A program made the translations under genes and the position numbers. Below, in pieces: positions 1 through 55,710 of a stretch of 55,710 nt of DNA. Source of the DNA: Candidatus Dormiibacterota bacterium (GTDB lineage Bacteria > Chloroflexota > Dormibacteria > Dormibacterales > Dormibacteraceae); assembly GCA_003151935.1 (NCBI GenBank), contig PLYZ01000068.1, positions 1-55,710 of the forward strand. The letters run 5' to 3'. Each line of letters starts with the position of its first letter. The stretch's first letter is position 1. The notes under the pieces are model-generated. The model had not been told where the DNA came from and searched no databases. It saw nothing but the letters and a program-made list of their open reading frames with translations.

Positions 1-778
1 AGCACCCGCCGCCATGGCGCGCGTAGCCGCCATATGTGTCGACCATGATCTTGCGCCCGGTCAGGCCCGCATCCGCGACCGGGCCCCCGACCACGAAGCG
101 ACCAGTGGGATTGATGAAGGTGCGGATGCCGCCGGCTCGCAGCTCCGCCGGGATGACGGCGTCGATCACGTGCTCGGCGATGTCTGCCCGCAGCTGGTCC
201 GTGCCGATCTCGTCGTGGTGCTGCGTGGAAAGCACCACGTTGTCCACTCCGGCCGGCCGGCCATCCTCCCCATAGCGGATGGTGACCTGGACCTTGCCGT
301 CGGGCCGTAAATAGGTGAGCGTCTTGTTGCGTCGCACCTCGGCGAGCCGGCGCGCGAGCCGGTGGGCGAGCATGATCGGCAGCGGCATCAGCTCGGGCGT
401 TTCGTCGCATGCGAAGCCGAACATCATCCCGGAGTCGCCTGCGCCGCCGACGTCGACACCCTGAGCGATGTCCGGGGACTGCTCGTCGATGCTGGTCACG
501 ACACCGCAGGTCTCCGCGTCGAAGCCGTACTTGGCCCGCGTGTAGCCGACCTCGCGAACGGTCTGCCGGATGATCCGAGGGATGTCGACGTAGCAGTCTG
601 TGGTGATCTCGCCCACCACGATCACCAATCCGGTGGTGACGATCGCCTCGCAAGCGACGCGAGCCAGGGGGTCTTTGGCGAGGATCGCGTCGAGGATCGC
701 ATCCGAGATCTGGTCGGCGAGCTTGTCCGGATGGCCTTCGGTGACCGATTCGGACGTGAACAGGGTCGATTCCGCCAT
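1..778 (-). CDS. metK: S-adenosylmethionine synthetase, 3' part missing
   Basis: Makes S-adenosylmethionine from methionine and ATP in the cytosol. About 259 N-terminal residues of a usual ~390-400 are present; the C-terminus lies beyond base 1. Visible family motifs are GHPDK near the N-terminus, [10 protein letters not shown] (the family usually has GAGDQG, so Q is replaced by S), [12 protein letters not shown] and [14 protein letters not shown]. The ATG at 778 is preceded by a GGAGG about 10 nt upstream. It follows patatin, ahcY and apt on the same strand, so synthesis of SAM sits beside hydrolysis of its by-product S-adenosylhomocysteine. The 219-bp gap to patatin contains a dispersed repeat. 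No SAM riboswitch was recognised there. Confidence 0.96.
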
Positions 779-861
779 GGCAGCAAGTCCTCCATTGAAT
801 CTCCCACGCCGGCAAGGACAGAGCAGTCCCCAAGCGCCAGGTTCATACCTCTGGGACGGTC

Positions 862-1000
862 AGATCCTAGCTCACCCGCGTGGCCTGGCGGCCGGATTCA
901 TCCCGGCCGCAACTTTGTCTCTTTCGACTCCACCGCGTGCCAGTAGGTCCGATCCTGCTCGCGCCTGCGCGCAGAAGGAACCGCCCACGGTTCCTTCTCA
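862..1000 (-). repeat. Composite palindromic repeat, copy R1
   Basis: Directly follows the patatin stop codon on the minus strand. A 10-bp inverted repeat (AGAAGGAACC 973-982 with GGTTCCTTCT 989-998) uses the last base of the TGA stop as part of its arm. Next come a GCGCGCAGGCGCGAGCAGG-like segment and then a second palindrome, GGCCGGATTCATCCCGGCC, at about 890-909, flanked by an ACAAAGTTGC motif. The same modules recur at 8.35, 8.58, 19.4, 22.1, 25.9 and 42.5 kb. Confidence 0.75.
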
Positions 1001-1849
1001 CTTCAGCTCCAGGTAGTGAATTCCTGAATGGCGGAAGAGCTTCGCGCCTCGTTGCGACAGCAGCGCCGCGGTGGCGGCCCGCGCGGACTCCATCACCTTG
1101 TCGAGGTGCTCGCGCTTCATCTCCCAGGTCGCCGTCGCGGAAGTGACCGGACACAGCACGATGAGGCGCGCCCGATCCCGCAGCTGCTCGTAGTCCGCGA
1201 GCATCTGGTGGTGCAGAGAAAGCTGAAGGGTTCGCGCGATGAGCTCGGGCAGGGTGGTCGGCACCACCGCGTACTCACCTCCGCCCATCAGGCTGATGGC
1301 GAGGACTTCCTTAGCCCCGTCGGCGACGGCGATGCTGAGCGGCGTGTTGTTGACGACGCCACCGTCCAGGTGCTCGCGATCGGCGATGCGAACCGACGGG
1401 AACAACCCAGGGATGGCGGTGGAGGCGAGCAGGGCCGGCGTCAGCGCGCCTGAGCGGAACACCGCGGGCTTGCCCGCGTTGAGGTCGGTTGCCACCACCG
1501 CCAGCGGGACGCGCAGCTGTTCGAAGGTCGTGACGCCGGTCAACGCCTGCGCCCGTTCGATCAGGCGGCGGATGTTCTGCTGCGGCAGCGCGCTCACCTG
1601 GTCCCGCCTCAGGCCCGAGAGGATCATGCCGAGCGGGTGGGCGCGAAACACCTCCACCGCCTGCCGCGACATCCAGACCTCTCGCAGCATCATGGTGCCG
1701 GCGAGCGAGGGATAGGCCGCGATCGCGCTGCCGTTCAGGGCGCCGACGCTGGTGCCGATGACGGCCACGGGAGGGTCAACGCCCGCTTCGAACAGGCCCT
1801 GCAGGACCCCGACCTGGGCGGCGCCTCGGGCGCCGCCTCCGCCCAGCAC
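998..1849 (-). CDS. Patatin-like phospholipase
   Basis: Predicted serine lipid acyl hydrolase of the RssA/patatin family, 283 residues. The N-terminus carries the oxyanion-hole GGGARG. The nucleophile motif is GTSVG (residues ~34-38), and the DGG of the Ser-Asp dyad is in LDGGVVNN. A GTG start at 1849 places the glycine-rich loop almost at the N-terminus, which is short but normal for small bacterial patatins. No ATG is available after the in-frame TAA that ends ahcY 30 bp upstream. It is probably co-transcribed with ahcY. A repeat hairpin begins within its stop codon. Its substrate cannot be told from sequence. Confidence 0.9.
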   Translation of the reverse strand: MLGGGGARGAAQVGVLQGLFEAGVDPPVAVIGTSVGALNGSAIAAYPSLAGTMMLREVWMSRQAVEVFRAHPLGMILSGLRRDQVSALPQQNIRRLIERAQALTGVTTFEQLRVPLAVVATDLNAGKPAVFRSGALTPALLASTAIPGLFPSVRIADREHLDGGVVNNTPLSIAVADGAKEVLAISLMGGGEYAVVPTTLPELIARTLQLSLHHQMLADYEQLRDRARLIVLCPVTSATATWEMKREHLDKVMESARAATAALLSQRGAKLFRHSGIHYLELK

Positions 1850-1879
1850 CCAGGTGCGCCGAGCGGGCCCAAAGATGAG

Positions 1880-3688
<1,809 letters not shown>

Positions 3689-3692
<4 letters not shown>

Positions 3693-4678
3693 ATCACCGA
3701 ACGGAAGTATTCCAGGGTCCGGACCAGGCCGTCCTCGAGCGACACCTCGGGCTCCCAGCCGAGCAGAGTCCGGGCGCGCGTGATGTCCGGACGGCGCTGC
3801 TTCGGGTCGTCGACCGGCAGGTCGCGATAGACGATCTCGCTCTTCGAGTTGGCCAGACGGATAATCGTTTCGGCCAGCTGGAGAACGGTCACCTCGCTCG
3901 GGTTGCCGAGGTTGACGGGCATCTCGTCGCCGCGCTCGAGTACGCCCAGAACGCCTCTCACCAGGTCGGACACGTAACAGAGGCTGCGCGTCTGGGAGCC
4001 GTCGCCATAAACGGTGAGCGGTTCGCCCCTCAGGGCCTGGGCCATGAAGTTGGGGACTGCGCGGCCGTCCGACACCTGCATGCGCGGGCCATGCGTGTTG
4101 AAGATTCGGATGATCCTCGTGTCCACCTGGTGCGCGCGGTGATAAGCCATCGCGAAGGCTTCGGCGCACCGTTTGGCCTCGTCGTAGCAGCCGCGTGGCC
4201 CGATCGGATTCACGTTGCCCCAGTAGGACTCTGGCTGCGGATGGACGAGAGGGTCCCCGTAGACCTCGGAGGTCGAGGCGAGCAGGAACGTCGCGCCCTT
4301 GGCCCGCGCCAGCCCCAGCATGTTCATCGTCCCCACAGTGCCGACCTTCAGGGTGTGAATCGGATTCGCGTCGTACTGCGGCGGTGACGCGGGCGAGGCG
4401 AAGTGCAGGACGTATCGCGCATCACCACCCACGAAAATCCCGTGGTTGACATCGGATTGCCGAAACTCGAAGTCGGGATGCCCTTCGAGCGTGCGCAGGT
4501 TTTCACGGGAGCCCGTGATCAAGTTGTCCAACGCCAGCACACGCATGCCGCTGTCGAGCAGCGCCTGGCAGAGGTGAGAGCCTATGAAGCCGGCACCGCC
4601 CGACACGACGGCCCGCGGCTTATTCGCGGCCAATTCCTCGATAGGTGAACCCAAGGCCGCGCATGGCGGCCGGATCAT
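3689..4678 (-). CDS. UDP-glucuronate decarboxylase (UDP-xylose synthase), SDR family
   Basis: Extended short-chain dehydrogenase that decarboxylates UDP-glucuronate to UDP-xylose. It shows the NAD motif GGAGFIGSH near residue 27, [14 protein letters not shown], and the active-site Tyr-Lys in CYDEAKR preceded by [11 protein letters not shown], all typical of UXS. The substrate would be produced by the gene directly upstream, UDP-glucose dehydrogenase, whose 3' end it overlaps. The ATG at 4678 gives a 59-bp overlap. A TTG near 4633 (before [12 protein letters not shown]) would give a much shorter overlap and is equally possible. It is coupled to apt downstream, which is an unusual partner. Confidence 0.9.
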
Positions 4679-5915
4679 AGATATTGCGACCGTCGATCAC
4701 CACAGGCCTCCTCATCGACTTCTTGACACGTCCCAGGTCGAGGACTCGAAACTCGTTCCACTCGGTGATCACGACCACAGCGTCGGCGCCGGCCGCCACC
4801 TCGTATGCACCGTCCATGTACTCGATGTCAGGAAGGATGCTGCGCGCGCGGTCCATCGCCGCGGGGTCGTAAGCCCTTACCACCGCGCCGGCCGCCAGCA
4901 AGACCTTGGCGATATCGATGCTGGGCGCCTCCCGAAGGTCGTCTGTGTTGGGCTTGAACGCGAGCCCGAAGAGCCCGATGACCTGGTCTTGCAGCACCTC
5001 GAGACATTCCCGCAACTTGTCGATCACGAGCATGCGCTGGTCCTGGTTGATGTCCATCACCGCGTGCAGCAGCTCAGGGTGATAGTCGAAGCGCTCAGCC
5101 AGTGCCGCCAGTGCCTTCACGTCTTTCGGAAAGCAAGAGCCCCCGTACCCGATGCCCGCGTCGAGGAAGCTCGGTCCGATGCGCTTGTCGAGGCCCATGC
5201 CTTCCGCAACGAGCTTGGCGTCGGCGTCGACACGCTCGCAGATCCGAGCGATCTCGTTGATAAACGAGATGCGCGCGGCAAGGAATGCGTTGGAGGCGTA
5301 CTTCACCATCTCGGCCGTGTAGATGTTCGGGGTGATCAGGATGGGCGCGTCGAGCGGGGCGTACAGCCGCGCCACCTTTTCCGCGGCCTCCCGGTCGTGG
5401 CTGCCGATGACCACGCGATCGGGGTGCATGAAGTCCTGGATCGCCGAGCCCTCGCGGAGAAACTCGGGATTCGACACGACGGCGGCCGAATGGCCGCGAT
5501 TGGGCTTGCGCAAGACGCTCGAAACCATGTCGCCCGTGAGCGGCGGCACCGTTGACTTGTTGACGACCACAAGCGGGCCGTCCATGCAGTTCGCGATGGA
5601 CGTGGCGGCCGCCTCGACGTATGACAGGTCGGCCTCGCCGCCCTCGCCTTCGGGCGTGCTCACCGCGATGATGGCGTACTCGGCGCCGGGCACGGCGTCT
5701 TCGTAGGCGGTGGTGAATCGAATCCGGCCCGCCCTGGCGTTTCGCTCGACCAGCTCTTTCAACCCGGGCTCGTAAAAGGGAACGTGATGACTCTTGAGCT
5801 GCGCGATCTTCTCGCGGTCGATGTCGACGACGGTGACGTCGTTTCCGAGGTCGGCAAGGCAGGCGGCGGTCGTGAGTCCAACGTAGCCGGCGCCGATGAC
5901 CGCAACCTTGCTCAA
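4620..5915 (-). CDS. ugd: UDP-glucose 6-dehydrogenase
   Basis: Oxidises UDP-glucose to UDP-glucuronate with two NAD; 431 residues, normal for the family. Visible features are the N-terminal Rossmann motif [22 protein letters not shown], and the catalytic-cysteine motif [12 protein letters not shown] at about residues 255-266. The C-terminal UDP-binding domain contains [16 protein letters not shown]. With the decarboxylase gene just downstream it forms a two-step route from UDP-glucose to UDP-xylose for surface polysaccharide. Confidence 0.96.
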
Positions 5916-5971
5916 ATCGCGGCGATTATCTCAGTTCGAATCTCGGTTCCCTCTTTCGATTCTCCGCGAGC

Positions 5972-6027
5972 GCCGGCTCCCGCGGGCTTCGGGTTGGGGC
6001 CTTCGGCGCGGGTGCCGGCTCCCGCGG
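5972..6027. repeat. 14-bp direct repeat pair
   Basis: GCCGGCTCCCGCGG occurs at 5972-5985 and again at 6014-6027, in the 119-bp gap between the GT4 stop codon and the ugd start. No gene was seen here. Function unknown. Confidence 0.5.
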
Positions 6028-6034
6028 ACAAAAC

Positions 6035-7153
6035 TCACCGCCGCAGCAGCGACTCGTAGGCCGCGATCGTTTGCCGGGCGGTCTTCCGCCAGCTGAACTC
6101 GCGTGCCCGCTCGAGCCCGGCGCGACGCCACCGCTCCGGTTCCGCACTCATGCTCGCGGCGGCGCGCCCGAGAGCCTGGGCATCGCCGTCGTCCACCAGC
6201 AAGCCCGCCTCGCCGACCACCTCCGGCAGGCTCGAGTTGCGAAACGCGGCCACCGGGCAACCGCAAGCCATCGCTTCGAGGCATGGAAGCCCAAACCCCT
6301 CATACCGGCTCGGGAAAACGAAGCACCCGGCTGCCGTGTACAGGTCGGCGAGCTCCGCATCGTCCACACGCCCGAGCAACCTGGCGCCGGGCATGCTCGG
6401 AGGAGCCTGGCGGCCAGGGTCGCCTGCCACGATGAGCTTCAGCTGAGGACGAGCCTCCCGCGCCGAAGCCAATGCTCGCAGCAGTGCCGCAGGATCTTTG
6501 CGCGCGTCGAGAGCGCCGACGAACAGCAGGTAGCCGCTATCCAGGCCCCACCTCTGTAGGACCCTCTCATGCGCTCCCTGCCTTGGCTTGAACACGTCAT
6601 CCGCCGCTTCGAGCACGACACGAATCCGGCGCGGATCGACACCCGCGATGCTGGCGGCGTCGGCCGCCGTGGCCTTGGAAACCGCAACCACGACGTCCGC
6701 GCGCTTCAAAAGACGCTTGCCCAGCCAGAACCGGAGGCGCTCGCCCCTCATCCGCGGGCCGCCCCACGCCCACGGGATCATGTCGTGCACGGTGACCGCG
6801 AGCGGGCATGGTGAACGGCCTGGCAGCCGGAGGTCGACCGCGTGGTACAGGTCGGGCCGGATTCGTTCGAGGTCTCCCCTCAGCGCCACGGCTTCCTCGT
6901 AGCCGGCGAGCTGGCCGTGATAGCGGCGGCGCGAGCCGGCGAGGCGGTAAGCACCCGGCGGCAGCTCAGGCTCATCCAGCCCCGCGTCGAGAAGCAGCGT
7001 CAACCTGGAGTCGAAACCTTCGGCGATCAGCCCCTTGAGCAGGCCCCGTGCGTACGAACCGACGCCGCGGGCAGCGCCGGGGCCCTGGAGCGGCCGCATG
7101 TCCAGCAGCACAGACTGCCCGGTTCGGGATGAGATCACGAGTCGAGCCATCAT
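6035..7153 (-). CDS. Glycosyltransferase family 4
   Basis: About 372-residue GT-B fold glycosyltransferase transferring sugar from a nucleotide-sugar donor, probably to a polysaccharide intermediate at the inner membrane. The N-terminal acceptor half has GVGSYARGLL. The C-terminal donor half has VAVSKATAADAA, LLFVGALDARKDPAALLRA and the GT4 EX7E motif in YEGFGLPCLEAMACG. The start is taken at ATG 7153, or the adjacent ATG 7150; the longer frame would run into the divergent gene. Only about 12 bp separate it from the start of the divergent dehydrogenase, leaving no room for a normal leader on both sides. Acceptor and sugar are unknown. Confidence 0.88.
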   Translation of the reverse strand: MMARLVISSRTGQSVLLDMRPLQGPGAARGVGSYARGLLKGLIAEGFDSRLTLLLDAGLDEPELPPGAYRLAGSRRRYHGQLAGYEEAVALRGDLERIRPDLYHAVDLRLPGRSPCPLAVTVHDMIPWAWGGPRMRGERLRFWLGKRLLKRADVVVAVSKATAADAASIAGVDPRRIRVVLEAADDVFKPRQGAHERVLQRWGLDSGYLLFVGALDARKDPAALLRALASAREARPQLKLIVAGDPGRQAPPSMPGARLLGRVDDAELADLYTAAGCFVFPSRYEGFGLPCLEAMACGCPVAAFRNSSLPEVVGEAGLLVDDGDAQALGRAAASMSAEPERWRRAGLERAREFSWRKTARQTIAAYESLLRR

Positions 7154-7156
7154 AAT
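7151..7156 (+). promoter_or_regulatory. -10-like box (CATAAT) of a probable leaderless start
   Basis: CATAAT lies 9 nt before the ATG at 7166 and there is no Shine-Dalgarno sequence. The divergent GT4 gene starts immediately on the other side. This fits a transcript starting at or near the start codon. Confidence 0.35.
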
Positions 7157-7165
7157 TTGGCCGCC

Positions 7166-8356
7166 ATGGACCATCCACTTGACGTTGTCGTCGTCGGCGG
7201 CTGCGGCCACGTCGGCCTGCCGCTCGCCCTCGCGCTCGCCGACTGCGGTTACAAGGTGGGCATCGACGACCTTGACGCCGCGAAAGTCGCTCTGGTCAAA
7301 TCGGGCAACGTCCCCTTCCTCGAGAACGGCGCGGACGCCCTCTTGAGGAGGCTGCTGCCCACGGGACGCCTGGAGCTTGCCTCAGACCCGCGCACGGTCA
7401 GCCGCACTGACACGGTGATCCTGGTCATCGGGACGCCCATCGACGAGTTCATGAACCCGTCGGTCCGCATCTTCGACAAGGTCATAGACGACCTCGCGCC
7501 CAACCTGAACAAGGGCTCGTTGATCGTGCTCCGCTCGACTGTCTTCCCGGGTACGACGGAATCGGTCGAGCGGCGCCTGCGGAGCTCTGGCGTAGAGGCC
7601 GACGTGGCCTTCTGCCCCGAGCGGATCGCCGAAGGCCACGCCCTGGAAGAGCTGCGGACGCTGCCGCAGCTGGTGGGGACGACCTCGGATCGAGCGTTCA
7701 ACAAGGCGAGCGCCCTGTTCGAGCGGCTCGGCGTCAGCGTCGTTCGCACCACTCCGCTCGAAGCGGAGCTGGCCAAGCTGCTCACCAACACCTGGCGCTA
7801 CATGAAGTTTGCGATCGCCAACCAGTTTTTCCAGATCGCCCACCGGTCGGGCCTCGACTACAACCGCGTGCTCGATGCCATCCGCCACGACTACCCCCGC
7901 GCCGCCGACCTGCCGGGACCCGGCTTCGCAGCCGGGCCGTGCCTGTTGAAGGACACGATGCAGCTTTCGGCTTTCACGCCAGACCACTTTCCTATGGGCC
8001 AGGCGGCGATGCAGATCAACGAGGGACTGCCCAACTACATCGTGGACACGCTCAACTCGCGACAGTCGCTGCAGGGGCGAACCGTCGGCATACTCGGCAT
8101 GGCCTTCAAAGGCGAGTCGGACGACCCGCGGGCCTCGCTCAGCTACAAGCTCCGCAAGCTGGCCGCCTTCAAAGGGGCGCGCGTCATGTGCACGGACCCG
8201 TTCATCGACGACCCGACTTTCGAATCCCTGGAGAACGTGCTGAGCGGGTCCGACGTCCTGGTGATCGCGGCGCCCCACAAGGCCTATCACACGCTGGACC
8301 TTGACGGTCGCGACGTCGTAGACATCTGGGGCATTACGGGACCAATCCGTTTATGA
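7166..8356 (+). CDS. Nucleotide-sugar dehydrogenase, WecC/TviB-like
   Basis: 396-residue member of the UDP-glucose/GDP-mannose dehydrogenase superfamily that oxidises C6 of a UDP-hexose or UDP-N-acetylhexosamine to the uronate. N-terminal motif VVGGCGHVGLPLALALAD; VIGTPIDE is the signature of the UDP-ManNAc/UDP-GlcNAc dehydrogenase branch, unlike the STPEGEGG of ugd at 4.6 kb. Catalytic cysteine is in GPCLLKDTMQL. The C-terminal domain has GMAFKGESDDPRAS. Start at ATG 7166; an in-frame TTG at 7157 is less likely. A repeat hairpin begins at the stop codon. Probably supplies a uronic acid for the neighbouring polysaccharide genes; the exact substrate is not determinable. Confidence 0.9.
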   Translation: MDHPLDVVVVGGCGHVGLPLALALADCGYKVGIDDLDAAKVALVKSGNVPFLENGADALLRRLLPTGRLELASDPRTVSRTDTVILVIGTPIDEFMNPSVRIFDKVIDDLAPNLNKGSLIVLRSTVFPGTTESVERRLRSSGVEADVAFCPERIAEGHALEELRTLPQLVGTTSDRAFNKASALFERLGVSVVRTTPLEAELAKLLTNTWRYMKFAIANQFFQIAHRSGLDYNRVLDAIRHDYPRAADLPGPGFAAGPCLLKDTMQLSAFTPDHFPMGQAAMQINEGLPNYIVDTLNSRQSLQGRTVGILGMAFKGESDDPRASLSYKLRKLAAFKGARVMCTDPFIDDPTFESLENVLSGSDVLVIAAPHKAYHTLDLDGRDVVDIWGITGPIRL

Positions 8357-8580
8357 GAGGGAACGCGGCGTTCCCTCTGCGGGCAAGCGCGAGCAGGAAG
8401 CGACTTACTGATCGCATCGCGCCTAGCGGCGCTGCTCACCTTTTCGTTTGAGGATGAGATTTATTTCAGAGGATCCAGGCGACGTTTGGTGGCTTCAGGC
8501 ATCGTGGGTTAGACGCCCTGGCGAAGCCAGGCCTACCGGCGACGCATGAAAGTCCTGGTCACTGGCGCGGCCGGGTTGGA
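8353..8580 (+). repeat. Tandem duplicated repeat block, copy 1, with epimerase 5' remnant
   Basis: The block starts with the stop-abutting palindrome (AGAGGGAAC / GTTCCCTCT, about 8356-8378). It continues with GCAAGCGCGAGCAGGA, an AT-richer spacer, and the imperfect palindrome CCTGGCGAAGCCAGG. It ends with CCTACCGGCGACGC, an ATG at 8546 and ten codons reading MKVLVTGAAG. The last part is nearly identical to the start of the epimerase gene at 8793 (MKILVTGAAG), after which homology stops. The remnant frame runs only to a TAA at 8705-8707, so no functional protein is expected. Confidence 0.8.
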
Positions 8581-8792
8581 TATGAGAGGAAACCCGGATG
8601 GTTTCCTCTGCGCGCAAGCGCGAGCAGGATGGGGCCTATTGATTGCATCGCGCCTGCGTGTTCCCGCCGCAGGCGCTGCTCTCCTTCCGGTATTCGGATG
8701 GGATTAACGAATCTGTCAATCTTCGCAACGAGAAGGGGACAGTCAGGGACGTGGGTTAGGCGGCCTGGCGTAGCCAGGCCTACCGGCGACGC
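8581..8792 (+). repeat. Tandem duplicated repeat block, copy 2
   Basis: Begins with the same palindrome (AGAGGAAACC 8585-8594 with GGTTTCCTCT 8600-8609), followed by GCGCAAGCGCGAGCAGGA, an imperfect palindrome around CGCCTGCG..CGCAGGCG, a diverged spacer, and GGCCTGGCGTAGCCAGGCC. It ends with CCTACCGGCGACGC immediately before the epimerase ATG. With copy 1 it fills the whole 436-bp gap from 8357 to 8792; no other gene is visible there. Confidence 0.75.
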
Positions 8793-9815
8793 ATGAAGAT
8801 CCTGGTCACCGGGGCGGCCGGGTTCATCTGCGGATACCTGGTCGCTGATCTACTCCATGCGGGCCACGAGGTGGTCGGCGTCGACAACTACAGCAAGTAC
8901 GGACCGGTCAGGCGCAGCTTCGACGGCGACCTGCGCTACCGGCTGGTCGAGGGCGACGCCAAGAATGCGAAGCTCCTGACCGAGCTTGCAGTCGACTGCG
9001 ACCAGCTCGTGGCCGGGGCCGCGATGATCGGAGGCATCTCGTACTTCCACGAGTTCGCGTACGACCTGCTCGCGGAGAACGAGCGCATCTGCGCCGCCAC
9101 GTTCGATGCCGCCATCAACGCCCACCGCGCCGGCCGGCTCAAGAAGATCACTGTCATCTCGAGCAGCATGGTGTTCGAATCGGCGACGACCTTCCCCACC
9201 CGAGAGGGCGCGCAGATCACAAGCCCGCCTCCGCGATCGACCTATGGCTTTCAGAAGCTGGCGACCGAGTTCTTCGCCCATGGGGCACACGAGCAGTACG
9301 GCCTGCCCTACACGATCGTGCGGCCGTTCAACTGCGTCGGCGTCGGCGAGCGCCGTGCTTTGCGCGATCACCAGGTCATGAGTGGGAACGTCAAGCTCGC
9401 GATGAGCCATGTCGTCCCCGATCTATGCCAGAAGGCGTTGAAGGGCCAGGACCCGCTGCACATCCTGGGCGACGGCAGCCAGGTGCGGCACTATACATAC
9501 GGCGGTGACCTGGCGCGGGGGATCCGGATCGCCATGGAATCGGAAAAGGCCCTGAACGACGATTTCAACCTCTCGACTGCAGAATCGACAACCGTTCGCG
9601 AGCTGGCTGAGGCCATCTGGCACAAGGTCCACGGGGACGTCCGCCCTCTTCACCTCGTGTCCGACCCGCCTTACGAGCACGACGTGCAGATGCGTGTCCC
9701 CGACGTCGACAAGGCGCGCGAGGTTCTCGGTTTCGAGGCGACGACCTCTCTCGACGAGATGCTCGACGAGGTGATTCCCTGGATCCAGGAAGAGATCAAG
9801 GCAGGCCGGATCTAA
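8793..9815 (+). CDS. NAD-dependent nucleotide-sugar epimerase/dehydratase
   Basis: 340-residue extended SDR enzyme acting on a nucleotide sugar. The Rossmann loop reads GAAGFICG, so the third glycine of the usual GxxGxxG is Cys, which is uncommon. SSSMVFES holds the catalytic Ser region and YGFQKLATEFF the Tyr-x3-Lys pair. The C-terminal half (LHILGDGSQVRHYTYGGDLA, LNLSTAE-like) matches the family. Its start codon and upstream 20 bp are duplicated 247 bp earlier. It lies between the WecC-like dehydrogenase and a GT2 gene, which supports a role in a surface glycan. Specificity is unknown. Confidence 0.88.
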   Translation: MKILVTGAAGFICGYLVADLLHAGHEVVGVDNYSKYGPVRRSFDGDLRYRLVEGDAKNAKLLTELAVDCDQLVAGAAMIGGISYFHEFAYDLLAENERICAATFDAAINAHRAGRLKKITVISSSMVFESATTFPTREGAQITSPPPRSTYGFQKLATEFFAHGAHEQYGLPYTIVRPFNCVGVGERRALRDHQVMSGNVKLAMSHVVPDLCQKALKGQDPLHILGDGSQVRHYTYGGDLARGIRIAMESEKALNDDFNLSTAESTTVRELAEAIWHKVHGDVRPLHLVSDPPYEHDVQMRVPDVDKAREVLGFEATTSLDEMLDEVIPWIQEEIKAGRI

Positions 9816-9841
9816 TCGACGATTCACCAGCTCTCAGCGTC

Positions 9842-10537
9842 GTGATTCCCGTCTACAACGAAGGCGAAAACGTGGTGCCGACGCTGCGCGGGGTCGTCGA
9901 GCGAACCCGTACGCGACCGCTCGAGGTACTCGTCGTGCACGACTTCGACGAGGACACCACGGTCCCCGTCGTCAAGCGCCTGCAGGCAGAGATGCCGGAG
10001 CTGCGCCTTCACCGCAACACGCTCGGGCGCGGCGTTCTGAACGCGATGAAGTCCGGCCTGCGAGCGGCGCGGGCTCCCTATGTGCTCGTCACCATGGGTG
10101 ATGGCTCGGACAACCCTGAGGACATCGACCCGATGTACGAGCTGGCGCGCGCCGGGGCCGACGTCGTGGCGGGGTCGCGCTACATGCGCGGCGGGCGCCA
10201 GGTTGGTGGTCCTCTTCTAAAGCGATCGATGTCGCGCGTCGCCGGCCTGTCGCTGCACTGGCTCGGCGGAGTCCCGGTGCACGACGCCACGAGCAACTTC
10301 CGGATGTACTCGAAGCGGTTGCTCAACCAGGTGACCATCGAGTCGACCGGCGGCTTTGAGCTCGGCATCGAGCTGACCGTCAAAGCACACCTGCTCGGAA
10401 TGCGCGTCGCGGAGGTGCCGACGACGTGGCGCGACCGGACGGCCGGCCAGAGCCGGTTTCGCCTATGGCAGTGGCTGCCGCGCTACATGAAGTGGTACCG
10501 GCGCGGTTTGGCGGGTCGCTTCAAGAAGTTTTCATGA
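9842..10537 (+). CDS. Glycosyltransferase family 2 (polyprenyl-phosphate type)
   Basis: At least 231 residues with GT-A fold motifs: IPVYNEGENV at the N-terminus, MGDGSDNPEDID (the metal/donor DxD-like region), and GSRYMRGG. The length and lack of membrane helices fit the dolichyl/undecaprenyl-phosphate sugar transferase group. The conserved first strand (LSVV) is coded just before the GTG at 9842, but no ATG, GTG or TTG is in frame upstream. Either the strand is shortened or a rare start codon is used. The gene follows the epimerase by 26 bp and converges on rfbB with a 17-bp overlap. Confidence 0.85.
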   Translation: MIPVYNEGENVVPTLRGVVERTRTRPLEVLVVHDFDEDTTVPVVKRLQAEMPELRLHRNTLGRGVLNAMKSGLRAARAPYVLVTMGDGSDNPEDIDPMYELARAGADVVAGSRYMRGGRQVGGPLLKRSMSRVAGLSLHWLGGVPVHDATSNFRMYSKRLLNQVTIESTGGFELGIELTVKAHLLGMRVAEVPTTWRDRTAGQSRFRLWQWLPRYMKWYRRGLAGRFKKFS

Positions 10538-11546
10538 GCGGGCGGTAGTTTCGCTTGTAGTACTCCCAGTACTCGCCCGATTTGAGCGGCCGCCACCACT
10601 CGGGGTGCTCCTGGTACCAGCGCACCGTTCGCTTGAGCCCTTCACCCAGGGCGACCCTGGGCTCCCAGCCGAGCTGGGTGATGCGATCGATGTCTAGGGC
10701 ATAGCGGTAGTCATGACCGGGCCTGTCGGCGACGAACTCGATGAGGCTTTTCGGCTTGCCAAGGATCTCGAGCACCGCTTCCGCCACGCGCAGGCCGGAG
10801 GTCTCCACCCCCGTCCCGACGTTGTACACACCGCCTATCGGCGCCTCGTGAAGGACCAGGTCGATGGCCCGGCAGTGATCCTCGACATAGACGTAGTCCC
10901 TCACCGCTGACCCATCCTTATACAGCGGCAGCCGAAGCTCGTCGATCGCGTTGGTGATCAGTACCGGGATCAGCTTTTCGGGGTATTGGTAAGGCCCGTA
11001 GTTGTTCGACCCTCGTGTGACGAGCAGCGGCAGCCCAAAGCTCTCCGCGTACGCGCGTGCCAGGTGCTCGCCCCCGGCCTTGCTCGCGGAATACGGGCTC
11101 CGAGGCTTGAAGCCGTCCTCCTCGCGCGAGCGGCCGCCGGCCACGTCGCCGTAGACCTCGTCGGTGCTCACGAGCAGGAAGACCTGGTGGTGATGGTTGC
11201 GCGCCGCCTCGCAGAGAACCGCGGTGCCACGCACATCGGTTTCGATGAAGGAGAACGGGTCCATCAGCGAACGATCGACATGCGTCTCGGCGGCAAAGTT
11301 GACGATCGCATCCGCCTCTGCCGCGAGCGAGTTGACGAGATCTGCGTCGCAGATGTCCCCATGCACGAACCGGTAGCCGGGCTGTCCTTCGAACTCGACC
11401 AGGTTGGCCAGGTTGCCGGCGTAGGTCAGCTTGTCGAGCACGGTGACCTGGACCTCGGGGCGCGTGGCGCGGATTAAACGCACAAAGTTGGAGCCGATGA
11501 ACCCTGCGGCTCCGGCGACGAGGAGCCGGCCGAGCGAGCGCGTCAT
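10521..11546 (-). CDS. rfbB: dTDP-glucose 4,6-dehydratase
   Basis: Converts dTDP-glucose to dTDP-4-keto-6-deoxyglucose; 341 residues, as usual. NAD motif GAAGFIGSNFVR. STDEVYGDV contains the Asp-Glu pair that distinguishes dehydratases, and SPYSASKAGGEHL holds Tyr and Lys. The ATG at 11546 overlaps the stop of the cupin gene upstream (ATGA); the longer frame further upstream is a shadow. It belongs to an operon rfbA, rmlC-like, rfbB. Confidence 0.95.
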   Translation of the reverse strand: MTRSLGRLLVAGAAGFIGSNFVRLIRATRPEVQVTVLDKLTYAGNLANLVEFEGQPGYRFVHGDICDADLVNSLAAEADAIVNFAAETHVDRSLMDPFSFIETDVRGTAVLCEAARNHHHQVFLLVSTDEVYGDVAGGRSREEDGFKPRSPYSASKAGGEHLARAYAESFGLPLLVTRGSNNYGPYQYPEKLIPVLITNAIDELRLPLYKDGSAVRDYVYVEDHCRAIDLVLHEAPIGGVYNVGTGVETSGLRVAEAVLEILGKPKSLIEFVADRPGHDYRYALDIDRITQLGWEPRVALGEGLKRTVRWYQEHPEWWRPLKSGEYWEYYKRNYRPLMKTS

Positions 11547-12007
11547 TTGATGGGAGGGCCGGCGGTCCAGTCGTAACCGATCGCCGGATCGTCGTGCGGG
11601 ATCCTGCCCTCGTCGTCTGGCGCGTAGACGCTGGAGGTGATGTAGAGGACGTGGCTCAGCGCCATGGCGCGGCATCCGTGGGCGACACCTGGCGGGATCT
11701 TGAGGCAGGTCGCGTGGTCGTCACCCATCAGGAACTCCATCAGCTTGCCATGAGTCGGTGAGCCTTCACGCGCGTCGTACAGGGCGACCTTGATCGCGCC
11801 CATCACGTACCACCAATCGGTTTGCCGCTGGTGGATATGCCATGCCTTGGCGGTGCCGGGATACATCATGGAATGGCTCCACTGGCCGAAGTGGTCGAAG
11901 AACTCATCCGTCTCGCGGATCACCTCTCGGAAGAAGCCGCGCTCGTCCGAGTGGGTGACGAGCTCCTTGAGCACAACACCTTCGATGGTCGCCGGTTTCA
12001 CCGTCAC
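11543..12007 (-). CDS. dTDP-4-dehydrorhamnose 3,5-epimerase family cupin
   Basis: 154-residue RmlC-fold cupin, shorter than typical RmlC (~180). The catalytic His region reads KAWHIHQRQTDWWYV rather than the standard RGLHYQ, and KIPPGVAHG and the YITSSVYAPDDEGRI tail are recognisable. It overlaps rfbA and rfbB by 4 bp on either side, so its substrate is probably the dTDP-4-keto-6-deoxyhexose made by rfbB. The altered motif and missing RmlD leave open a product other than dTDP-L-rhamnose. Confidence 0.82.
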   Translation of the reverse strand: MTVKPATIEGVVLKELVTHSDERGFFREVIRETDEFFDHFGQWSHSMMYPGTAKAWHIHQRQTDWWYVMGAIKVALYDAREGSPTHGKLMEFLMGDDHATCLKIPPGVAHGCRAMALSHVLYITSSVYAPDDEGRIPHDDPAIGYDWTAGPPIK

Positions 12008-12747
12008 TCGCGGTTGGCTCCGTGCTCGCGCACAAAATCTTGCGCCGCGTAATAAGCCGCCATGGATTCGCCGGCGTCGCCCCAGAAGCCTTCGAGAATG
12101 TCGTACTCCATCAGGCCGCGCTCGAGATACCAGTTGTTGACGTCCGTGATCTCGAGCTCGCCGCGGCCCGAGGGCTTGAGCTCCGGCAGCACCTTCCAGA
12201 CGGTGTCGTCATAGAAGTACACGCCGGTGACCGCGTAATCGCTGGGCGGATGGTCCGGCTTTTCGACGATCCGCTGGATCCGGCGGCTCCCGTTGAGATG
12301 GGCCACCCCCAGGTGGCGCAGGTGCTCGTGATCGCTCTCTTTTGAAAGCACAACCCGGGCGCCTCGCTTCTGCTGGCGAAATGCGTCGGCGCAGTGACGG
12401 ATCGAGCGGCCGAAGATGTTGTCGCCCAGCAGGACAACGACGCGATCGCCACCCACGAACTTCTCGGCGAGGCTGAGGGCTTCAGCGATGCCACCCGGCT
12501 TGTCCTGGTACGCGTAAAAAAGCCTGTCGATCCCGAACTCCTGTCCATTTCCGAGCAGGCGCAGGAACTCGCCGGCGTGCGTCCCGCCCGTGACGAGCAT
12601 CATCTCCGTGACGCCGGCCATGACCAGAGCCTCGATCGCGTAGCTGATCATCGGCCGGTCGTAGACCGGCAGAAGGTGCTTGTTCGTGATGCGGGTCAGA
12701 GGGTGCAGCCGGCTGCCTGTGCCCCCAGCAAGAATCACGCCTTTCAT
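12004..12747 (-). CDS. rfbA: Glucose-1-phosphate thymidylyltransferase (short form)
   Basis: Forms dTDP-glucose from glucose 1-phosphate and dTTP. 247 residues, shorter than the ~290 of enterobacterial RmlA, consistent with the short form that lacks the C-terminal extension. Signature nucleotidyl motif GGTGSRLHPLT, then KHLLPVYDRPMI and VVLLGDNIFG with the metal-binding Asp. First gene of the dTDP-sugar operon. RmlD is absent from the window. Confidence 0.93.
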   Translation of the reverse strand: MKGVILAGGTGSRLHPLTRITNKHLLPVYDRPMISYAIEALVMAGVTEMMLVTGGTHAGEFLRLLGNGQEFGIDRLFYAYQDKPGGIAEALSLAEKFVGGDRVVVLLGDNIFGRSIRHCADAFRQQKRGARVVLSKESDHEHLRHLGVAHLNGSRRIQRIVEKPDHPPSDYAVTGVYFYDDTVWKVLPELKPSGRGELEITDVNNWYLERGLMEYDILEGFWGDAGESMAAYYAAQDFVREHGANRE

Positions 12748-12783
12748 CGCTGTCGGATTCTAGGCTCCGAGACCCCGGAACCC

Positions 12784-12789
12784 TATGCT
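12784..12789 (+). promoter_or_regulatory. -10-like box (TATGCT)
   Basis: TATGCT lies 7 nt before the ATG at 12797; no Shine-Dalgarno is seen. A TAGGCT also occurs at 12761-12766. Proposed leaderless promoter. Confidence 0.3.
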
Positions 12790-12796
12790 TCAAGCC

Positions 12797-13045
12797 ATGG
12801 CGGGAGATCCGACAGGGTCCAGGCCGGCCGCACAACAGACGCGCTACTCGGCCGACGGCTTCTGGCGGTGGGACGGCGCCGAATGGCGGCCCGCGTACTC
12901 CCAGGACCGGCTCTGGCGCTGGACCGGACAGGCGTGGGAACCCACCGCCCGGCCCTCCTCAGCAACTGGGTCCGGGTCGGGTGCAGGAGGTGCGGTCGGA
13001 ATCGTTGTGGGCATGGTTCTGGGCACCATCGCCCTCGTAGGCTGA
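12797..13045 (+). CDS. Small WDG-motif membrane protein
   Basis: 82-residue protein of unknown function. Two tandem Trp-rich units are visible, YSADGFWRWDGAEWRP and YSQDRLWRWTGQAWEP, followed by a Gly/Ser linker and a hydrophobic helix (AVGIVVGMVLGTIALVG). The soluble part resembles the short WDG-W motif of DUF2510-like proteins, and another gene in this window (47843) carries a related unit. The frame stops at 13045 inside the helix, and the next frame continues with a hydrophobic stretch, so a frameshift is possible. An alternative start is ATG 12785. Confidence 0.65.
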   Translation: MAGDPTGSRPAAQQTRYSADGFWRWDGAEWRPAYSQDRLWRWTGQAWEPTARPSSATGSGSGAGGAVGIVVGMVLGTIALVG

Positions 13046-13128
13046 TGGCTTCAGCCATCCTCTACTTCGCCGGCCCGCAGATCTCCAACGTGTTCTCAAA
13101 CCTCGTGGGGACGCCCAACAGCCCTTAA
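13045..13128 (+). other. 27-codon ORF, possible frameshifted continuation
   Basis: Starts with an ATG that overlaps the preceding TGA stop (TGATG) and codes for MASAILYFAGPQISNVFSN and a short tail. The hydrophobic start would naturally complete the membrane helix cut short in the preceding gene. It is either the frameshifted end of that protein or a tiny coupled ORF. Confidence 0.4.
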
Positions 13129-13191
13129 AGCTGCGCGTGAAGGCGGGGTGAGGCACAAGGTGTTGTGGCAGACTGGCCGCCACAAGAAAGC

Positions 13192-14280
13192 ATGCCAAGA
13201 CCCGACAACTGGCCCCGCACGATCCTCCACGTCGACCTGGATGCGTTTTACACGTCGGTCCATCAGCGCGACGATCCGAAGCTTCGGGGCATTCCCGTCG
13301 CCGTCGCCGGCCGGTCTCGGCGTGCGGTTGTCATGGGCGCGTCATACGAGGCCCGTGCCTTCGGAGTGCGCTCCGCGATGCCTTTGCACGAGGCCCTGCA
13401 GCAGTGCCCCCAGCTCATGGTCGTGACCCCGGACAGCGCCAGATACCGCGATGCAAGCCGGTCGGTCCACCAGATCTTCCGCCGCTTCACCTCACCGGAG
13501 CTCGTCGAAGGGATCGCGCTCGATGAGGCGTACCTGGACATCACGGCGCGCACCCGCCATGGAACGTCCAACGCGGAAGACGTGGCGCGGCGGATCAAAT
13601 TCCAGGTTCACACCGAGGTGGGCCTGACGGCGTCGGTCGGCGCCGCGACTTCCAAGCTGGTGGCCAAGGTGGCCAGCGGGACCCACAAGCCTGACGGTCT
13701 CGTCCTGGTGCCGCCAGGGGCGGAGGCGAGCTTCCTGGCCCCCCTTCACATCGGCGTCATCCCAGGCCTCGGCCCCAAGACCGAAGAGCGGCTGAACGCG
13801 ATGGGCCTTCGGACGGTCGGAGAGCTCGCCGTCTACGAGACTCAGCGCCTGGTCCAGGCGCTCGGAGTGGGCGGCGCCGTGCTTCAGCGGTTCGCGCAGG
13901 GGCGCGACCGATCGCCGGTCGACGGCAGCAAGCCGGCGAAGACGATCTCGGCCGAGACGACTTTCGAGCAGGACGTCAGCGACCGTGTGCAGTTGGAAAA
14001 GGCCCTGCGCGAGCTGACCGATCGCGTGGTTGAGCGGTTGAAGGCGGAAGACGTTCGCGCCAGGACGATCTACGTGAAGCTGAAGCTGCCCGATTTCAGG
14101 CTGGTGAGCCGCCAGGTGAGCCGGACGAGCCCGACCGACGACGTCGAGACGATCTTCCGCGCGGCGCGTTCGGCGCTGGAGAAGTCGCACGTGGAGTCAC
14201 GCCCGGTGCGTCTGATCGGGGTTGGGCTTTCGGGCCTTGAACACCCTGCGCCCGACCTGCAGCTGACGCTCTTCGACTAG
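13192..14280 (+). CDS. dinB: DNA polymerase IV (Y family)
   Basis: Error-prone translesion polymerase, about 362 residues. Catalytic motifs: ILHVDLDAFYTSV near the N-terminus and the SLDEAYLD equivalent, here ALDEAYLDIT. The helix-hairpin-helix region reads IPGLGPKTEERLNAMG, followed by the little-finger domain. The C-terminus ends LQLTLFD, which looks like a beta-clamp binding motif (QxxLxLF). The start is ATG 13192; an in-frame GTG 13165 adds nine residues. It converges on the exonuclease gene, overlapping its 3' end by 185 bp. Confidence 0.95.
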   Translation: MPRPDNWPRTILHVDLDAFYTSVHQRDDPKLRGIPVAVAGRSRRAVVMGASYEARAFGVRSAMPLHEALQQCPQLMVVTPDSARYRDASRSVHQIFRRFTSPELVEGIALDEAYLDITARTRHGTSNAEDVARRIKFQVHTEVGLTASVGAATSKLVAKVASGTHKPDGLVLVPPGAEASFLAPLHIGVIPGLGPKTEERLNAMGLRTVGELAVYETQRLVQALGVGGAVLQRFAQGRDRSPVDGSKPAKTISAETTFEQDVSDRVQLEKALRELTDRVVERLKAEDVRARTIYVKLKLPDFRLVSRQVSRTSPTDDVETIFRAARSALEKSHVESRPVRLIGVGLSGLEHPAPDLQLTLFD

Positions 14281-14956
14281 GCGCGGTCCGGTCGACGACC
14301 GGGCGCGGCAGCGCCGCGAGAACCTCGCCCACCGTGGTCCATCCGAACTTCTCCTGCGTGCGCGCGATCAGGGCGCGGAACACCATGGCGGTCGCGCGCG
14401 CGTCGTCCAGGGCGGCGTGCGCCGGGGTGACGTCGAGCGCGAGCTCCTGGACGAGCCGCGCCAGTCCCGGCGTCTGTCCTTTGGGAACCTCCAGCACGAG
14501 TCGCGCCAGGGCAGAGGTGTCGATGATGGGATGCTCGAGGGGGCTCTCCAGTCCCCGGCCCACGAGCCAGGTGTCGAAAGCGTCATGGCTGTGCTCGACG
14601 AGGACGGCGCCGTGCGCGAAACGCAAGAAGGCGCGCCGCGCGTCGCGAAACTCCGGCGCGCCGATGAGCATCGAACGGTCGATGTGATGGCGCCGGTGAG
14701 CGTAGGGATTGATCGGCGCCTGGCAATCGACCAGCGTGTCGAAGAAGGAGAGCGGGCCGTCGAGCCGGAAGCGCTCCGCGCCGATCTCCAGGACGAGGAA
14801 AGGCGCGTTTCCGGTGGTCTCCACGTCGAGGGCTACGAACGGCGCCTCATCCAGCCTCGTTTGAGGCCCGAGCTCGGGTGCGTCGACCGCGATCTCTTCC
14901 CATGCCACGGGTTCCATCGCTCCGCGAGGTTTCAACAAGAACGGTTTAGAGCTCAT
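14096..14956 (-). CDS. DEDDh 3'-5' exonuclease (DnaQ-like)
   Basis: 286-residue protein. The exonuclease domain (about residues 40-205) contains the acidic motif ALDVETTG, HSHDAFDTW, and the His-Asp motif AHAALDDARAT, giving all DEDDh residues. After TVGEVLAALPRP the frame continues for about 70 basic, low-complexity residues coded opposite the end of dinB. The ATG at 14956 overlaps the stop of the flippase gene (ATGA). Could be a proofreading or repair nuclease; the tight pairing with a flippase gene has no obvious functional meaning. Confidence 0.85.
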   Translation of the reverse strand: MSSKPFLLKPRGAMEPVAWEEIAVDAPELGPQTRLDEAPFVALDVETTGNAPFLVLEIGAERFRLDGPLSFFDTLVDCQAPINPYAHRRHHIDRSMLIGAPEFRDARRAFLRFAHGAVLVEHSHDAFDTWLVGRGLESPLEHPIIDTSALARLVLEVPKGQTPGLARLVQELALDVTPAHAALDDARATAMVFRALIARTQEKFGWTTVGEVLAALPRPVVDRTAPSRRASAAGRAQGVQGPKAQPRSDAPGVTPRATSPAPNAPRGRSSRRRRSGSSGSPGGSPA

Positions 14957-16425
14957 CGAGCGATCGCCAGGGCGCGGCGGGCCCAGTCGATCTCCTCCCT
15001 GGTCAACCCACGCAGAAGTAAGACCGCCGCGCCGTAGACCGCCACGCCGACCACGATTGGAATGGCCATCGCCACGCCGCCAAGGCCGCTCAGCGGAAAG
15101 ACCGCAGCGCCCATGACGAGGCCTGCCAGCACCACCCGCCAGCTGAGCCGCCAGACAGGCACGCGACCGATATGTCGCGCGGTGAGTGTCCAGCCCACGG
15201 CGCCCAGGACGATTTCGGTCATCACCGTGGCCCAGCTTGCGCCGAGATAGCCGAAGCTCGGGATGAGCACGAGGTTCATGGCCAGGTTGGCGATCAGGCT
15301 CCAGCCCGCCGCCCACGTGAACGACGCCTGGTGATCCGAGGCGCTGAGGGCGCCGATGAAGGCGTTATTCACGAATGCGAAGCCGAGTGACAGGGCGAGG
15401 ATGCGAAGGGCCGGCTCGGACGGATCGTAAGACGACCCGAACAACGCATTGTTCAGCGGTTGCGCGAGCACGAAGATTCCGACGCTCATCGGCCACCCGA
15501 TGAGCAGCAGGGCTTTGAAGAAGCGGTTCACCGCATCAAGCAGCTCGCCCGGCCGTTCCCGGTGGTAGATGGACAGGACCGGGAACACAATCGACAGAAA
15601 AGTCATCGGGACGAACAGCAGCGCCTCGAACGGCTTGTAAGCGGCTCCGTACCAGCCGGCTTCCACGTGCGGCCGGAGCGCGTACACGAGCGGCTGATCG
15701 ATTCTGAAATAGAGGATCGTGAGCACGAACGTGAGCGCAAACGGCAGGCCCTTCCAGAACCATTCGCGGAGCAGCGGCAGCTCGAGCCTCCACCCGATCA
15801 GCGCTATCCGCTTGAGCGCCAGCACGAGCACGAAGTAGACGCAGCTGAACGCGTTCTGCGCGGCGTAGGCCCAGACGAAGTAGGTAGTGCCGTGCCGGGT
15901 CTTGACGCCGTACAGCACGAGCGCGAGGAGAACGAGGCTCTCGAGCACCACCGCGACGGCCTCGTAACCCAGCTTCTGAACCGCGTACAGGCCGTTGCGG
16001 AGAAGGGTCGAGTAAGAGGTCAAGACCATCATCGCAAAGGCGGGAACCAGCAGAGAGCTCAACCCGTTCAGGGCAAGCGCAAGCGCGAGCAGCCCCAGGC
16101 TCACCACCGACATCAAAAGGCGCAGCGACATGACGTTGCGGAGATAGCGCTGGATCTCGTCGGGGTGCCGGGCGCCCTCGCGGACGAACAACACGTTGAA
16201 GCCCAGGTCCAGCACGACGCTGACGATGGCCGTGTAGTTCACGATCGTGGCAAACGCGCCGTAAGGAGCGGGCATGAGGTGCCGGACCATCGCGAGCACG
16301 GTCACAAGCGCGATGAGTCGCGCCACGACCTTGGCGGTGAGGACGAGGACCGTGTTGCGGAGCGCCCGAGAACCCAGCCCGACGGATCGGGCGGGCAGGT
16401 CGGGCGTTGGATCGTGATCTGGCAA
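14953..16425 (-). CDS. Polysaccharide flippase (MATE/Wzx-like, MOP superfamily)
   Basis: About 490 residues with 12-14 hydrophobic segments, moving lipid-linked sugars across the membrane. Recognisable segments include the N-terminal ALRNTVLVLTAKVVARLIAL and the central GLPFALTFVLTILYFRIDQ. The best start is TTG 16425; no in-frame ATG or GTG is close. A TACGAT lies 8 nt upstream on the minus strand and may be the -10 of a leaderless transcript. The much longer frame reaching 17217 is a shadow of trpS. It fits the polysaccharide genes at 4-12 kb. Confidence 0.85.
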   Translation of the reverse strand: MPDHDPTPDLPARSVGLGSRALRNTVLVLTAKVVARLIALVTVLAMVRHLMPAPYGAFATIVNYTAIVSVVLDLGFNVLFVREGARHPDEIQRYLRNVMSLRLLMSVVSLGLLALALALNGLSSLLVPAFAMMVLTSYSTLLRNGLYAVQKLGYEAVAVVLESLVLLALVLYGVKTRHGTTYFVWAYAAQNAFSCVYFVLVLALKRIALIGWRLELPLLREWFWKGLPFALTFVLTILYFRIDQPLVYALRPHVEAGWYGAAYKPFEALLFVPMTFLSIVFPVLSIYHRERPGELLDAVNRFFKALLLIGWPMSVGIFVLAQPLNNALFGSSYDPSEPALRILALSLGFAFVNNAFIGALSASDHQASFTWAAGWSLIANLAMNLVLIPSFGYLGASWATVMTEIVLGAVGWTLTARHIGRVPVWRLSWRVVLAGLVMGAAVFPLSGLGGVAMAIPIVVGVAVYGAAVLLLRGLTREEIDWARRALAIAR

Positions 16426-16461
16426 CTGGCCAAATCGTACATATGAGAGACTCCTCGGCCG

Positions 16462-17448
16462 ATGGATGAGCGAATCAGGATCCTCAGCGGCATGCGACCG
16501 ACCGGGCGTTTTCACCTGGGGAACTACCTGGGCGCCGCCAGGAACTGGGTCGACCTGCAGAGCCGGTACGACTGCTATTACTTCGTCGCCGACTATCACG
16601 CACTGACCACCGAGCCCGACGGCCACACGGTCGAGGGCAAGATCTTCGACCTCGCCGCGGACCTGATCTCGGTTGGATTGGACCCCAAGCGCAGCGTCAT
16701 CTACCAGCAGTCGAAGGTCCCGGAGGTCGCGGAGCTCTCGCTCCTCCTGTCGATGGTGACTCCGCTGAGCTGGGTGCTCAGGACCCCGACGTTCAAGGAG
16801 ATGGCGAAGAAGCACCCGGACAACGTCAACCTCGGGCTGCTCTCGTACCCGGTGCTGCAGGGAGCCGACATCGCCATCGTAAAAGGGCAGGGCGTGCCGG
16901 TCGGAAAGGACCAGCTTCCCCACCTCGAGCTGATCCGCGAGGTCGTGCGCAAGTTCAACCGCACTTACGCACCGGTGTTCCCCGAGCCGCGCGCGCTGCT
17001 CACCGAGTCGCCGCTGATCAAGGGCACCGACGGCAAGCAGCGGATGTCGAAGACCGTCGGCAACATCGTCGGTGTGACCGATGATCCCCAGGTCATTCGC
17101 AAGCAGGTGAAGAGCATGGTCACCGACGTCAAGCGCACATACATGACGCAGCCCGGCCACCCGCGCACCTGCAATGTCTGCGCGTTCTACAAATTTTTCT
17201 TCGACGATTGGCAGCACTACTGGGATCTATGCCGGAAGGCGAAGATCGGTTGCGGCCAGAAGAAGGAGCTGCTCGCCGAGCGGATCATCGAGACGTTCAG
17301 GCCGTTCCGCGAGGTCCGCGCCGAGCTGAGCCCAGAGCAGGTCAGCGCCATCCTCGAATCGGGCAGCGAAGCAGCCCGCGAGGTGGCTCGCCAGACCCTG
17401 GCGGAGGTACGCCAGGCCGTGGGGCTGCCTCCGTCACGTCTCCGTTAA
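16462..17448 (+). CDS. trpS: Tryptophanyl-tRNA synthetase
   Basis: Class I aminoacyl-tRNA synthetase charging tRNA-Trp; 328 residues. The HIGH-type motif is FHLGNYLGA in SGMRPTGRFHLGN, and the KMSKS-type motif is KQRMSKTVGN at about residues 193-202. A cysteine pair (CNVCAFYKFF) follows in the C-terminal half. It diverges from the flippase, with 36 bp between starts, too little for a T-box leader. Confidence 0.96.
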   Translation: MDERIRILSGMRPTGRFHLGNYLGAARNWVDLQSRYDCYYFVADYHALTTEPDGHTVEGKIFDLAADLISVGLDPKRSVIYQQSKVPEVAELSLLLSMVTPLSWVLRTPTFKEMAKKHPDNVNLGLLSYPVLQGADIAIVKGQGVPVGKDQLPHLELIREVVRKFNRTYAPVFPEPRALLTESPLIKGTDGKQRMSKTVGNIVGVTDDPQVIRKQVKSMVTDVKRTYMTQPGHPRTCNVCAFYKFFFDDWQHYWDLCRKAKIGCGQKKELLAERIIETFRPFREVRAELSPEQVSAILESGSEAAREVARQTLAEVRQAVGLPPSRLR

Positions 17449-17451
17449 CAT
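17446..17451 (+). promoter_or_regulatory. -10-like box (TAACAT) before the Rieske gene
   Basis: TAACAT lies 9 nt before ATG 17461 and overlaps the trpS stop codon. No Shine-Dalgarno is present. Proposed leaderless promoter for the cytochrome bc genes. Confidence 0.35.
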
Positions 17452-17460
17452 TTGGGCCGG

Positions 17461-17994
17461 ATGGCAGACGCTGCGACGCCGAGGAGCACGCGACGCACAT
17501 TCCTGGGCTGGGGGATGGCGATCATCATCACCTCGTTGACGGTTTCCGGCATCCTCCCGATCCTCGTCTTCCTCTGGCCGCCGCCGCCCAAGGGCCAGAC
17601 GAAAGGTCCCCTCACGATCGCCCTGGACACGCCGATCGACCAGCTCTCCGACGGCCAGGCGGTCAAATTCACCGCCCCGGCCAGCCCCAACTCCGCATTC
17701 ATCATGGCGGACGGCGGAGGAGACAATGCACCCGGTGACCTCGCGTTTGGCGGCTTCGTCGTCATGAACCAGGGAAAGGTGCAGGTGCTGGCCATCAACT
17801 GCTCTCACCTGGGCTGCTCTGTCGCGTTGAACGAAGGCGCGAAGAGCTTTGACTGCCCGTGCCACGGCTCGCGTTTTCACATCGACGGTACCGTGCTGCG
17901 CGGGCCGGCCGCGTACCCGCTGTCGCACCTGACCTGGAAGCAGGGACAGGATGCCAGCACGATCGAGGTCGACGGCCTCACTCTCGGTTTCTGA
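17461..17994 (+). CDS. Rieske iron-sulfur protein of a cytochrome bc complex
   Basis: 177 residues. The N-terminal STRRTFLGWG resembles a twin-arginine signal, followed by one membrane anchor (IIITSLTVSGILPILVFLW). The [2Fe-2S] cluster motifs CSHLGC and CPCHGS each supply one Cys and one His, with the disulfide cysteines present. The cluster domain faces the outside and takes electrons from quinol. The cytochrome b gene follows after 3 bp, then subunit IV, so the three form an operon. Confidence 0.93.
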   Translation: MADAATPRSTRRTFLGWGMAIIITSLTVSGILPILVFLWPPPPKGQTKGPLTIALDTPIDQLSDGQAVKFTAPASPNSAFIMADGGGDNAPGDLAFGGFVVMNQGKVQVLAINCSHLGCSVALNEGAKSFDCPCHGSRFHIDGTVLRGPAAYPLSHLTWKQGQDASTIEVDGLTLGF

Positions 17995-17997
17995 GCG

Positions 17998-18693
17998 ATG
18001 GCCATTCCCCACCCGCGCGAGGTCCAGATGGCGGTCGTGCAGTGGCTCGACGAGCGCTATCCCTTCACCAAAGCCATCAACGAGGCGATGTATCAGCGGG
18101 TCCCGAACTTCGCCAACGCTTTCTACTACTGCTTTGGCGGAATGGTTTTCGTCCTGATCGTCCTGCAGCTCGTCACCGGCATTCTTCTTGCCATCTACTA
18201 CGTCCCCGACGCTCGCGGGAATCCGGCGGCCGCGTACACGAGCGTGCTCTTCATCCAGAACAGCGTGTACCTTGGCTGGCTGATTCGCGGCGTCCACTTC
18301 TGGGGCGCCAACATCCTGATCATCATGGTGCTGCTCCATATGGCCAGGGTGTACTGGACCGGGTCATACCGCGCCCCCCGGGAGCTGAACTGGATGGTGG
18401 GCGTGATCATGCTGCTCCTCGTCCTGGTATTAGCGCTGTCCGGCTACCTGCTGCCGTGGGACACCAAGGCTTACTTCGCAACCGAGGTGACGATCAAGAT
18501 CGCGGGGTCAGCTCCACCGGCCTTTCTCGGCGCCTTCATCAAACAGGTGCTCCAGGGCGGACCGGTGGTAGGCCCGCCCACCCTGCAGATATTCTTCACC
18601 GCCCACGTCTTTCTGCTGCCTGCCTTGATCGTGCTGCTGATGTACGTTCACTTCCGATTTATCCGAGCCCACGGGATCGCGGAGCCGATGTGA
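17998..18693 (+). CDS. Cytochrome b N-terminal subunit (b6 type)
   Basis: 231 residues, equal to the first four helices of cytochrome b. Haem-ligand His pairs are VHFWGANILIIMVLLH (13 residues between) and AHVFLLPALIVLLMYVH (14 between); the 14-residue spacing is the b6-type signature. Other family motifs: LLPWDTKAYFAT and SGYLLPW. The residue equivalent to the cysteine that anchors the extra haem in plant b6 is Val. It works with the Rieske protein and subunit IV to oxidise quinol. Confidence 0.93.
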   Translation: MAIPHPREVQMAVVQWLDERYPFTKAINEAMYQRVPNFANAFYYCFGGMVFVLIVLQLVTGILLAIYYVPDARGNPAAAYTSVLFIQNSVYLGWLIRGVHFWGANILIIMVLLHMARVYWTGSYRAPRELNWMVGVIMLLLVLVLALSGYLLPWDTKAYFATEVTIKIAGSAPPAFLGAFIKQVLQGGPVVGPPTLQIFFTAHVFLLPALIVLLMYVHFRFIRAHGIAEPM

Positions 18694-18694
18694 G

Positions 18695-19375
18695 ATGAGC
18701 GAAGAAGATCTGGGGAAAGAGGGACCGGGCGCCCTGTCAGCCCCACGAGAGATCCCTCTTGTCGAGGTGGATTCCCACGCCGGCCATACGCTCGAACCCG
18801 AGTGGAAGAGACTGCCGATAGGCCCGGATAGCATCCTGTATCCGGTGCTGGTCGGGATCGCCCTCTTCCCCATGCTGATGGGCGACGCCGGCCACCACCT
18901 CGCCGACGACATGCCGGACGACGAGACCCACCCATTCTTTCCGGACCATTTCTGGCCCTACCCGGTGATCATCATGACGATGATGGTGATCCTCGGACTC
19001 TTTGCCTGGTTCGTGCAGAAGAACCTGCAGCTCGAGCAGTCCGCGGACCCCCGCGCCGTAACCATCCCCCGGCCCGACTGGTATTTCCTGTTCTTGTTCC
19101 AGTTCATCAAGCTGGGGCCCGAGCTGCTGATGTCCATCATCATTCCGACGATCGCATTCATCGGGCTCCTCGTGTGGCCGTTCATCGATGCTGTCGGCGG
19201 CCCGCGAGCGGCGAGGCGGCTGGGTTGGAAGAGATGGCCGGTGCCGGGCCGGAACATCTACACGGGGACAGGCTTCGTGGTCTTCCTTGCGATCATCGCG
19301 CTGCTCGAGTTGTGGGCACTTGCCGGCCCGAACTTCTGCCTACCGTGGTTCACAGGTTCAGTCTGCGGAGCGTAG
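18695..19375 (+). CDS. Cytochrome b C-terminal subunit (subunit IV type)
   Basis: 226 residues with a charged N-terminal segment and about four hydrophobic helices. The Qo-site motif is PDWYFLFLFQFIK; PDWY in place of PEWY is commonly associated with menaquinol-using complexes. A His-rich loop (GDAGHHLADDMPDDETH) lies between the first helices. The gene starts 2 bp after cytochrome b. No cytochrome c1 or f gene follows; instead a repeat hairpin begins three bases after the stop. Confidence 0.9.
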   Translation: MSEEDLGKEGPGALSAPREIPLVEVDSHAGHTLEPEWKRLPIGPDSILYPVLVGIALFPMLMGDAGHHLADDMPDDETHPFFPDHFWPYPVIIMTMMVILGLFAWFVQKNLQLEQSADPRAVTIPRPDWYFLFLFQFIKLGPELLMSIIIPTIAFIGLLVWPFIDAVGGPRAARRLGWKRWPVPGRNIYTGTGFVVFLAIIALLELWALAGPNFCLPWFTGSVCGA

Positions 19376-19377
19376 GT

Positions 19378-19407
19378 ATGAGAAGGAACCAGTCGGTTCC
19401 TTCTCAT
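19378..19407. repeat. Stop-proximal palindrome, copy R3
   Basis: Perfect 13-bp arms (ATGAGAAGGAACC / GGTTCCTTCTCAT) with a 4-nt loop, beginning three bases after the TAG of subunit IV. It could act as a transcription terminator or mRNA-end stabiliser. There is no T-run after it. Confidence 0.8.
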
Positions 19408-19483
19408 GGCTCATCCTCCCAAAGGATGGGATTTTCGGAATAGTCACTCCATGCCACGATTGGGTGGCGAGTTGAACAAAGTC

Positions 19484-19506
19484 GCGGCCGAGGTGAACTC
19501 GGCCGC
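19484..19506. repeat. GGCCG-type palindrome (second module)
   Basis: GCGGCCGAG / CTCGGCCGC with a 5-nt loop, preceded by ACAAAGTC. It is the same second module seen beside the stop-proximal palindromes at 0.9, 22.05 and 42.46 kb. Confidence 0.65.
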
Positions 19507-19527
19507 CTGACCACGCTAGCAGTCGCC

Positions 19528-20001
19528 TTAGGTTCTCGAGTCGTAGAGCTGCTTCGTCAGCTCGATCTGCGCGAGATGCTCGCGCGCGTGCCCGTAATTC
19601 GACAGCAGCCAATCGATGCCGGGTCGCGGTGGCCTGTCTCCGCGGGGCCGCAGCTCGGTGAGGTCGGCCGCGTCCAGCGCGCCCAGCTGCTCATCCAGGT
19701 CGCGATCAGCCTGATCCAGCAGCGCAAGGAGTTCGGCCTGATCCACCTCCGCCTTGAACTCCGCCGGCCGGTCACGCTCGGTCGTCAGCGATCGCAGAGC
19801 TCGGATCATCTCCAGCTCTGACCCAAGGGTGTGGACGATGAGCACGGCAACGGAGTTGGCCAGCGGAAGAGGTTTCCAGTTGAGGCTGTCATGGTCCATT
19901 CCGCGGACGTGCTCGCGCATGTGGTCATGCACGGCGTGAAACAGCGTGCCGACCGTGGCCGCGACGGTGCGTGCGCCGACGTCTTCGCTGTCCTCTTGCA
20001 C
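19528..20001 (-). CDS. DinB-fold (DUF664-like) protein
   Basis: 157 residues with a four-helix DinB/YfiT-like pattern. Candidate metal-binding histidines are in LFHAVHDHMREHV and GHAREHL near the C-terminus. Family members are metal-dependent thiol transferases or are uncharacterised; the function here is unknown. It starts with GTG directly after the stop of the upstream membrane glycosyltransferase, so the two are probably co-transcribed. Confidence 0.7.
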   Translation of the reverse strand: MQEDSEDVGARTVAATVGTLFHAVHDHMREHVRGMDHDSLNWKPLPLANSVAVLIVHTLGSELEMIRALRSLTTERDRPAEFKAEVDQAELLALLDQADRDLDEQLGALDAADLTELRPRGDRPPRPGIDWLLSNYGHAREHLAQIELTKQLYDSRT

Positions 20002-21537
20002 CTAGACCTTCTCGGTGACCCGGTATTCGAGGTAGCGGCCCAGCAGCAGGCGTGTGTGCGCCTCTAGCGCGGGAAGCACGCTCAACACAAGGCCCACCAC
20101 CGGATAGGCGAAGTACTGCAGATGCACAGCACCCTTCTTCCAGAGCGGCCAGTCCGCCGGCTTCGGCGGCAGCATGCGGATCTCGAAGTACATGAAGAAC
20201 ACCACCGTCGATAGGGTCGTAGACAGGAGGATGCCCGAATACGACCACAGGGTCTGACCCAGGTCCGTCAACGAGAAGTCGGTGCTGACCCAGATCGGGA
20301 CCGATGCGCCGAACATCAAAAGCAGCGGCAGGAAGATCCAGTTGAGGTGGTTGAGGAAGAGATTCATAAAGCGGCGGATCCGCAGCACGAGCGGGATCTC
20401 GGGGTGCTTGAAAAGCCTCGCAAGCACATACGGCACATCCGTGATGCCCCAGGCCCAGCGCTTGATCTGGTTGTACTGGCTCATGTGGGTGGAGGCGTAG
20501 TCGCGCGAGTTTGGCGAGTCCCCGTAGAGCGGCAGGTACACCGACTTGACCGAAAAGCGCTCGCCGAACGTGAAGAAGGCCTTCCAGTAGAAGCGGGAAT
20601 CCTCCGGAATGACGTCCTTGTCCCAGTAGCCGACCCTGTGCACGAACTGCAGGCTGCATGTGTAGCTGCTGAACGCGACCAGGCGGTGGGGCCGCGAGTG
20701 AAGGAACATCTGCCACTGCGACGTGCTCGCGGACATGATCCTGACCGCCATCGGGACCTGCCAGATGTTGTTGTGGAACAGCGGCACTGGCTGCCAGATC
20801 ACATAGTCGCGCAGCTCCGTGCGCGCGTGGTGCCAGCTGATCCAGGCGAAGTACTGCGGGTGGACGCGATAGTCCGAGTCGAGATCTGTGATCAGGACCT
20901 GGTCGAGGTTGTACCCCTCCTCGGTCAGCACCCGAACCATCCATCGCCCACCCCAGTTCATGGCCGCGGACTTGCCGATCACGATGCCCGGCTCCAGCGG
21001 ATCCTTGATGTGGTAGAAGCCTTTCAACCGGCTGCCGAACTTCTCTTTCAGCCGGGCCACGTTCTCCCAGCCGGGCTTGTCGGTTTCGCGGGTGATGATG
21101 CCGATCATCGTCAGCTCGGCCGGATAGTTCGAATCGACGATGGCCTGGACCGTGCGCTCCAGCACGTGGTACGGCTCTGTGTAGGTGGGGATGACGCATA
21201 GGTGGTAGTACTGAAGCGGGTCGTGGGTGCCTTGATTCTCGTCCTCGCGGCACACCGCCAGCCAGTCCCTGGCCATGTCGCGACGCATTCGCCACATGGT
21301 GCTGTAGACGCCGGTCACGACCGTGACGGCGCGGAAAAGCCAGTACACGTCGAAGGCCAGGACCAGGCTTGCGACGAGCAGCGCCCCCGGGGTGTGAAAC
21401 AGGATCGGAATCCATGCCGGAGCCAGCAGCAGGATCCAGGTGACGAGGCCTGGCGCCGCCTCGAAAAGGCGCGCGCCGAACTGCCGCAAGGCGTGCCGGA
21501 GCGCTGATGTCGGGTGTTCCGCCGAGACCGTCGCCAT
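20002..21537 (-). CDS. Membrane glycosyltransferase family 2 (cellulose-synthase-like)
   Basis: About 511 residues. Two hydrophobic N-terminal segments are followed by a GT-A domain with IPTYTEPYHVLERTVQ, the TDLDSDYRVHPQ acidic motif and the QIKRWAWG motif (Q-x-x-R-W), and then several C-terminal membrane helices. These features fit processive or membrane-embedded GT2 enzymes, but the domain between them does not match BcsA closely. No PilZ domain or cellulose operon partner is seen. The start is ATG 21537, with CATAAT only 6 nt upstream and no Shine-Dalgarno; a longer frame to 21576 is less likely. Confidence 0.82.
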   Translation of the reverse strand: MATVSAEHPTSALRHALRQFGARLFEAAPGLVTWILLLAPAWIPILFHTPGALLVASLVLAFDVYWLFRAVTVVTGVYSTMWRMRRDMARDWLAVCREDENQGTHDPLQYYHLCVIPTYTEPYHVLERTVQAIVDSNYPAELTMIGIITRETDKPGWENVARLKEKFGSRLKGFYHIKDPLEPGIVIGKSAAMNWGGRWMVRVLTEEGYNLDQVLITDLDSDYRVHPQYFAWISWHHARTELRDYVIWQPVPLFHNNIWQVPMAVRIMSASTSQWQMFLHSRPHRLVAFSSYTCSLQFVHRVGYWDKDVIPEDSRFYWKAFFTFGERFSVKSVYLPLYGDSPNSRDYASTHMSQYNQIKRWAWGITDVPYVLARLFKHPEIPLVLRIRRFMNLFLNHLNWIFLPLLLMFGASVPIWVSTDFSLTDLGQTLWSYSGILLSTTLSTVVFFMYFEIRMLPPKPADWPLWKKGAVHLQYFAYPVVGLVLSVLPALEAHTRLLLGRYLEYRVTEKV

Positions 21538-21543
21538 AGGCCG

Positions 21544-21549
21544 ATTATG
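21544..21549 (-). promoter_or_regulatory. -10-like box (CATAAT) of a probable leaderless start
   Basis: On the minus strand CATAAT ends 6 nt before the ATG at 21537, a spacing typical of transcription starting at the start codon. Confidence 0.4.
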
Positions 21550-21600
21550 GCGCCCCATCCGGGCCGGAATACCCACGGGGCCGCCGGCCTTCTAGTAGCT

Positions 21601-21972
21601 ATGGAAAACATGAAGCATTTCGACGGCCCGAATTTCGAGGCTGACGTGCTCAATGCAAGCGAACCGGTAGTCGTCGACTTCTACGCCGACTGGTGTGGTC
21701 CCTGCCGGATGATGACGCCGGTCGTGGAGCAGCTGGCAGGCGAGTACGCCGGCAAGGTGACGATTGGCAAGCTGGACGTTGACGTCAACCAGGACATCGC
21801 CATCCGGTACGGCGTGATGGGCATCCCCACCCTCGGCCTGTTCCGAGGCGGGAAGCTGGTCGACCGCCTGGTCGGGTACCCGGGCGGAGCAGCTCCGATC
21901 AAGGCCTGGATCGAAAAGAACACCGGCGCCGCGGTTTCGGCCGCACCAGCCGCAAAAGCCGCCACCAACTAA
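21601..21972 (+). CDS. trx: Thioredoxin
   Basis: 123-residue thioredoxin-fold protein. The active-site WCGPC is in VVDFYADWCGPCRMMTP, and the cis-proline loop is GIPTLGLF. The C-terminus carries an Ala-rich tail (SAAPAAKAATN) beyond the usual end. Reduces protein disulfides in the cytosol. Monocistronic by layout, diverging from the membrane glycosyltransferase. Confidence 0.95.
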   Translation: MENMKHFDGPNFEADVLNASEPVVVDFYADWCGPCRMMTPVVEQLAGEYAGKVTIGKLDVDVNQDIAIRYGVMGIPTLGLFRGGKLVDRLVGYPGGAAPIKAWIEKNTGAAVSAAPAAKAATN

Positions 21973-21987
21973 CTACCACAGAAAGCA

Positions 21988-22015
21988 AAGCGGCCTAGGG
22001 AAACCTCGGCCGCTT
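21988..22015 (+). terminator. Hairpin after thioredoxin
   Basis: AAGCGGCCTAGG pairs with CCTCGGCCGCTT (one mismatch, 4-nt loop), 15 bp after the stop codon. Only a short T-containing tail follows. Confidence 0.5.
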
Positions 22016-22036
22016 GTTCGGTTGACCAGCGTCGCG

Positions 22037-22262
22037 AGGGCCGGCCGGGCTAAGCCCGGCCGCGACTTTGTCCCTAATGTCTCCCAGCGTGGCCACGCTT
22101 CAGCCTGATTAGTTAAATCCCATCGATATACCGGAGGGCGAGCAGCCCCGTCGGCGCAGCCGACCGGGCGATGCAATCAGTAAGTCCGGTCCTGCTCGCG
22201 CTCGCGCGCAGAGGGAACCATCCGGGTTCAACTCTCATCCCTGAACCATCCGGGTTTTCCCT
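22037..22262 (-). repeat. Composite palindromic repeat, copy R4
   Basis: Read on the minus strand from the PII stop codon: a degenerate stop-proximal palindrome (ATGAGAG .. AACCCGGATGGTTCCCTCT, with a nearby second AACCCGGATGGTT), then GCGCGCGAGCGCGAGCAGG, then CGGTCGGC / GCCGACGG with GGGCTGCTCG. It ends with ACAAAGTCGCGGCCGGGC .. GCCCGGCC (22043-22061). All modules seen at other sites occur here in the same order. It fills the gap from 22016 to 22268, and no gene was seen. Confidence 0.75.
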
Positions 22263-22268
22263 TATAAA

Positions 22269-22637
22269 TCAATGTCCCCACATCGCCCGCTCGGCGTGCT
22301 GGACGGTTTCCGGACCGTGCTCGCCGGTGCGAATCCGGACGGCGTCCTCGACTCCCATGACGAAGATCTTTCCGTCCCCCACCTCGCCTGTCCGAGCCGC
22401 GACGGCCATCTTGTCGACAACCGTGTTCACGATCTCGGCCCTCATCACCGCCTCGATCTTCAAGCGGGGCCGGAGCGAGATGTGGACGGCCGCCCCGCGG
22501 TACTTCTCCGTGTACCCGCGCTGGGCCCCGCACCCCTTGACCTCCGTGACGGTGACTCCTGAAACACCGCACTCGTCAAGGACGTCCTGGACTTCCTGGA
22601 GCCGTTCGTGGCGAATGATCGCAACGATCATCTTCAT
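22269..22637 (-). CDS. PII nitrogen regulatory protein
   Basis: 122-residue trimeric signal protein that binds ATP, ADP and 2-oxoglutarate and plugs the ammonium channel. Recognisable: VTVTEVKGCGAQRG, B-loop TGEVGDGKIFV and C-loop IRTGE. The T-loop reads GYTEKYRGAAVHIS, so residue 51, the tyrosine that is uridylylated or adenylylated in other bacteria, is Val, and residue 50 is Ala. Control by nucleotidylation is therefore unlikely. Its ATG overlaps the amt stop (ATGA), consistent with a GlnK role. Confidence 0.94.
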   Translation of the reverse strand: MKMIVAIIRHERLQEVQDVLDECGVSGVTVTEVKGCGAQRGYTEKYRGAAVHISLRPRLKIEAVMRAEIVNTVVDKMAVAARTGEVGDGKIFVMGVEDAVRIRTGEHGPETVQHAERAMWGH

Positions 22638-24136
22638 GTTGAGGCCACCCCCTGCGGGGCGGACACCGGTTCATGTCCAGGCTGCGGATTGATGGTCGGC
22701 GTGTCCGCCGGACGGTAAACGCCACCCGGTACCGGCATGAAGGACTCCGGGTAACCCCACATGCCGTGCTCGCTGATGTCGAGCCCTTCCATCTCCTCGG
22801 CCGGCGAAACGCGCAGGCCGATCGTCTTCTTGATGATCCAGAAGAGGCCGTAGCTGAGCACGAACACCGTCACGAACGAAGCCGTCACTGCGATCGCCTG
22901 CGCTCCGAGCTGGTGAAAGCTGCCTGTATAGAAAAGGCCGCCCTGGCCGACGCCGTTGAACTTGGCCAGCGCAGGCACGGTGAAGAGCCCGCAGCTCAGC
23001 GTGCCCCAGATGCCGGCCAGTCCGTGCGCCGGAAGAGCGCCCACCGGGTCGTCCAGGTACTTGTCGAGCGCAAGCACGCCGACAACCACGATGACGCCGG
23101 CGACCGCACCGATGACGATCGCGGCCCACGGCTCGACATAGCCGGAGGGCGCGGTGATGGCGACCAGGGCCGCGATGGCTCCGTTGCCGATCATGCCCAC
23201 GTCCATCGTCTTCGTGATCAGGTAGATCGTCGCCAGCGCAGCCACGGCCCCGCCCGCCGCTGCGAGGTTGGTGACCACGACGACGTCGGCGAAGTGCAGG
23301 TTCGTCGCGTTCAGCGTCGAGCCCGGGTTGAAGCCAAACCATCCGAACCACAGGATCAGCACGCCGAGCTGAGCGAGCGGCATGTTGTGTCCGGGGATCG
23401 CGTTCGATCTCCCTTTCTCGTACTTGCCGATGCGAGGACCGAGCAAGAGAAGTCCTGCAAAGCCGGCGGTCGCACCGGTCAGGTGCACGACGGTCGAGCC
23501 CGCGAAGTCCTGCGATCCGAGCGTCGCCATCAGGAAGCCACCACCGAAGAGCTGGTGGCTGATGAGCGGATAGATGAAGGCGGCGAACGGGATGCCGAAG
23601 AGGATGTAGACGATGAACTTCGTGCGCTCGAGCATCGTCCCCCAGACGATCGCGAGCGAGACGGCACAGAAGACGAACTCGAAGAACCACTTCGCCGAGG
23701 CGGGAGCCGTGCTGGCCGCGATCGCCGGCAGGTTCAGCTGCGAGCCGGGACTGAAGGTCGGGAAGAAACCACTGCCGCCGATGAAGGCGAAAATGCCGCC
23801 GGCTCCGAAGGCCACACCGAAACCCACGGCCCAGTACGCGATTGAGCTCACGCTGAGGTTGGTCACGACCTTGGCGACGACGGTGCCCACGTTCTTCATC
23901 CGGCTGAAGCCGACCTCGAGCATCGCGAAGCCGGCCTGCATGAACATGACGAAGCAGGCGGCGACGATCACCCAAACGGTGTCGGCCGCGACGCCGGCGG
24001 CCTGGGTCGCCGTGGTGTCATCCGCGAACGCGGTCATCGGAATGAGCGCCGAAAGCAGCGCGATGCCTGAGGCGAGGCCAACCGCGTTCAGGCGGTTGGA
24101 AAACGGTTTCCGCGGACTCCGTGTCGGTGTGTGCAA
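22634..24136 (-). CDS. amt: Ammonium transporter Amt
   Basis: About 500 residues. It has an N-terminal signal-like segment ending SALIPMTAFADD and then 11 membrane helices with VFMQAGFAMLEVGFSR-type first-helix motif and FGWFGFNPGSTLN. The C-terminal tail is cytosolic. The start is TTG 24136, six bases after a strong GGAGGGG; the longer frame to 24286 has no ribosome site. It is coupled to the PII gene downstream and diverges from glnA, forming an ammonium uptake and assimilation locus. Confidence 0.94.
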   Translation of the reverse strand: MHTPTRSPRKPFSNRLNAVGLASGIALLSALIPMTAFADDTTATQAAGVAADTVWVIVAACFVMFMQAGFAMLEVGFSRMKNVGTVVAKVVTNLSVSSIAYWAVGFGVAFGAGGIFAFIGGSGFFPTFSPGSQLNLPAIAASTAPASAKWFFEFVFCAVSLAIVWGTMLERTKFIVYILFGIPFAAFIYPLISHQLFGGGFLMATLGSQDFAGSTVVHLTGATAGFAGLLLLGPRIGKYEKGRSNAIPGHNMPLAQLGVLILWFGWFGFNPGSTLNATNLHFADVVVVTNLAAAGGAVAALATIYLITKTMDVGMIGNGAIAALVAITAPSGYVEPWAAIVIGAVAGVIVVVGVLALDKYLDDPVGALPAHGLAGIWGTLSCGLFTVPALAKFNGVGQGGLFYTGSFHQLGAQAIAVTASFVTVFVLSYGLFWIIKKTIGLRVSPAEEMEGLDISEHGMWGYPESFMPVPGGVYRPADTPTINPQPGHEPVSAPQGVAST

Positions 24137-24236
24137 GAGCGTCCCCTCCAAGTTGATGGAGCCCAGCCTAAGTTGGCCCCAGCGGGCGCTCCCACGTGCG
24201 ACCCGGCCGAATGTAGAGCCGTAGTCTCGTATGGAG

Positions 24237-24288
24237 CACACGAAAACAGCTGCGGTGATAACCGCTCTCTGTCGTGTGATGTACACGA
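24237..24288. promoter_or_regulatory. Nested inverted repeats between amt and glnA
   Basis: In the 264-bp divergent region, CACACG (24237-24242), ACAG (24246-24249) and GCGGT (24252-24256) pair in order with ACCGC (24261-24265), CTGT (24269-24272) and CGTGTG (24273-24278) around a GATA loop. The right arm TCGTGT can instead pair with ACACGA at 24283-24288. It could be an operator for a nitrogen regulator or a leader RNA with two exclusive folds. No known regulator motif was recognised. Confidence 0.5.
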
Positions 24289-24400
24289 AAGACCTGGCCG
24301 GCGATTCGTGAGGATCGCACCATGAATCCGCGCCTTGGCCAGGGCTACGATCGAAACGAGCCCGTCAATCCAGCAGGTCAAGGGTTCATGGAGGGTGTTG

Positions 24401-25846
24401 ATGGCGATACAGACGAAGTCAGGAAGCAAGACGAGCCCGCGCGAGGTGATCGAGCGGGCGAAGGCCGAAGGCGTCGAGGTCGTAGACGTCCGGTTCGTCG
24501 ATCTGCCGGGTACCTGGCAGCACTTCAGCCTGCCGATCGGCGAGCTGGAGGTGGACAGCTTCACAGCCGGCCTTGGATTCGACGGGTCGAGCATCCGTGG
24601 CTTCCAGGCGATCGACGAGAGCGACATGTTGCTCATTCCGGACCCGGAGTCGGCCACGATCGACCCGTGCTTGACGCACAAGACGCTCTTTCTCATCTGC
24701 GATGTAGTCGACCCGATCAGCCGTGAGCCGTACTCGCGCGACGCCCGTTTCATCGCGAAGAAGGCCGAAACGCACCTGCGGAAGTCGGGCATCGCCGATG
24801 TGAGCTATTGGGGACCCGAGGCGGAGTTCTACCTCTTCAACTCGCTCCGGTTCGACCAGAACGCACATAGCGGCTACTACTACATCGATTCCGAAGAGGG
24901 CATCTGGAACTCTGGCAAGAACTCCGAGCCAAATCTCGCGTTCAGGCCACGGCACAAAGAAGGTTATTTCCCGGTGCCGCCGACGGACAAGTTCCAGGAC
25001 CTTCGCTCCGAGATCATGCTCAAGCTGATCGAGGCAGGCGTGCGGGTCGAGGTTCAGCACCACGAGGTCGGGACGGCCGGCCAGGCCGAGATCGACATGC
25101 ACTTCGACTCGCTGACCACCATGGGCGACAAGATGATGGTCTTCAAATACGTGATCAAGAACATCGCCGCGCAACACGGCTACGTCGCGACGTTCATGCC
25201 GAAGCCGCTCTTCCAGGACAACGGGTCGGGCATGCACGTGCACCAGAGTCTCTGGAAGGATGGGCAGAACCTTTTCGCGGACAAGACCGGCTACGCCGGA
25301 TTGAGCGAGATGGCCGTGCACTACATCGGCGGCTTGCTGAAGCATGCGCCGGCCCTTCTGGCGATCTGCGCCCCGACCACCAACTCGTACCGCCGGCTCG
25401 TTCCCGGATACGAGGCCCCGATCAACCTGGTCTATTCAAAGCGCAACCGCTCGGCATGCGTGCGCATCCCGATGTACTCGACCGATCCGAAGACGAAGCG
25501 AGTCGAGTTCCGCTCACCGGACCCGGCCGCGAACCCGTACCTGGCGTTCTCCGCCTGCCTGATGGCGGGTCTCGACGGCATCAAGCACAAGATCGTTCCA
25601 CCGGATCCCATCGACAAGGACATCTACGAGCTCGAAGGCGAGGCGAAGGCCAAGATCAAGTCGGTGCCGGGCTCATTGGCGGAGGCGCTCGACGCCCTGG
25701 AGAAGGACCACGCGTTCCTCCTCGAAGGTGGAGTCTTCACCAAGGACGTGATCGACACCTGGATCGAATACAAGCGCAAGAAAGAGGTGGACCAGGTTGC
25801 GCTTCGGCCGCACCCATGGGAGTTCATGCTCTACAGCGACGTGTGA
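24401..25846 (+). CDS. glnA: Glutamine synthetase type I
   Basis: Makes glutamine from glutamate, ammonia and ATP. 481 residues, with the N-terminal beta-grasp and the GFDGSSIRGFQ latch region. Further motifs are GPEAEFYLF, the ATP-binding FQDNGSGMHVHQSLWK (usually KPLFxDNGSGMHxHxS) and APTTNSYRRLVPGYEAP. The adenylylation-type Tyr is present in KDIYELEGE. The start is ATG 24401, with GGAGGG six bases upstream. A longer frame from 24335 lacks a ribosome site. A perfect palindrome begins one base after the stop. Confidence 0.96.
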   Translation: MAIQTKSGSKTSPREVIERAKAEGVEVVDVRFVDLPGTWQHFSLPIGELEVDSFTAGLGFDGSSIRGFQAIDESDMLLIPDPESATIDPCLTHKTLFLICDVVDPISREPYSRDARFIAKKAETHLRKSGIADVSYWGPEAEFYLFNSLRFDQNAHSGYYYIDSEEGIWNSGKNSEPNLAFRPRHKEGYFPVPPTDKFQDLRSEIMLKLIEAGVRVEVQHHEVGTAGQAEIDMHFDSLTTMGDKMMVFKYVIKNIAAQHGYVATFMPKPLFQDNGSGMHVHQSLWKDGQNLFADKTGYAGLSEMAVHYIGGLLKHAPALLAICAPTTNSYRRLVPGYEAPINLVYSKRNRSACVRIPMYSTDPKTKRVEFRSPDPAANPYLAFSACLMAGLDGIKHKIVPPDPIDKDIYELEGEAKAKIKSVPGSLAEALDALEKDHAFLLEGGVFTKDVIDTWIEYKRKKEVDQVALRPHPWEFMLYSDV

Positions 25847-25847
25847 T

Positions 25848-25875
25848 ATGAGAGGAAACCTAGGTTTCCTCTCAT
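25848..25875. repeat. Stop-proximal palindrome, copy R5
   Basis: Perfect 28-bp palindrome with 14-bp arms (ATGAGAGGAAACCT and its complement), starting one base after the glnA TGA. It has the same consensus as the copies after five other genes. Confidence 0.8.
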
Positions 25876-25952
25876 GGCTCTTTTTCCTGCAAGTTCGGAT
25901 TAATTGCGGATTAGTTTCTCCTCGCGACGCTCGGTGACATTCAGGCTCGCCC

Positions 25953-26155
25953 GGGGACGGCCGGAGTAAATCCGGCCTGCTCGCGACGTAAGAGCGCGTT
26001 AGGTTCCCTTGGAGGAGAGGCCTCGGGAAATCATGGGGACGGCCGGAGTGAATCCGGCCTACTCACGACGTACGAGCTCGTTAGGTTCCGTGGAGGAGGC
26101 CTCGGGAAATTCCGGGGCCTGGGGACGGCCGGAGTAAGTCCGGCCTAGCGACGTG
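25953..26155. repeat. Tandem 82-86 bp repeat, 2.4 units, carrying the second palindrome
   Basis: Three copies of GGGGACGGCCGGAGT.A.TCCGGCCT begin near 25953, 26035 and 26121 (palindromes at 25959-25977, 26041-26059, 26127-26145). The first two are followed by CGACGTA.GAGC, a GTTAGGTTCC segment and GGCCTCGGGAAAT. With the palindrome at 25848 they fill the 356-bp gap from 25847 to 26202. Spacing and sequence do not fit CRISPR. Confidence 0.75.
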
Positions 26156-26202
26156 CGTAGTGGTTACCTCTTGCGGTGTCCGTTTAGACTGCGCCCGCAA
26201 CT

Positions 26203-27429
26203 GTGGTGATGCAGCTTTTGGCGATGGCCGGCTGGAGGCGCCTGTTAGTGACCGGGCTGTGCCTCGCCGCATGGCGCGCGCTCGATCAGATTGCAGTTCC
26301 TGGCCTCAACCCGACTGTGATCGCAGTGCTGCAAACCTCGGCGTCGTCGCCTTTGCAGGCGATCGCCGTCAGCACCCCAATCGCATCGAACAGCCTCATC
26401 GCGATGGGGGTCGGGCCGTATGTGGATGCCGTGATCATCATGACCCTGGTGCGGCTCATCTCCCAACGCGTCCGCGCCGTGAGCAACGCCCCCGACGGCC
26501 CCGAGCGCCTGATGCGATGGACGCTGGGACTGGCCATCGTCCTGGCGCTCGGCCAGTCGTACGGCTACACGGTGTTGATGCAGAACACCTATCCGCCCGC
26601 ACTGCCAGGAATGGACTGGTTCGCCCGGCTCTCCGTCATGCTGGCGATGGCCGCCGGCACCGTCACGGTCGTCTACCTCGCCGGGGCGCTGGACGAATTC
26701 GGCCTGGGTTTCGGCAACGGCGTCTTCCTCATCTACGCACTGACCTCAGTTGGAATCGAGGTGCACCGGCTCGCGGAGATCTTTGCGACCGCACCCTCGA
26801 TCGAAGCGCTCTACCTGACCTTCGCCATCTGGGTTGCGTTCTCGATCTCCGTCCTCGCAGCCATCGTCGCGGCGCTGCTCGCAAGCCGGCGGGTGCCGCC
26901 GGCGGGCGAGGAGAGCATGTCGGAGTGGGAACCGGTTGAGCTCCGTCTACTCATGTCAGGAGTTCTGCGACCACCCTTGTTCGCCAACGCGGTCTTGTTC
27001 GTCCCCGTCGTGATCGCCAACTACTACGTGGGAGCAACCCCTGCCCTCCAACGCTGGCTCACTGGTGTCTGGACGCCCTACGGCCCTAACCTGCTGACCG
27101 ACGCGGCCTACGTCATCCTCAACGCCGGCCTGGTCGTTGCATTCGCATACCTGGTCGTCGTGGTCGATGGCTCCTCCAGGCCGATTCGCCCTGACCTGGT
27201 TCCCCATGTCAACCGACTCGTCTTCATCGGTGGGAGCCTGCTGGCGATCACCGTGGTCGTGCTGCCGGTCCTCGAGTGGAACGCAACTCGCCTGGTGGGA
27301 ACAGGCTTCGCGATGAGCGGCCTGGACGCTGCGTTATTGGCCACCATCATCCTGGCGATTGTGGTCGGGCTCGAGCGGTCTGGCCGGCGGGACGCCGGCG
27401 CGCCCCTGCTGGCGAGCCCCGTGCCCTAG
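26203..27429 (+). CDS. Divergent SecY-family translocon protein
   Basis: 408 residues with about ten membrane helices in SecY order. Aligning segments: IAVPGLNPTV (SecY IPIPGID), SLIAMGVGPYVDAVIIMTLV (SecY [20 protein letters not shown]), GTVTVVYLAGALDEFGLGFG ([20 protein letters not shown]) and VLRPPLFANAVLFVP (VIPAIFASSIILFP). The cytosolic loop before that last segment is shortened and lacks the QGRRVY..QSTHLPLKVN region. The loop after helix 8 is only DGSSRPIRPDLV in place of NPRETADNLKKSG..GIRPG. These loops contact SecA and the ribosome in ordinary SecY. It stands alone, with no secA, secE or spc-operon ribosomal genes. Start GTG 26203 (GTG 26206 and ATG 26209 also possible). Confidence 0.8.
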   Translation: MVMQLLAMAGWRRLLVTGLCLAAWRALDQIAVPGLNPTVIAVLQTSASSPLQAIAVSTPIASNSLIAMGVGPYVDAVIIMTLVRLISQRVRAVSNAPDGPERLMRWTLGLAIVLALGQSYGYTVLMQNTYPPALPGMDWFARLSVMLAMAAGTVTVVYLAGALDEFGLGFGNGVFLIYALTSVGIEVHRLAEIFATAPSIEALYLTFAIWVAFSISVLAAIVAALLASRRVPPAGEESMSEWEPVELRLLMSGVLRPPLFANAVLFVPVVIANYYVGATPALQRWLTGVWTPYGPNLLTDAAYVILNAGLVVAFAYLVVVVDGSSRPIRPDLVPHVNRLVFIGGSLLAITVVVLPVLEWNATRLVGTGFAMSGLDAALLATIILAIVVGLERSGRRDAGAPLLASPVP

Positions 27430-27444
27430 GCACCCTAGGCCGGC

Positions 27445-29226
27445 CTACATCCCGAGCATGGCGCGGGCGCGGAGGGCGATCGAGATTGCGACCCGCGTCT
27501 CGGGCTCGTCCAGCTGCAGACCCGTCAGGGTCTGTATGCGCTCGACGCGATACGACATCGAGTTGATGTGAATACCGAGCTGGCGAGCGGCCGCGCGGCG
27601 CACCCAGCGGGCGGCGGCGAGGGCCTCGAGAGTCTCCAGCAGAGGTGTGTCCCTCGACTGTGCGTACTCCAGGAGCGTGCCCAGGAGCTCGTTGACGAAG
27701 CGGCGCAGCGCATCCGGGCTCTGGATCTCGAGCAGGAGCCGGAACGCACCGAGCGACCGGTACGAGGCGACGCGCCCGCGCCCGCCGGCCCGCCGGGTCA
27801 GGCGCAATGCCTGCCGGGCCTCGACGTGCGAGCGGGCAAGCTCGGCGACCCCGTTGGCCAGGTTGCCGATACCCACCGACCCGGTGCCCGGCTTCATCAC
27901 CGGGGCCGCGGCGGCGAGCACCTGGCCCGCGAGCTTCTCGATTGTGGCCAGGTCCGCTGCCACCTCGTCCGGGACGAGGAACACGGCCGACGCCGAACGC
28001 ACGATCGTCAAGGTTCCGGGCATGCGCGACCGGATGAGTCCGCTCAGGGCCGCGTCCAGGCGATCGACCTCGCCGCGCGCGCCCAGGGCGGCCTCCGTCT
28101 CGTCGTCATCAGGCTCCAGCACGATCACCCAGGCACGCTGCGGCAGCCTGTGGCCAAGCCGTTCCGCCTGGCGCGCAACACGTTCAGCCTCATCGGCATC
28201 GAGAGCGCCGGCGAGGACCTCCTCGACCAGGTCGCCGCGCAGGCGCCGTTCGACCTCGGCCGCCGCTCGCTCTTTCGACAGCTCCAGCGCGAGGACCGTC
28301 GATCCATGCTCGAGGGCTCGGCGGCGACCGGCCGAATCCACCGTCTTCTCGTCGACGCCGACGGCCAGCATCCCGAGCACGTCTGAGCCGGCGCGAACCG
28401 GCACCACGTCCAGCGCGCGCGCCGGCCTGCCGGAGTTGATCCGAACTTCGCGCGCGCCGGCTTGACCGAGCGGGGCCGGCAGGTGGATCCGTGGCGGCAT
28501 GCCGTCTGAAGACTCACCCGCGCCCCGAATCCTGTAGCCGTCGGCCGAGTAAAGGACCGCGCGGCCGCCCGCCAGTGAGCTGACGACCTCCAGGATCGAG
28601 CTGATTCCAGCGCCTTCCAGGGAAAGCTTGGTAAAGCGCTCGTGGATGTCGTGCGAGAGCTGGATCTCCGCGAGCTGAACCTCGGTCCGCCGCTGCAGCT
28701 CGCTTCGCTCCAGGATCCCGGCCACCTGCCCCGCGATGGCCCGGAGGAAGTCGATATCGGCCGAGTTGAAGTCGCGCTGCTCGGCGCTCTGCACGTTCAG
28801 GACACCGACCAGGCGCGGCCCCGATTCGATGGGCACCGACAGCATGGAATGGAAGCGATCCTCGTCCAGGCCCGGCACCCACTTCCAGTGAGGTTCCTTG
28901 CTCACGTCCGGAACCACTGCGGGACGCCGGCTCTCGGCGACCCAGCCGGTGATTCCCTCACCGACGGGCATCGTGACCTTGCCCACCATGCGCTCGTTGA
29001 GCCCGTTGGTCGCGGTCAGCCGGAGCTCGCGGCCGCGCGATGTCAGCAAATAAAGGGAGCAGACGTCGGTGCCGATCGCTGACGTGGCCTCGCGGATGAT
29101 CAGGTCCAGCAGCTCGTCCGGCCGCTGGGCGGCGGCGGCCGCCTGAGCCAGCCGGACCAGGAAGCTGAGCTCGCGAGCGGCAAGACTCGTGTCGCCGTTG
29201 GCGATTGCCACGCCAACATCGTTCAC
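27445..29226 (-). CDS. GAF-domain PucR-family transcriptional regulator
   Basis: About 593 residues. An N-terminal GAF sensor domain (roughly residues 15-180, with GEGITGWVAESRRPAVVPD and LSVPIESGPRLVGVLNVQ) is followed by a coiled linker and a central CdaR/GGDEF-like region. The C-terminus is a PucR helix-turn-helix (RQLGIHINSMSYRVERIQ). It probably senses a small molecule and controls nearby or dispersed genes. The start is taken as GTG 29226 (VNDVGVAIAN); the frame to 29361 would cover the whole divergent promoter region. It diverges from the class V aminotransferase, an obvious candidate target. Confidence 0.85.
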   Translation of the reverse strand: MNDVGVAIANGDTSLAARELSFLVRLAQAAAAAQRPDELLDLIIREATSAIGTDVCSLYLLTSRGRELRLTATNGLNERMVGKVTMPVGEGITGWVAESRRPAVVPDVSKEPHWKWVPGLDEDRFHSMLSVPIESGPRLVGVLNVQSAEQRDFNSADIDFLRAIAGQVAGILERSELQRRTEVQLAEIQLSHDIHERFTKLSLEGAGISSILEVVSSLAGGRAVLYSADGYRIRGAGESSDGMPPRIHLPAPLGQAGAREVRINSGRPARALDVVPVRAGSDVLGMLAVGVDEKTVDSAGRRRALEHGSTVLALELSKERAAAEVERRLRGDLVEEVLAGALDADEAERVARQAERLGHRLPQRAWVIVLEPDDDETEAALGARGEVDRLDAALSGLIRSRMPGTLTIVRSASAVFLVPDEVAADLATIEKLAGQVLAAAAPVMKPGTGSVGIGNLANGVAELARSHVEARQALRLTRRAGGRGRVASYRSLGAFRLLLEIQSPDALRRFVNELLGTLLEYAQSRDTPLLETLEALAAARWVRRAAARQLGIHINSMSYRVERIQTLTGLQLDEPETRVAISIALRARAMLGM

Positions 29227-29339
29227 CTTGCGGCGGCTCTTCAACCTCGTGTTACCCACACAATCAATGTCGTCGGCGCTAGTGTGCCTGATACGGATGG
29301 GATGCGAACGGCCAATCGGGCCTTGGGGAGTTAGGCTAG

Positions 29340-30767
29340 GTGAGACGCGTGCCATCCCCACACTTCGGCCACTGGCGGGAACACTTCGCGGGCGTTGACC
29401 TGCCGGTACCGATCGCCGGCGGCGCCACCGTCACGGGGGTCAACTTCGACAACGCCGCCAGCACGCCGCCCCTCAAGCGAGTACGCGACGCCGTCAACGG
29501 TTTCTCGGACGTCTACTCGAGCGTTCATCGCGGCACCGGCTACAAATCGCGCCTCGCGACGGAGGCATACGAGCAAGCGCGTGAGCTCGTCGCACGATTC
29601 CTGAGCGTGGACCCTCAATCACAGGTGGTCATCTTCGTCAAGGGCACGACGGACGCCCTCAACCGGATTGCCGCCGGGCAGTCTCGGCTCGATGGCAGGC
29701 AGGTGCTGGTCACAGAGATGGAGCACCACGCCGACCTGCTGCCCTGGCGACATCGCAGCGGCCACGTGATGGTCGGCCTCTCCCCGGATGGGCACATCGA
29801 CCTCGCGGCGATCGAGCACGCATTGACGGAAGGCAAGGGAACGATCGGTCTCGTCGCGGTGTGTGGGGCGTCCAATGTCACGGGCTTCGTCTCACCCATC
29901 CACGAGATCGCCGAGCTTGCCCACCGTCACGGCGCCCTTGTCTCGATCGACGCGGCGCAGCTCGCGCCGCATCACCGCATCGACATCGGCCCGGCGAGTG
30001 ATCCTGGACACCTGGACTTCGTGTCCCTCTCGGGTCACAAGATGTACGCGCCCTACGGCGCGGGCGTCCTTGTCGCGCCGCGCGACTTCTTCGCCGGCGC
30101 CCCCGAGGTCATGGGCGGCGGGGCGATCAGCATCGTGACCTGGGACGACACCGTCTGGGCGGACCTGCCCGACCGTGAGGAGGCCGGTTCACCGAACGTC
30201 ATCGGGGCCGTGGCCCTCGGCGTCGCGATCGAGACCCTCCTCGAGCTGGGATTCGACGAGATGCTGCGTCACGAGGTCGAGCTGGGCCAGGCGCTGCACT
30301 CGCGCCTGCGCGGCATCCCAGGGGTTGGAGTGCTCGGCGGAGCCGAGGCACCCGGCGCCGCGCCGCGCCTGGGCCTGGCCAGCTTCGTCGTGGACGGGCT
30401 CCATCACGGACTGGTCGCGGCCGCCTTGAGCCACGAGTGGGGAATCGCCGTCCGCAACGGCTGTTTTTGCGCGAACCCGTATGTGTTTCACCTGCTCCAC
30501 ATGGACAGGCGGGAGGTCGAGGCGGTGGAAGGCGAGGTCACCTCCGGCCATCGCAAGGCGCTGCCCGGCGCGGTGAGGGCCAGCCTCGCGCCCTACAACA
30601 CTGCCCTTGAGCTGGACCGGTTCGTCGAGGCGATCACCCAGATCGCGCGGGGAAGGCTCAAAGCCACTTACGAGCAGGCCGCCGACGGCACCTTTTCGCC
30701 GGCGGGCGGCTGGCCGCGCATTGCGAGCCCGCTGAACACACTGGTCAAGATAGGAGGACACAAGTGA
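29340..30767 (+). CDS. Class V aminotransferase (cysteine desulfurase-like)
   Basis: 475-residue PLP enzyme. FDNAASTPP near the N-terminus, EMEHHADLLPW, the PLP-Asp motif SIDAAQLAPH, and the Schiff-base Lys in SLSGHKMYAPYGAG are all present. A Cys-containing segment, NGCFCANPYVFHLL, corresponds to the region of the catalytic Cys of SufS-like desulfurases but is placed differently. About 60 C-terminal residues exceed the family norm. No suf or isc genes are nearby, so the role may differ from Fe-S assembly. Starts: GTG 29340 or GTG 29349; TAGGCT lies at 29332-29337. Confidence 0.85.
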   Translation: MRRVPSPHFGHWREHFAGVDLPVPIAGGATVTGVNFDNAASTPPLKRVRDAVNGFSDVYSSVHRGTGYKSRLATEAYEQARELVARFLSVDPQSQVVIFVKGTTDALNRIAAGQSRLDGRQVLVTEMEHHADLLPWRHRSGHVMVGLSPDGHIDLAAIEHALTEGKGTIGLVAVCGASNVTGFVSPIHEIAELAHRHGALVSIDAAQLAPHHRIDIGPASDPGHLDFVSLSGHKMYAPYGAGVLVAPRDFFAGAPEVMGGGAISIVTWDDTVWADLPDREEAGSPNVIGAVALGVAIETLLELGFDEMLRHEVELGQALHSRLRGIPGVGVLGGAEAPGAAPRLGLASFVVDGLHHGLVAAALSHEWGIAVRNGCFCANPYVFHLLHMDRREVEAVEGEVTSGHRKALPGAVRASLAPYNTALELDRFVEAITQIARGRLKATYEQAADGTFSPAGGWPRIASPLNTLVKIGGHK

Positions 30768-30955
30768 TCAAGGTCATCGTCGAGGTGCTGCTGGCGATCT
30801 TCCTGCACCCCATCGCCTTCGTCCTCTGCGTGATCAACATCGTCAACCGAAGCGATCTGAGCGGTTTGTGGAAGGTGCTGTGGATCATCATCAGCTTCTT
30901 CTGGGGCATCGGTCCCATCCTTTACATCCTGCTCGGACGCGGCAAATTCTGGTAG
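30764..30955 (+). CDS. Small two-helix membrane protein (PLDc_N-like)
   Basis: 63 residues with two hydrophobic segments, VLLAIFLHPIAFVLCVINIV and LWKVLWIIISFFWGIGPILY, separated by NRSDLSGL and ending LLGRGKFW. The pattern resembles the phospholipase D N-terminal membrane domain found as small stand-alone proteins. The GTG start overlaps the aminotransferase stop (GTGA), so it is coupled to it. Confidence 0.7.
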   Translation: MIKVIVEVLLAIFLHPIAFVLCVINIVNRSDLSGLWKVLWIIISFFWGIGPILYILLGRGKFW

Positions 30956-31067
30956 CCGCCCAGGTGGGCGCTGAGGTCTGGCAACTTTTGGTGGGCAACC
31001 CATCCGACTCCAAGCCGCGTAACAGGGTTTCCTGAGCCGGGCTTGGGCTAATCTGGAGGTGGATAGG

Positions 31068-32918
31068 GTGGGTAGCCGACCAGATACCCGGGTGCGGACG
31101 CGGGTATTGACCAACGGAGCCGTAAACGGCGCCACCAATGGCGCCGCGAACGGAGGCGCCACCAACGGGTTGCACCCAAAGAAGAATGGGGCGGGCAGTC
31201 ACCGCCCGGCGACCAAAGGCGCAGCGACTCAGCAGCCGGTGGTCAAGCTGGCCCGCGTAACCAAGACTTTCGGCAAGACAGCCGTCCTCACCGAAATCAA
31301 CCTGTCGGTCGCACCGGGAGAGCTGGTCGAGATCACAGGCCCGAGCGGTTCGGGCAAGACGACCCTCCTCCGGCTGGTCCACGGGCAGCTGCGGCCGAAC
31401 GCCGGGCAGGTCTGGGTCCAGGGGCGCGGCTTGCACCGTTGGTGGCGCCGCGGCCTGAGCCGGGTCCGCCGGGACGTGGCCTTCGTGTTCCAGGAGCACC
31501 ACCTCCTTCCCCGGCTCACGGCGCTCGAAAACCTGACGCTCGCGCTCCAGGTCACCCAACCTCAGCTCCCATTCAAGACGATCAAGCGGCGCGCTCTGGA
31601 AACCCTCGAATCGTTGGGCCTGGTCCATAAGCGGAATTCCTACCCCCGCCAACTCTCGGCAGGTGAGCGCCAGCGCATCGCGGTCGGCCGGGCTCTCGCT
31701 GCGAAACCGCGGGTCATCCTTGCCGATGAGCCGATGGCTTCGATCGACGACGACAACGCCCGGATCGTGATGCGCCTGCTCGAGGACGCCGCGGCCGGAG
31801 GCGCCGCGGTCATCGTCGCCAGCCACCGGCACACCTTTCCATCCAGCCGCGTCCTGCGCCTCCCAAGCGGCAAGATCCATCTGAACGGTTCGCAGAAGGC
31901 GGCTTCAAATGGAAACGGCACCCACGCAGCGCAACCGCTCTGGCGCCTGCTGCTTCCCATCAACGAGCGACCGCGCAAGCAGGTGCTCAAGCCGAAGCAG
32001 CTTCCGCTGTGGCGCCGCGCGGTGGCGTTGGTCGCGAACAGCTACCGGCTGGTCGTGTTGAGCGGATTGCGCAGCTGGAGCCGCGACATACGCCTGACGG
32101 CGCCGGCAGTTGGAACCATGGGCCTGCTCCTCTTGCTCTGCGGGACGCTGTCCATGGTGGGGATCGCCATCAACCATGTGGCGGTCCAGCAGGCTTCGCA
32201 GGCTTCGCTCGTCCGTGTCTACCTGGCGCCGGACTCGACGCCTGAGGCGGTCGCGTCACTCAAAGCGCGCTTGATCGCCGACCCGCGCGTTTCCTCCGTC
32301 ACCGAGGTGACTCCCGAGCAGGCGCTCGCCGAGGCGAGCAGCCGGCCGGGGCTCGACAACCTGGCCAGCCTCAGCACTACCAACCCCTTCCCCGCCAGCC
32401 TTGACGTCCAGGTCCACATGGTGACCCAGGTCGGAGCGGTGGCGGCTTCCGTCAAGGACGACCCGGCGGTCGACCCCTCGTATCCGACCTCTTACGACCC
32501 CAACACGTACTCCCGACTCGGACACGTCGCGCTGGTGGTGGGAGGCATAGCCGCCGGCCTGGTCCTCCTGTTCGGGCTGGTCGCCTACGCCGTGATGGCG
32601 AACTCGATGCGCGGGATCGCCACCGCTCGGCGACAGGAGGTGGCTGTGATCCGCCTGCTGGGCGCCCGCGGCTGGATGCTGCGAGGGCCCTTCGTCGTCG
32701 AGGGCCTGATGACCGGAGCGCTCGCCGGGGCACTGGCCGCGGCAGCCGTCGCGGGCGCCTGGCTGCTCGCCACCAGGTTCGAGTCAGCGACTTATGCCCA
32801 GCTGCTACCGGGCGTCGACGCAACCGCCGTCCAGTACATCCTCGCGGCCGTCTTGGCCGCCGGGCTGCTGCTCGGTGCCCTTACGGCGATGCTTGGGTTC
32901 CGCAAAGCGCACGCGTGA
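31068..32918 (+). CDS. FtsE-FtsX fusion protein
   Basis: 616 residues combining an ABC ATPase and its membrane partner in one chain. Residues 1-57 are low complexity, with repeated NG units. The FtsE-type ATPase (about 58-280) has Walker A GPSGSGKTT, Q-loop FQEHHLLPRLTALENL, signature LSAGERQR (usually LSGGEQQR), Walker B VILADEP and H-loop ASHRH. A linker leads to an FtsX part with helix 1 at about 344-368, an outside domain with NPFPASLDVQVH, and three C-terminal helices. FtsEX controls cell-wall hydrolases at division, and the overlapping next gene is such a hydrolase. GTG 31068 has GGAGG 8 nt upstream; GTG 31059 is also in frame. Confidence 0.9.
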   Translation: MGSRPDTRVRTRVLTNGAVNGATNGAANGGATNGLHPKKNGAGSHRPATKGAATQQPVVKLARVTKTFGKTAVLTEINLSVAPGELVEITGPSGSGKTTLLRLVHGQLRPNAGQVWVQGRGLHRWWRRGLSRVRRDVAFVFQEHHLLPRLTALENLTLALQVTQPQLPFKTIKRRALETLESLGLVHKRNSYPRQLSAGERQRIAVGRALAAKPRVILADEPMASIDDDNARIVMRLLEDAAAGGAAVIVASHRHTFPSSRVLRLPSGKIHLNGSQKAASNGNGTHAAQPLWRLLLPINERPRKQVLKPKQLPLWRRAVALVANSYRLVVLSGLRSWSRDIRLTAPAVGTMGLLLLLCGTLSMVGIAINHVAVQQASQASLVRVYLAPDSTPEAVASLKARLIADPRVSSVTEVTPEQALAEASSRPGLDNLASLSTTNPFPASLDVQVHMVTQVGAVAASVKDDPAVDPSYPTSYDPNTYSRLGHVALVVGGIAAGLVLLFGLVAYAVMANSMRGIATARRQEVAVIRLLGARGWMLRGPFVVEGLMTGALAGALAAAAVAGAWLLATRFESATYAQLLPGVDATAVQYILAAVLAAGLLLGALTAMLGFRKAHA

Positions 32919-34216
32919 GACGAACCTGGGCCTCGGCCGTCGTCCTCGCGAGCTTCGTGGTGGGCATCCAGGTCTCCGCCGTGAGCGCAACCGACGCCTC
33001 CCCGTGCCCGTCGCCATCGGCCGCATCCGCGGCGCGCACCGGCTGCCCGGCGGCTGCGACAGATCCGAACCAGGCCGCCTACGACCTGCTCCGCTCGCGC
33101 CTCGGAGGAGACCTTGCCACCTGGTTGACGACCCAGGAGCGCCTCAACGCGGCACTCGACCAGACCTCAGCCAGCGTGCAGATCGTGACCGACCAGATCA
33201 CCCAGGAGGAGACGGTGATCGCAAACCTGGAGGACCAGATTGCGCAGCTCGACGCGCAAATCCAGGATACCCAGGATCGGATCGACGTCGAGAAACAGCA
33301 GGTGGCGGCGATGGCCCTTGCGATCTATCGCCAGCCGGACTCGCTGTGGATGCTGGTCGCGCGCACGGGAAACCTTCGCGATGCACTGCAGGCGACTGCC
33401 GACATGGTCGTCGCCGGCCAGCGAGCCCACGCCCTCCAGGCGAGACTCGAAGCCGACCTCATGAAGCTTCAGGCCGACCGCGACGCTCAACAGGCAGACC
33501 TCGATCGCGAAAATGCGACGCAGGACAGCCTGGTCACAAGCCTGAGCACGCTGAGTGACCTGCTGAGCACGCAGACCGACATCACCAGCCAGATGGCGGA
33601 TGTCATCACGCAGCTGCAGGACGCTCAAAACGCGCTGACGGACCAGCCGCCGGAGGTGACAGCAGACCTCGCCACCGTCCTCGAGTCACAGGAGCAGGAC
33701 CTGCTCCAGCAATCGAACCAGGCGGCGTGGGACCAGGCGCACGTCGGCGAGGGCCAAGCGCTGATCACGCACATGCTCCCGACGGGCGCGACCATCGCGG
33801 GCCTGACACTTTCGTGGCCGATGGTCGGAGGCCGAGTCACCCAACCTTTCGGACCGAGCACTCTTTTGCTCGAGCCCCCGCTCGGCCCGTACGCGCACTT
33901 CCACACCGGCATCGACATCGCCGCGCCGTTCGGTACCACCGTGATGGCTGCCGCGGCCGGCGTCGTCGTCGCGGTCGGCCACTCTAACGTCGGCTACGGC
34001 AACTACGTCGTGATCGGGCACGGCGGCGGCATCATGACGCTGTACGGACACCTGCTCGAGACCGATGTCGTCGTTGGGAATCTGGTCGCGCGCGGACAGC
34101 GGATCGGGCTCGAGGGATCGACCGGGTGGTCGACCGGCCCGCACGTCCACTTCGAGCTGCGCGTGAACGACTCGGTCGTCGACCCGATGCCGTACCTCCT
34201 GAGGTCAGCAAGCTAA
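32915..34216 (+). CDS. Secreted coiled-coil M23 peptidase (EnvC-like)
   Basis: 433 residues: signal peptide (about 1-25), long coiled coil (about 70-240, rich in Gln and Asp), and a C-terminal LytM/M23 domain (about 300-425). Zinc ligands are visible as H330 and D334 in HTGID and H412 in GPHVHFEL, so unlike E. coli EnvC it looks catalytically intact. The GTG start overlaps the stop of the FtsE-FtsX fusion by 4 bp. By analogy with FtsEX-EnvC and FtsEX-RipC/PcsB, the ATPase would drive activation of this peptidoglycan endopeptidase through the coiled coil. Confidence 0.92.
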   Translation: MRRTWASAVVLASFVVGIQVSAVSATDASPCPSPSAASAARTGCPAAATDPNQAAYDLLRSRLGGDLATWLTTQERLNAALDQTSASVQIVTDQITQEETVIANLEDQIAQLDAQIQDTQDRIDVEKQQVAAMALAIYRQPDSLWMLVARTGNLRDALQATADMVVAGQRAHALQARLEADLMKLQADRDAQQADLDRENATQDSLVTSLSTLSDLLSTQTDITSQMADVITQLQDAQNALTDQPPEVTADLATVLESQEQDLLQQSNQAAWDQAHVGEGQALITHMLPTGATIAGLTLSWPMVGGRVTQPFGPSTLLLEPPLGPYAHFHTGIDIAAPFGTTVMAAAAGVVVAVGHSNVGYGNYVVIGHGGGIMTLYGHLLETDVVVGNLVARGQRIGLEGSTGWSTGPHVHFELRVNDSVVDPMPYLLRSAS

Positions 34217-34226
34217 TTTAGCTTCG

Positions 34227-34255
34227 ACAGACTGGTGCAAAAAACAGACTGGTGC
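34227..34255. repeat. 12-bp direct repeat overlapping the tRNA 3' end
   Basis: ACAGACTGGTGC at 34227-34238 and again at 34244-34255. The second copy contains the complement of the tRNA 3' end GCACCA. The T6 run between the copies (minus strand) probably ends tRNA transcription. Short 3'-end duplications beside tRNAs can be scars of integration, but no integrase is present. Confidence 0.5.
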
Positions 34256-34325
34256 CCCCGGAGGGAATCGAACCCCCGACCTTGACGTTAGGACCGTCCT
34301 GCTCTATCCCCTGAGCTACGGGGGC
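34250..34325 (-). tRNA. tRNA-Arg (anticodon CCU)
   Basis: 76 nt with encoded CCA. The acceptor GCCCCCG pairs with CGGGGGC. The D-arm is GCTC..GAGC, the anticodon loop GTCCTAA gives CCT (reads AGG), and the T-arm GGGGG-TTCGATT-CCCTC is complete. The anticodon stem is GACG/CGTC, with a G-A mismatch at its outer pair. Confidence 0.95.
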
Positions 34326-34462
34326 GACACGTTGGAAGAGTCTATTGAGTGCGGCGTAATTCGCGTCCGAGCGCGAATTCGGAATCAGAACCATTTGAGC
34401 CTCTCAGCCGTTTCACAGGAAGCTCTCATTTAGCGTTCAGAGGCAGAGGCAACACTTACGCC

Positions 34463-34750
34463 ATGGAAATCAAAGACACGACCCAAGAGAGAGTGCGGGC
34501 CCGCGACGCGGCCATGCGCCTCCTCAACCGGCTGACCACAGGCGCTGCGGTGAGCGCGGTGGCCGGCGTGGCCCTTCTGGGAGCGTTCAGCGCGTACACG
34601 ATCCCGGGGACCACCAGCACGACCGCAGGCACGTCGACCACCGCCTCGTCCTCATCGTCCACCAGCACCTCGTCGGGCCTGCAGTCGTCGACCACACCGG
34701 TCACCAGCTCTTCCAGCTCCGGGGTGGCGGTATCGGGCGGATCCCGATAA
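34463..34750 (+). CDS. Ser/Thr-rich single-pass membrane protein
   Basis: 95 residues: a charged cytosolic N-terminus (MEIKDTTQERVRARDAAMRL), one hydrophobic helix (GAAVSAVAGVALLGAFSAYT), then a low-complexity Ser/Thr tail outside the membrane ending GVAVSGGSR. No known domain. First gene of an operon of redox proteins that ends with an FMN transferase. The tail contains no clear (D/S/T)GA(T/S) flavinylation motif, so it cannot be called an FMN carrier. The ferric-reductase-like gene starts directly after its stop. Confidence 0.7.
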   Translation: MEIKDTTQERVRARDAAMRLLNRLTTGAAVSAVAGVALLGAFSAYTIPGTTSTTAGTSTTASSSSSTSTSSGLQSSTTPVTSSSSSGVAVSGGSR

Positions 34751-35338
34751 GTGAACAACACGGTTCTCTGGTACGCGACTCGCGGAGCCGGGGCGGTCAG
34801 CCTTGTCCTCCTCAGCGCGGTGGTCGTGCTCGGAATACTGTCTGTCCTCCGAGTCCAGACCACCGGCTGGCCGCGGTTCCTCACCGTCGGCCTTCACCGA
34901 AACCTCGCGCTCATGACCCTCGTCTTTCTCACATTGCACATCGTCACCGCGGTCGTGGATCCGTTCACGCATCTCGGATGGCTGGCCGCGGTGGTGCCCT
35001 TCTCCTCTTACTACCGGACTTTCTGGCTCGGCCTGGGAACGATCGCGTTCGAGCTGCTCCTGGCAATCGTCCTGACCAGCCTCGTGCGCGGGTTCATCGG
35101 CCAGGCTGCGTGGCGGCTGCTGCACTGGCTCACGTACGCAGCCTGGCCTTTCGCTGTCCTCCATGGGGTCGGCACTGGGACTGACGCGTGGTCGGCGTGG
35201 CTGTTCACCCTCCAGGCGTTCTGCGTGATCGCGGTGCTCGCCGCGATCGGATATCGATTCATGACCGGCTCGCGTGACCCTCTGGCCGACGCGAGGTCCT
35301 CGTTCCAGGGCGCAGTAGATCGACGAGAGCCGCGATGA
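34751..35338 (+). CDS. Ferric-reductase-like transmembrane haem protein
   Basis: 195 residues with about five or six membrane helices and the His pattern of the ferric reductase/NOX/MsrQ family: HRNLALMTLVFLTLH in one helix and HWLTYAAWPFAVLH in a later one, each pair with 12-13 residues between. These would hold two b haems across the membrane. No cytosolic flavin or NAD domain is attached; the following NuoF-like and ferredoxin genes could supply electrons. GTG start right after the preceding stop; its own stop overlaps the next gene. Confidence 0.85.
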   Translation: MNNTVLWYATRGAGAVSLVLLSAVVVLGILSVLRVQTTGWPRFLTVGLHRNLALMTLVFLTLHIVTAVVDPFTHLGWLAAVVPFSSYYRTFWLGLGTIAFELLLAIVLTSLVRGFIGQAAWRLLHWLTYAAWPFAVLHGVGTGTDAWSAWLFTLQAFCVIAVLAAIGYRFMTGSRDPLADARSSFQGAVDRREPR

Positions 35339-36510
35339 GCGCGCCGCAGCTGCTCGCCGGCCCTGACCCCTCGAGAGGGAGCGAGCGACGGGCTGAGCAC
35401 GTGGCCCGGCTCGGCCCTCTGCCGAAGGGCGGCCACGCCCTGATTGAGCTGTTGGTGCGCACAGGTCTCACCGGGCGCGGCGGCGCGGGCTTTCCAGTCG
35501 GACTCAAGTGGCGCGCGGTGGCCGCCGCATCGCATGGATCCGCGGTCGTCATCGCCAACGGCGCCGAGGGCGAACCTCACAGCAGGAAGGATCGCCTGCT
35601 GATGACATCACGCCCGCACCTGATCCTCGACGGGGCCATGCTTGCCGCGGCTTCGGTGAACGCCAAGCAGGTCGTCCTTTACATCGGCGAGGAGCATCAC
35701 GCCGCGATGCGGTCGATGTCAGGAGCGCTGACCGAGCGAACGGAACACGAGCGGCGCATGGTGCGGATCGTCGCCGCGCCTCCACGCTACGTGGCCGGCG
35801 ACTCGAGCGCGACCGTGCACCTGGTCGACGCAGGCATCGCGACGCCAACCACGACGCCGCCCTCGCCCCGCGACCGCGGTGTAGGGGGAGCGGCCACGCT
35901 GGTGCAGAACGTCGAGACGCTCGCCCACGTTGCCGTCATCGCCCGCACCGGCATCGCCACTGACACGGTGTTGATCACGGTCGCCGGCGGCGTGCGGGCT
36001 CCAGGCGTGTTCGAGGTCAACGTCGGGACCCCGTTGGGTGGTGCGGTCCAGCTGGCGGGCGGCGCATCGGAACCAGTGCGGGCCGTGCTGGTTGGCGGCT
36101 ACTTCGGCCAGTGGGTCGAGCCCGCCGAAGCGTGGTCCTTGCCCCTCGACCCGCATGCTCTGCGCGCCCGTGGACTGTCGCTCGGATGCGGCGTCATCGG
36201 GCTCGTGCCCGCGAGCCACTGCGCGGTCTGCGAGGTCGCCGGCATCATGCGGTACCTCGCGAGCGAAAGCTCGGCTCAGTGCGGACCGTGCTTCTTCGGA
36301 TTGCGAGCCCTCGCCGACGCCTGCACCAGAATCGCCGAGCGCGGAACGGATCCCGGCGACCTGCAGCGGCTGCAGCGGTGGTCTGCCGAGGTGCAGGGTC
36401 GGGGCGCGTGCAAGCACCCCGATGGCGTCGTCATGTTCCTGCAGTCCGCGATGAAGACCTTCGGCGACGATTTCGCCCACCACCCGGCCCACATACGGCG
36501 CTCGGCATGA
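35335..36510 (+). CDS. NuoF-like SLBB flavo-iron-sulfur protein
   Basis: 391 residues with the fold order of complex I subunit NuoF: FMN loop GRGGAGFPVGLKW (47-59), NGAEGEPHSRKDRLL (75-89, usually NADEGEPG), QNVETLAHV, an SLBB region, and the cluster-N3-like domain with ESSAQCGPC (311-319) and C359. Two departures matter. The NADH-binding GEET motif is GDSSAT (155-160), and the first cluster cysteine is Ser313; C296/C299 nearby may compensate. It is therefore unlikely to oxidise NADH. Overlapping genes on both sides tie it to the haem protein and a ferredoxin. Confidence 0.85.
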   Translation: MSAPQLLAGPDPSRGSERRAEHVARLGPLPKGGHALIELLVRTGLTGRGGAGFPVGLKWRAVAAASHGSAVVIANGAEGEPHSRKDRLLMTSRPHLILDGAMLAAASVNAKQVVLYIGEEHHAAMRSMSGALTERTEHERRMVRIVAAPPRYVAGDSSATVHLVDAGIATPTTTPPSPRDRGVGGAATLVQNVETLAHVAVIARTGIATDTVLITVAGGVRAPGVFEVNVGTPLGGAVQLAGGASEPVRAVLVGGYFGQWVEPAEAWSLPLDPHALRARGLSLGCGVIGLVPASHCAVCEVAGIMRYLASESSAQCGPCFFGLRALADACTRIAERGTDPGDLQRLQRWSAEVQGRGACKHPDGVVMFLQSAMKTFGDDFAHHPAHIRRSA

Positions 36511-36737
36511 CGAAACAGTTCGAGCTTGTGGTCGATCGCATCAAATGCGATGGGCGCGGACTGTGCGCCGAGATCCTGCCGGAGCGGATCCGGCTCGACT
36601 CGTGGGGCTACCCGATCGTCGCGCCGGGCCCGATCCCCGAGCACCTGATGGGGCTTGCCGCGCGCGCCGTTGACGACTGTCCGGTCCTCGCGATCGCCCT
36701 GCGCAGGGCGCAGGTCCAGAAGCAGCGACCGAAATGA
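36507..36737 (+). CDS. [3Fe-4S]-type ferredoxin
   Basis: 76 residues. Cys14 and Cys20 (CDGRGLC, with Arg in the place of the second Cys) and Cys58 in DDCPVLAI make the three-cysteine pattern of the ferredoxins that serve cytochromes P450 and related enzymes. ATG 36507 overlaps the NuoF-like stop by 4 bp, and its own end overlaps apbE. Probable electron carrier to or from the NuoF-like protein. No P450 gene is in the window. Confidence 0.85.
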   Translation: MTKQFELVVDRIKCDGRGLCAEILPERIRLDSWGYPIVAPGPIPEHLMGLAARAVDDCPVLAIALRRAQVQKQRPK

Positions 36738-37684
36738 GCAGCACAGTGTTGGGCATCGCCGACGACCGCGCGCTCGGCGGCTCTTTGCGGGTGATCGTCA
36801 CAAGGCCAGGCTCGCTTCGCGCGGCGAAAGCCGCCGTCGACGCCGTCGTGGCAGCCATGGACCAGGCCGCCAGCCGTTTTCGGGAAGACAGCGAGCTGAG
36901 CCGCTTGAACGCGTCGCCGGAGCGTGATGTCACGGTCAGCCCGCTTCTCGCCCAGGCGATCGCGGCTGCGCTCCGTGGCGCCGAGCTGAGCGGTGGGGCG
37001 CTGGACCCGACCATCGGCTCGGCGATCAGGCTCGCGGGCTATGACGCAGACTTCGCCCTGGTACCGGTGGACGGCGATCGCATTCACCTGGTCGCCGAAC
37101 AGATTCCCGGTTGGCGGGTGGTGCACCTCGAGGCCAGCTCGCGCACCGTGCGCCTGCCGCGCGGAGTCGAGATCGACCTTGGCGCGACGGCCAAGGCGCT
37201 GGCTTCCGACCTCGCCGCGGCCGCTGCGAGCAGAGCTCTCGACGGAGCGGGCGTGCTCGTCAGCCTCGGCGGGGACATAGCTGTCGCCGGCGAGGCGCCG
37301 CTGCAGGGCTGGTCGATCCAGACGAGCGACGACAGCGCCGCCCCGATCGAAGACAGCGAGGAGGCGATCAGCATCACGTCAGGCGGAATCGCCACCTCGA
37401 GCACCACCGTCCGCCGCTGGACGCGCGGCGGTGTCGTGCTGCACCACATCATCGACCCGGCGACGGGCCTCCCGGCGGAAAGCTGCTGGCGCACCGTGAG
37501 CGTGGTGGCGGCCACGTGTGTCGATGCCAATATCGCGTCCACGGCCGCGATTGTCATGAGCCGGAATGCGATCTCATGGCTGGAAACCAACCGGCTGCCG
37601 GCCCGCCTGGTCGACCTCACAGGCAACGTTCAGCGGGTCGCCGGGTGGCCCGAGCGAAGCGGATTCGGACCGGTTTCCCAATGA
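36734..37684 (+). CDS. apbE: FAD:protein FMN transferase (ApbE)
   Basis: 316 residues. Family motifs: ASRFREDSELSRLNA, GALDPTIGSAIRLAGY, EIDLGATAKALASD, VSLGGDIAV, and HHIIDPATGLPAE. ApbE attaches FMN by phosphodiester bond to Thr/Ser in exported proteins. No signal peptide is obvious, so it may act at or inside the membrane. Its target is not evident in the operon. Coupled to ferredoxin upstream and the response regulator downstream by 4-bp overlaps. Confidence 0.92.
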   Translation: MSSTVLGIADDRALGGSLRVIVTRPGSLRAAKAAVDAVVAAMDQAASRFREDSELSRLNASPERDVTVSPLLAQAIAAALRGAELSGGALDPTIGSAIRLAGYDADFALVPVDGDRIHLVAEQIPGWRVVHLEASSRTVRLPRGVEIDLGATAKALASDLAAAAASRALDGAGVLVSLGGDIAVAGEAPLQGWSIQTSDDSAAPIEDSEEAISITSGGIATSSTTVRRWTRGGVVLHHIIDPATGLPAESCWRTVSVVAATCVDANIASTAAIVMSRNAISWLETNRLPARLVDLTGNVQRVAGWPERSGFGPVSQ

Positions 37685-38418
37685 TCTCCGAGCAAACTCC
37701 CAGGAAACTGGCTCAGCATGGGCACGTGAGCACAGACGGTCCCAGGGTCCTCGTGGTCGACGACGAGCCGAACATCACCGAGCTCGTCTCGATGGCGTTG
37801 CGTTACGAGGGCTTCAACGTCAAGACCGCTGCCACAGGACGTGGCGCGCTCACGGCTGTCACCCAGTTCTCGCCCGCCCTTGTAATCCTGGACGTGATGC
37901 TGCCGGACATCGACGGCATCGAGGTTCTGCGCCGGCTCAACAGCTCGGGCAACAAGGTGCCCATCATCTTCCTCACGGCCAAGGACGCGACGGACGACAA
38001 GGTCCACGGGCTGACGATCGGCGGCGATGACTATGTGACCAAGCCGTTCAGCATCGAAGAGCTGATGGCGCGGGTCCGCGTGGTCCTGAGGCGTCATGGC
38101 GGCGACTCTGACAACGGCAAGCTCTCCCTCGCGGACCTCGAGCTGGACGATGAGGCGCACGAGGTCCGCCGCCACGGCCACGTCGTGGAGCTGACCAACA
38201 CCGAGTACAGGCTGCTCCGCTATCTGCTCATCAACGCCGGGCGGGTGCTGACCCGCAGCCAGATCCTGGACCACGTGTGGCACTACGACTTCGGTGGGGA
38301 CGCCAGCGTGCTCGAAACCTACGTCAGCTACCTGCGCCGCAAGGTCGACCGCTATGACCCTCCGCTAATCCAGACCGTGCGCGGGGTCGGCTACGTCCTC
38401 AGAACGCCACGAAAGTGA
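37681..38418 (+). CDS. OmpR/PhoB-family response regulator
   Basis: 245 residues. Receiver domain with the acidic pair VVDDEP, phospho-acceptor Asp71 in LDVMLPD and Lys in TKPFS. The C-terminal winged helix contains LTNTEYRLLRYLLINAG and VRGVGYVLR. A charged leader of about 20 residues precedes the receiver. Couples the redox operon to the histidine kinase; both flanking junctions are 4-bp overlaps. Confidence 0.95.
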   Translation: MISEQTPRKLAQHGHVSTDGPRVLVVDDEPNITELVSMALRYEGFNVKTAATGRGALTAVTQFSPALVILDVMLPDIDGIEVLRRLNSSGNKVPIIFLTAKDATDDKVHGLTIGGDDYVTKPFSIEELMARVRVVLRRHGGDSDNGKLSLADLELDDEAHEVRRHGHVVELTNTEYRLLRYLLINAGRVLTRSQILDHVWHYDFGGDASVLETYVSYLRRKVDRYDPPLIQTVRGVGYVLRTPRK

Positions 38419-39821
38419 CCCTGTCCCTCCGGGGGCGGCTGCTGATCGGAGTCATCTCGCTCGTCGTCATCGGCCTTTTGATCTCCGACGTCGCCACGTA
38501 CGCCCTGCTCCAGACGTCCCTCATCAGTCGCATCGATTCTCAGCTCGTTAGCGGCCACAACGAAGCCGTGGGCGCCTTGGGCGGATCGGGTCGCGGTCCC
38601 GCACAACCCTCGCAATTCCCGACCGGCACTGTTGTCGAGCTCCTCGGACTCGACGGTTCGGTCGAGGAATCGAAAGTCACGACGACCTTTGGTGCGACGC
38701 CGTCATCAGCTCGACCGGTCTTGCCGAAAACCCTAGGCAATGTGGGCGTGGACACAGCCTCCGCCCCGATCACGGTCGAGGGCACCAATGAGGTCGCCGG
38801 GTTTCGGATGACCGACTGGCCCGAAAACTCATTTGGCGGGCAGTTCGTGGTCCTCGCGATCCCGCTGACACCCGTCCAGTTGACCCTCAGCCAGCTGCTC
38901 CAGCTAGAGGTGCTGATCGCCGTCGGCGTTGTCGCTGCCACCGCGCTGCTCGCCATGCTCATCATCCAGCTCGGCTTACGTCCGCTACAGAAGATGGGCG
39001 GGGTCGCGGCCGACATCGCCGCCGGAGACCTGAGCCGTCGTGTCGAGCCGGCCACGTCAAGGACAGAGATCGGCCGGCTCGGGCTCGCCCTGAACGGCAT
39101 GCTGAGCCAGATCGAGTCGGCGTTCGCTGAGCGTACGGAGTCCAACTCGCGCTTGAGGCGCTTCATTGCCGATGCGTCGCACGAGCTGCGGACACCGCTG
39201 ACGTCGATTCGAGGCTATTCGGAGATGCTTCGTCGCGGCGCCGGCGACTCCCCCACCGATGCGGAGCTGGCCCGCCGGCGGATCGAAGAAGAGTCGGTTC
39301 GTATGTCGACGCTGGTCGATGACATGCTGCTCATCGCCCGCCTCGACCAGGGCCGCCCGCTCGAGAGAAAGCCGGTCGACCTCCAGGCGATCGCCGCCGA
39401 CGCCGCCGACGACGCGCGAGCCGTTGCACCTCAGCGCCAGGTCACGCTGACGGCGCCAGGCTCGGTCGTGGTCGAAGGCGACGACCTCCGCCTTCGCCAG
39501 GTGGTCGGCAACCTGGTGCGCAACGCGCTCGTCCACACGCCACAGCAGACGGCGATCGAGATCGGCGTCTCGACCGTGAACGGGACAGGGCGGATGTCGG
39601 TGATCGACCACGGGCCCGGCCTCCAGGCCAAAGAGATGGAGCGCATCTTCGAGCCGTTCTATCGGGCCGACCCGAGTCGCAGCCGCGACAGCGGCGGTGC
39701 GGGCCTTGGACTGTCGATTGTCAGCGCCGTGGTCAGCGCGCACGGCGGAAAGGTGAACGTGAAGGAGACCAGCGGCGGCGGTGTGACCTTCGAGGTCGAC
39801 CTGCCGCTAGCCGTTCATTAG
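38415..39821 (+). CDS. Membrane sensor histidine kinase
   Basis: 468 residues: helix 1 (about 10-32), an outside sensor region of about 120 residues without a known domain, helix 2 (about 163-186), HAMP (about 187-240), the H-box with His256 in ADASHELRTPLTS, then N box (VVGNLVRNALVHTP) and G boxes (DHGPGL, GGAGLGLSIV). Overall like TrcS/MprB-type kinases. GTG start overlaps the regulator's stop. Its position in the operon suggests it monitors the redox system or the conditions that need it. Confidence 0.94.
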   Translation: MTLSLRGRLLIGVISLVVIGLLISDVATYALLQTSLISRIDSQLVSGHNEAVGALGGSGRGPAQPSQFPTGTVVELLGLDGSVEESKVTTTFGATPSSARPVLPKTLGNVGVDTASAPITVEGTNEVAGFRMTDWPENSFGGQFVVLAIPLTPVQLTLSQLLQLEVLIAVGVVAATALLAMLIIQLGLRPLQKMGGVAADIAAGDLSRRVEPATSRTEIGRLGLALNGMLSQIESAFAERTESNSRLRRFIADASHELRTPLTSIRGYSEMLRRGAGDSPTDAELARRRIEEESVRMSTLVDDMLLIARLDQGRPLERKPVDLQAIAADAADDARAVAPQRQVTLTAPGSVVVEGDDLRLRQVVGNLVRNALVHTPQQTAIEIGVSTVNGTGRMSVIDHGPGLQAKEMERIFEPFYRADPSRSRDSGGAGLGLSIVSAVVSAHGGKVNVKETSGGGVTFEVDLPLAVH

Positions 39822-39823
39822 CA

Positions 39824-39853
39824 GCGGCCCGGCCCCATCAGGTGCCGGGCCGC
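39824..39853 (+). terminator. Hairpin after the histidine kinase gene
   Basis: Perfect 10-bp arms GCGGCCCGGC / GCCGGGCCGC with a 10-nt loop, starting 2 bp after the stop codon. No T-run. Confidence 0.55.
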
Positions 39854-39866
39854 ATAGTGGTCTCGG

Positions 39867-40076
39867 TCAGCTATGCGCGATGGCGTTTACCACTGCTTTC
39901 GCCAGCAGGTCGCGTCCCTTTGGGGTCGGGTGCACGTCGCAGACTCCAGGCGAAAGCACGATCAGCAGGCCCGCAGCGCAACTTACTCCCATCATCTTCC
40001 AAGGTTCCTCACAGTCCGCGTTGAGACGGCAGCCGCAAGCTGAACGGCAACAGATTGACCCCACCGCTTCCCCCAT
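39867..40076 (-). pseudogene. SGNH/GDSL hydrolase C-terminal remnant
   Basis: A 69-codon frame whose second half reads LLIVLSPGVCDVHPTPKGRD followed by LLAKAVVNAIA. This is like the end of SGNH esterases, with catalytic Asp-x-x-His-Pro (DVHP). The first half is Cys-rich and unlike that family, and the GDSL block and rest of the domain are missing. Most likely a degraded fragment. It occupies the 300-bp gap between the kinase and the MMPL gene. Confidence 0.45.
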
Positions 40077-40082
40077 GCAGTA

Positions 40083-40107
40083 GGGGGCGCCCCCTAGCGC
40101 CCCTTAC
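40083..40107 (-). terminator. GC-rich hairpin after the MMPL gene
   Basis: AGGGGGCGCCCCCT is a perfect palindrome (40083-40096). On the minus strand it is preceded by AGGGGCGCT, which can pair with the same arm. Lies about 25 bp after the MMPL stop. Confidence 0.4.
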
Positions 40108-40121
40108 TTGCGGGGGGAAGC

Positions 40122-42404
40122 TCAGCCCCTCGCTGGAACCGAAGCCACCGGTCTAGATTCCCCAGCCCCGATGCGACGATGCAGCCAGGTCAAAGGCCGC
40201 GGCGCCCACCAGTTGGCCCGGCCGAGGATGCGCATGATCGACGGCACGATGAGGATGCGCACGATGGTCGCGTCGATGGCGATGGCGACCGCCAGGCCGA
40301 TGCCGATCGCCTTGATGATCACGAAGTTCGAAAGACCGAAAGCAAGGAACACCGCAACCATGATCGCGGCGGCACCCGTGATCAGGCGGCCGCTCTTCTC
40401 GAGACCCATCGCGACGCCGGCCTGGTTGTCCCCGGTCCGCCGGTACTCCTCCTGGATCCGGCTGATCAGCAGCACCTCGTAGTCCATCGACATTCCGAAC
40501 ACAATGCTGAACAGGATCACAGGCACGCTGGGGTCGATCGACTGCGCGGTAAAGCCCAATTGCTGACTCAGGTGGCCCTGCTGGAAGATCCACACCATGG
40601 CGCCGAATGAGGCAGAGATGGAGAAGAGGTTGGTCAGCACAGCCTTCAAAGGCAGGACGACGGAGCCGGTGAGAAGAAAGAGGACGAGGTACGTCACCAG
40701 GATCACCGTCCCGACCGCGATGGGCGTCCTGCCCAGGATGAAGTTGACGACGTCCAGGTCGAGGGCCGTCTCTCCTGTCGCCAGGACCTGCCCTCCTGTC
40801 ACGTGCTCCGCGCGCACCGCCTTGACAATGGCGCGTGCCGCGTCGCTCGTCGGCGGCTGGTTCGTGACGATGTTGAGCAGCACGATATGAGGGCCCGCAC
40901 CGATCGATAGCGCCTGCTGCAGCGCCGCGGGGAGGGCCTGGACCGGGCCCGAAAGCAGGCGTTGATAGTCGGCCTTGGTGAGACTTGTGTCGACGTCAAC
41001 GACGCTCTCAACCCGAAGCACGTTGGGCAGCGAGGCAAGACGGTGACTGAGGTCGTAGACGGCGCCGACGTGGTCAGAGGTCATTGGACTCGAATCGGGG
41101 TAGTTGACCACGGCCTCGATCGAGGTCTGATCCTGGCCTGGGAAATCTCTGATGAGCGTGTCGTAGCCCTGGCGCGCCGTGTTGTCCGGAGGCAGCTGGT
41201 CCACACCGCCCTGTGCCAGCCGCAGCTGAAGGAATGGCGTTCCGGCGAGCACCAGGACGGCCAGGGCGGGGACCAGCACGAAGAAAGGACGGCGCATGAC
41301 CCACATGGCCATCGAATGCCATGCGCCGGTTCCGGCCGGCTTGCGCGCGCCCAGGCGCTGCCGCAGCCATAGTGGCCAGTCGACTCGCTCCCCGAGCACG
41401 GAAAGGGCCGCGGGCAAGAACGTCAAGCCATAGAAAACGGCGATCCCCACCACGATTGCGCCCGCGCCTCCCATCGAGGCGAGGAACGTGCCCTGAAAAA
41501 AGACCATTGCCGAGAGCCCGATCGCGACCGTGATGCCCGAGAAGGTGATCGCACGTCCGGCCGTCGCCATCGAGGTGGCGATTGCCTCTTCTCGAGTGGC
41601 CCCGGCGAAGACCTCGTCGCGGAACCGGTTGACGATGAAGAGCGAATAGTCGATCGCAACGCCAAGTCCGATCAGAGTCACGACGTTCGTCGCGTACTGC
41701 GAAACGTCGGTGAAATGCGCCAGGAACACCGTGCCCCCGTATCCGCCCACGATCGCGAGCAGACCCACGCCAAGCGGCAGCAGCGCGGCGACGATCGCGG
41801 CAAAGATCAAGACCAGCAGCAGAAGGGTGATTGGGAGGGCCACGTACTCCGCGCGCTGGAGATCCTGCTCGAGGGTCGTGTTGAAGCCGGCGGTGATCGG
41901 CACGTCACCGGTCACCACGACGCTCAGATGGCCGGGGCGAACCTCACCGGTTATCTGGCCGATGTAGCCCTCGGCCTTCAGTAAGCTGTCCTTGAGCTCG
42001 ACGACTACCAGCGCCTCGTGGGAGTTTCTCGCGATGAAGGCCGATCGCTCGTTGGCCGGCACGTTGTAGGGCGTGCTCACTGCGCTCACCCTCGAGTCGA
42101 AATTCAGTGACGCGACCGCATCCTCCAGCGCAGACTGAAATTGGGGGTCGTTGGCGTTGAGGCTTGGGCTGCTGAAGATCAGCTCGAAGCTCGATCCAGC
42201 GGTTGTGCCCTGTGCATGAATCTCGTCGTTGATCAGCTTTGCGGCCTGGCCGGCCGGAAGGTTCGCGCCGAAGCTTCCGCTGCTGGTGAGGGTGGCACCC
42301 GTCAGGATGGCGACGACCGACAGGCCAAGCAGCAGCGCCGAAGCGATGAGCGTGGCCCAGCGGAAGCGATAGACGAAACGGCCCCAGCGGGCAAACATGG
42401 GCAC
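40122..42404 (-). CDS. MMPL-family RND transporter
   Basis: 760 residues with a first helix near the N-terminus (WATLIASALLLGLSVVAIL), a large outside domain, five clustered helices, a second outside domain and a final five helices, as in MmpL/YdfJ lipid or drug exporters. Characteristic segments are TLIGLGVAIDYSLFIVNRF and FGMSMDYEVLLISRI; the two Asp-Tyr motifs correspond to the proton-relay residues of MmpL3. Start GTG 42404 or ATG 42398. No regulator or lipid synthesis gene is adjacent. Confidence 0.92.
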   Translation of the reverse strand: MPMFARWGRFVYRFRWATLIASALLLGLSVVAILTGATLTSSGSFGANLPAGQAAKLINDEIHAQGTTAGSSFELIFSSPSLNANDPQFQSALEDAVASLNFDSRVSAVSTPYNVPANERSAFIARNSHEALVVVELKDSLLKAEGYIGQITGEVRPGHLSVVVTGDVPITAGFNTTLEQDLQRAEYVALPITLLLLVLIFAAIVAALLPLGVGLLAIVGGYGGTVFLAHFTDVSQYATNVVTLIGLGVAIDYSLFIVNRFRDEVFAGATREEAIATSMATAGRAITFSGITVAIGLSAMVFFQGTFLASMGGAGAIVVGIAVFYGLTFLPAALSVLGERVDWPLWLRQRLGARKPAGTGAWHSMAMWVMRRPFFVLVPALAVLVLAGTPFLQLRLAQGGVDQLPPDNTARQGYDTLIRDFPGQDQTSIEAVVNYPDSSPMTSDHVGAVYDLSHRLASLPNVLRVESVVDVDTSLTKADYQRLLSGPVQALPAALQQALSIGAGPHIVLLNIVTNQPPTSDAARAIVKAVRAEHVTGGQVLATGETALDLDVVNFILGRTPIAVGTVILVTYLVLFLLTGSVVLPLKAVLTNLFSISASFGAMVWIFQQGHLSQQLGFTAQSIDPSVPVILFSIVFGMSMDYEVLLISRIQEEYRRTGDNQAGVAMGLEKSGRLITGAAAIMVAVFLAFGLSNFVIIKAIGIGLAVAIAIDATIVRILIVPSIMRILGRANWWAPRPLTWLHRRIGAGESRPVASVPARG

Positions 42405-42457
42405 TCAAGATACCGGCCGGGGTAACTTTGGATTCCGTCAGGCCCACGTTGCGACTA

Positions 42458-42613
42458 GGCCGGATTCACTCCGGCCGTCCCCAGGCCTTGCATGCCCACG
42501 CCATGCGGGGCCAGGAGTAGATATTCAGAAAATCCAATCCCGCGGAGGATGAGCAGCCCCGTCGGCGAAGCCGACCGGGCGATGAGAAGGAACCGGCCAC
42601 GGTTCCTTCTCAT
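42458..42613 (-). repeat. Composite palindromic repeat, copy R6
   Basis: Read from the stop of the zinc-ribbon gene (minus strand): 13-bp palindrome ATGAGAAGGAACC / GGTTCCTTCTCAT (42582-42613), then CGGTCGGC / GCCGACGG with GGGCTGCTCATCCTCCG, a spacer, and the second palindrome GGCCGG.TT.ACTCCGGCC (42458-42476) flanked by GGGGAC. Same order as copy R4 at 22.1 kb. No gene in the 211-bp gap. Confidence 0.78.
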
Positions 42614-42615
42614 AT

Positions 42616-43587
42616 CTACTTCAGCTTCCACTGAATCGCTTTCACGATGGGTGCGGATTCGTTGATGAAGTTCTGCAAGTTGTCCTGCCGCGTCAGCAAG
42701 AGGAGGCCGTAGAAGACGCTGCCGTCGGAATTGACGCCGACGAACGCCGAGATGGCGGCTGGAAAGGACTGAGAACCCGATACGAGGGTGAAGCAGAGGG
42801 TCCAGAAGATTCCCTTGGCTCCGTTAAGGGAGCCGGTCGTGGTTTTGCTGTTCGGACAGTTCTTCGTGTCAGGGTACTTGCTCGTGAACTCCTGGTCGAC
42901 CGAGTTCTTCTGCTCCTCTGCCGTCGATGTCGGATTGGATGGAGCGCTGGCGACCGTCAGCACGCCGGCGGTGCTGGGATCCACGAGCGTGATCTGCTCG
43001 GTGTCCTTGGAGTCCACCACCCATCCCGGAGGAACCGGGACCGTCACGCCGTCGTTCGACGCGGTCGGTCCGCTGAGCGATGCTGGCGAGGCGATCGGGC
43101 TGGGCGACCCGGCCGGAGTCGGGCTGGGTGGGTCGGACGTGATGCCGCTGCTCACGTTGACGCCGCCCTTGTTGAAGAGTGCGATCGCGGTGCCGCAGCC
43201 GGCCATCAGGACGATCAGGCCAACGACCGCGGCGACGATGAGGACCCAGGGGGTGCGGTGGACGGGAGCCTGCGGGAAGGCCCCGGCAGGCGAGTAGTAA
43301 GGGCTCACGTAGGCGGCCTGCAGTGGCGGCGGCGAGGCGTAGGCGAGTGGCGGGGCGGTCGCTGTCGGCCCTGCCGGTGGCGGAGCCGGTGGGGCCGCGG
43401 TCCACCCAGGCGCCGGCGGTGGCTGAGCTGGTGCCGGCTGCGGCGGAGGTCCAATCCACGCCGGTGCTGCCGGCGGCGGTGACGGCGGCGTCCCGGCGGC
43501 AACGGCGGTCAATGGCGTGCCGCACGCCTGGCAGAACTGGTTGCCATCCGGGTTCTGGGCGCCGCACCTCGCGCATGTGAGCGCCAT
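42616..43587 (-). CDS. Zinc-ribbon, proline-rich, single-pass membrane protein
   Basis: 323 residues. An N-terminal zinc ribbon (CARCGAQNPDGNQFCQACG) is followed by a long Pro/Ala-rich stretch (about 30-105), a membrane helix (VLIVAAVVGLIVLMAGCGTA) and a Ser/Pro linker. An outside domain of about 140 residues contains VTVPVPPGWVVDSKDTEQI. The function is unknown. It starts immediately after the PrsW-like gene and shares the zinc-ribbon feature with it. Confidence 0.75.
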   Translation of the reverse strand: MALTCARCGAQNPDGNQFCQACGTPLTAVAAGTPPSPPPAAPAWIGPPPQPAPAQPPPAPGWTAAPPAPPPAGPTATAPPLAYASPPPLQAAYVSPYYSPAGAFPQAPVHRTPWVLIVAAVVGLIVLMAGCGTAIALFNKGGVNVSSGITSDPPSPTPAGSPSPIASPASLSGPTASNDGVTVPVPPGWVVDSKDTEQITLVDPSTAGVLTVASAPSNPTSTAEEQKNSVDQEFTSKYPDTKNCPNSKTTTGSLNGAKGIFWTLCFTLVSGSQSFPAAISAFVGVNSDGSVFYGLLLLTRQDNLQNFINESAPIVKAIQWKLK

Positions 43588-44742
43588 CTATCGCTTCTCT
43601 GCCGGCTGGACCGGCGACTCCACCCGTGGGCGGCGGCCGCGCTTGATGGAGTTCGGCGCGGCGGTGAGCGCCATTCCGCAGTTGGGACAGAAACCTGACG
43701 CGACGATGTGCATATGGCAGCTCGGGCATACGGTTTCCGCATAGCCCATGTGCGCGGCCTCGTCGAGCAGAGCGTGATGGAGCAGGTAGCGGATGTAGAT
43801 CAACAGAGCGCCGACGATTGCCGCCTGCCAGATGAGGATGAAGAGCGCGTTGACCGACGTGTCTTTCAGCACCTGCGTGCCGGCCGAAAACGCGATGTGC
43901 GCAAGGACCGCCATCGCGACGCCACCGATCTCGCGTCCACCCAATCGACCTCGTCGATAACGCCAGATCGTGGCCACGATCATGCCCGTGGCGCTGCCCT
44001 GGAGCAGCGGTGAGAAGACCGCGAGCGTCGTGAGGTCGTAAATCCAGTTGCCCGGTGCGACATGTGCGGGCAGGCTCGTGAGCACGCTGCTGAAACCGAT
44101 CAGCGCTTCCGCGAGGCTGAAGCCCAGCCCTGCCGCAACTCCGAAGACGAGGCCGTCGACGGTCTCCGGAAAATCTGAGCGGTTGGGCAGGAACAGCGCG
44201 GGCAGCGGCTTGAGCGCTTCTTGGGCGACCGGCATCAGCAGGCCGACGATCAGCAGCCCGCCGATGCTCACGCCTGCATTGCTGAACGGGTTGCCGTTGT
44301 ACTGGAGCGGGTTGTAGATGATCCGCTCGAGCACCGTCACGACGATTCCGACGACGATCCCTCCGCCGAGCGTGAACCCCAACACGATGGCCGGCTCGTC
44401 GCGATACACCTGAGCTTCGTAGAGGTAGATCAGGTAGAGGACCGGCACGAGGAAGGCCGAAACCAGGATCGCCGCCGAGATCAGGCCGGCGAGGTAGAGC
44501 ACCAGGATGCCGGCGAGCCCGGCCGTGAAAGCCCAGCGAAACTCGTGGATCTTGTGATGGCCGAGGTGTGGGAACAGCGTCGTGAAGACCGATGGCTGCG
44601 CGACGTGCTCACCGGGATGAGCCGCGTACCGGTGCTCGCGGGTCTTGGCGTCGCCGAACTCGACGGTGGTGCCCTGGTGAGCTCCGCAGCGCGTGCAGAA
44701 GACGCCGTCCGGGACGTCACTCGAACAGTGGTCGCACCGCAC
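43588..44742 (-). CDS. PrsW-like membrane protease with two zinc ribbons
   Basis: 384 residues. An N-terminal zinc ribbon (CDHC..CTRC) is followed by about nine membrane helices carrying PrsW-family segments: PVAQEALKPLPALF (family EExxK, here QExxK), DGLVFGVAAGLGFSLAE, and a later His in VAMAVLAHIAFSAG. A second zinc ribbon (CPSC..CPNCG) is at the C-terminus. PrsW proteins are intramembrane glutamic proteases that cleave anti-sigma factors; the substrate here is unknown. A zinc ribbon at both ends is uncommon. The neighbouring zinc-ribbon membrane protein may be a partner or substrate. Confidence 0.82.
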   Translation of the reverse strand: MRCDHCSSDVPDGVFCTRCGAHQGTTVEFGDAKTREHRYAAHPGEHVAQPSVFTTLFPHLGHHKIHEFRWAFTAGLAGILVLYLAGLISAAILVSAFLVPVLYLIYLYEAQVYRDEPAIVLGFTLGGGIVVGIVVTVLERIIYNPLQYNGNPFSNAGVSIGGLLIVGLLMPVAQEALKPLPALFLPNRSDFPETVDGLVFGVAAGLGFSLAEALIGFSSVLTSLPAHVAPGNWIYDLTTLAVFSPLLQGSATGMIVATIWRYRRGRLGGREIGGVAMAVLAHIAFSAGTQVLKDTSVNALFILIWQAAIVGALLIYIRYLLHHALLDEAAHMGYAETVCPSCHMHIVASGFCPNCGMALTAAPNSIKRGRRPRVESPVQPAEKR

Positions 44743-44842
44743 GGTTGTCTCCTTCCGCCGCGCTGGGGATCTAGTCCCCTATCGCCGGGCGGTAAGGATA
44801 GGGCTCGCCGCCGCCGTTTACTACCGGCTTAGCGGCGTACGG

Positions 44843-45358
44843 TCAGCGGGCCGGTTGTGTCTCGGCGGGCTGCTCGGGTACCCATCCCCGGATGAAGTGA
44901 CAGGAGTAGTGACCCGAGTGCTTGTCGAAGTAATGCTGGTGATAGTCCTCGGCCGGCCAGAAATGCGGCGCGGGGACGATCTCAGTGACGATCGGCCGGT
45001 CGAAATACCGCTGCGCCTCTTCCTTGGATTTGCGTGCCGCCTTCTCCTGCTCCGGGTTGTGGAAGAAGATGACCGACCGGTACTGATGCCCGTGGTCTGG
45101 CCCCTGGCTGTTGAGCGTCGTCGGATCGTGCATGTTCCAGAAGGTGTTCAGGAGCTCCTCGTAAGTGACCCTGGAGGGATCGTAAGTGACCTCGACCGCC
45201 TCCGCATGACCCGTCCTGCCAGAGCAGACCTGCTCGTAAGTCGGGTTGTCGCGCGTGCCACCGGCATATCCGGACACTGCGTCGCTCACACCCGGCACCT
45301 CGTTGAACAGGTGCTCGACACCCCAGAAGCAACCGCCCGCAAAAGTAGCCTTTTCCAT
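44843..45358 (-). CDS. msrA: Peptide methionine sulfoxide reductase A
   Basis: Reduces methionine-S-sulfoxide in proteins. 171 residues, with the catalytic Cys in [11 protein letters not shown] right at the N-terminus, followed by SGYAGG, the [16 protein letters not shown]-type motif, and [11 protein letters not shown]. The usual C-terminal resolving cysteines are reduced to a single SCHF, so recycling may differ. ATG 45358 has GGAG five bases upstream; the longer frame to 45436 would overlap the divergent MFS gene. Confidence 0.95.
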
Positions 45359-45411
45359 CTCATCTCCAGGATAGACCTTCAGATATCGGATACCTATGAT
45401 GGCCCCGCACG

Positions 45412-46713
45412 ATGACGGCGCCGGACGCTCCGCCACGCAAACGTCGATGGCTGCACCTGGCGACGGTAGACATCACGCCGCTGCGCCGCCATCGCGATTT
45501 CCGCCTGCTGTTCATCGGACGGCTGGTGTCGTTCTTCGGGACCATGATCACGTCGGTCGCAGTGCCGTACCAGGTGTACCTGCTTTCTCACAGTGTCCTT
45601 CTGGTCGGCACGCTTGGACTGGCCGAGCTGGCCGCCATCCTGATCTTTGCGCTGCTTGGCGGAGCGCTGGCAGACGCCACCGACCGGCGGCTGATGGTCC
45701 TGCTCAGCGAGGCCGGCTTGATGACCGGCAGCCTTCTGCTCGCCGGGGACTCGCTCCTTGCCCGACCTGTCCTGTGGCTGATCTTTGCCATCGTCGTGCT
45801 CCAGGGATCGTTCGATGCGCTCCAGCGACCGTCTCTTGACGCTTTGCTGCCCAGGCTCGTTGATCGCGACGAGCTGACGGCTGCCGCGGCGCTCGGCAGC
45901 GTACGCGGCACGCTGGGGATGATCGCGGGCCCCGCCATCGCCGGCGTGCTTATAGCGGTGGCCGGTCTGCCCGCGACGTATGTGGTGGACGTCGCGACTT
46001 TCGTGATCGGGTTGGCCTGCCTGACCCTGATGAAGGCGGTCCCGCCGCCTGCCGACGCCGAGCGCCCGAGCCTCCGGCGCGTCATCGAAGGCATTCAGTA
46101 CGCGCGCAGCCGTCCCGAGTTGATCGGCACTTACGTCGTCGACATCGTGGCCATGCTGTTCGGCATGCCGATGGCCCTTTTCCCGGCCATCGCCCAGGGC
46201 CTTGGCGGCCCGAGCGTCCTGGGACTTCTTTACGCGGCACCATCGGTCGGCGCTTTCGCGTTCGCCGCAACGAGCGGGTGGACACGCAGAATCCACCGGC
46301 ACGGCATGGGCGTGATCATCGCGGCGATCCTTTGGGGCGTCGCGATCATCGGGTTCGGCGTCGTCCCCGGCCTGGCCGCGGCCCTCGTCTTCCTTGCGCT
46401 CGCCGGAGCGGCAGACCTGATGAGCGGCGTGTTCCGATCGGTGATCTGGAACCAGACCATCCCCGATTCCTTGCGCGGGCGGCTGGCGTCCATCGAGCTG
46501 CTCAGCTATTCGGTCGGACCGACCTTGGGCAACTTCGAAGCCGGTGTCGTGGCGTCAATTTTCAGCATCCGGTTCTCGGTCGTCTCGGGTGGCGTCCTTT
46601 GCGTCGCCGGCTGCTTGCTGTGCGCGCTGGCCTTGCCGGCCTTCCGGCATTACGACGCTCGGCGCTACCATCAGGCGCCAGATCCAATTCCTGGCGACGT
46701 CAAGCGGGAGTAG
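45412..46713 (+). CDS. MFS exporter (EntS-like)
   Basis: 433 residues with 12 predicted helices. The N-terminal [20 protein letters not shown] and [20 protein letters not shown] (the loop 2-3 signature) resemble the enterobactin/multidrug exporter EntS group. Its substrate is unknown, and no siderophore genes are nearby. Starts 54 bp from the divergent msrA gene. It is followed after 2 bp by a small membrane protein gene and is probably co-transcribed with it. Confidence 0.88.
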
Positions 46714-46715
46714 CG

Positions 46716-47243
46716 ATGAGCTCAGAACAAATCGTGGTCGCGCTGGCTGTGGTCACCGTGCTGCTCGCTCTGTGGGCCGCCGTATTTGCGACGCGGGCGG
46801 ACAGGGCATCGCGGCGGGCGATCAAGCTCGCCGACGCCCGGTGGGAGGCGACGACCAGGCCCGTGCCTCATCTCACATTCATCGGCTCCCCGACCGCCGG
46901 TCAGCCGATCGAGCTCGAGGTGGAGAACCTGGGCGGGACGCTGACCGCCGGCGCGGTGATCGTGCAGGCGGCGGATGACCTCTACGCCGGGGAGCTGACC
47001 CTGCCCGAGAAAGCTCCGCCGCGCAGGATCATCCTGCAGCCCGCGATGAAGGCCTGGCAGCGCGCCGCCCAGCCGCGCTGCCTGCTCCTGGTCGCCCGTG
47101 ATGTCAGCGGCAGGTGCTGGGACTGCGTGGACGAGAACAAGCCGATCAAGGATCCGCGCAAGTGGCTCGCCGGCCAGCTCAGGGAGCTGCGCCTGCAGGG
47201 CGTCGTCGACTTTCCGGGACTGACGGGGACTCCGAAGAGCTAA
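46716..47243 (+). CDS. Single-pass membrane protein of unknown function
   Basis: 175 residues: an N-terminal helix (IVVALAVVTVLLALWAAVFA), a basic stretch (RADRASRRAIKLADARWEAT) and a soluble beta-rich domain (PVPHLTFIGSPTAGQPIELE) with CWDCVDENKPIKDP near the end. No family recognised. The layout suggests it is translated from the same message as the MFS exporter. It converges on osmC with a 3-bp gap. Confidence 0.65.
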   Translation: MSSEQIVVALAVVTVLLALWAAVFATRADRASRRAIKLADARWEATTRPVPHLTFIGSPTAGQPIELEVENLGGTLTAGAVIVQAADDLYAGELTLPEKAPPRRIILQPAMKAWQRAAQPRCLLLVARDVSGRCWDCVDENKPIKDPRKWLAGQLRELRLQGVVDFPGLTGTPKS

Positions 47244-47246
47244 GTC

Positions 47247-47678
47247 CTACTCCTCGAGTCGCGCGTTCAGCTTCAGCGTGACGTTGCCATGGAGGGCCTT
47301 CGAGATTGGACACCCATCCTTGGCCGCCTCCGCCTCCTTCTGAAACCCGGCGGCGTCGATACCGGCAACTCGGCCGACCGTAGTGATGGTCACCGTGGTG
47401 ATTCCGGTGCCAGGCACGAATTCCACCTCGGCTGTCGTGTTCAACCGTTCCACCTTGTGGCCGGCCTTGCTCAGGCCGTTGGAGAAGGCCATGGAGTAGC
47501 AAGCCGCGTGAGCCGCGGCGAGGAGCTCCTCTGGACTGGTCGCGCCGTGGTGCCGCTCGGCGCGGCTCGCCCACGTGACCGGGAACTCGTCGAACGTGCC
47601 GCTTGCCACCTTGACCCGACCTTTCCCACTGGGCAGGTCGCCCTCCCAGACCGCATCCGCCCGACTCACAGCCGCCAT
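47247..47678 (-). CDS. OsmC/Ohr-family peroxiredoxin
   Basis: 143 residues. The two catalytic cysteines lie in AAHAACYSMAF and DGCPISKAL, with the conserved Glu/Arg context (SPEELLAAAHA). These enzymes reduce organic hydroperoxides. Strong ribosome site GGAGG six bases before ATG 47678. With MsrA 2 kb away it adds to an oxidative-damage theme, although the genes are separate transcripts. Confidence 0.93.
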   Translation of the reverse strand: MAAVSRADAVWEGDLPSGKGRVKVASGTFDEFPVTWASRAERHHGATSPEELLAAAHAACYSMAFSNGLSKAGHKVERLNTTAEVEFVPGTGITTVTITTVGRVAGIDAAGFQKEAEAAKDGCPISKALHGNVTLKLNARLEE

Positions 47679-47827
47679 CGTTCACCTCCGTATCGGTAAG
47701 GACGGCTTGATTCGCCGCTCACCAAACGTACTACGTCCGGAAGTTGAACCCGATTCCACACTCGACTCGGCCCGGTCGCTTTACAAGTCTTAACGCGTAA
47801 ATCTAAGGTGGCGTCAAGCCCGCGGCC

Positions 47828-47833
47828 TAGGCT
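47828..47833 (+). promoter_or_regulatory. -10-like box (TAGGCT)
   Basis: TAGGCT lies 9 nt before ATG 47843; no Shine-Dalgarno. The same hexamer precedes the gene starts at 29340 and 12785/12797. Confidence 0.35.
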
Positions 47834-47842
47834 GACCCCCTC

Positions 47843-48541
47843 ATGAGCATTGGCATCGGTCCTCCACAGGTTTCGCCAGACGGCAAGTTCGTCTGGGATG
47901 GGCAGCAGTGGGCGCCGATCCCGTCGATGGAGGCCGCCCCACCCGAGGCGGCCACTCCCCTGTGGGAACGGCCGGCCCGGTCAGGGCCGAGCGTGTACCG
48001 GTACGGCGCCATGGGCGCCGTGGTGCTCGTGCTGGTGCTGGTCGTGTTGAACGCGACGAACATCATTCAGATCCCATGGCCGGGCGTCGGGAGTCCCACG
48101 GTGACGATGGTCCACGGGTCTCCGCAGCCGCTGGTCTCGGATTACACGCAGGCCAATCGCTTCCTGAGCCTGTCGCTTGAACCGGCGATTGCCAGTCTCG
48201 GGAACACCTTGCCGGCTGTGAACACCTCCTGCCCTGCGCCGCTGTCGAGCGGCTGTCGCGCCGCGATCAACGCAACCAACACGCAGATGCTGAACATCCT
48301 GTCGGTGATCGATCACGGGGGGATCCCGAACTGCATCGCGGTCGGCATGAAAGCGCTGCGCAACGACCTCCAGGACATGTCCGGCGGCATTGGCGTGGCT
48401 CTTCACGGATTCCAGGACAACAGTGCGGACGAGGTCAATACGGGCATCGCCCACTTCGCCATCGTCGCTCAATCGCTGCAGCCCGACGCCAACACAATCG
48501 ACTCCGAGACGCCGACGTGCAGCCAGGTGATTCCCTCGTAG
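47843..48541 (+). CDS. WDG-motif single-pass membrane protein
   Basis: 232 residues. A short Trp motif, SPDGKFVWDGQQWAPIP, stands at the N-terminus (about 9-25). After a linker comes a membrane helix (GAVVLVLVLVVLNATNII) and a helical domain of about 150 residues outside the membrane, with two Cys pairs (SCPAPLSSGC; a later NC and TC). The outer domain is not recognised. The Trp motif matches the repeats in the 12.8-kb protein. Function unknown. Confidence 0.7.
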   Translation: MSIGIGPPQVSPDGKFVWDGQQWAPIPSMEAAPPEAATPLWERPARSGPSVYRYGAMGAVVLVLVLVVLNATNIIQIPWPGVGSPTVTMVHGSPQPLVSDYTQANRFLSLSLEPAIASLGNTLPAVNTSCPAPLSSGCRAAINATNTQMLNILSVIDHGGIPNCIAVGMKALRNDLQDMSGGIGVALHGFQDNSADEVNTGIAHFAIVAQSLQPDANTIDSETPTCSQVIPS

Positions 48542-48658
48542 CGTCGTTTTCATCACCCGGCGTTTGCATGTGTTTCAAGAAATCAGTGCCAGCTTCTCGG
48601 CGCGCTGTCGAAATGCCACAAACGTCGTTATGACCCTCATGGAGCAAGCGCACAGGGA

Positions 48659-49423
48659 ATGAGCATCAACGCCGCGGGAATCCTCACGTGGGCATCTCGC
48701 GCCTCAGGAATGCGTGCCGTCAGGCTCGGGGCCCTTGCGGTCCTGATCGCCGCCGCGATCGTCGTGTCGGCGATCCTGCAGGGCGACGTGCCGGATGTCG
48801 TGACCTCGGGCACCTTCTGGATCAGGCACGTCCTCCACCGGTACACGTACATGGCCAGCTACGGCCTTCTATATATAGAGGAGTCGGGCATCCCGCTTCC
48901 GGCTCCGGGCGACGTGTTCGTGATGTACGTCGGCGCGCACGTTCCGCGGAACCTCGCATCGTGGGTGGTCGCGTGGCTCGGCCTGGTCGGCGTGGTCGTG
49001 CTCGGCGCCACCAATCTCTTCTTCATCTCGAAACGATTTGGCCGGCGCATCGCCGAGGGCCGCTTTGGGGAAGTCGTCCACCTCAGCCCTGACCGGCTGC
49101 GGCGAGCGGAAGGGTGGTTCAACCGCTACGGTGTGGTCGCCATCATCTTCGGCCGTCACATCCCCGGGTTCAGGGTTCCGATCACGGTGGCAGCCGGCGT
49201 GCTGAAGATCAGCTACCCGGTGTTTGCGGCCAGCGTCGCCGTGTCGACAGCCATCTGGGCAGGCGTCGTCATGGTCATCGGCATCAACTTCGGCCCCCGA
49301 ATGGAAGCGTTCTTGAACCTGCACCGCGAGACCTACTGGCTGTGGGCGGCCATCGTGCTCGTCATGATCGCGGTGATCGTGCACCGCATCCAGAAGGCAG
49401 CTCCCGCGGCGCCGGCCAGCTAA
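48659..49423 (+). CDS. DedA-family membrane protein
   Basis: 254 residues. Family motifs: LYIEESGIPLPAPGDVFVMY (the E-x-x-G-x-P-x-P membrane-entry motif), then FNRYGVVAIIFGRHIPGFRV with the conserved G-R-x-x-P-x-x-R. Helices follow the DedA/VTT order. Members flip lipids or move the undecaprenyl-phosphate carrier. An extra N-terminal helix precedes the core. Start ATG 48659. Confidence 0.9.
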   Translation: MSINAAGILTWASRASGMRAVRLGALAVLIAAAIVVSAILQGDVPDVVTSGTFWIRHVLHRYTYMASYGLLYIEESGIPLPAPGDVFVMYVGAHVPRNLASWVVAWLGLVGVVVLGATNLFFISKRFGRRIAEGRFGEVVHLSPDRLRRAEGWFNRYGVVAIIFGRHIPGFRVPITVAAGVLKISYPVFAASVAVSTAIWAGVVMVIGINFGPRMEAFLNLHRETYWLWAAIVLVMIAVIVHRIQKAAPAAPAS

Positions 49424-49622
49424 TCGTTGACTGGAACTCGCTGGGCAAACTCGCTCAGCTCGTCCCGCCGTGAGGCCACCAACGCAAATTCCCGCTGCGG
49501 GCGATGCCGCAAGCCATCGATCTATGCATGGTCAGGGCAGTTAGCCGATCAGAAATGGGATCAGTCTGTGGCTGCTCCACCAGGAAAGCCGTCGTCCCCT
49601 TGGTCCTCACCTCCAACGCGAG

Positions 49623-50603
49623 CTACCAGCGCTGGTGCACGAGGGGCGCCACCTGTTCGCGATAGAGACCGGCCAGTCGCTCCATCGTCGCGGCCGGCAC
49701 AGCGGCGAGATCCGCTGCTGCCGCGTTCGCTTGCGCCTGTTCCCGCGTCTTCGCTCCTGGGATCACGGTGCTGACCCCTTCGTTCATGAGGATCCAGCGC
49801 AGCGCCAGCTGGGCCATGGTCATACCCTTGGGAACCAGCGGGCGGATCTCGTCGACCACCTGCAGCGCGGTGTCATAGTCGACGCCGGCGAACGTCTCGC
49901 CGACGTCAAAGCTCTCCCCGTGCCGGTTGAAGTTGCGATGGTCGGTGGCTGCGAACTTCGTGTCCCGGCGGAATTTCCCTGACAGCAAACCCGAGGCGAG
50001 CGGAACCCGGGCGATCACCCCGACGTTGCGGTCCCGCGCCTCGCTCAGGAATCGATCGGCCGGGCGCTGCCGGAAGATGTTGAAGACGATCTGAACCGTG
50101 CTGACGTTTGGGTACTCGATCGCTTTGAGTCCCTCTTCGACCCTCTCGACGCTCACTCCGTAGCTTGCAATGCGACCGTCCTGGACGAAGCGGTCCATGG
50201 CGTCGAAGATGTCCGGCCGGTAGTAGATGTCGGTTGGCAGGGAGTGCAGCTGGACCAGGTCGAGCCGGTCCACGTCGAGGTTCTTGCGTGAGCGGTCGAT
50301 CCAGGCGCCGAAGTTTTCGGGCGTGTACTCCGCGAGATCGAGCGGTGCGCGGCGGCCGATCTTGGTGGCCACCACGATCGGCTCCTCGTGCTCTTTGCGG
50401 AAGCGAGCAATGAGCCGTTCGCTCCTTCCATCGCCGTAGACGTCGGCCGTGTCGAAGAAGGTCACGCCGGCATCGGCTGCCGCGTGCAGGGCGGCGAGGC
50501 TTTCGTCATCGTCGACGTCACCCCAGCTGCCGCCGATGGCCCAAGCGCCGAAGCCGATGACGCTGACATCGAACCCTGTCTTGCCGAGGCGCCGCGACTG
50601 CAT
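49623..50603 (-). CDS. Aldo-keto reductase
   Basis: 326-residue NADPH-dependent oxidoreductase with a TIM barrel. Catalytic tetrad residues are visible: Asp and Tyr in FFDTADVYGDGRSE, Lys in IVVATKIGRR and His in DLVQLHSLP. The NADP-binding C-terminus has STVIPGAKTREQAQANAAA. Resembles the YajO/Tas-like AKR group. Stand-alone. The 199-bp gap between it and dedA (49424-49622) has no recognisable gene. Confidence 0.93.
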   Translation of the reverse strand: MQSRRLGKTGFDVSVIGFGAWAIGGSWGDVDDDESLAALHAAADAGVTFFDTADVYGDGRSERLIARFRKEHEEPIVVATKIGRRAPLDLAEYTPENFGAWIDRSRKNLDVDRLDLVQLHSLPTDIYYRPDIFDAMDRFVQDGRIASYGVSVERVEEGLKAIEYPNVSTVQIVFNIFRQRPADRFLSEARDRNVGVIARVPLASGLLSGKFRRDTKFAATDHRNFNRHGESFDVGETFAGVDYDTALQVVDEIRPLVPKGMTMAQLALRWILMNEGVSTVIPGAKTREQAQANAAAADLAAVPAATMERLAGLYREQVAPLVHQRW

Positions 50604-50640
50604 GCGAGAAGTAATGGTGCCGGATTCTCGTGAGAAGAGC

Positions 50641-50670
50641 TGCGCCGAGGCTCGCTAGAACCTCGGCGCA
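50641..50670 (-). terminator. Hairpin after the Lys/Ala peptide gene
   Basis: Perfect 10-bp arms TGCGCCGAGG / CCTCGGCGCA with a 10-nt loop, 28 bp after the stop of the small ORF. A small palindrome AACGC-GTA-GCGTT lies between. No clear T-run. Confidence 0.5.
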
Positions 50671-50697
50671 TAAAACGCTACGCGTTGAAGAAGCTCG

Positions 50698-50772
50698 TTA
50701 CTTCTTCTTCTTGGTGGCCTTCTTGACGGCCTTCTTAACGGCCTTCTTGACGGCTTTCTTCTTAGCGGCCAT
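50698..50772 (-). CDS. 24-residue Lys/Ala-repeat peptide
   Basis: A short ORF preceded by a strong ribosome site (GAGGAGGTGCC). It codes for MAAKKK, then three units of AVKK and one of ATKK, ending KK. The pattern is like the basic tails of bacterial histone-H1-like proteins and could bind DNA or RNA. The good ribosome site, perfect periodicity and downstream hairpin support a real gene. Too short to assign to a family. Confidence 0.6.
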   Translation of the reverse strand: MAAKKKAVKKAVKKAVKKATKKKK

Positions 50773-51399
50773 GTGCGTGGCACCTCCTCGCGTCTTGATA
50801 ACGACCCGACCGGTTCAATGGTCGGGCGCGTTCGGTCTCACGCTGAGACTCGCCGCTGATTGTGCCTCACTGCGCGAAGACGTGCAACGACGATGCGTGA
50901 GAGGGTCATGCGGGCCACTCGGCATTTCCGCCTTGCAGCTCAAAGATGTAACGGGCTGGGGAGCGGTCCGCTGTGACCCACCATACACCTGAAAAGTCGA
51001 GGCGCACGACCCACCATCGGTAGCCACATCGGCGGGTCGTGGATCAACGGATCAGGCAGAAAAGAAATGACCCCAACGGATCGCCTCTCCGGCTTCGGAC
51101 TCGGTCTTGCGACCAATTCCGACTCCGTCGAACGTGTCCCTCGGGGCCAAAACGAACAGTACTGGAAACAGCGCCGCGTGCCTATCGGTGTTTTTTCAGT
51201 AGCCAGGCTACTTAGGCGGGGAACCGGTCTCCTTTAGCCAAACCAGTACATTCCGGTCAGCGTATACGTGGGCGCGGCAACCGTACCGACCGCCATCGTC
51301 GCGTGGAATTCCCTCAACCTGCGGGTCCCGGTCCAGTACTCACAGTGGCCCGTTCCCGCGTTGGGTCTGGCGATGTAAAACGTTCACTGGCCAGTCGCG
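50773..51399. other. Gene-poor stretch
   Basis: No convincing gene on either strand. It holds two small inverted repeats: ACGACCC (about 51007) with GGGTCGT (about 51032), and AGTAGCC / GGCTACT at 51198-51212, after a T6 run. It leads into a decayed cyclase gene and may be remains of the same locus. Confidence 0.5.
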
Positions 51400-51669
51400 G
51401 TGCTCTTGGTCCATACCGGCGAATGCGAGGTCGGCGTCGGAATTCTCACCGGCATGTCCGTCGAGATCGCGGGCCGGATCGCCGATCGTGCACTTCCCGG
51501 CGAGGTGCTGGTATCGAACACGGTCCTTGACCTGATGGCGGGCTCAGGTGTTGTGTTCAGCAACCGCGGAAAGCTCCCCGCCGGGGATCGTCTGGCTGAA
51601 TGGCAGCTCCATTCGGCGGCGCCGCTGCCGCCAAACCACGGCGAGGTCGCTACGCGGGCGGCGCGCTGA
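51400..51669 (+). pseudogene. Class III adenylate/guanylate cyclase, C-terminal fragment
   Basis: About 89 codons: VHTGECEVGVGILTGMSVEI, AGRIADRALPGEVLVSNTVL, DLMAGSGVVFSNRGKLPAGD, then EWQLH. This matches the end of the catalytic domain of soluble class III cyclases (HTGE..G.AV.I.ARV....GEVLVS.TV.DLVAGSG..F.DRG..ELKG), with the LKGV segment altered to LPAGD. The first half with the metal-binding Asp residues is missing, and an in-frame TAA lies just upstream at about 51377. It cannot be active alone. Confidence 0.65.
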
Positions 51670-51706
51670 CGCCCTCGACCAGACAAATCGGCGGCTGAGG
51701 TGGTCG

Positions 51707-52378
51707 CTAGAGCTCGATCAGGCCGAGACGTGCGGCGGCGATCACCGCCTGGAGTTTGGAATGCACGCGAAGCTTCTCGATCACGTGGGTCACGTGCCAC
51801 TCGACCGTGTGCGGGGCGATGCCGAGACGCCGGGCCAGCGCCTGGGTGTCGTGGCCTTCGGCCAGCAGCCGCAGCACGTCGAGCTCCCGCGGGGTGAACT
51901 CGGCAATCAGCGTCTCCCGGGCCTGCTGCTGGTTCGCGATCATCCGCTGGCGTGCGATTGCCTTGGCGAACAGCCCGACAGGGATCAGGACCTCACCGAC
52001 AGATGCCCTTCGGACCGCTTCGATGATCTCGTCATCCGTGGCGGCCTTGGTCAGGTAAGCGATCGCCCCGGCGTCGATGGCGTCGAGCAACGCATCCTCC
52101 GACTCCTCCGCGCTGTGGAACACGATCGCGGCGCCGGGAACGGCGGCCCGAATCTTGGCGGCGGCGACCGGCCCGCTCACGTCGGGAAGCCTGAAGTCCA
52201 TCAGCACCACCGTTGGCTTCTCGAGGGCGGCGAGGATCGCCGCCTCGTCGCCGCGCCGTGCGATGCCGCAAACGGTCAGGTCGGTCTCGTTGTCCAGGAC
52301 GCGTGCGATCGCCGAAGCAAGAAGCGGATGATCCTGGACCACGAGCACTCGCACCGGTGCAGCTGGGGATAGGTTCAA
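51707..52378 (-). CDS. NarL/FixJ-family response regulator
   Basis: 223 residues. Receiver domain with phospho-acceptor Asp in VLMDFRLPD and Lys in YLTKAA. The usual acidic pair is reduced to one (VVQDHPLL), which may weaken metal binding. The C-terminal LuxR helix-turn-helix reads FTPRELDVLRLLAEGHDTQALARRLGIAPHTVEWHV. No histidine kinase is adjacent, so it is an orphan regulator. It is the last of three regulator genes on the minus strand (51.7-54 kb). Confidence 0.9.
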   Translation of the reverse strand: MNLSPAAPVRVLVVQDHPLLASAIARVLDNETDLTVCGIARRGDEAAILAALEKPTVVLMDFRLPDVSGPVAAAKIRAAVPGAAIVFHSAEESEDALLDAIDAGAIAYLTKAATDDEIIEAVRRASVGEVLIPVGLFAKAIARQRMIANQQQARETLIAEFTPRELDVLRLLAEGHDTQALARRLGIAPHTVEWHVTHVIEKLRVHSKLQAVIAAARLGLIEL

Positions 52379-52476
52379 GCCAGTAACGTCAACGCTCCGC
52401 AGCCGGATGCGACAGGCACGAGCTGAAGCTATCCAAACCGCTTTCCGTTCACTGTGACCTGGGTCGCAGTCGTGAC

Positions 52477-53202
52477 TTAAATCACAAAGGCGCGCACGAT
52501 GGCGGCCAGGCGTCCTGGTTTCAAAACGCGGATCACTCCGGGCGCGGTTTCAACTATCCCCGCGACGCGGAGCTCTCTTAAGGCTCGGCTCATGACCTCG
52601 CGGGACGAGCCGATGGAATCGGCGAGATCGGCCTGTGTTGCCCTCACTTCGAGCCGGCCGACGTCGAGCAGAGACCTGCAAGCCCGATCGAGCAAGTCAT
52701 ACGCCATCCGCTCGGTGATGTTGCCGAGCGACCGGACGGCAATCAATCGATAGGCGTCACGAACCCGCATCGCCAGCTGCGTTGCGATTGCCGTGGAGAC
52801 CTCGACGTCTGTCGCGGCCAGGTTGCGAACGTTGTCCAGGTCGAGAATCGTGAGCGTGGTATCGGTGACGGCTTGCATGAACAACCAGGGTGAATGGCCC
52901 ATGACCGTGGTCCCACCAACGAGCTCTTTGGGACGGACGATGTTGATGGTCGCCTGTCTGCCATCCGGGAGGTTCCAGTACGAGCGCGCCAACCCCGACT
53001 CGATCAAGCAGGCAAAAGGCGGGCCAAGCGGGTGGATTGCGATCGCGCCCGCTGGATACTCAGCCCGAGCTGAACCACTAAGCAAACGACTCCGATTGAT
53101 CGGCCCCAAAAGCGAGAGAAAGTCGACGGATGTCGATTGTTGATCCGGCGCACGGGAGCCACCTTCCGTATCCCAAGGAGAGACGCTTACTCGGTTCAAC
53201 AT
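52477..53202 (-). CDS. Crp/Fnr-family transcription regulator
   Basis: 241 residues. The cyclic-nucleotide-binding fold (about 25-145) contains GLARSYWNLPDGRQATINIV and GGTTVMGHSPWLFMQAV. The C-terminal winged helix has TQADLADSIGSSREVMSRAL and RELRVAGIVE. No cysteine cluster of FNR type is present. The usual cAMP-contact motif (GE..RA.T) is not recognisable, so the effector is unknown. Start ATG 53202; the longer frame is a shadow of the next gene. Confidence 0.9.
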   Translation of the reverse strand: MLNRVSVSPWDTEGGSRAPDQQSTSVDFLSLLGPINRSRLLSGSARAEYPAGAIAIHPLGPPFACLIESGLARSYWNLPDGRQATINIVRPKELVGGTTVMGHSPWLFMQAVTDTTLTILDLDNVRNLAATDVEVSTAIATQLAMRVRDAYRLIAVRSLGNITERMAYDLLDRACRSLLDVGRLEVRATQADLADSIGSSREVMSRALRELRVAGIVETAPGVIRVLKPGRLAAIVRAFVI

Positions 53203-53246
53203 CCCGACCTCATAGCCCACGAGTGCACAACCCTGCGCATGTCCGA

Positions 53247-53993
53247 CTAGTTGAGAAACCCTCCGAGGTGCTGCGCGAACATGTCCGGGTGTGACTTGAG
53301 CACCCGAAGCATGATTTCGCCATTGAACTCGCGTGCGTCGTACTGACACAGCGACACCACAGGGAATCGCCTGCCCATGAGCTCGTAGGCTTCCTCGTAG
53401 CTCATCATCTCGGCTTCCGACGCGAACATCGGACGTTCGCAGACCATCTCGCCGACGACGCGCAGTACGGTGGGGCCGCCCGCGAGGGCATCGCCGAAGA
53501 GGCGTTCCCAAGTGGCGATGGCCTCCGCGATGGTCGCCCCAGGCCAGCCCACTATGGTCAGCCCGCCGCTGTCTCTGGCCGTGACGAAATCGATGTTCTG
53601 TTCCTCGACGAGGGCCTTGTCATAGCGCTCCAGGACAGCACCGGTCGCGGCGAGGAAGCAGTGCTGGCCGGCCCGAAGCCCGTCGGCAAGGAAGGGAACC
53701 GACAGCCGCAGGCCGCCGAGATCCGTGCTGTAGATGGGGGCGAGATGACTTCTCAAGGGAACCGACGCCCCACCGACGTTGACCGTCGCGACTTGAGCGA
53801 AGGCGGCCCGCGAGTCGCCGCCAGGTTGGCCCAGGAACCGTGCGAGGTCGCCCGGCGCAAAACGCCGCTCGCGACGCCGCCCCACCCGCTGTGCAACCAG
53901 CAGGCCGGCATCGCTCCAGCGGCGAATTGACGCTTCGCTCACCCTCAGGTACTGAGCGGCCTCCCTCGTGTTCAGCAGAGCATCACTTACCAT
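53247..53993 (-). CDS. MerR-type HTH with MEDS sensory domain (DcmR-like regulator)
   Basis: 248 residues. The N-terminal helix-turn-helix of MerR/excisionase type reads LNTREAAQYLRVSEASIRRW, with RRRERRF in the wing. It is joined to a MEDS domain (about 85-245): HLAPIYSTDLGGLRLSVPFL, HCFLAATGAVLERYDKALVE, and MSYEEAYELM. MEDS domains occur in the dichloromethane regulator DcmR and in methanogen/methylotroph kinases. The start is ATG 53993, just after a perfect TATAAT promoter. No dehalogenase or methylotrophy gene is in the window, so the ligand is open. Confidence 0.85.
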   Translation of the reverse strand: MVSDALLNTREAAQYLRVSEASIRRWSDAGLLVAQRVGRRRERRFAPGDLARFLGQPGGDSRAAFAQVATVNVGGASVPLRSHLAPIYSTDLGGLRLSVPFLADGLRAGQHCFLAATGAVLERYDKALVEEQNIDFVTARDSGGLTIVGWPGATIAEAIATWERLFGDALAGGPTVLRVVGEMVCERPMFASEAEMMSYEEAYELMGRRFPVVSLCQYDAREFNGEIMLRVLKSHPDMFAQHLGGFLN

Positions 53994-54010
53994 GACTTTA
54001 TGTACCAATG

Positions 54011-54031
54011 AGGACACTATTATACAGTCCT
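54011..54031 (-). promoter_or_regulatory. Promoter with perfect TATAAT flanked by an inverted repeat
   Basis: On the minus strand TATAAT occupies 54024-54019, about 26 nt before ATG 53993. It sits inside AGGAC (54011-54015) .. GTCCT (54027-54031), a 5-bp inverted repeat that could be an operator covering the -10. No good -35 is seen. AT-rich against its surroundings. Self-regulation by the HTH-MEDS protein is an inference. Confidence 0.5.
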
Positions 54032-54157
54032 GCATAGCAAAGGTTGTACCGCGTACCCGCGAGAGTTCAAATCGAGGGAGCTCGTCCTAACTAAAACTTA
54101 CAGCCCTTAACCGCCTGCGCTCAGGGATCCTGCCGTTTCCGCGTTACGCCTTTAGTT

Positions 54158-54871
54158 ATGCGCCCGATCCTCGAGTTCTCCGCCGTGACTCGAGCGTATG
54201 GACCGCGCCTTGCGCTCGATGACGTCCACCTGGCCCTGGAGCCGGGTGAGCTGGCGTTTCTCGTGGGCCCGAGCGGAGCGGGCAAAACCACCCTGCTGAA
54301 GCTGATCAATCGTGAGATCCGTCCCACCGCGGGCGAGGTCTGGGTCGACGGCATCGCGGCGCACACCTTGAAGACATCGCGCGTCTCCGAGCTGCGGCGC
54401 CACGTAGGCGTCGTCTTCCAGGACTTCAAGCTTCTGCCTCGGCTCACCGCAAAGGAGAACGTCGCCCTAGCCCTCCAGGTCGGCGACCTGCGCATCTCAG
54501 ATGAGGAGGCTTCGGAGCGGGCCATGGACGCGTTGGAGGCGGTGGGGCTCGGCGATCGCGGCGGCGCTTTCCCTCAGCAGCTTTCGGGCGGGCAGCAGCA
54601 GCGCGTCGCGGTGGCGCGGGCGGTGGTCGGTCAGCCACGCCTTCTCATCGCGGACGAGCCAACGGGCAACCTGGACCTGGAAACGTCGTGGCAGATGATG
54701 GACCTGTTCGCTGACATTGCCACCTTTGGCACCGCGGTCCTCATCGCGACCCATAACGTCGAGATCGTGACTCGCCTTCAGCGACGCGTGATGACCCTCG
54801 TGCAGGGCCGCCTTGTGCGCGACCAGCCGGCGGGCCGGATCGGGAGGATGGCATGGCTGGCGTCGTCGTGA
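54158..54871 (+). CDS. ftsE: Cell-division ATP-binding protein FtsE
   Basis: 237 residues. Walker A GPSGAGKTTLLK, Q-loop FQDFKLLPRLTAKENV, signature LSGGQQQRVAVARA, Walker B LLIADEPTGNLD and H-loop ATHN are all canonical. Works with FtsX to activate cell-wall hydrolases at the septum. It overlaps ftsX by 19 bp. This is the second FtsE in the window; the other (31-33 kb) is fused to its FtsX. Confidence 0.94.
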   Translation: MRPILEFSAVTRAYGPRLALDDVHLALEPGELAFLVGPSGAGKTTLLKLINREIRPTAGEVWVDGIAAHTLKTSRVSELRRHVGVVFQDFKLLPRLTAKENVALALQVGDLRISDEEASERAMDALEAVGLGDRGGAFPQQLSGGQQQRVAVARAVVGQPRLLIADEPTGNLDLETSWQMMDLFADIATFGTAVLIATHNVEIVTRLQRRVMTLVQGRLVRDQPAGRIGRMAWLASS

Positions 54872-55710
54872 AGGCGCGCTTCCCGCGGCGGCAGATTGTT
54901 CAGGTGGTCGTCGCCAACGTGTTCCGCTACCTGTTCCGCGGCGCGGCTCGCAACTGGATCCGGAACATAGGCAGCAGCGCGCCGGCGCTTAGCTCGATGA
55001 CGCTGCTTCTTCTGCTGTCCGGCCTGGTCGGCCTGGCTGGTTTCGCGCTCCACAACCTCGAGCAGGTACAGGCCGGCCAGGCTTCGCTGCTGCACGTATA
55101 CATGCGCGACGGCGTTCCCTCGGCCGACGTCGACTCGCTTTGGGATCGACTTGCGAAAGACCCGCGCGTCGCGAGCGTCACGTACGTGACCAAATCGGAA
55201 GCACTCGCACGCGCTCAAACCATTCCTGGACTGCCTCAGCTCGCCGCGGCCAGCGACGGAAATCCCTTCCCGGCCAGCCTCGATGTGCGCGTGAAGAGCA
55301 TCAACGATGCGGCTGCAATCGACAGCCTGGTGCGCACCGACATCGCCGTCGACGCACTTGATCCCACTTCGTATGACCGCGGCGCTTACCAGCGCATCCA
55401 GGCGGTGCTGTTCGGCCTCGCCGTGGCCGGCACTGCTTTCCTGCTGCTGCTTGGGTTCGTTGCGGTCACGGTGACCATCAACAGCATTCGCGCCGCGATC
55501 CACTCGAGGCGAGACGAGGTCACGATCATGCAGCTGGTGGGCGCTCCACGCTGGATGGTGCGCGGGCCGTTCGTCGTCGAAGGCGCCATCACCGGTGCCC
55601 TGTCCGGGGCGCTTGCCGGTCTGATCACGTTCGGGCTGGCGATGGCCGGGATGGCGGCGGGGTCAGCGTCATTCACCCAGTTCGCGCCCGGCGTCAGCGT
55701 CACGGTGGTG
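54853..55710 (+). CDS. ftsX: Cell-division protein FtsX, 3' end beyond window
   Basis: 286 residues visible, cut by the window end. Cytosolic N-terminus, helix 1 (about 45-66, SMTLLLLLSGLVGLAGF), outside domain with NPFPASLDVRVKS and LDPTSYDRGAYQRI, helix 2, then RRDEVTIMQLVGAPRWMVRG and helix 3. It is clearly paralogous to the FtsX half of the 31-kb fusion, which shares NPFPASLDV and RGPFVVEG. ATG 54853 overlaps ftsE by 19 bp; GTG 54868 would give a 4-bp overlap. Confidence 0.93.
   Translation, partial: MAGVVVKARFPRRQIVQVVVANVFRYLFRGAARNWIRNIGSSAPALSSMTLLLLLSGLVGLAGFALHNLEQVQAGQASLLHVYMRDGVPSADVDSLWDRLAKDPRVASVTYVTKSEALARAQTIPGLPQLAAASDGNPFPASLDVRVKSINDAAAIDSLVRTDIAVDALDPTSYDRGAYQRIQAVLFGLAVAGTAFLLLLGFVAVTVTINSIRAAIHSRRDEVTIMQLVGAPRWMVRGPFVVEGAITGALSGALAGLITFGLAMAGMAAGSASFTQFAPGVSVTVV

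Follow-up and report, generated by a model that had tools for sequence, protein, structure and literature searches.

FtsEX serves as a standard model for mechanotransmitting ABC proteins, and those forms of FtsEX whose structures are solved are, to our knowledge, all assembled from two genes. In the window analysed here (the whole stretch of 55,710 nt, positions 1-55710 of contig PLYZ01000068.1, G000:C69 in our numbering, from the 2.94-Mb, 97-contig assembly GCA_003151935.1 of a Candidatus Dormiibacterota bacterium), FtsE and FtsX had been read from the sequence alone as a single polypeptide, followed by an M23 peptidase gene. The questions raised by this locus are whether the fusion is real, where it came from and what it could do together with its partner. 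The analysis confirmed a conserved fusion of single origin, carried by an additional FtsEX copy that has an M23 partner.

Fused orthologs were sought in 110 genomes of the class, which comprise four families (f1, a family of uncultured soil bacteria, is that of the source genome), and FtsX_ECD matches were listed for a wider sample of 400 genomes of the phylum. All genomes compared are metagenome assemblies. The units are labelled B (fused), A (a second, unfused type) and C (the canonical unfused type). The Pfam cut-offs are 23.5 for FtsX_ECD and 25.5 for the FtsX permease domain, and the cut-off of NCBI's FtsE equivalog model TIGR02673 is 264.85 bits.

A single reading frame with FtsE and FtsX halves

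The frame from 31059 to 32918 is open throughout without a stop, and would encode 619 residues if read from 31059. The GTG at 31068, the start chosen in the sequence-only reading, is preferred because GGAGG is located 8 nt upstream (Table 1). ABC_tran (117 bits, residues 77-227 of 619), FtsX_ECD and the FtsX permease domain (32.3 bits) all exceed their Pfam cut-offs within this one protein. The residues of Walker A, the signature, Walker B/Glu and the H-loop are invariant in the 24 fused orthologs aligned, so the full set of ABC ATPase motifs described at first sight is present.

The four-helix FtsX was recovered likewise, with both FtsX domains above cut-off and four long helices in the AF2 monomer model (pLDDT 72.8; moderate), which also contains the NBD, a disordered tail (1-53), a disordered linker (274-309) and an elbow helix. 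The linker had been estimated at about 60 residues, and 64 residues separate the H-loop from the "WRR" motif of FtsX, about 36 of which (274-309) are predicted to be disordered. The NG-rich N-terminal tail is there as reported, though it differs among relatives.

Table 1. Coordinates of the fused gene, its M23 partner and the A-type unit in the window
Feature	Position	Strand	Details and basis
GGAGG, likely ribosome-binding site of the fusion gene	31055..31059	+	8 nt before GTG 31068; from sequence
Fused FtsE-FtsX gene	31068..32918	+	616 aa, GTG start, TGA stop; 29 fused orthologs including its own
NG-rich N-terminal tail, residues 1-53	31068..31226	+	Predicted disordered; not conserved
FtsE-like nucleotide-binding domain (NBD), residues 59-272	31242..31883	+	Pfam, motifs, model
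Walker A of NBD	31338-31361	+	Placed by codon arithmetic
Signature LSAGE of NBD	about 31653	+	Placed by codon arithmetic
Walker B/Glu of NBD	about 31716-31733	+	Placed by codon arithmetic
H-loop His of NBD	31824	+	Placed by codon arithmetic
Linker between NBD and FtsX half	31884..32003	+	About 40-44 aa here; length in relatives 20-93 aa; of low complexity and predicted to be disordered
FtsX half	32004..32915	+	Four long hydrophobic helices (341-379, 478-520, 541-570, 585-615) and one extracellular domain; Pfam, model, PDB sequence matches
FtsX_ECD (PF18075) extracellular domain	32211..32474	+	52.2 bits in the genome search and 47.8 in the Pfam scan of the protein, cut-off 23.5
GTGA overlap of fusion stop and M23 start	32915..32918	+	Stop TGA 32916-32918, GTG 32915-32917; NTGA in 26/26 fused loci examined
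Coiled-coil M23 peptidase	32915..34216	+	433 aa, hydrophobic N-terminus, EnvC-like layout; Pfam, profile, model
Coiled-coil hairpin, residues 51-239	33065..33631	+	Conserved tip about 136-175 (AIYRQPDS..ARTGNL..AL); alignment and model
Third helix, 246-285	33650..33769	+	Model; would lie at the position of EnvC's restraining arm
M23/LytM catalytic domain	33899..34186	+	Pfam; H330, D334, H379, H410, H412
Unfused FtsE of A-type FtsEX-M23 unit	54158..54871	+	Unit from C69:54155 onward; FtsE model, genome search
Unfused FtsX of A unit, cut by window end	54868..55710	+	Window end is an assembly gap (NN); M23 just beyond

Conservation of the fused gene

The FtsE-FtsX architecture was searched for in related genomes, as had been suggested together with the first reading, and 29 fused genes covering both domains were found (source genome included; in 2 of the 29 the contig ends within the N-terminal tail). 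They come from several genera and are confined to family f1, the other three families having none among the 110 genomes of the class; no fused copy was found in some genomes of f1. Outside f1, among the matches listed for the 400-genome sample, there is no FtsX_ECD match in an open frame long enough for such a fusion.

The linkers of the 29 genes fall into 18 length classes from 20 to 93 residues, all of them in frame. In seven close pairs, dN/dS is 0.14-0.48 for the linker and 0.05-0.16 for the ATPase and FtsX halves; the fused gene is under purifying selection, linker included. Because the frame is shared by 29 genomes, with all 18 linker lengths in frame and under purifying selection, the fusion is not an artefact, and an assembly or sequencing error or a pseudogene was ruled out. 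A hidden internal FtsX start was also considered, and the scan of the fused loci gave no conserved start with a ribosome-binding site ahead of the FtsX half; therefore the fused chain is likely the sole product of the gene. One fused ortholog, in G032 (L031), is broken by a deletion with a frameshift around the first FtsX helix, which is either an assembly error or a real loss hinting at dispensability.

The surroundings of the locus are also conserved in several genera, with a PucR-like regulator and a class-V aminotransferase upstream, and ferric-reductase-like, Nuo51-like and ApbE genes and a two-component pair downstream. A SecY-family protein (window 26203-27429, +) adjoins the PucR-like regulator, a 63-aa membrane protein with a PLDc_N match (window 30764-30955, +) lies about 110 nt ahead of the GTG of the fusion, and a tRNA-Arg (CCT) (window 34250-34325, -) is located directly downstream of the M23 gene. 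PADLOC matches were discarded as generic ATPase/coiled-coil matches.

The fusion is an additional FtsEX copy

Four FtsX_ECD loci exist in the source genome: the fusion (B), an A unit at the right end of the window, and two near-alike C units on contigs C72 and C8. With the FtsE model TIGR02673, the C, A and B types score 289.6, 251.9 and 192.5 bits, respectively. FtsE is the best model for the fused NBD, although the score is below the equivalog cut-off, so functional equivalence to FtsE would not follow from it. In structure searches, several FtsE structures are among the top matches of the NBD. The fusion is a divergent additional copy and not the organism's FtsEX. A full FtsEX-EnvC/RipC-like device had been proposed for these two genes, and the fusion with an EnvC-like M23 partner stands; what does not stand is a reading of it as the organism's own FtsEX, since the genome also has a canonical FtsEX encoded by two genes, as well as a third unit.

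Genomes of f1 mostly contain three FtsX_ECD loci, and in the class outside f1 nearly all genomes with a match contain exactly one. In the source genome 23 kb separate the A and B units; in G002 and G019 the distance is about 50 kb and about 24 kb, respectively, and this closeness fits an origin of the two by local duplication. The M23 overlap of the fusion, which had been singled out, is present but is nothing special, as most unfused A-type units of f1 overlap their M23 gene likewise.

Several further observations concern the unfused units. Five FtsX_ECD loci are found in G015 (f1), and another unfused FtsEX type in f1 is very divergent with long branches (L085, L088, L092, L093). A 752-aa FtsX-M23 "fusion" in the A unit was rejected as an artefact, since its frame crosses an "NN" scaffold gap at L042:5712 (equal to G000:C69:55711) and the genes of relatives are separate there. 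The canonical C units lie at G000:C8:66888-67625 and C72:3231-3884 and are closely alike. FtsE and FtsX of the C8 unit are identical to those of G002 in the trees, and the contamination of the assembly is 3.85%; one of the two contigs may therefore be a bin contaminant.

Origin of the fusion

Trees were built for FtsX and FtsE separately and jointly, with the broken G032 copy placed with the fused genes. In the joint tree the fused genes, G032 included, form one clade (support 99/96) with one change of state, and there is no reversal to two genes inside it (G032 being a broken copy). The FtsX-only tree leaves the base of the fused clade open.

The sister of the fused clade is G007, from another genus, in which the genes are unfused and the FtsE stop overlaps the FtsX start by GTGA; this FtsE has an NG-containing tail at its end. 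Relatives with FtsE and FtsX as separate genes at this junction had been named as evidence that would speak against the fusion. Such a pair was found in one genome, G007, where it represents the ancestral state of a sister, and the fusion is not refuted. A one-base assembly error might lie behind the split genes of G007, but other unfused pairs nearby, with candidate FtsX starts likewise placed at the -1 overlap, make the same point even if G007 is misassembled. Since the fused clade needs one change and its sister is unfused with a GTGA overlap, the trees indicate that the fusion arose once, from an already coupled FtsE/FtsX pair. Most simply, a duplicated and coupled pair would have gained the FtsE tail before a single fusion. 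In G009, a B-like FtsE and an FtsX are located at the ends of two contigs, and their pairing is not demonstrated.

The M23 partner

The protein encoded after the fusion matches Peptidase_M23 (PF01551) with 107.6 bits. Its AF2 monomer model (pLDDT 68.5; moderate) combines a coiled-coil hairpin and a third helix with the M23 domain. In fold it comes closest to EnvC, both as a chain of the V. cholerae FtsE/FtsX/EnvC complex (E 4e-10) and in the FtsX-bound form. Of the profile matches, only that to EnvC spans the full length (78-427 against EnvC 52-417, coiled coil plus LytM domain). H330, D334, H379, H410 and H412 are invariant in all aligned M23 partners (22 of 22). The contrast with EnvC in keeping the zinc ligands, drawn from the sequence at first, is borne out in all 22, but it does not set the fused locus apart, as the A and C partners of the source genome also retain the motif (zinc-site) residues, read from their sequences.

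In EnvC, FtsX binds the coiled coil at residues 114-160, the LytM groove is closed off by a restraining arm, and the protein no longer has the zinc residues (PMC11627006). Set against this binding site, arm and lost zinc site, the strongly conserved tip and intact zinc residues found here suggest that FtsX would grip the hairpin tip and that the M23 partner would cut the wall itself.

Proposed explanation and alternatives

We consider it probable that the locus encodes a lineage-specific single-chain FtsEX, derived from a duplicated FtsE/FtsX/M23 unit and likely acting as a dimer that gates an M23 hydrolase. The fused frame, its conservation and ancestry, the motifs, the domain similarity and the co-conservation of M23 are observed; the dimer, the coupling, the inhibition, the direct hydrolysis and a task apart from canonical FtsEX are what we infer. 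An FtsE/FtsX/M23 unit would have been duplicated in one Dormibacterota family, in an ancestor with separate FtsE and FtsX genes overlapping by a few bases; FtsE would then have acquired a disordered C-terminal tail, and one loss of the stop/frame boundary would have joined it to FtsX. The chain probably dimerises via its FtsX halves, which would bring two ATPases and two membrane halves together, the usual arrangement of FtsEX. On the cytoplasmic side, ATP would be bound and hydrolysed, moving the FtsX extracellular domains, which would hold the tip of the coiled coil of the M23 protein; the inhibitory helix would be pulled off the M23 active site, and M23 would cut peptidoglycan itself. The FtsEX-hydrolase mechanism used here is taken from PMC11627006.

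As a tentative extension, for which the odds are somewhat against us, no natural single-chain FtsEX would have been described before this one, and one bacterial family would have in it a dedicated additional wall-cutting machine, which covalent fusion sets apart from the canonical divisome FtsEX by insulating its ATPase from other FtsX partners and which serves a separate task (such as elongation, branching or differentiation). FtsEX complexes already contain two FtsE with two FtsX in solved structures, so the idea that the fusion fixes a 1:1 stoichiometry adds little. A natural fused form under selection means that the ATPase does not have to exchange or to work separately from FtsX, and it offers a ready single-chain construct for structural studies and single-molecule experiments. 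With about three FtsEX-M23 units side by side in each genome, f1 also provides a natural test of how cells avoid cross-talk between similar ABC/hydrolase pairs, to which fusion is one plausible answer.

The alternative that survives best, though we regard it as unlikely, is that the fused unit acts in general division, redundantly with canonical FtsEX, and that the fusion is selectively neutral. The free drift of linker length and sequence would agree with this, as would a sister pair (G007) that presumably works unfused and an ancestor that was already translationally coupled, whereas the fused clade shows no return to two genes and its NBD has diverged well away from FtsE. It is less probable still that the M23 protein is an amidase activator like EnvC which retains its zinc site for another reason: EnvC is its best fold match along the whole protein and its only full-length profile match, but EnvC lacks the zinc residues (PMC11627006) that are invariant in all 22 partners here.

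There is little chance that the fusion is a MacB-like export pump (a single chain of NBD and four TM helices) with an incidental M23 neighbour. In whole-chain Foldseek searches MacB structures come first (E about 1e-23), followed by FtsE, and the MacB order is likewise NBD, then permease, in a single chain (PMC5985334). However, the extracellular domain matches FtsX_ECD, with no Pfam match of the fused protein to the MacB periplasmic family; by sequence in PDB the FtsX half is nearest to FtsX of solved FtsEX complexes, ahead of LolF/LolE, and not to MacB; in 26 of 26 loci the next gene is that of M23, joined by an NTGA overlap; and no MacA- or TolC-like gene was seen among the neighbours scanned. 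That an assembly or sequencing error joined two genes, or that the gene is a decaying pseudogene, is hardly credible, since, for all that every genome is a metagenome assembly, G007 has two genes at this junction and G032 is broken, the conservation in 29 genomes, with in-frame linkers under purifying selection and one well-supported clade, refutes this reading across the clade.

Comparison with known systems

No FtsE-FtsX fusion is described in titles and abstracts of the open-access literature searched, and no FtsX work in Dormibacter was found there. Fusion of NBD and permease is already known from MacB, and for FtsEX it is new as far as the open-access literature searched shows.

The FtsEX-EnvC systems of E. 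coli, V. cholerae and P. aeruginosa have in common with this locus an FtsE-type NBD, an FtsX with FtsX_ECD, and a partner with a coiled-coil hairpin and a C-terminal LytM/M23 domain. They differ in that here FtsE and FtsX are a single chain, the zinc residues are retained, the partner gene overlaps the fusion, and the copy is additional to canonical FtsEX. The canonical C-type FtsE/FtsX/M23 unit of the class has the same three domains in the same order, but its FtsE and FtsX are two proteins, its FtsE is above the equivalog cut-off, and it occurs once per genome outside f1.

The hydrolases RipC, CwlO and PcsB are of NlpC/P60 or CHAP type. In FtsEX-RipC (M. tuberculosis), FtsEX-CwlO (B. subtilis) and FtsEX-PcsB (S. 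pneumoniae), direct switching of a catalytic hydrolase by FtsEX has been proposed (PMC11627006, PMC10694151, PMC6705773). Compared with these, FtsEX is fused here and the hydrolase is M23 rather than NlpC/P60 or CHAP (partly PMC11627006). MacB, a type VII ABC transporter, shares an NBD placed N-terminal to a four-helix permease in one chain and is the best whole-chain fold match, whereas the chain described here has FtsX_ECD where MacB has its large periplasmic domain, and is accompanied by a hydrolase instead of MacA/TolC.
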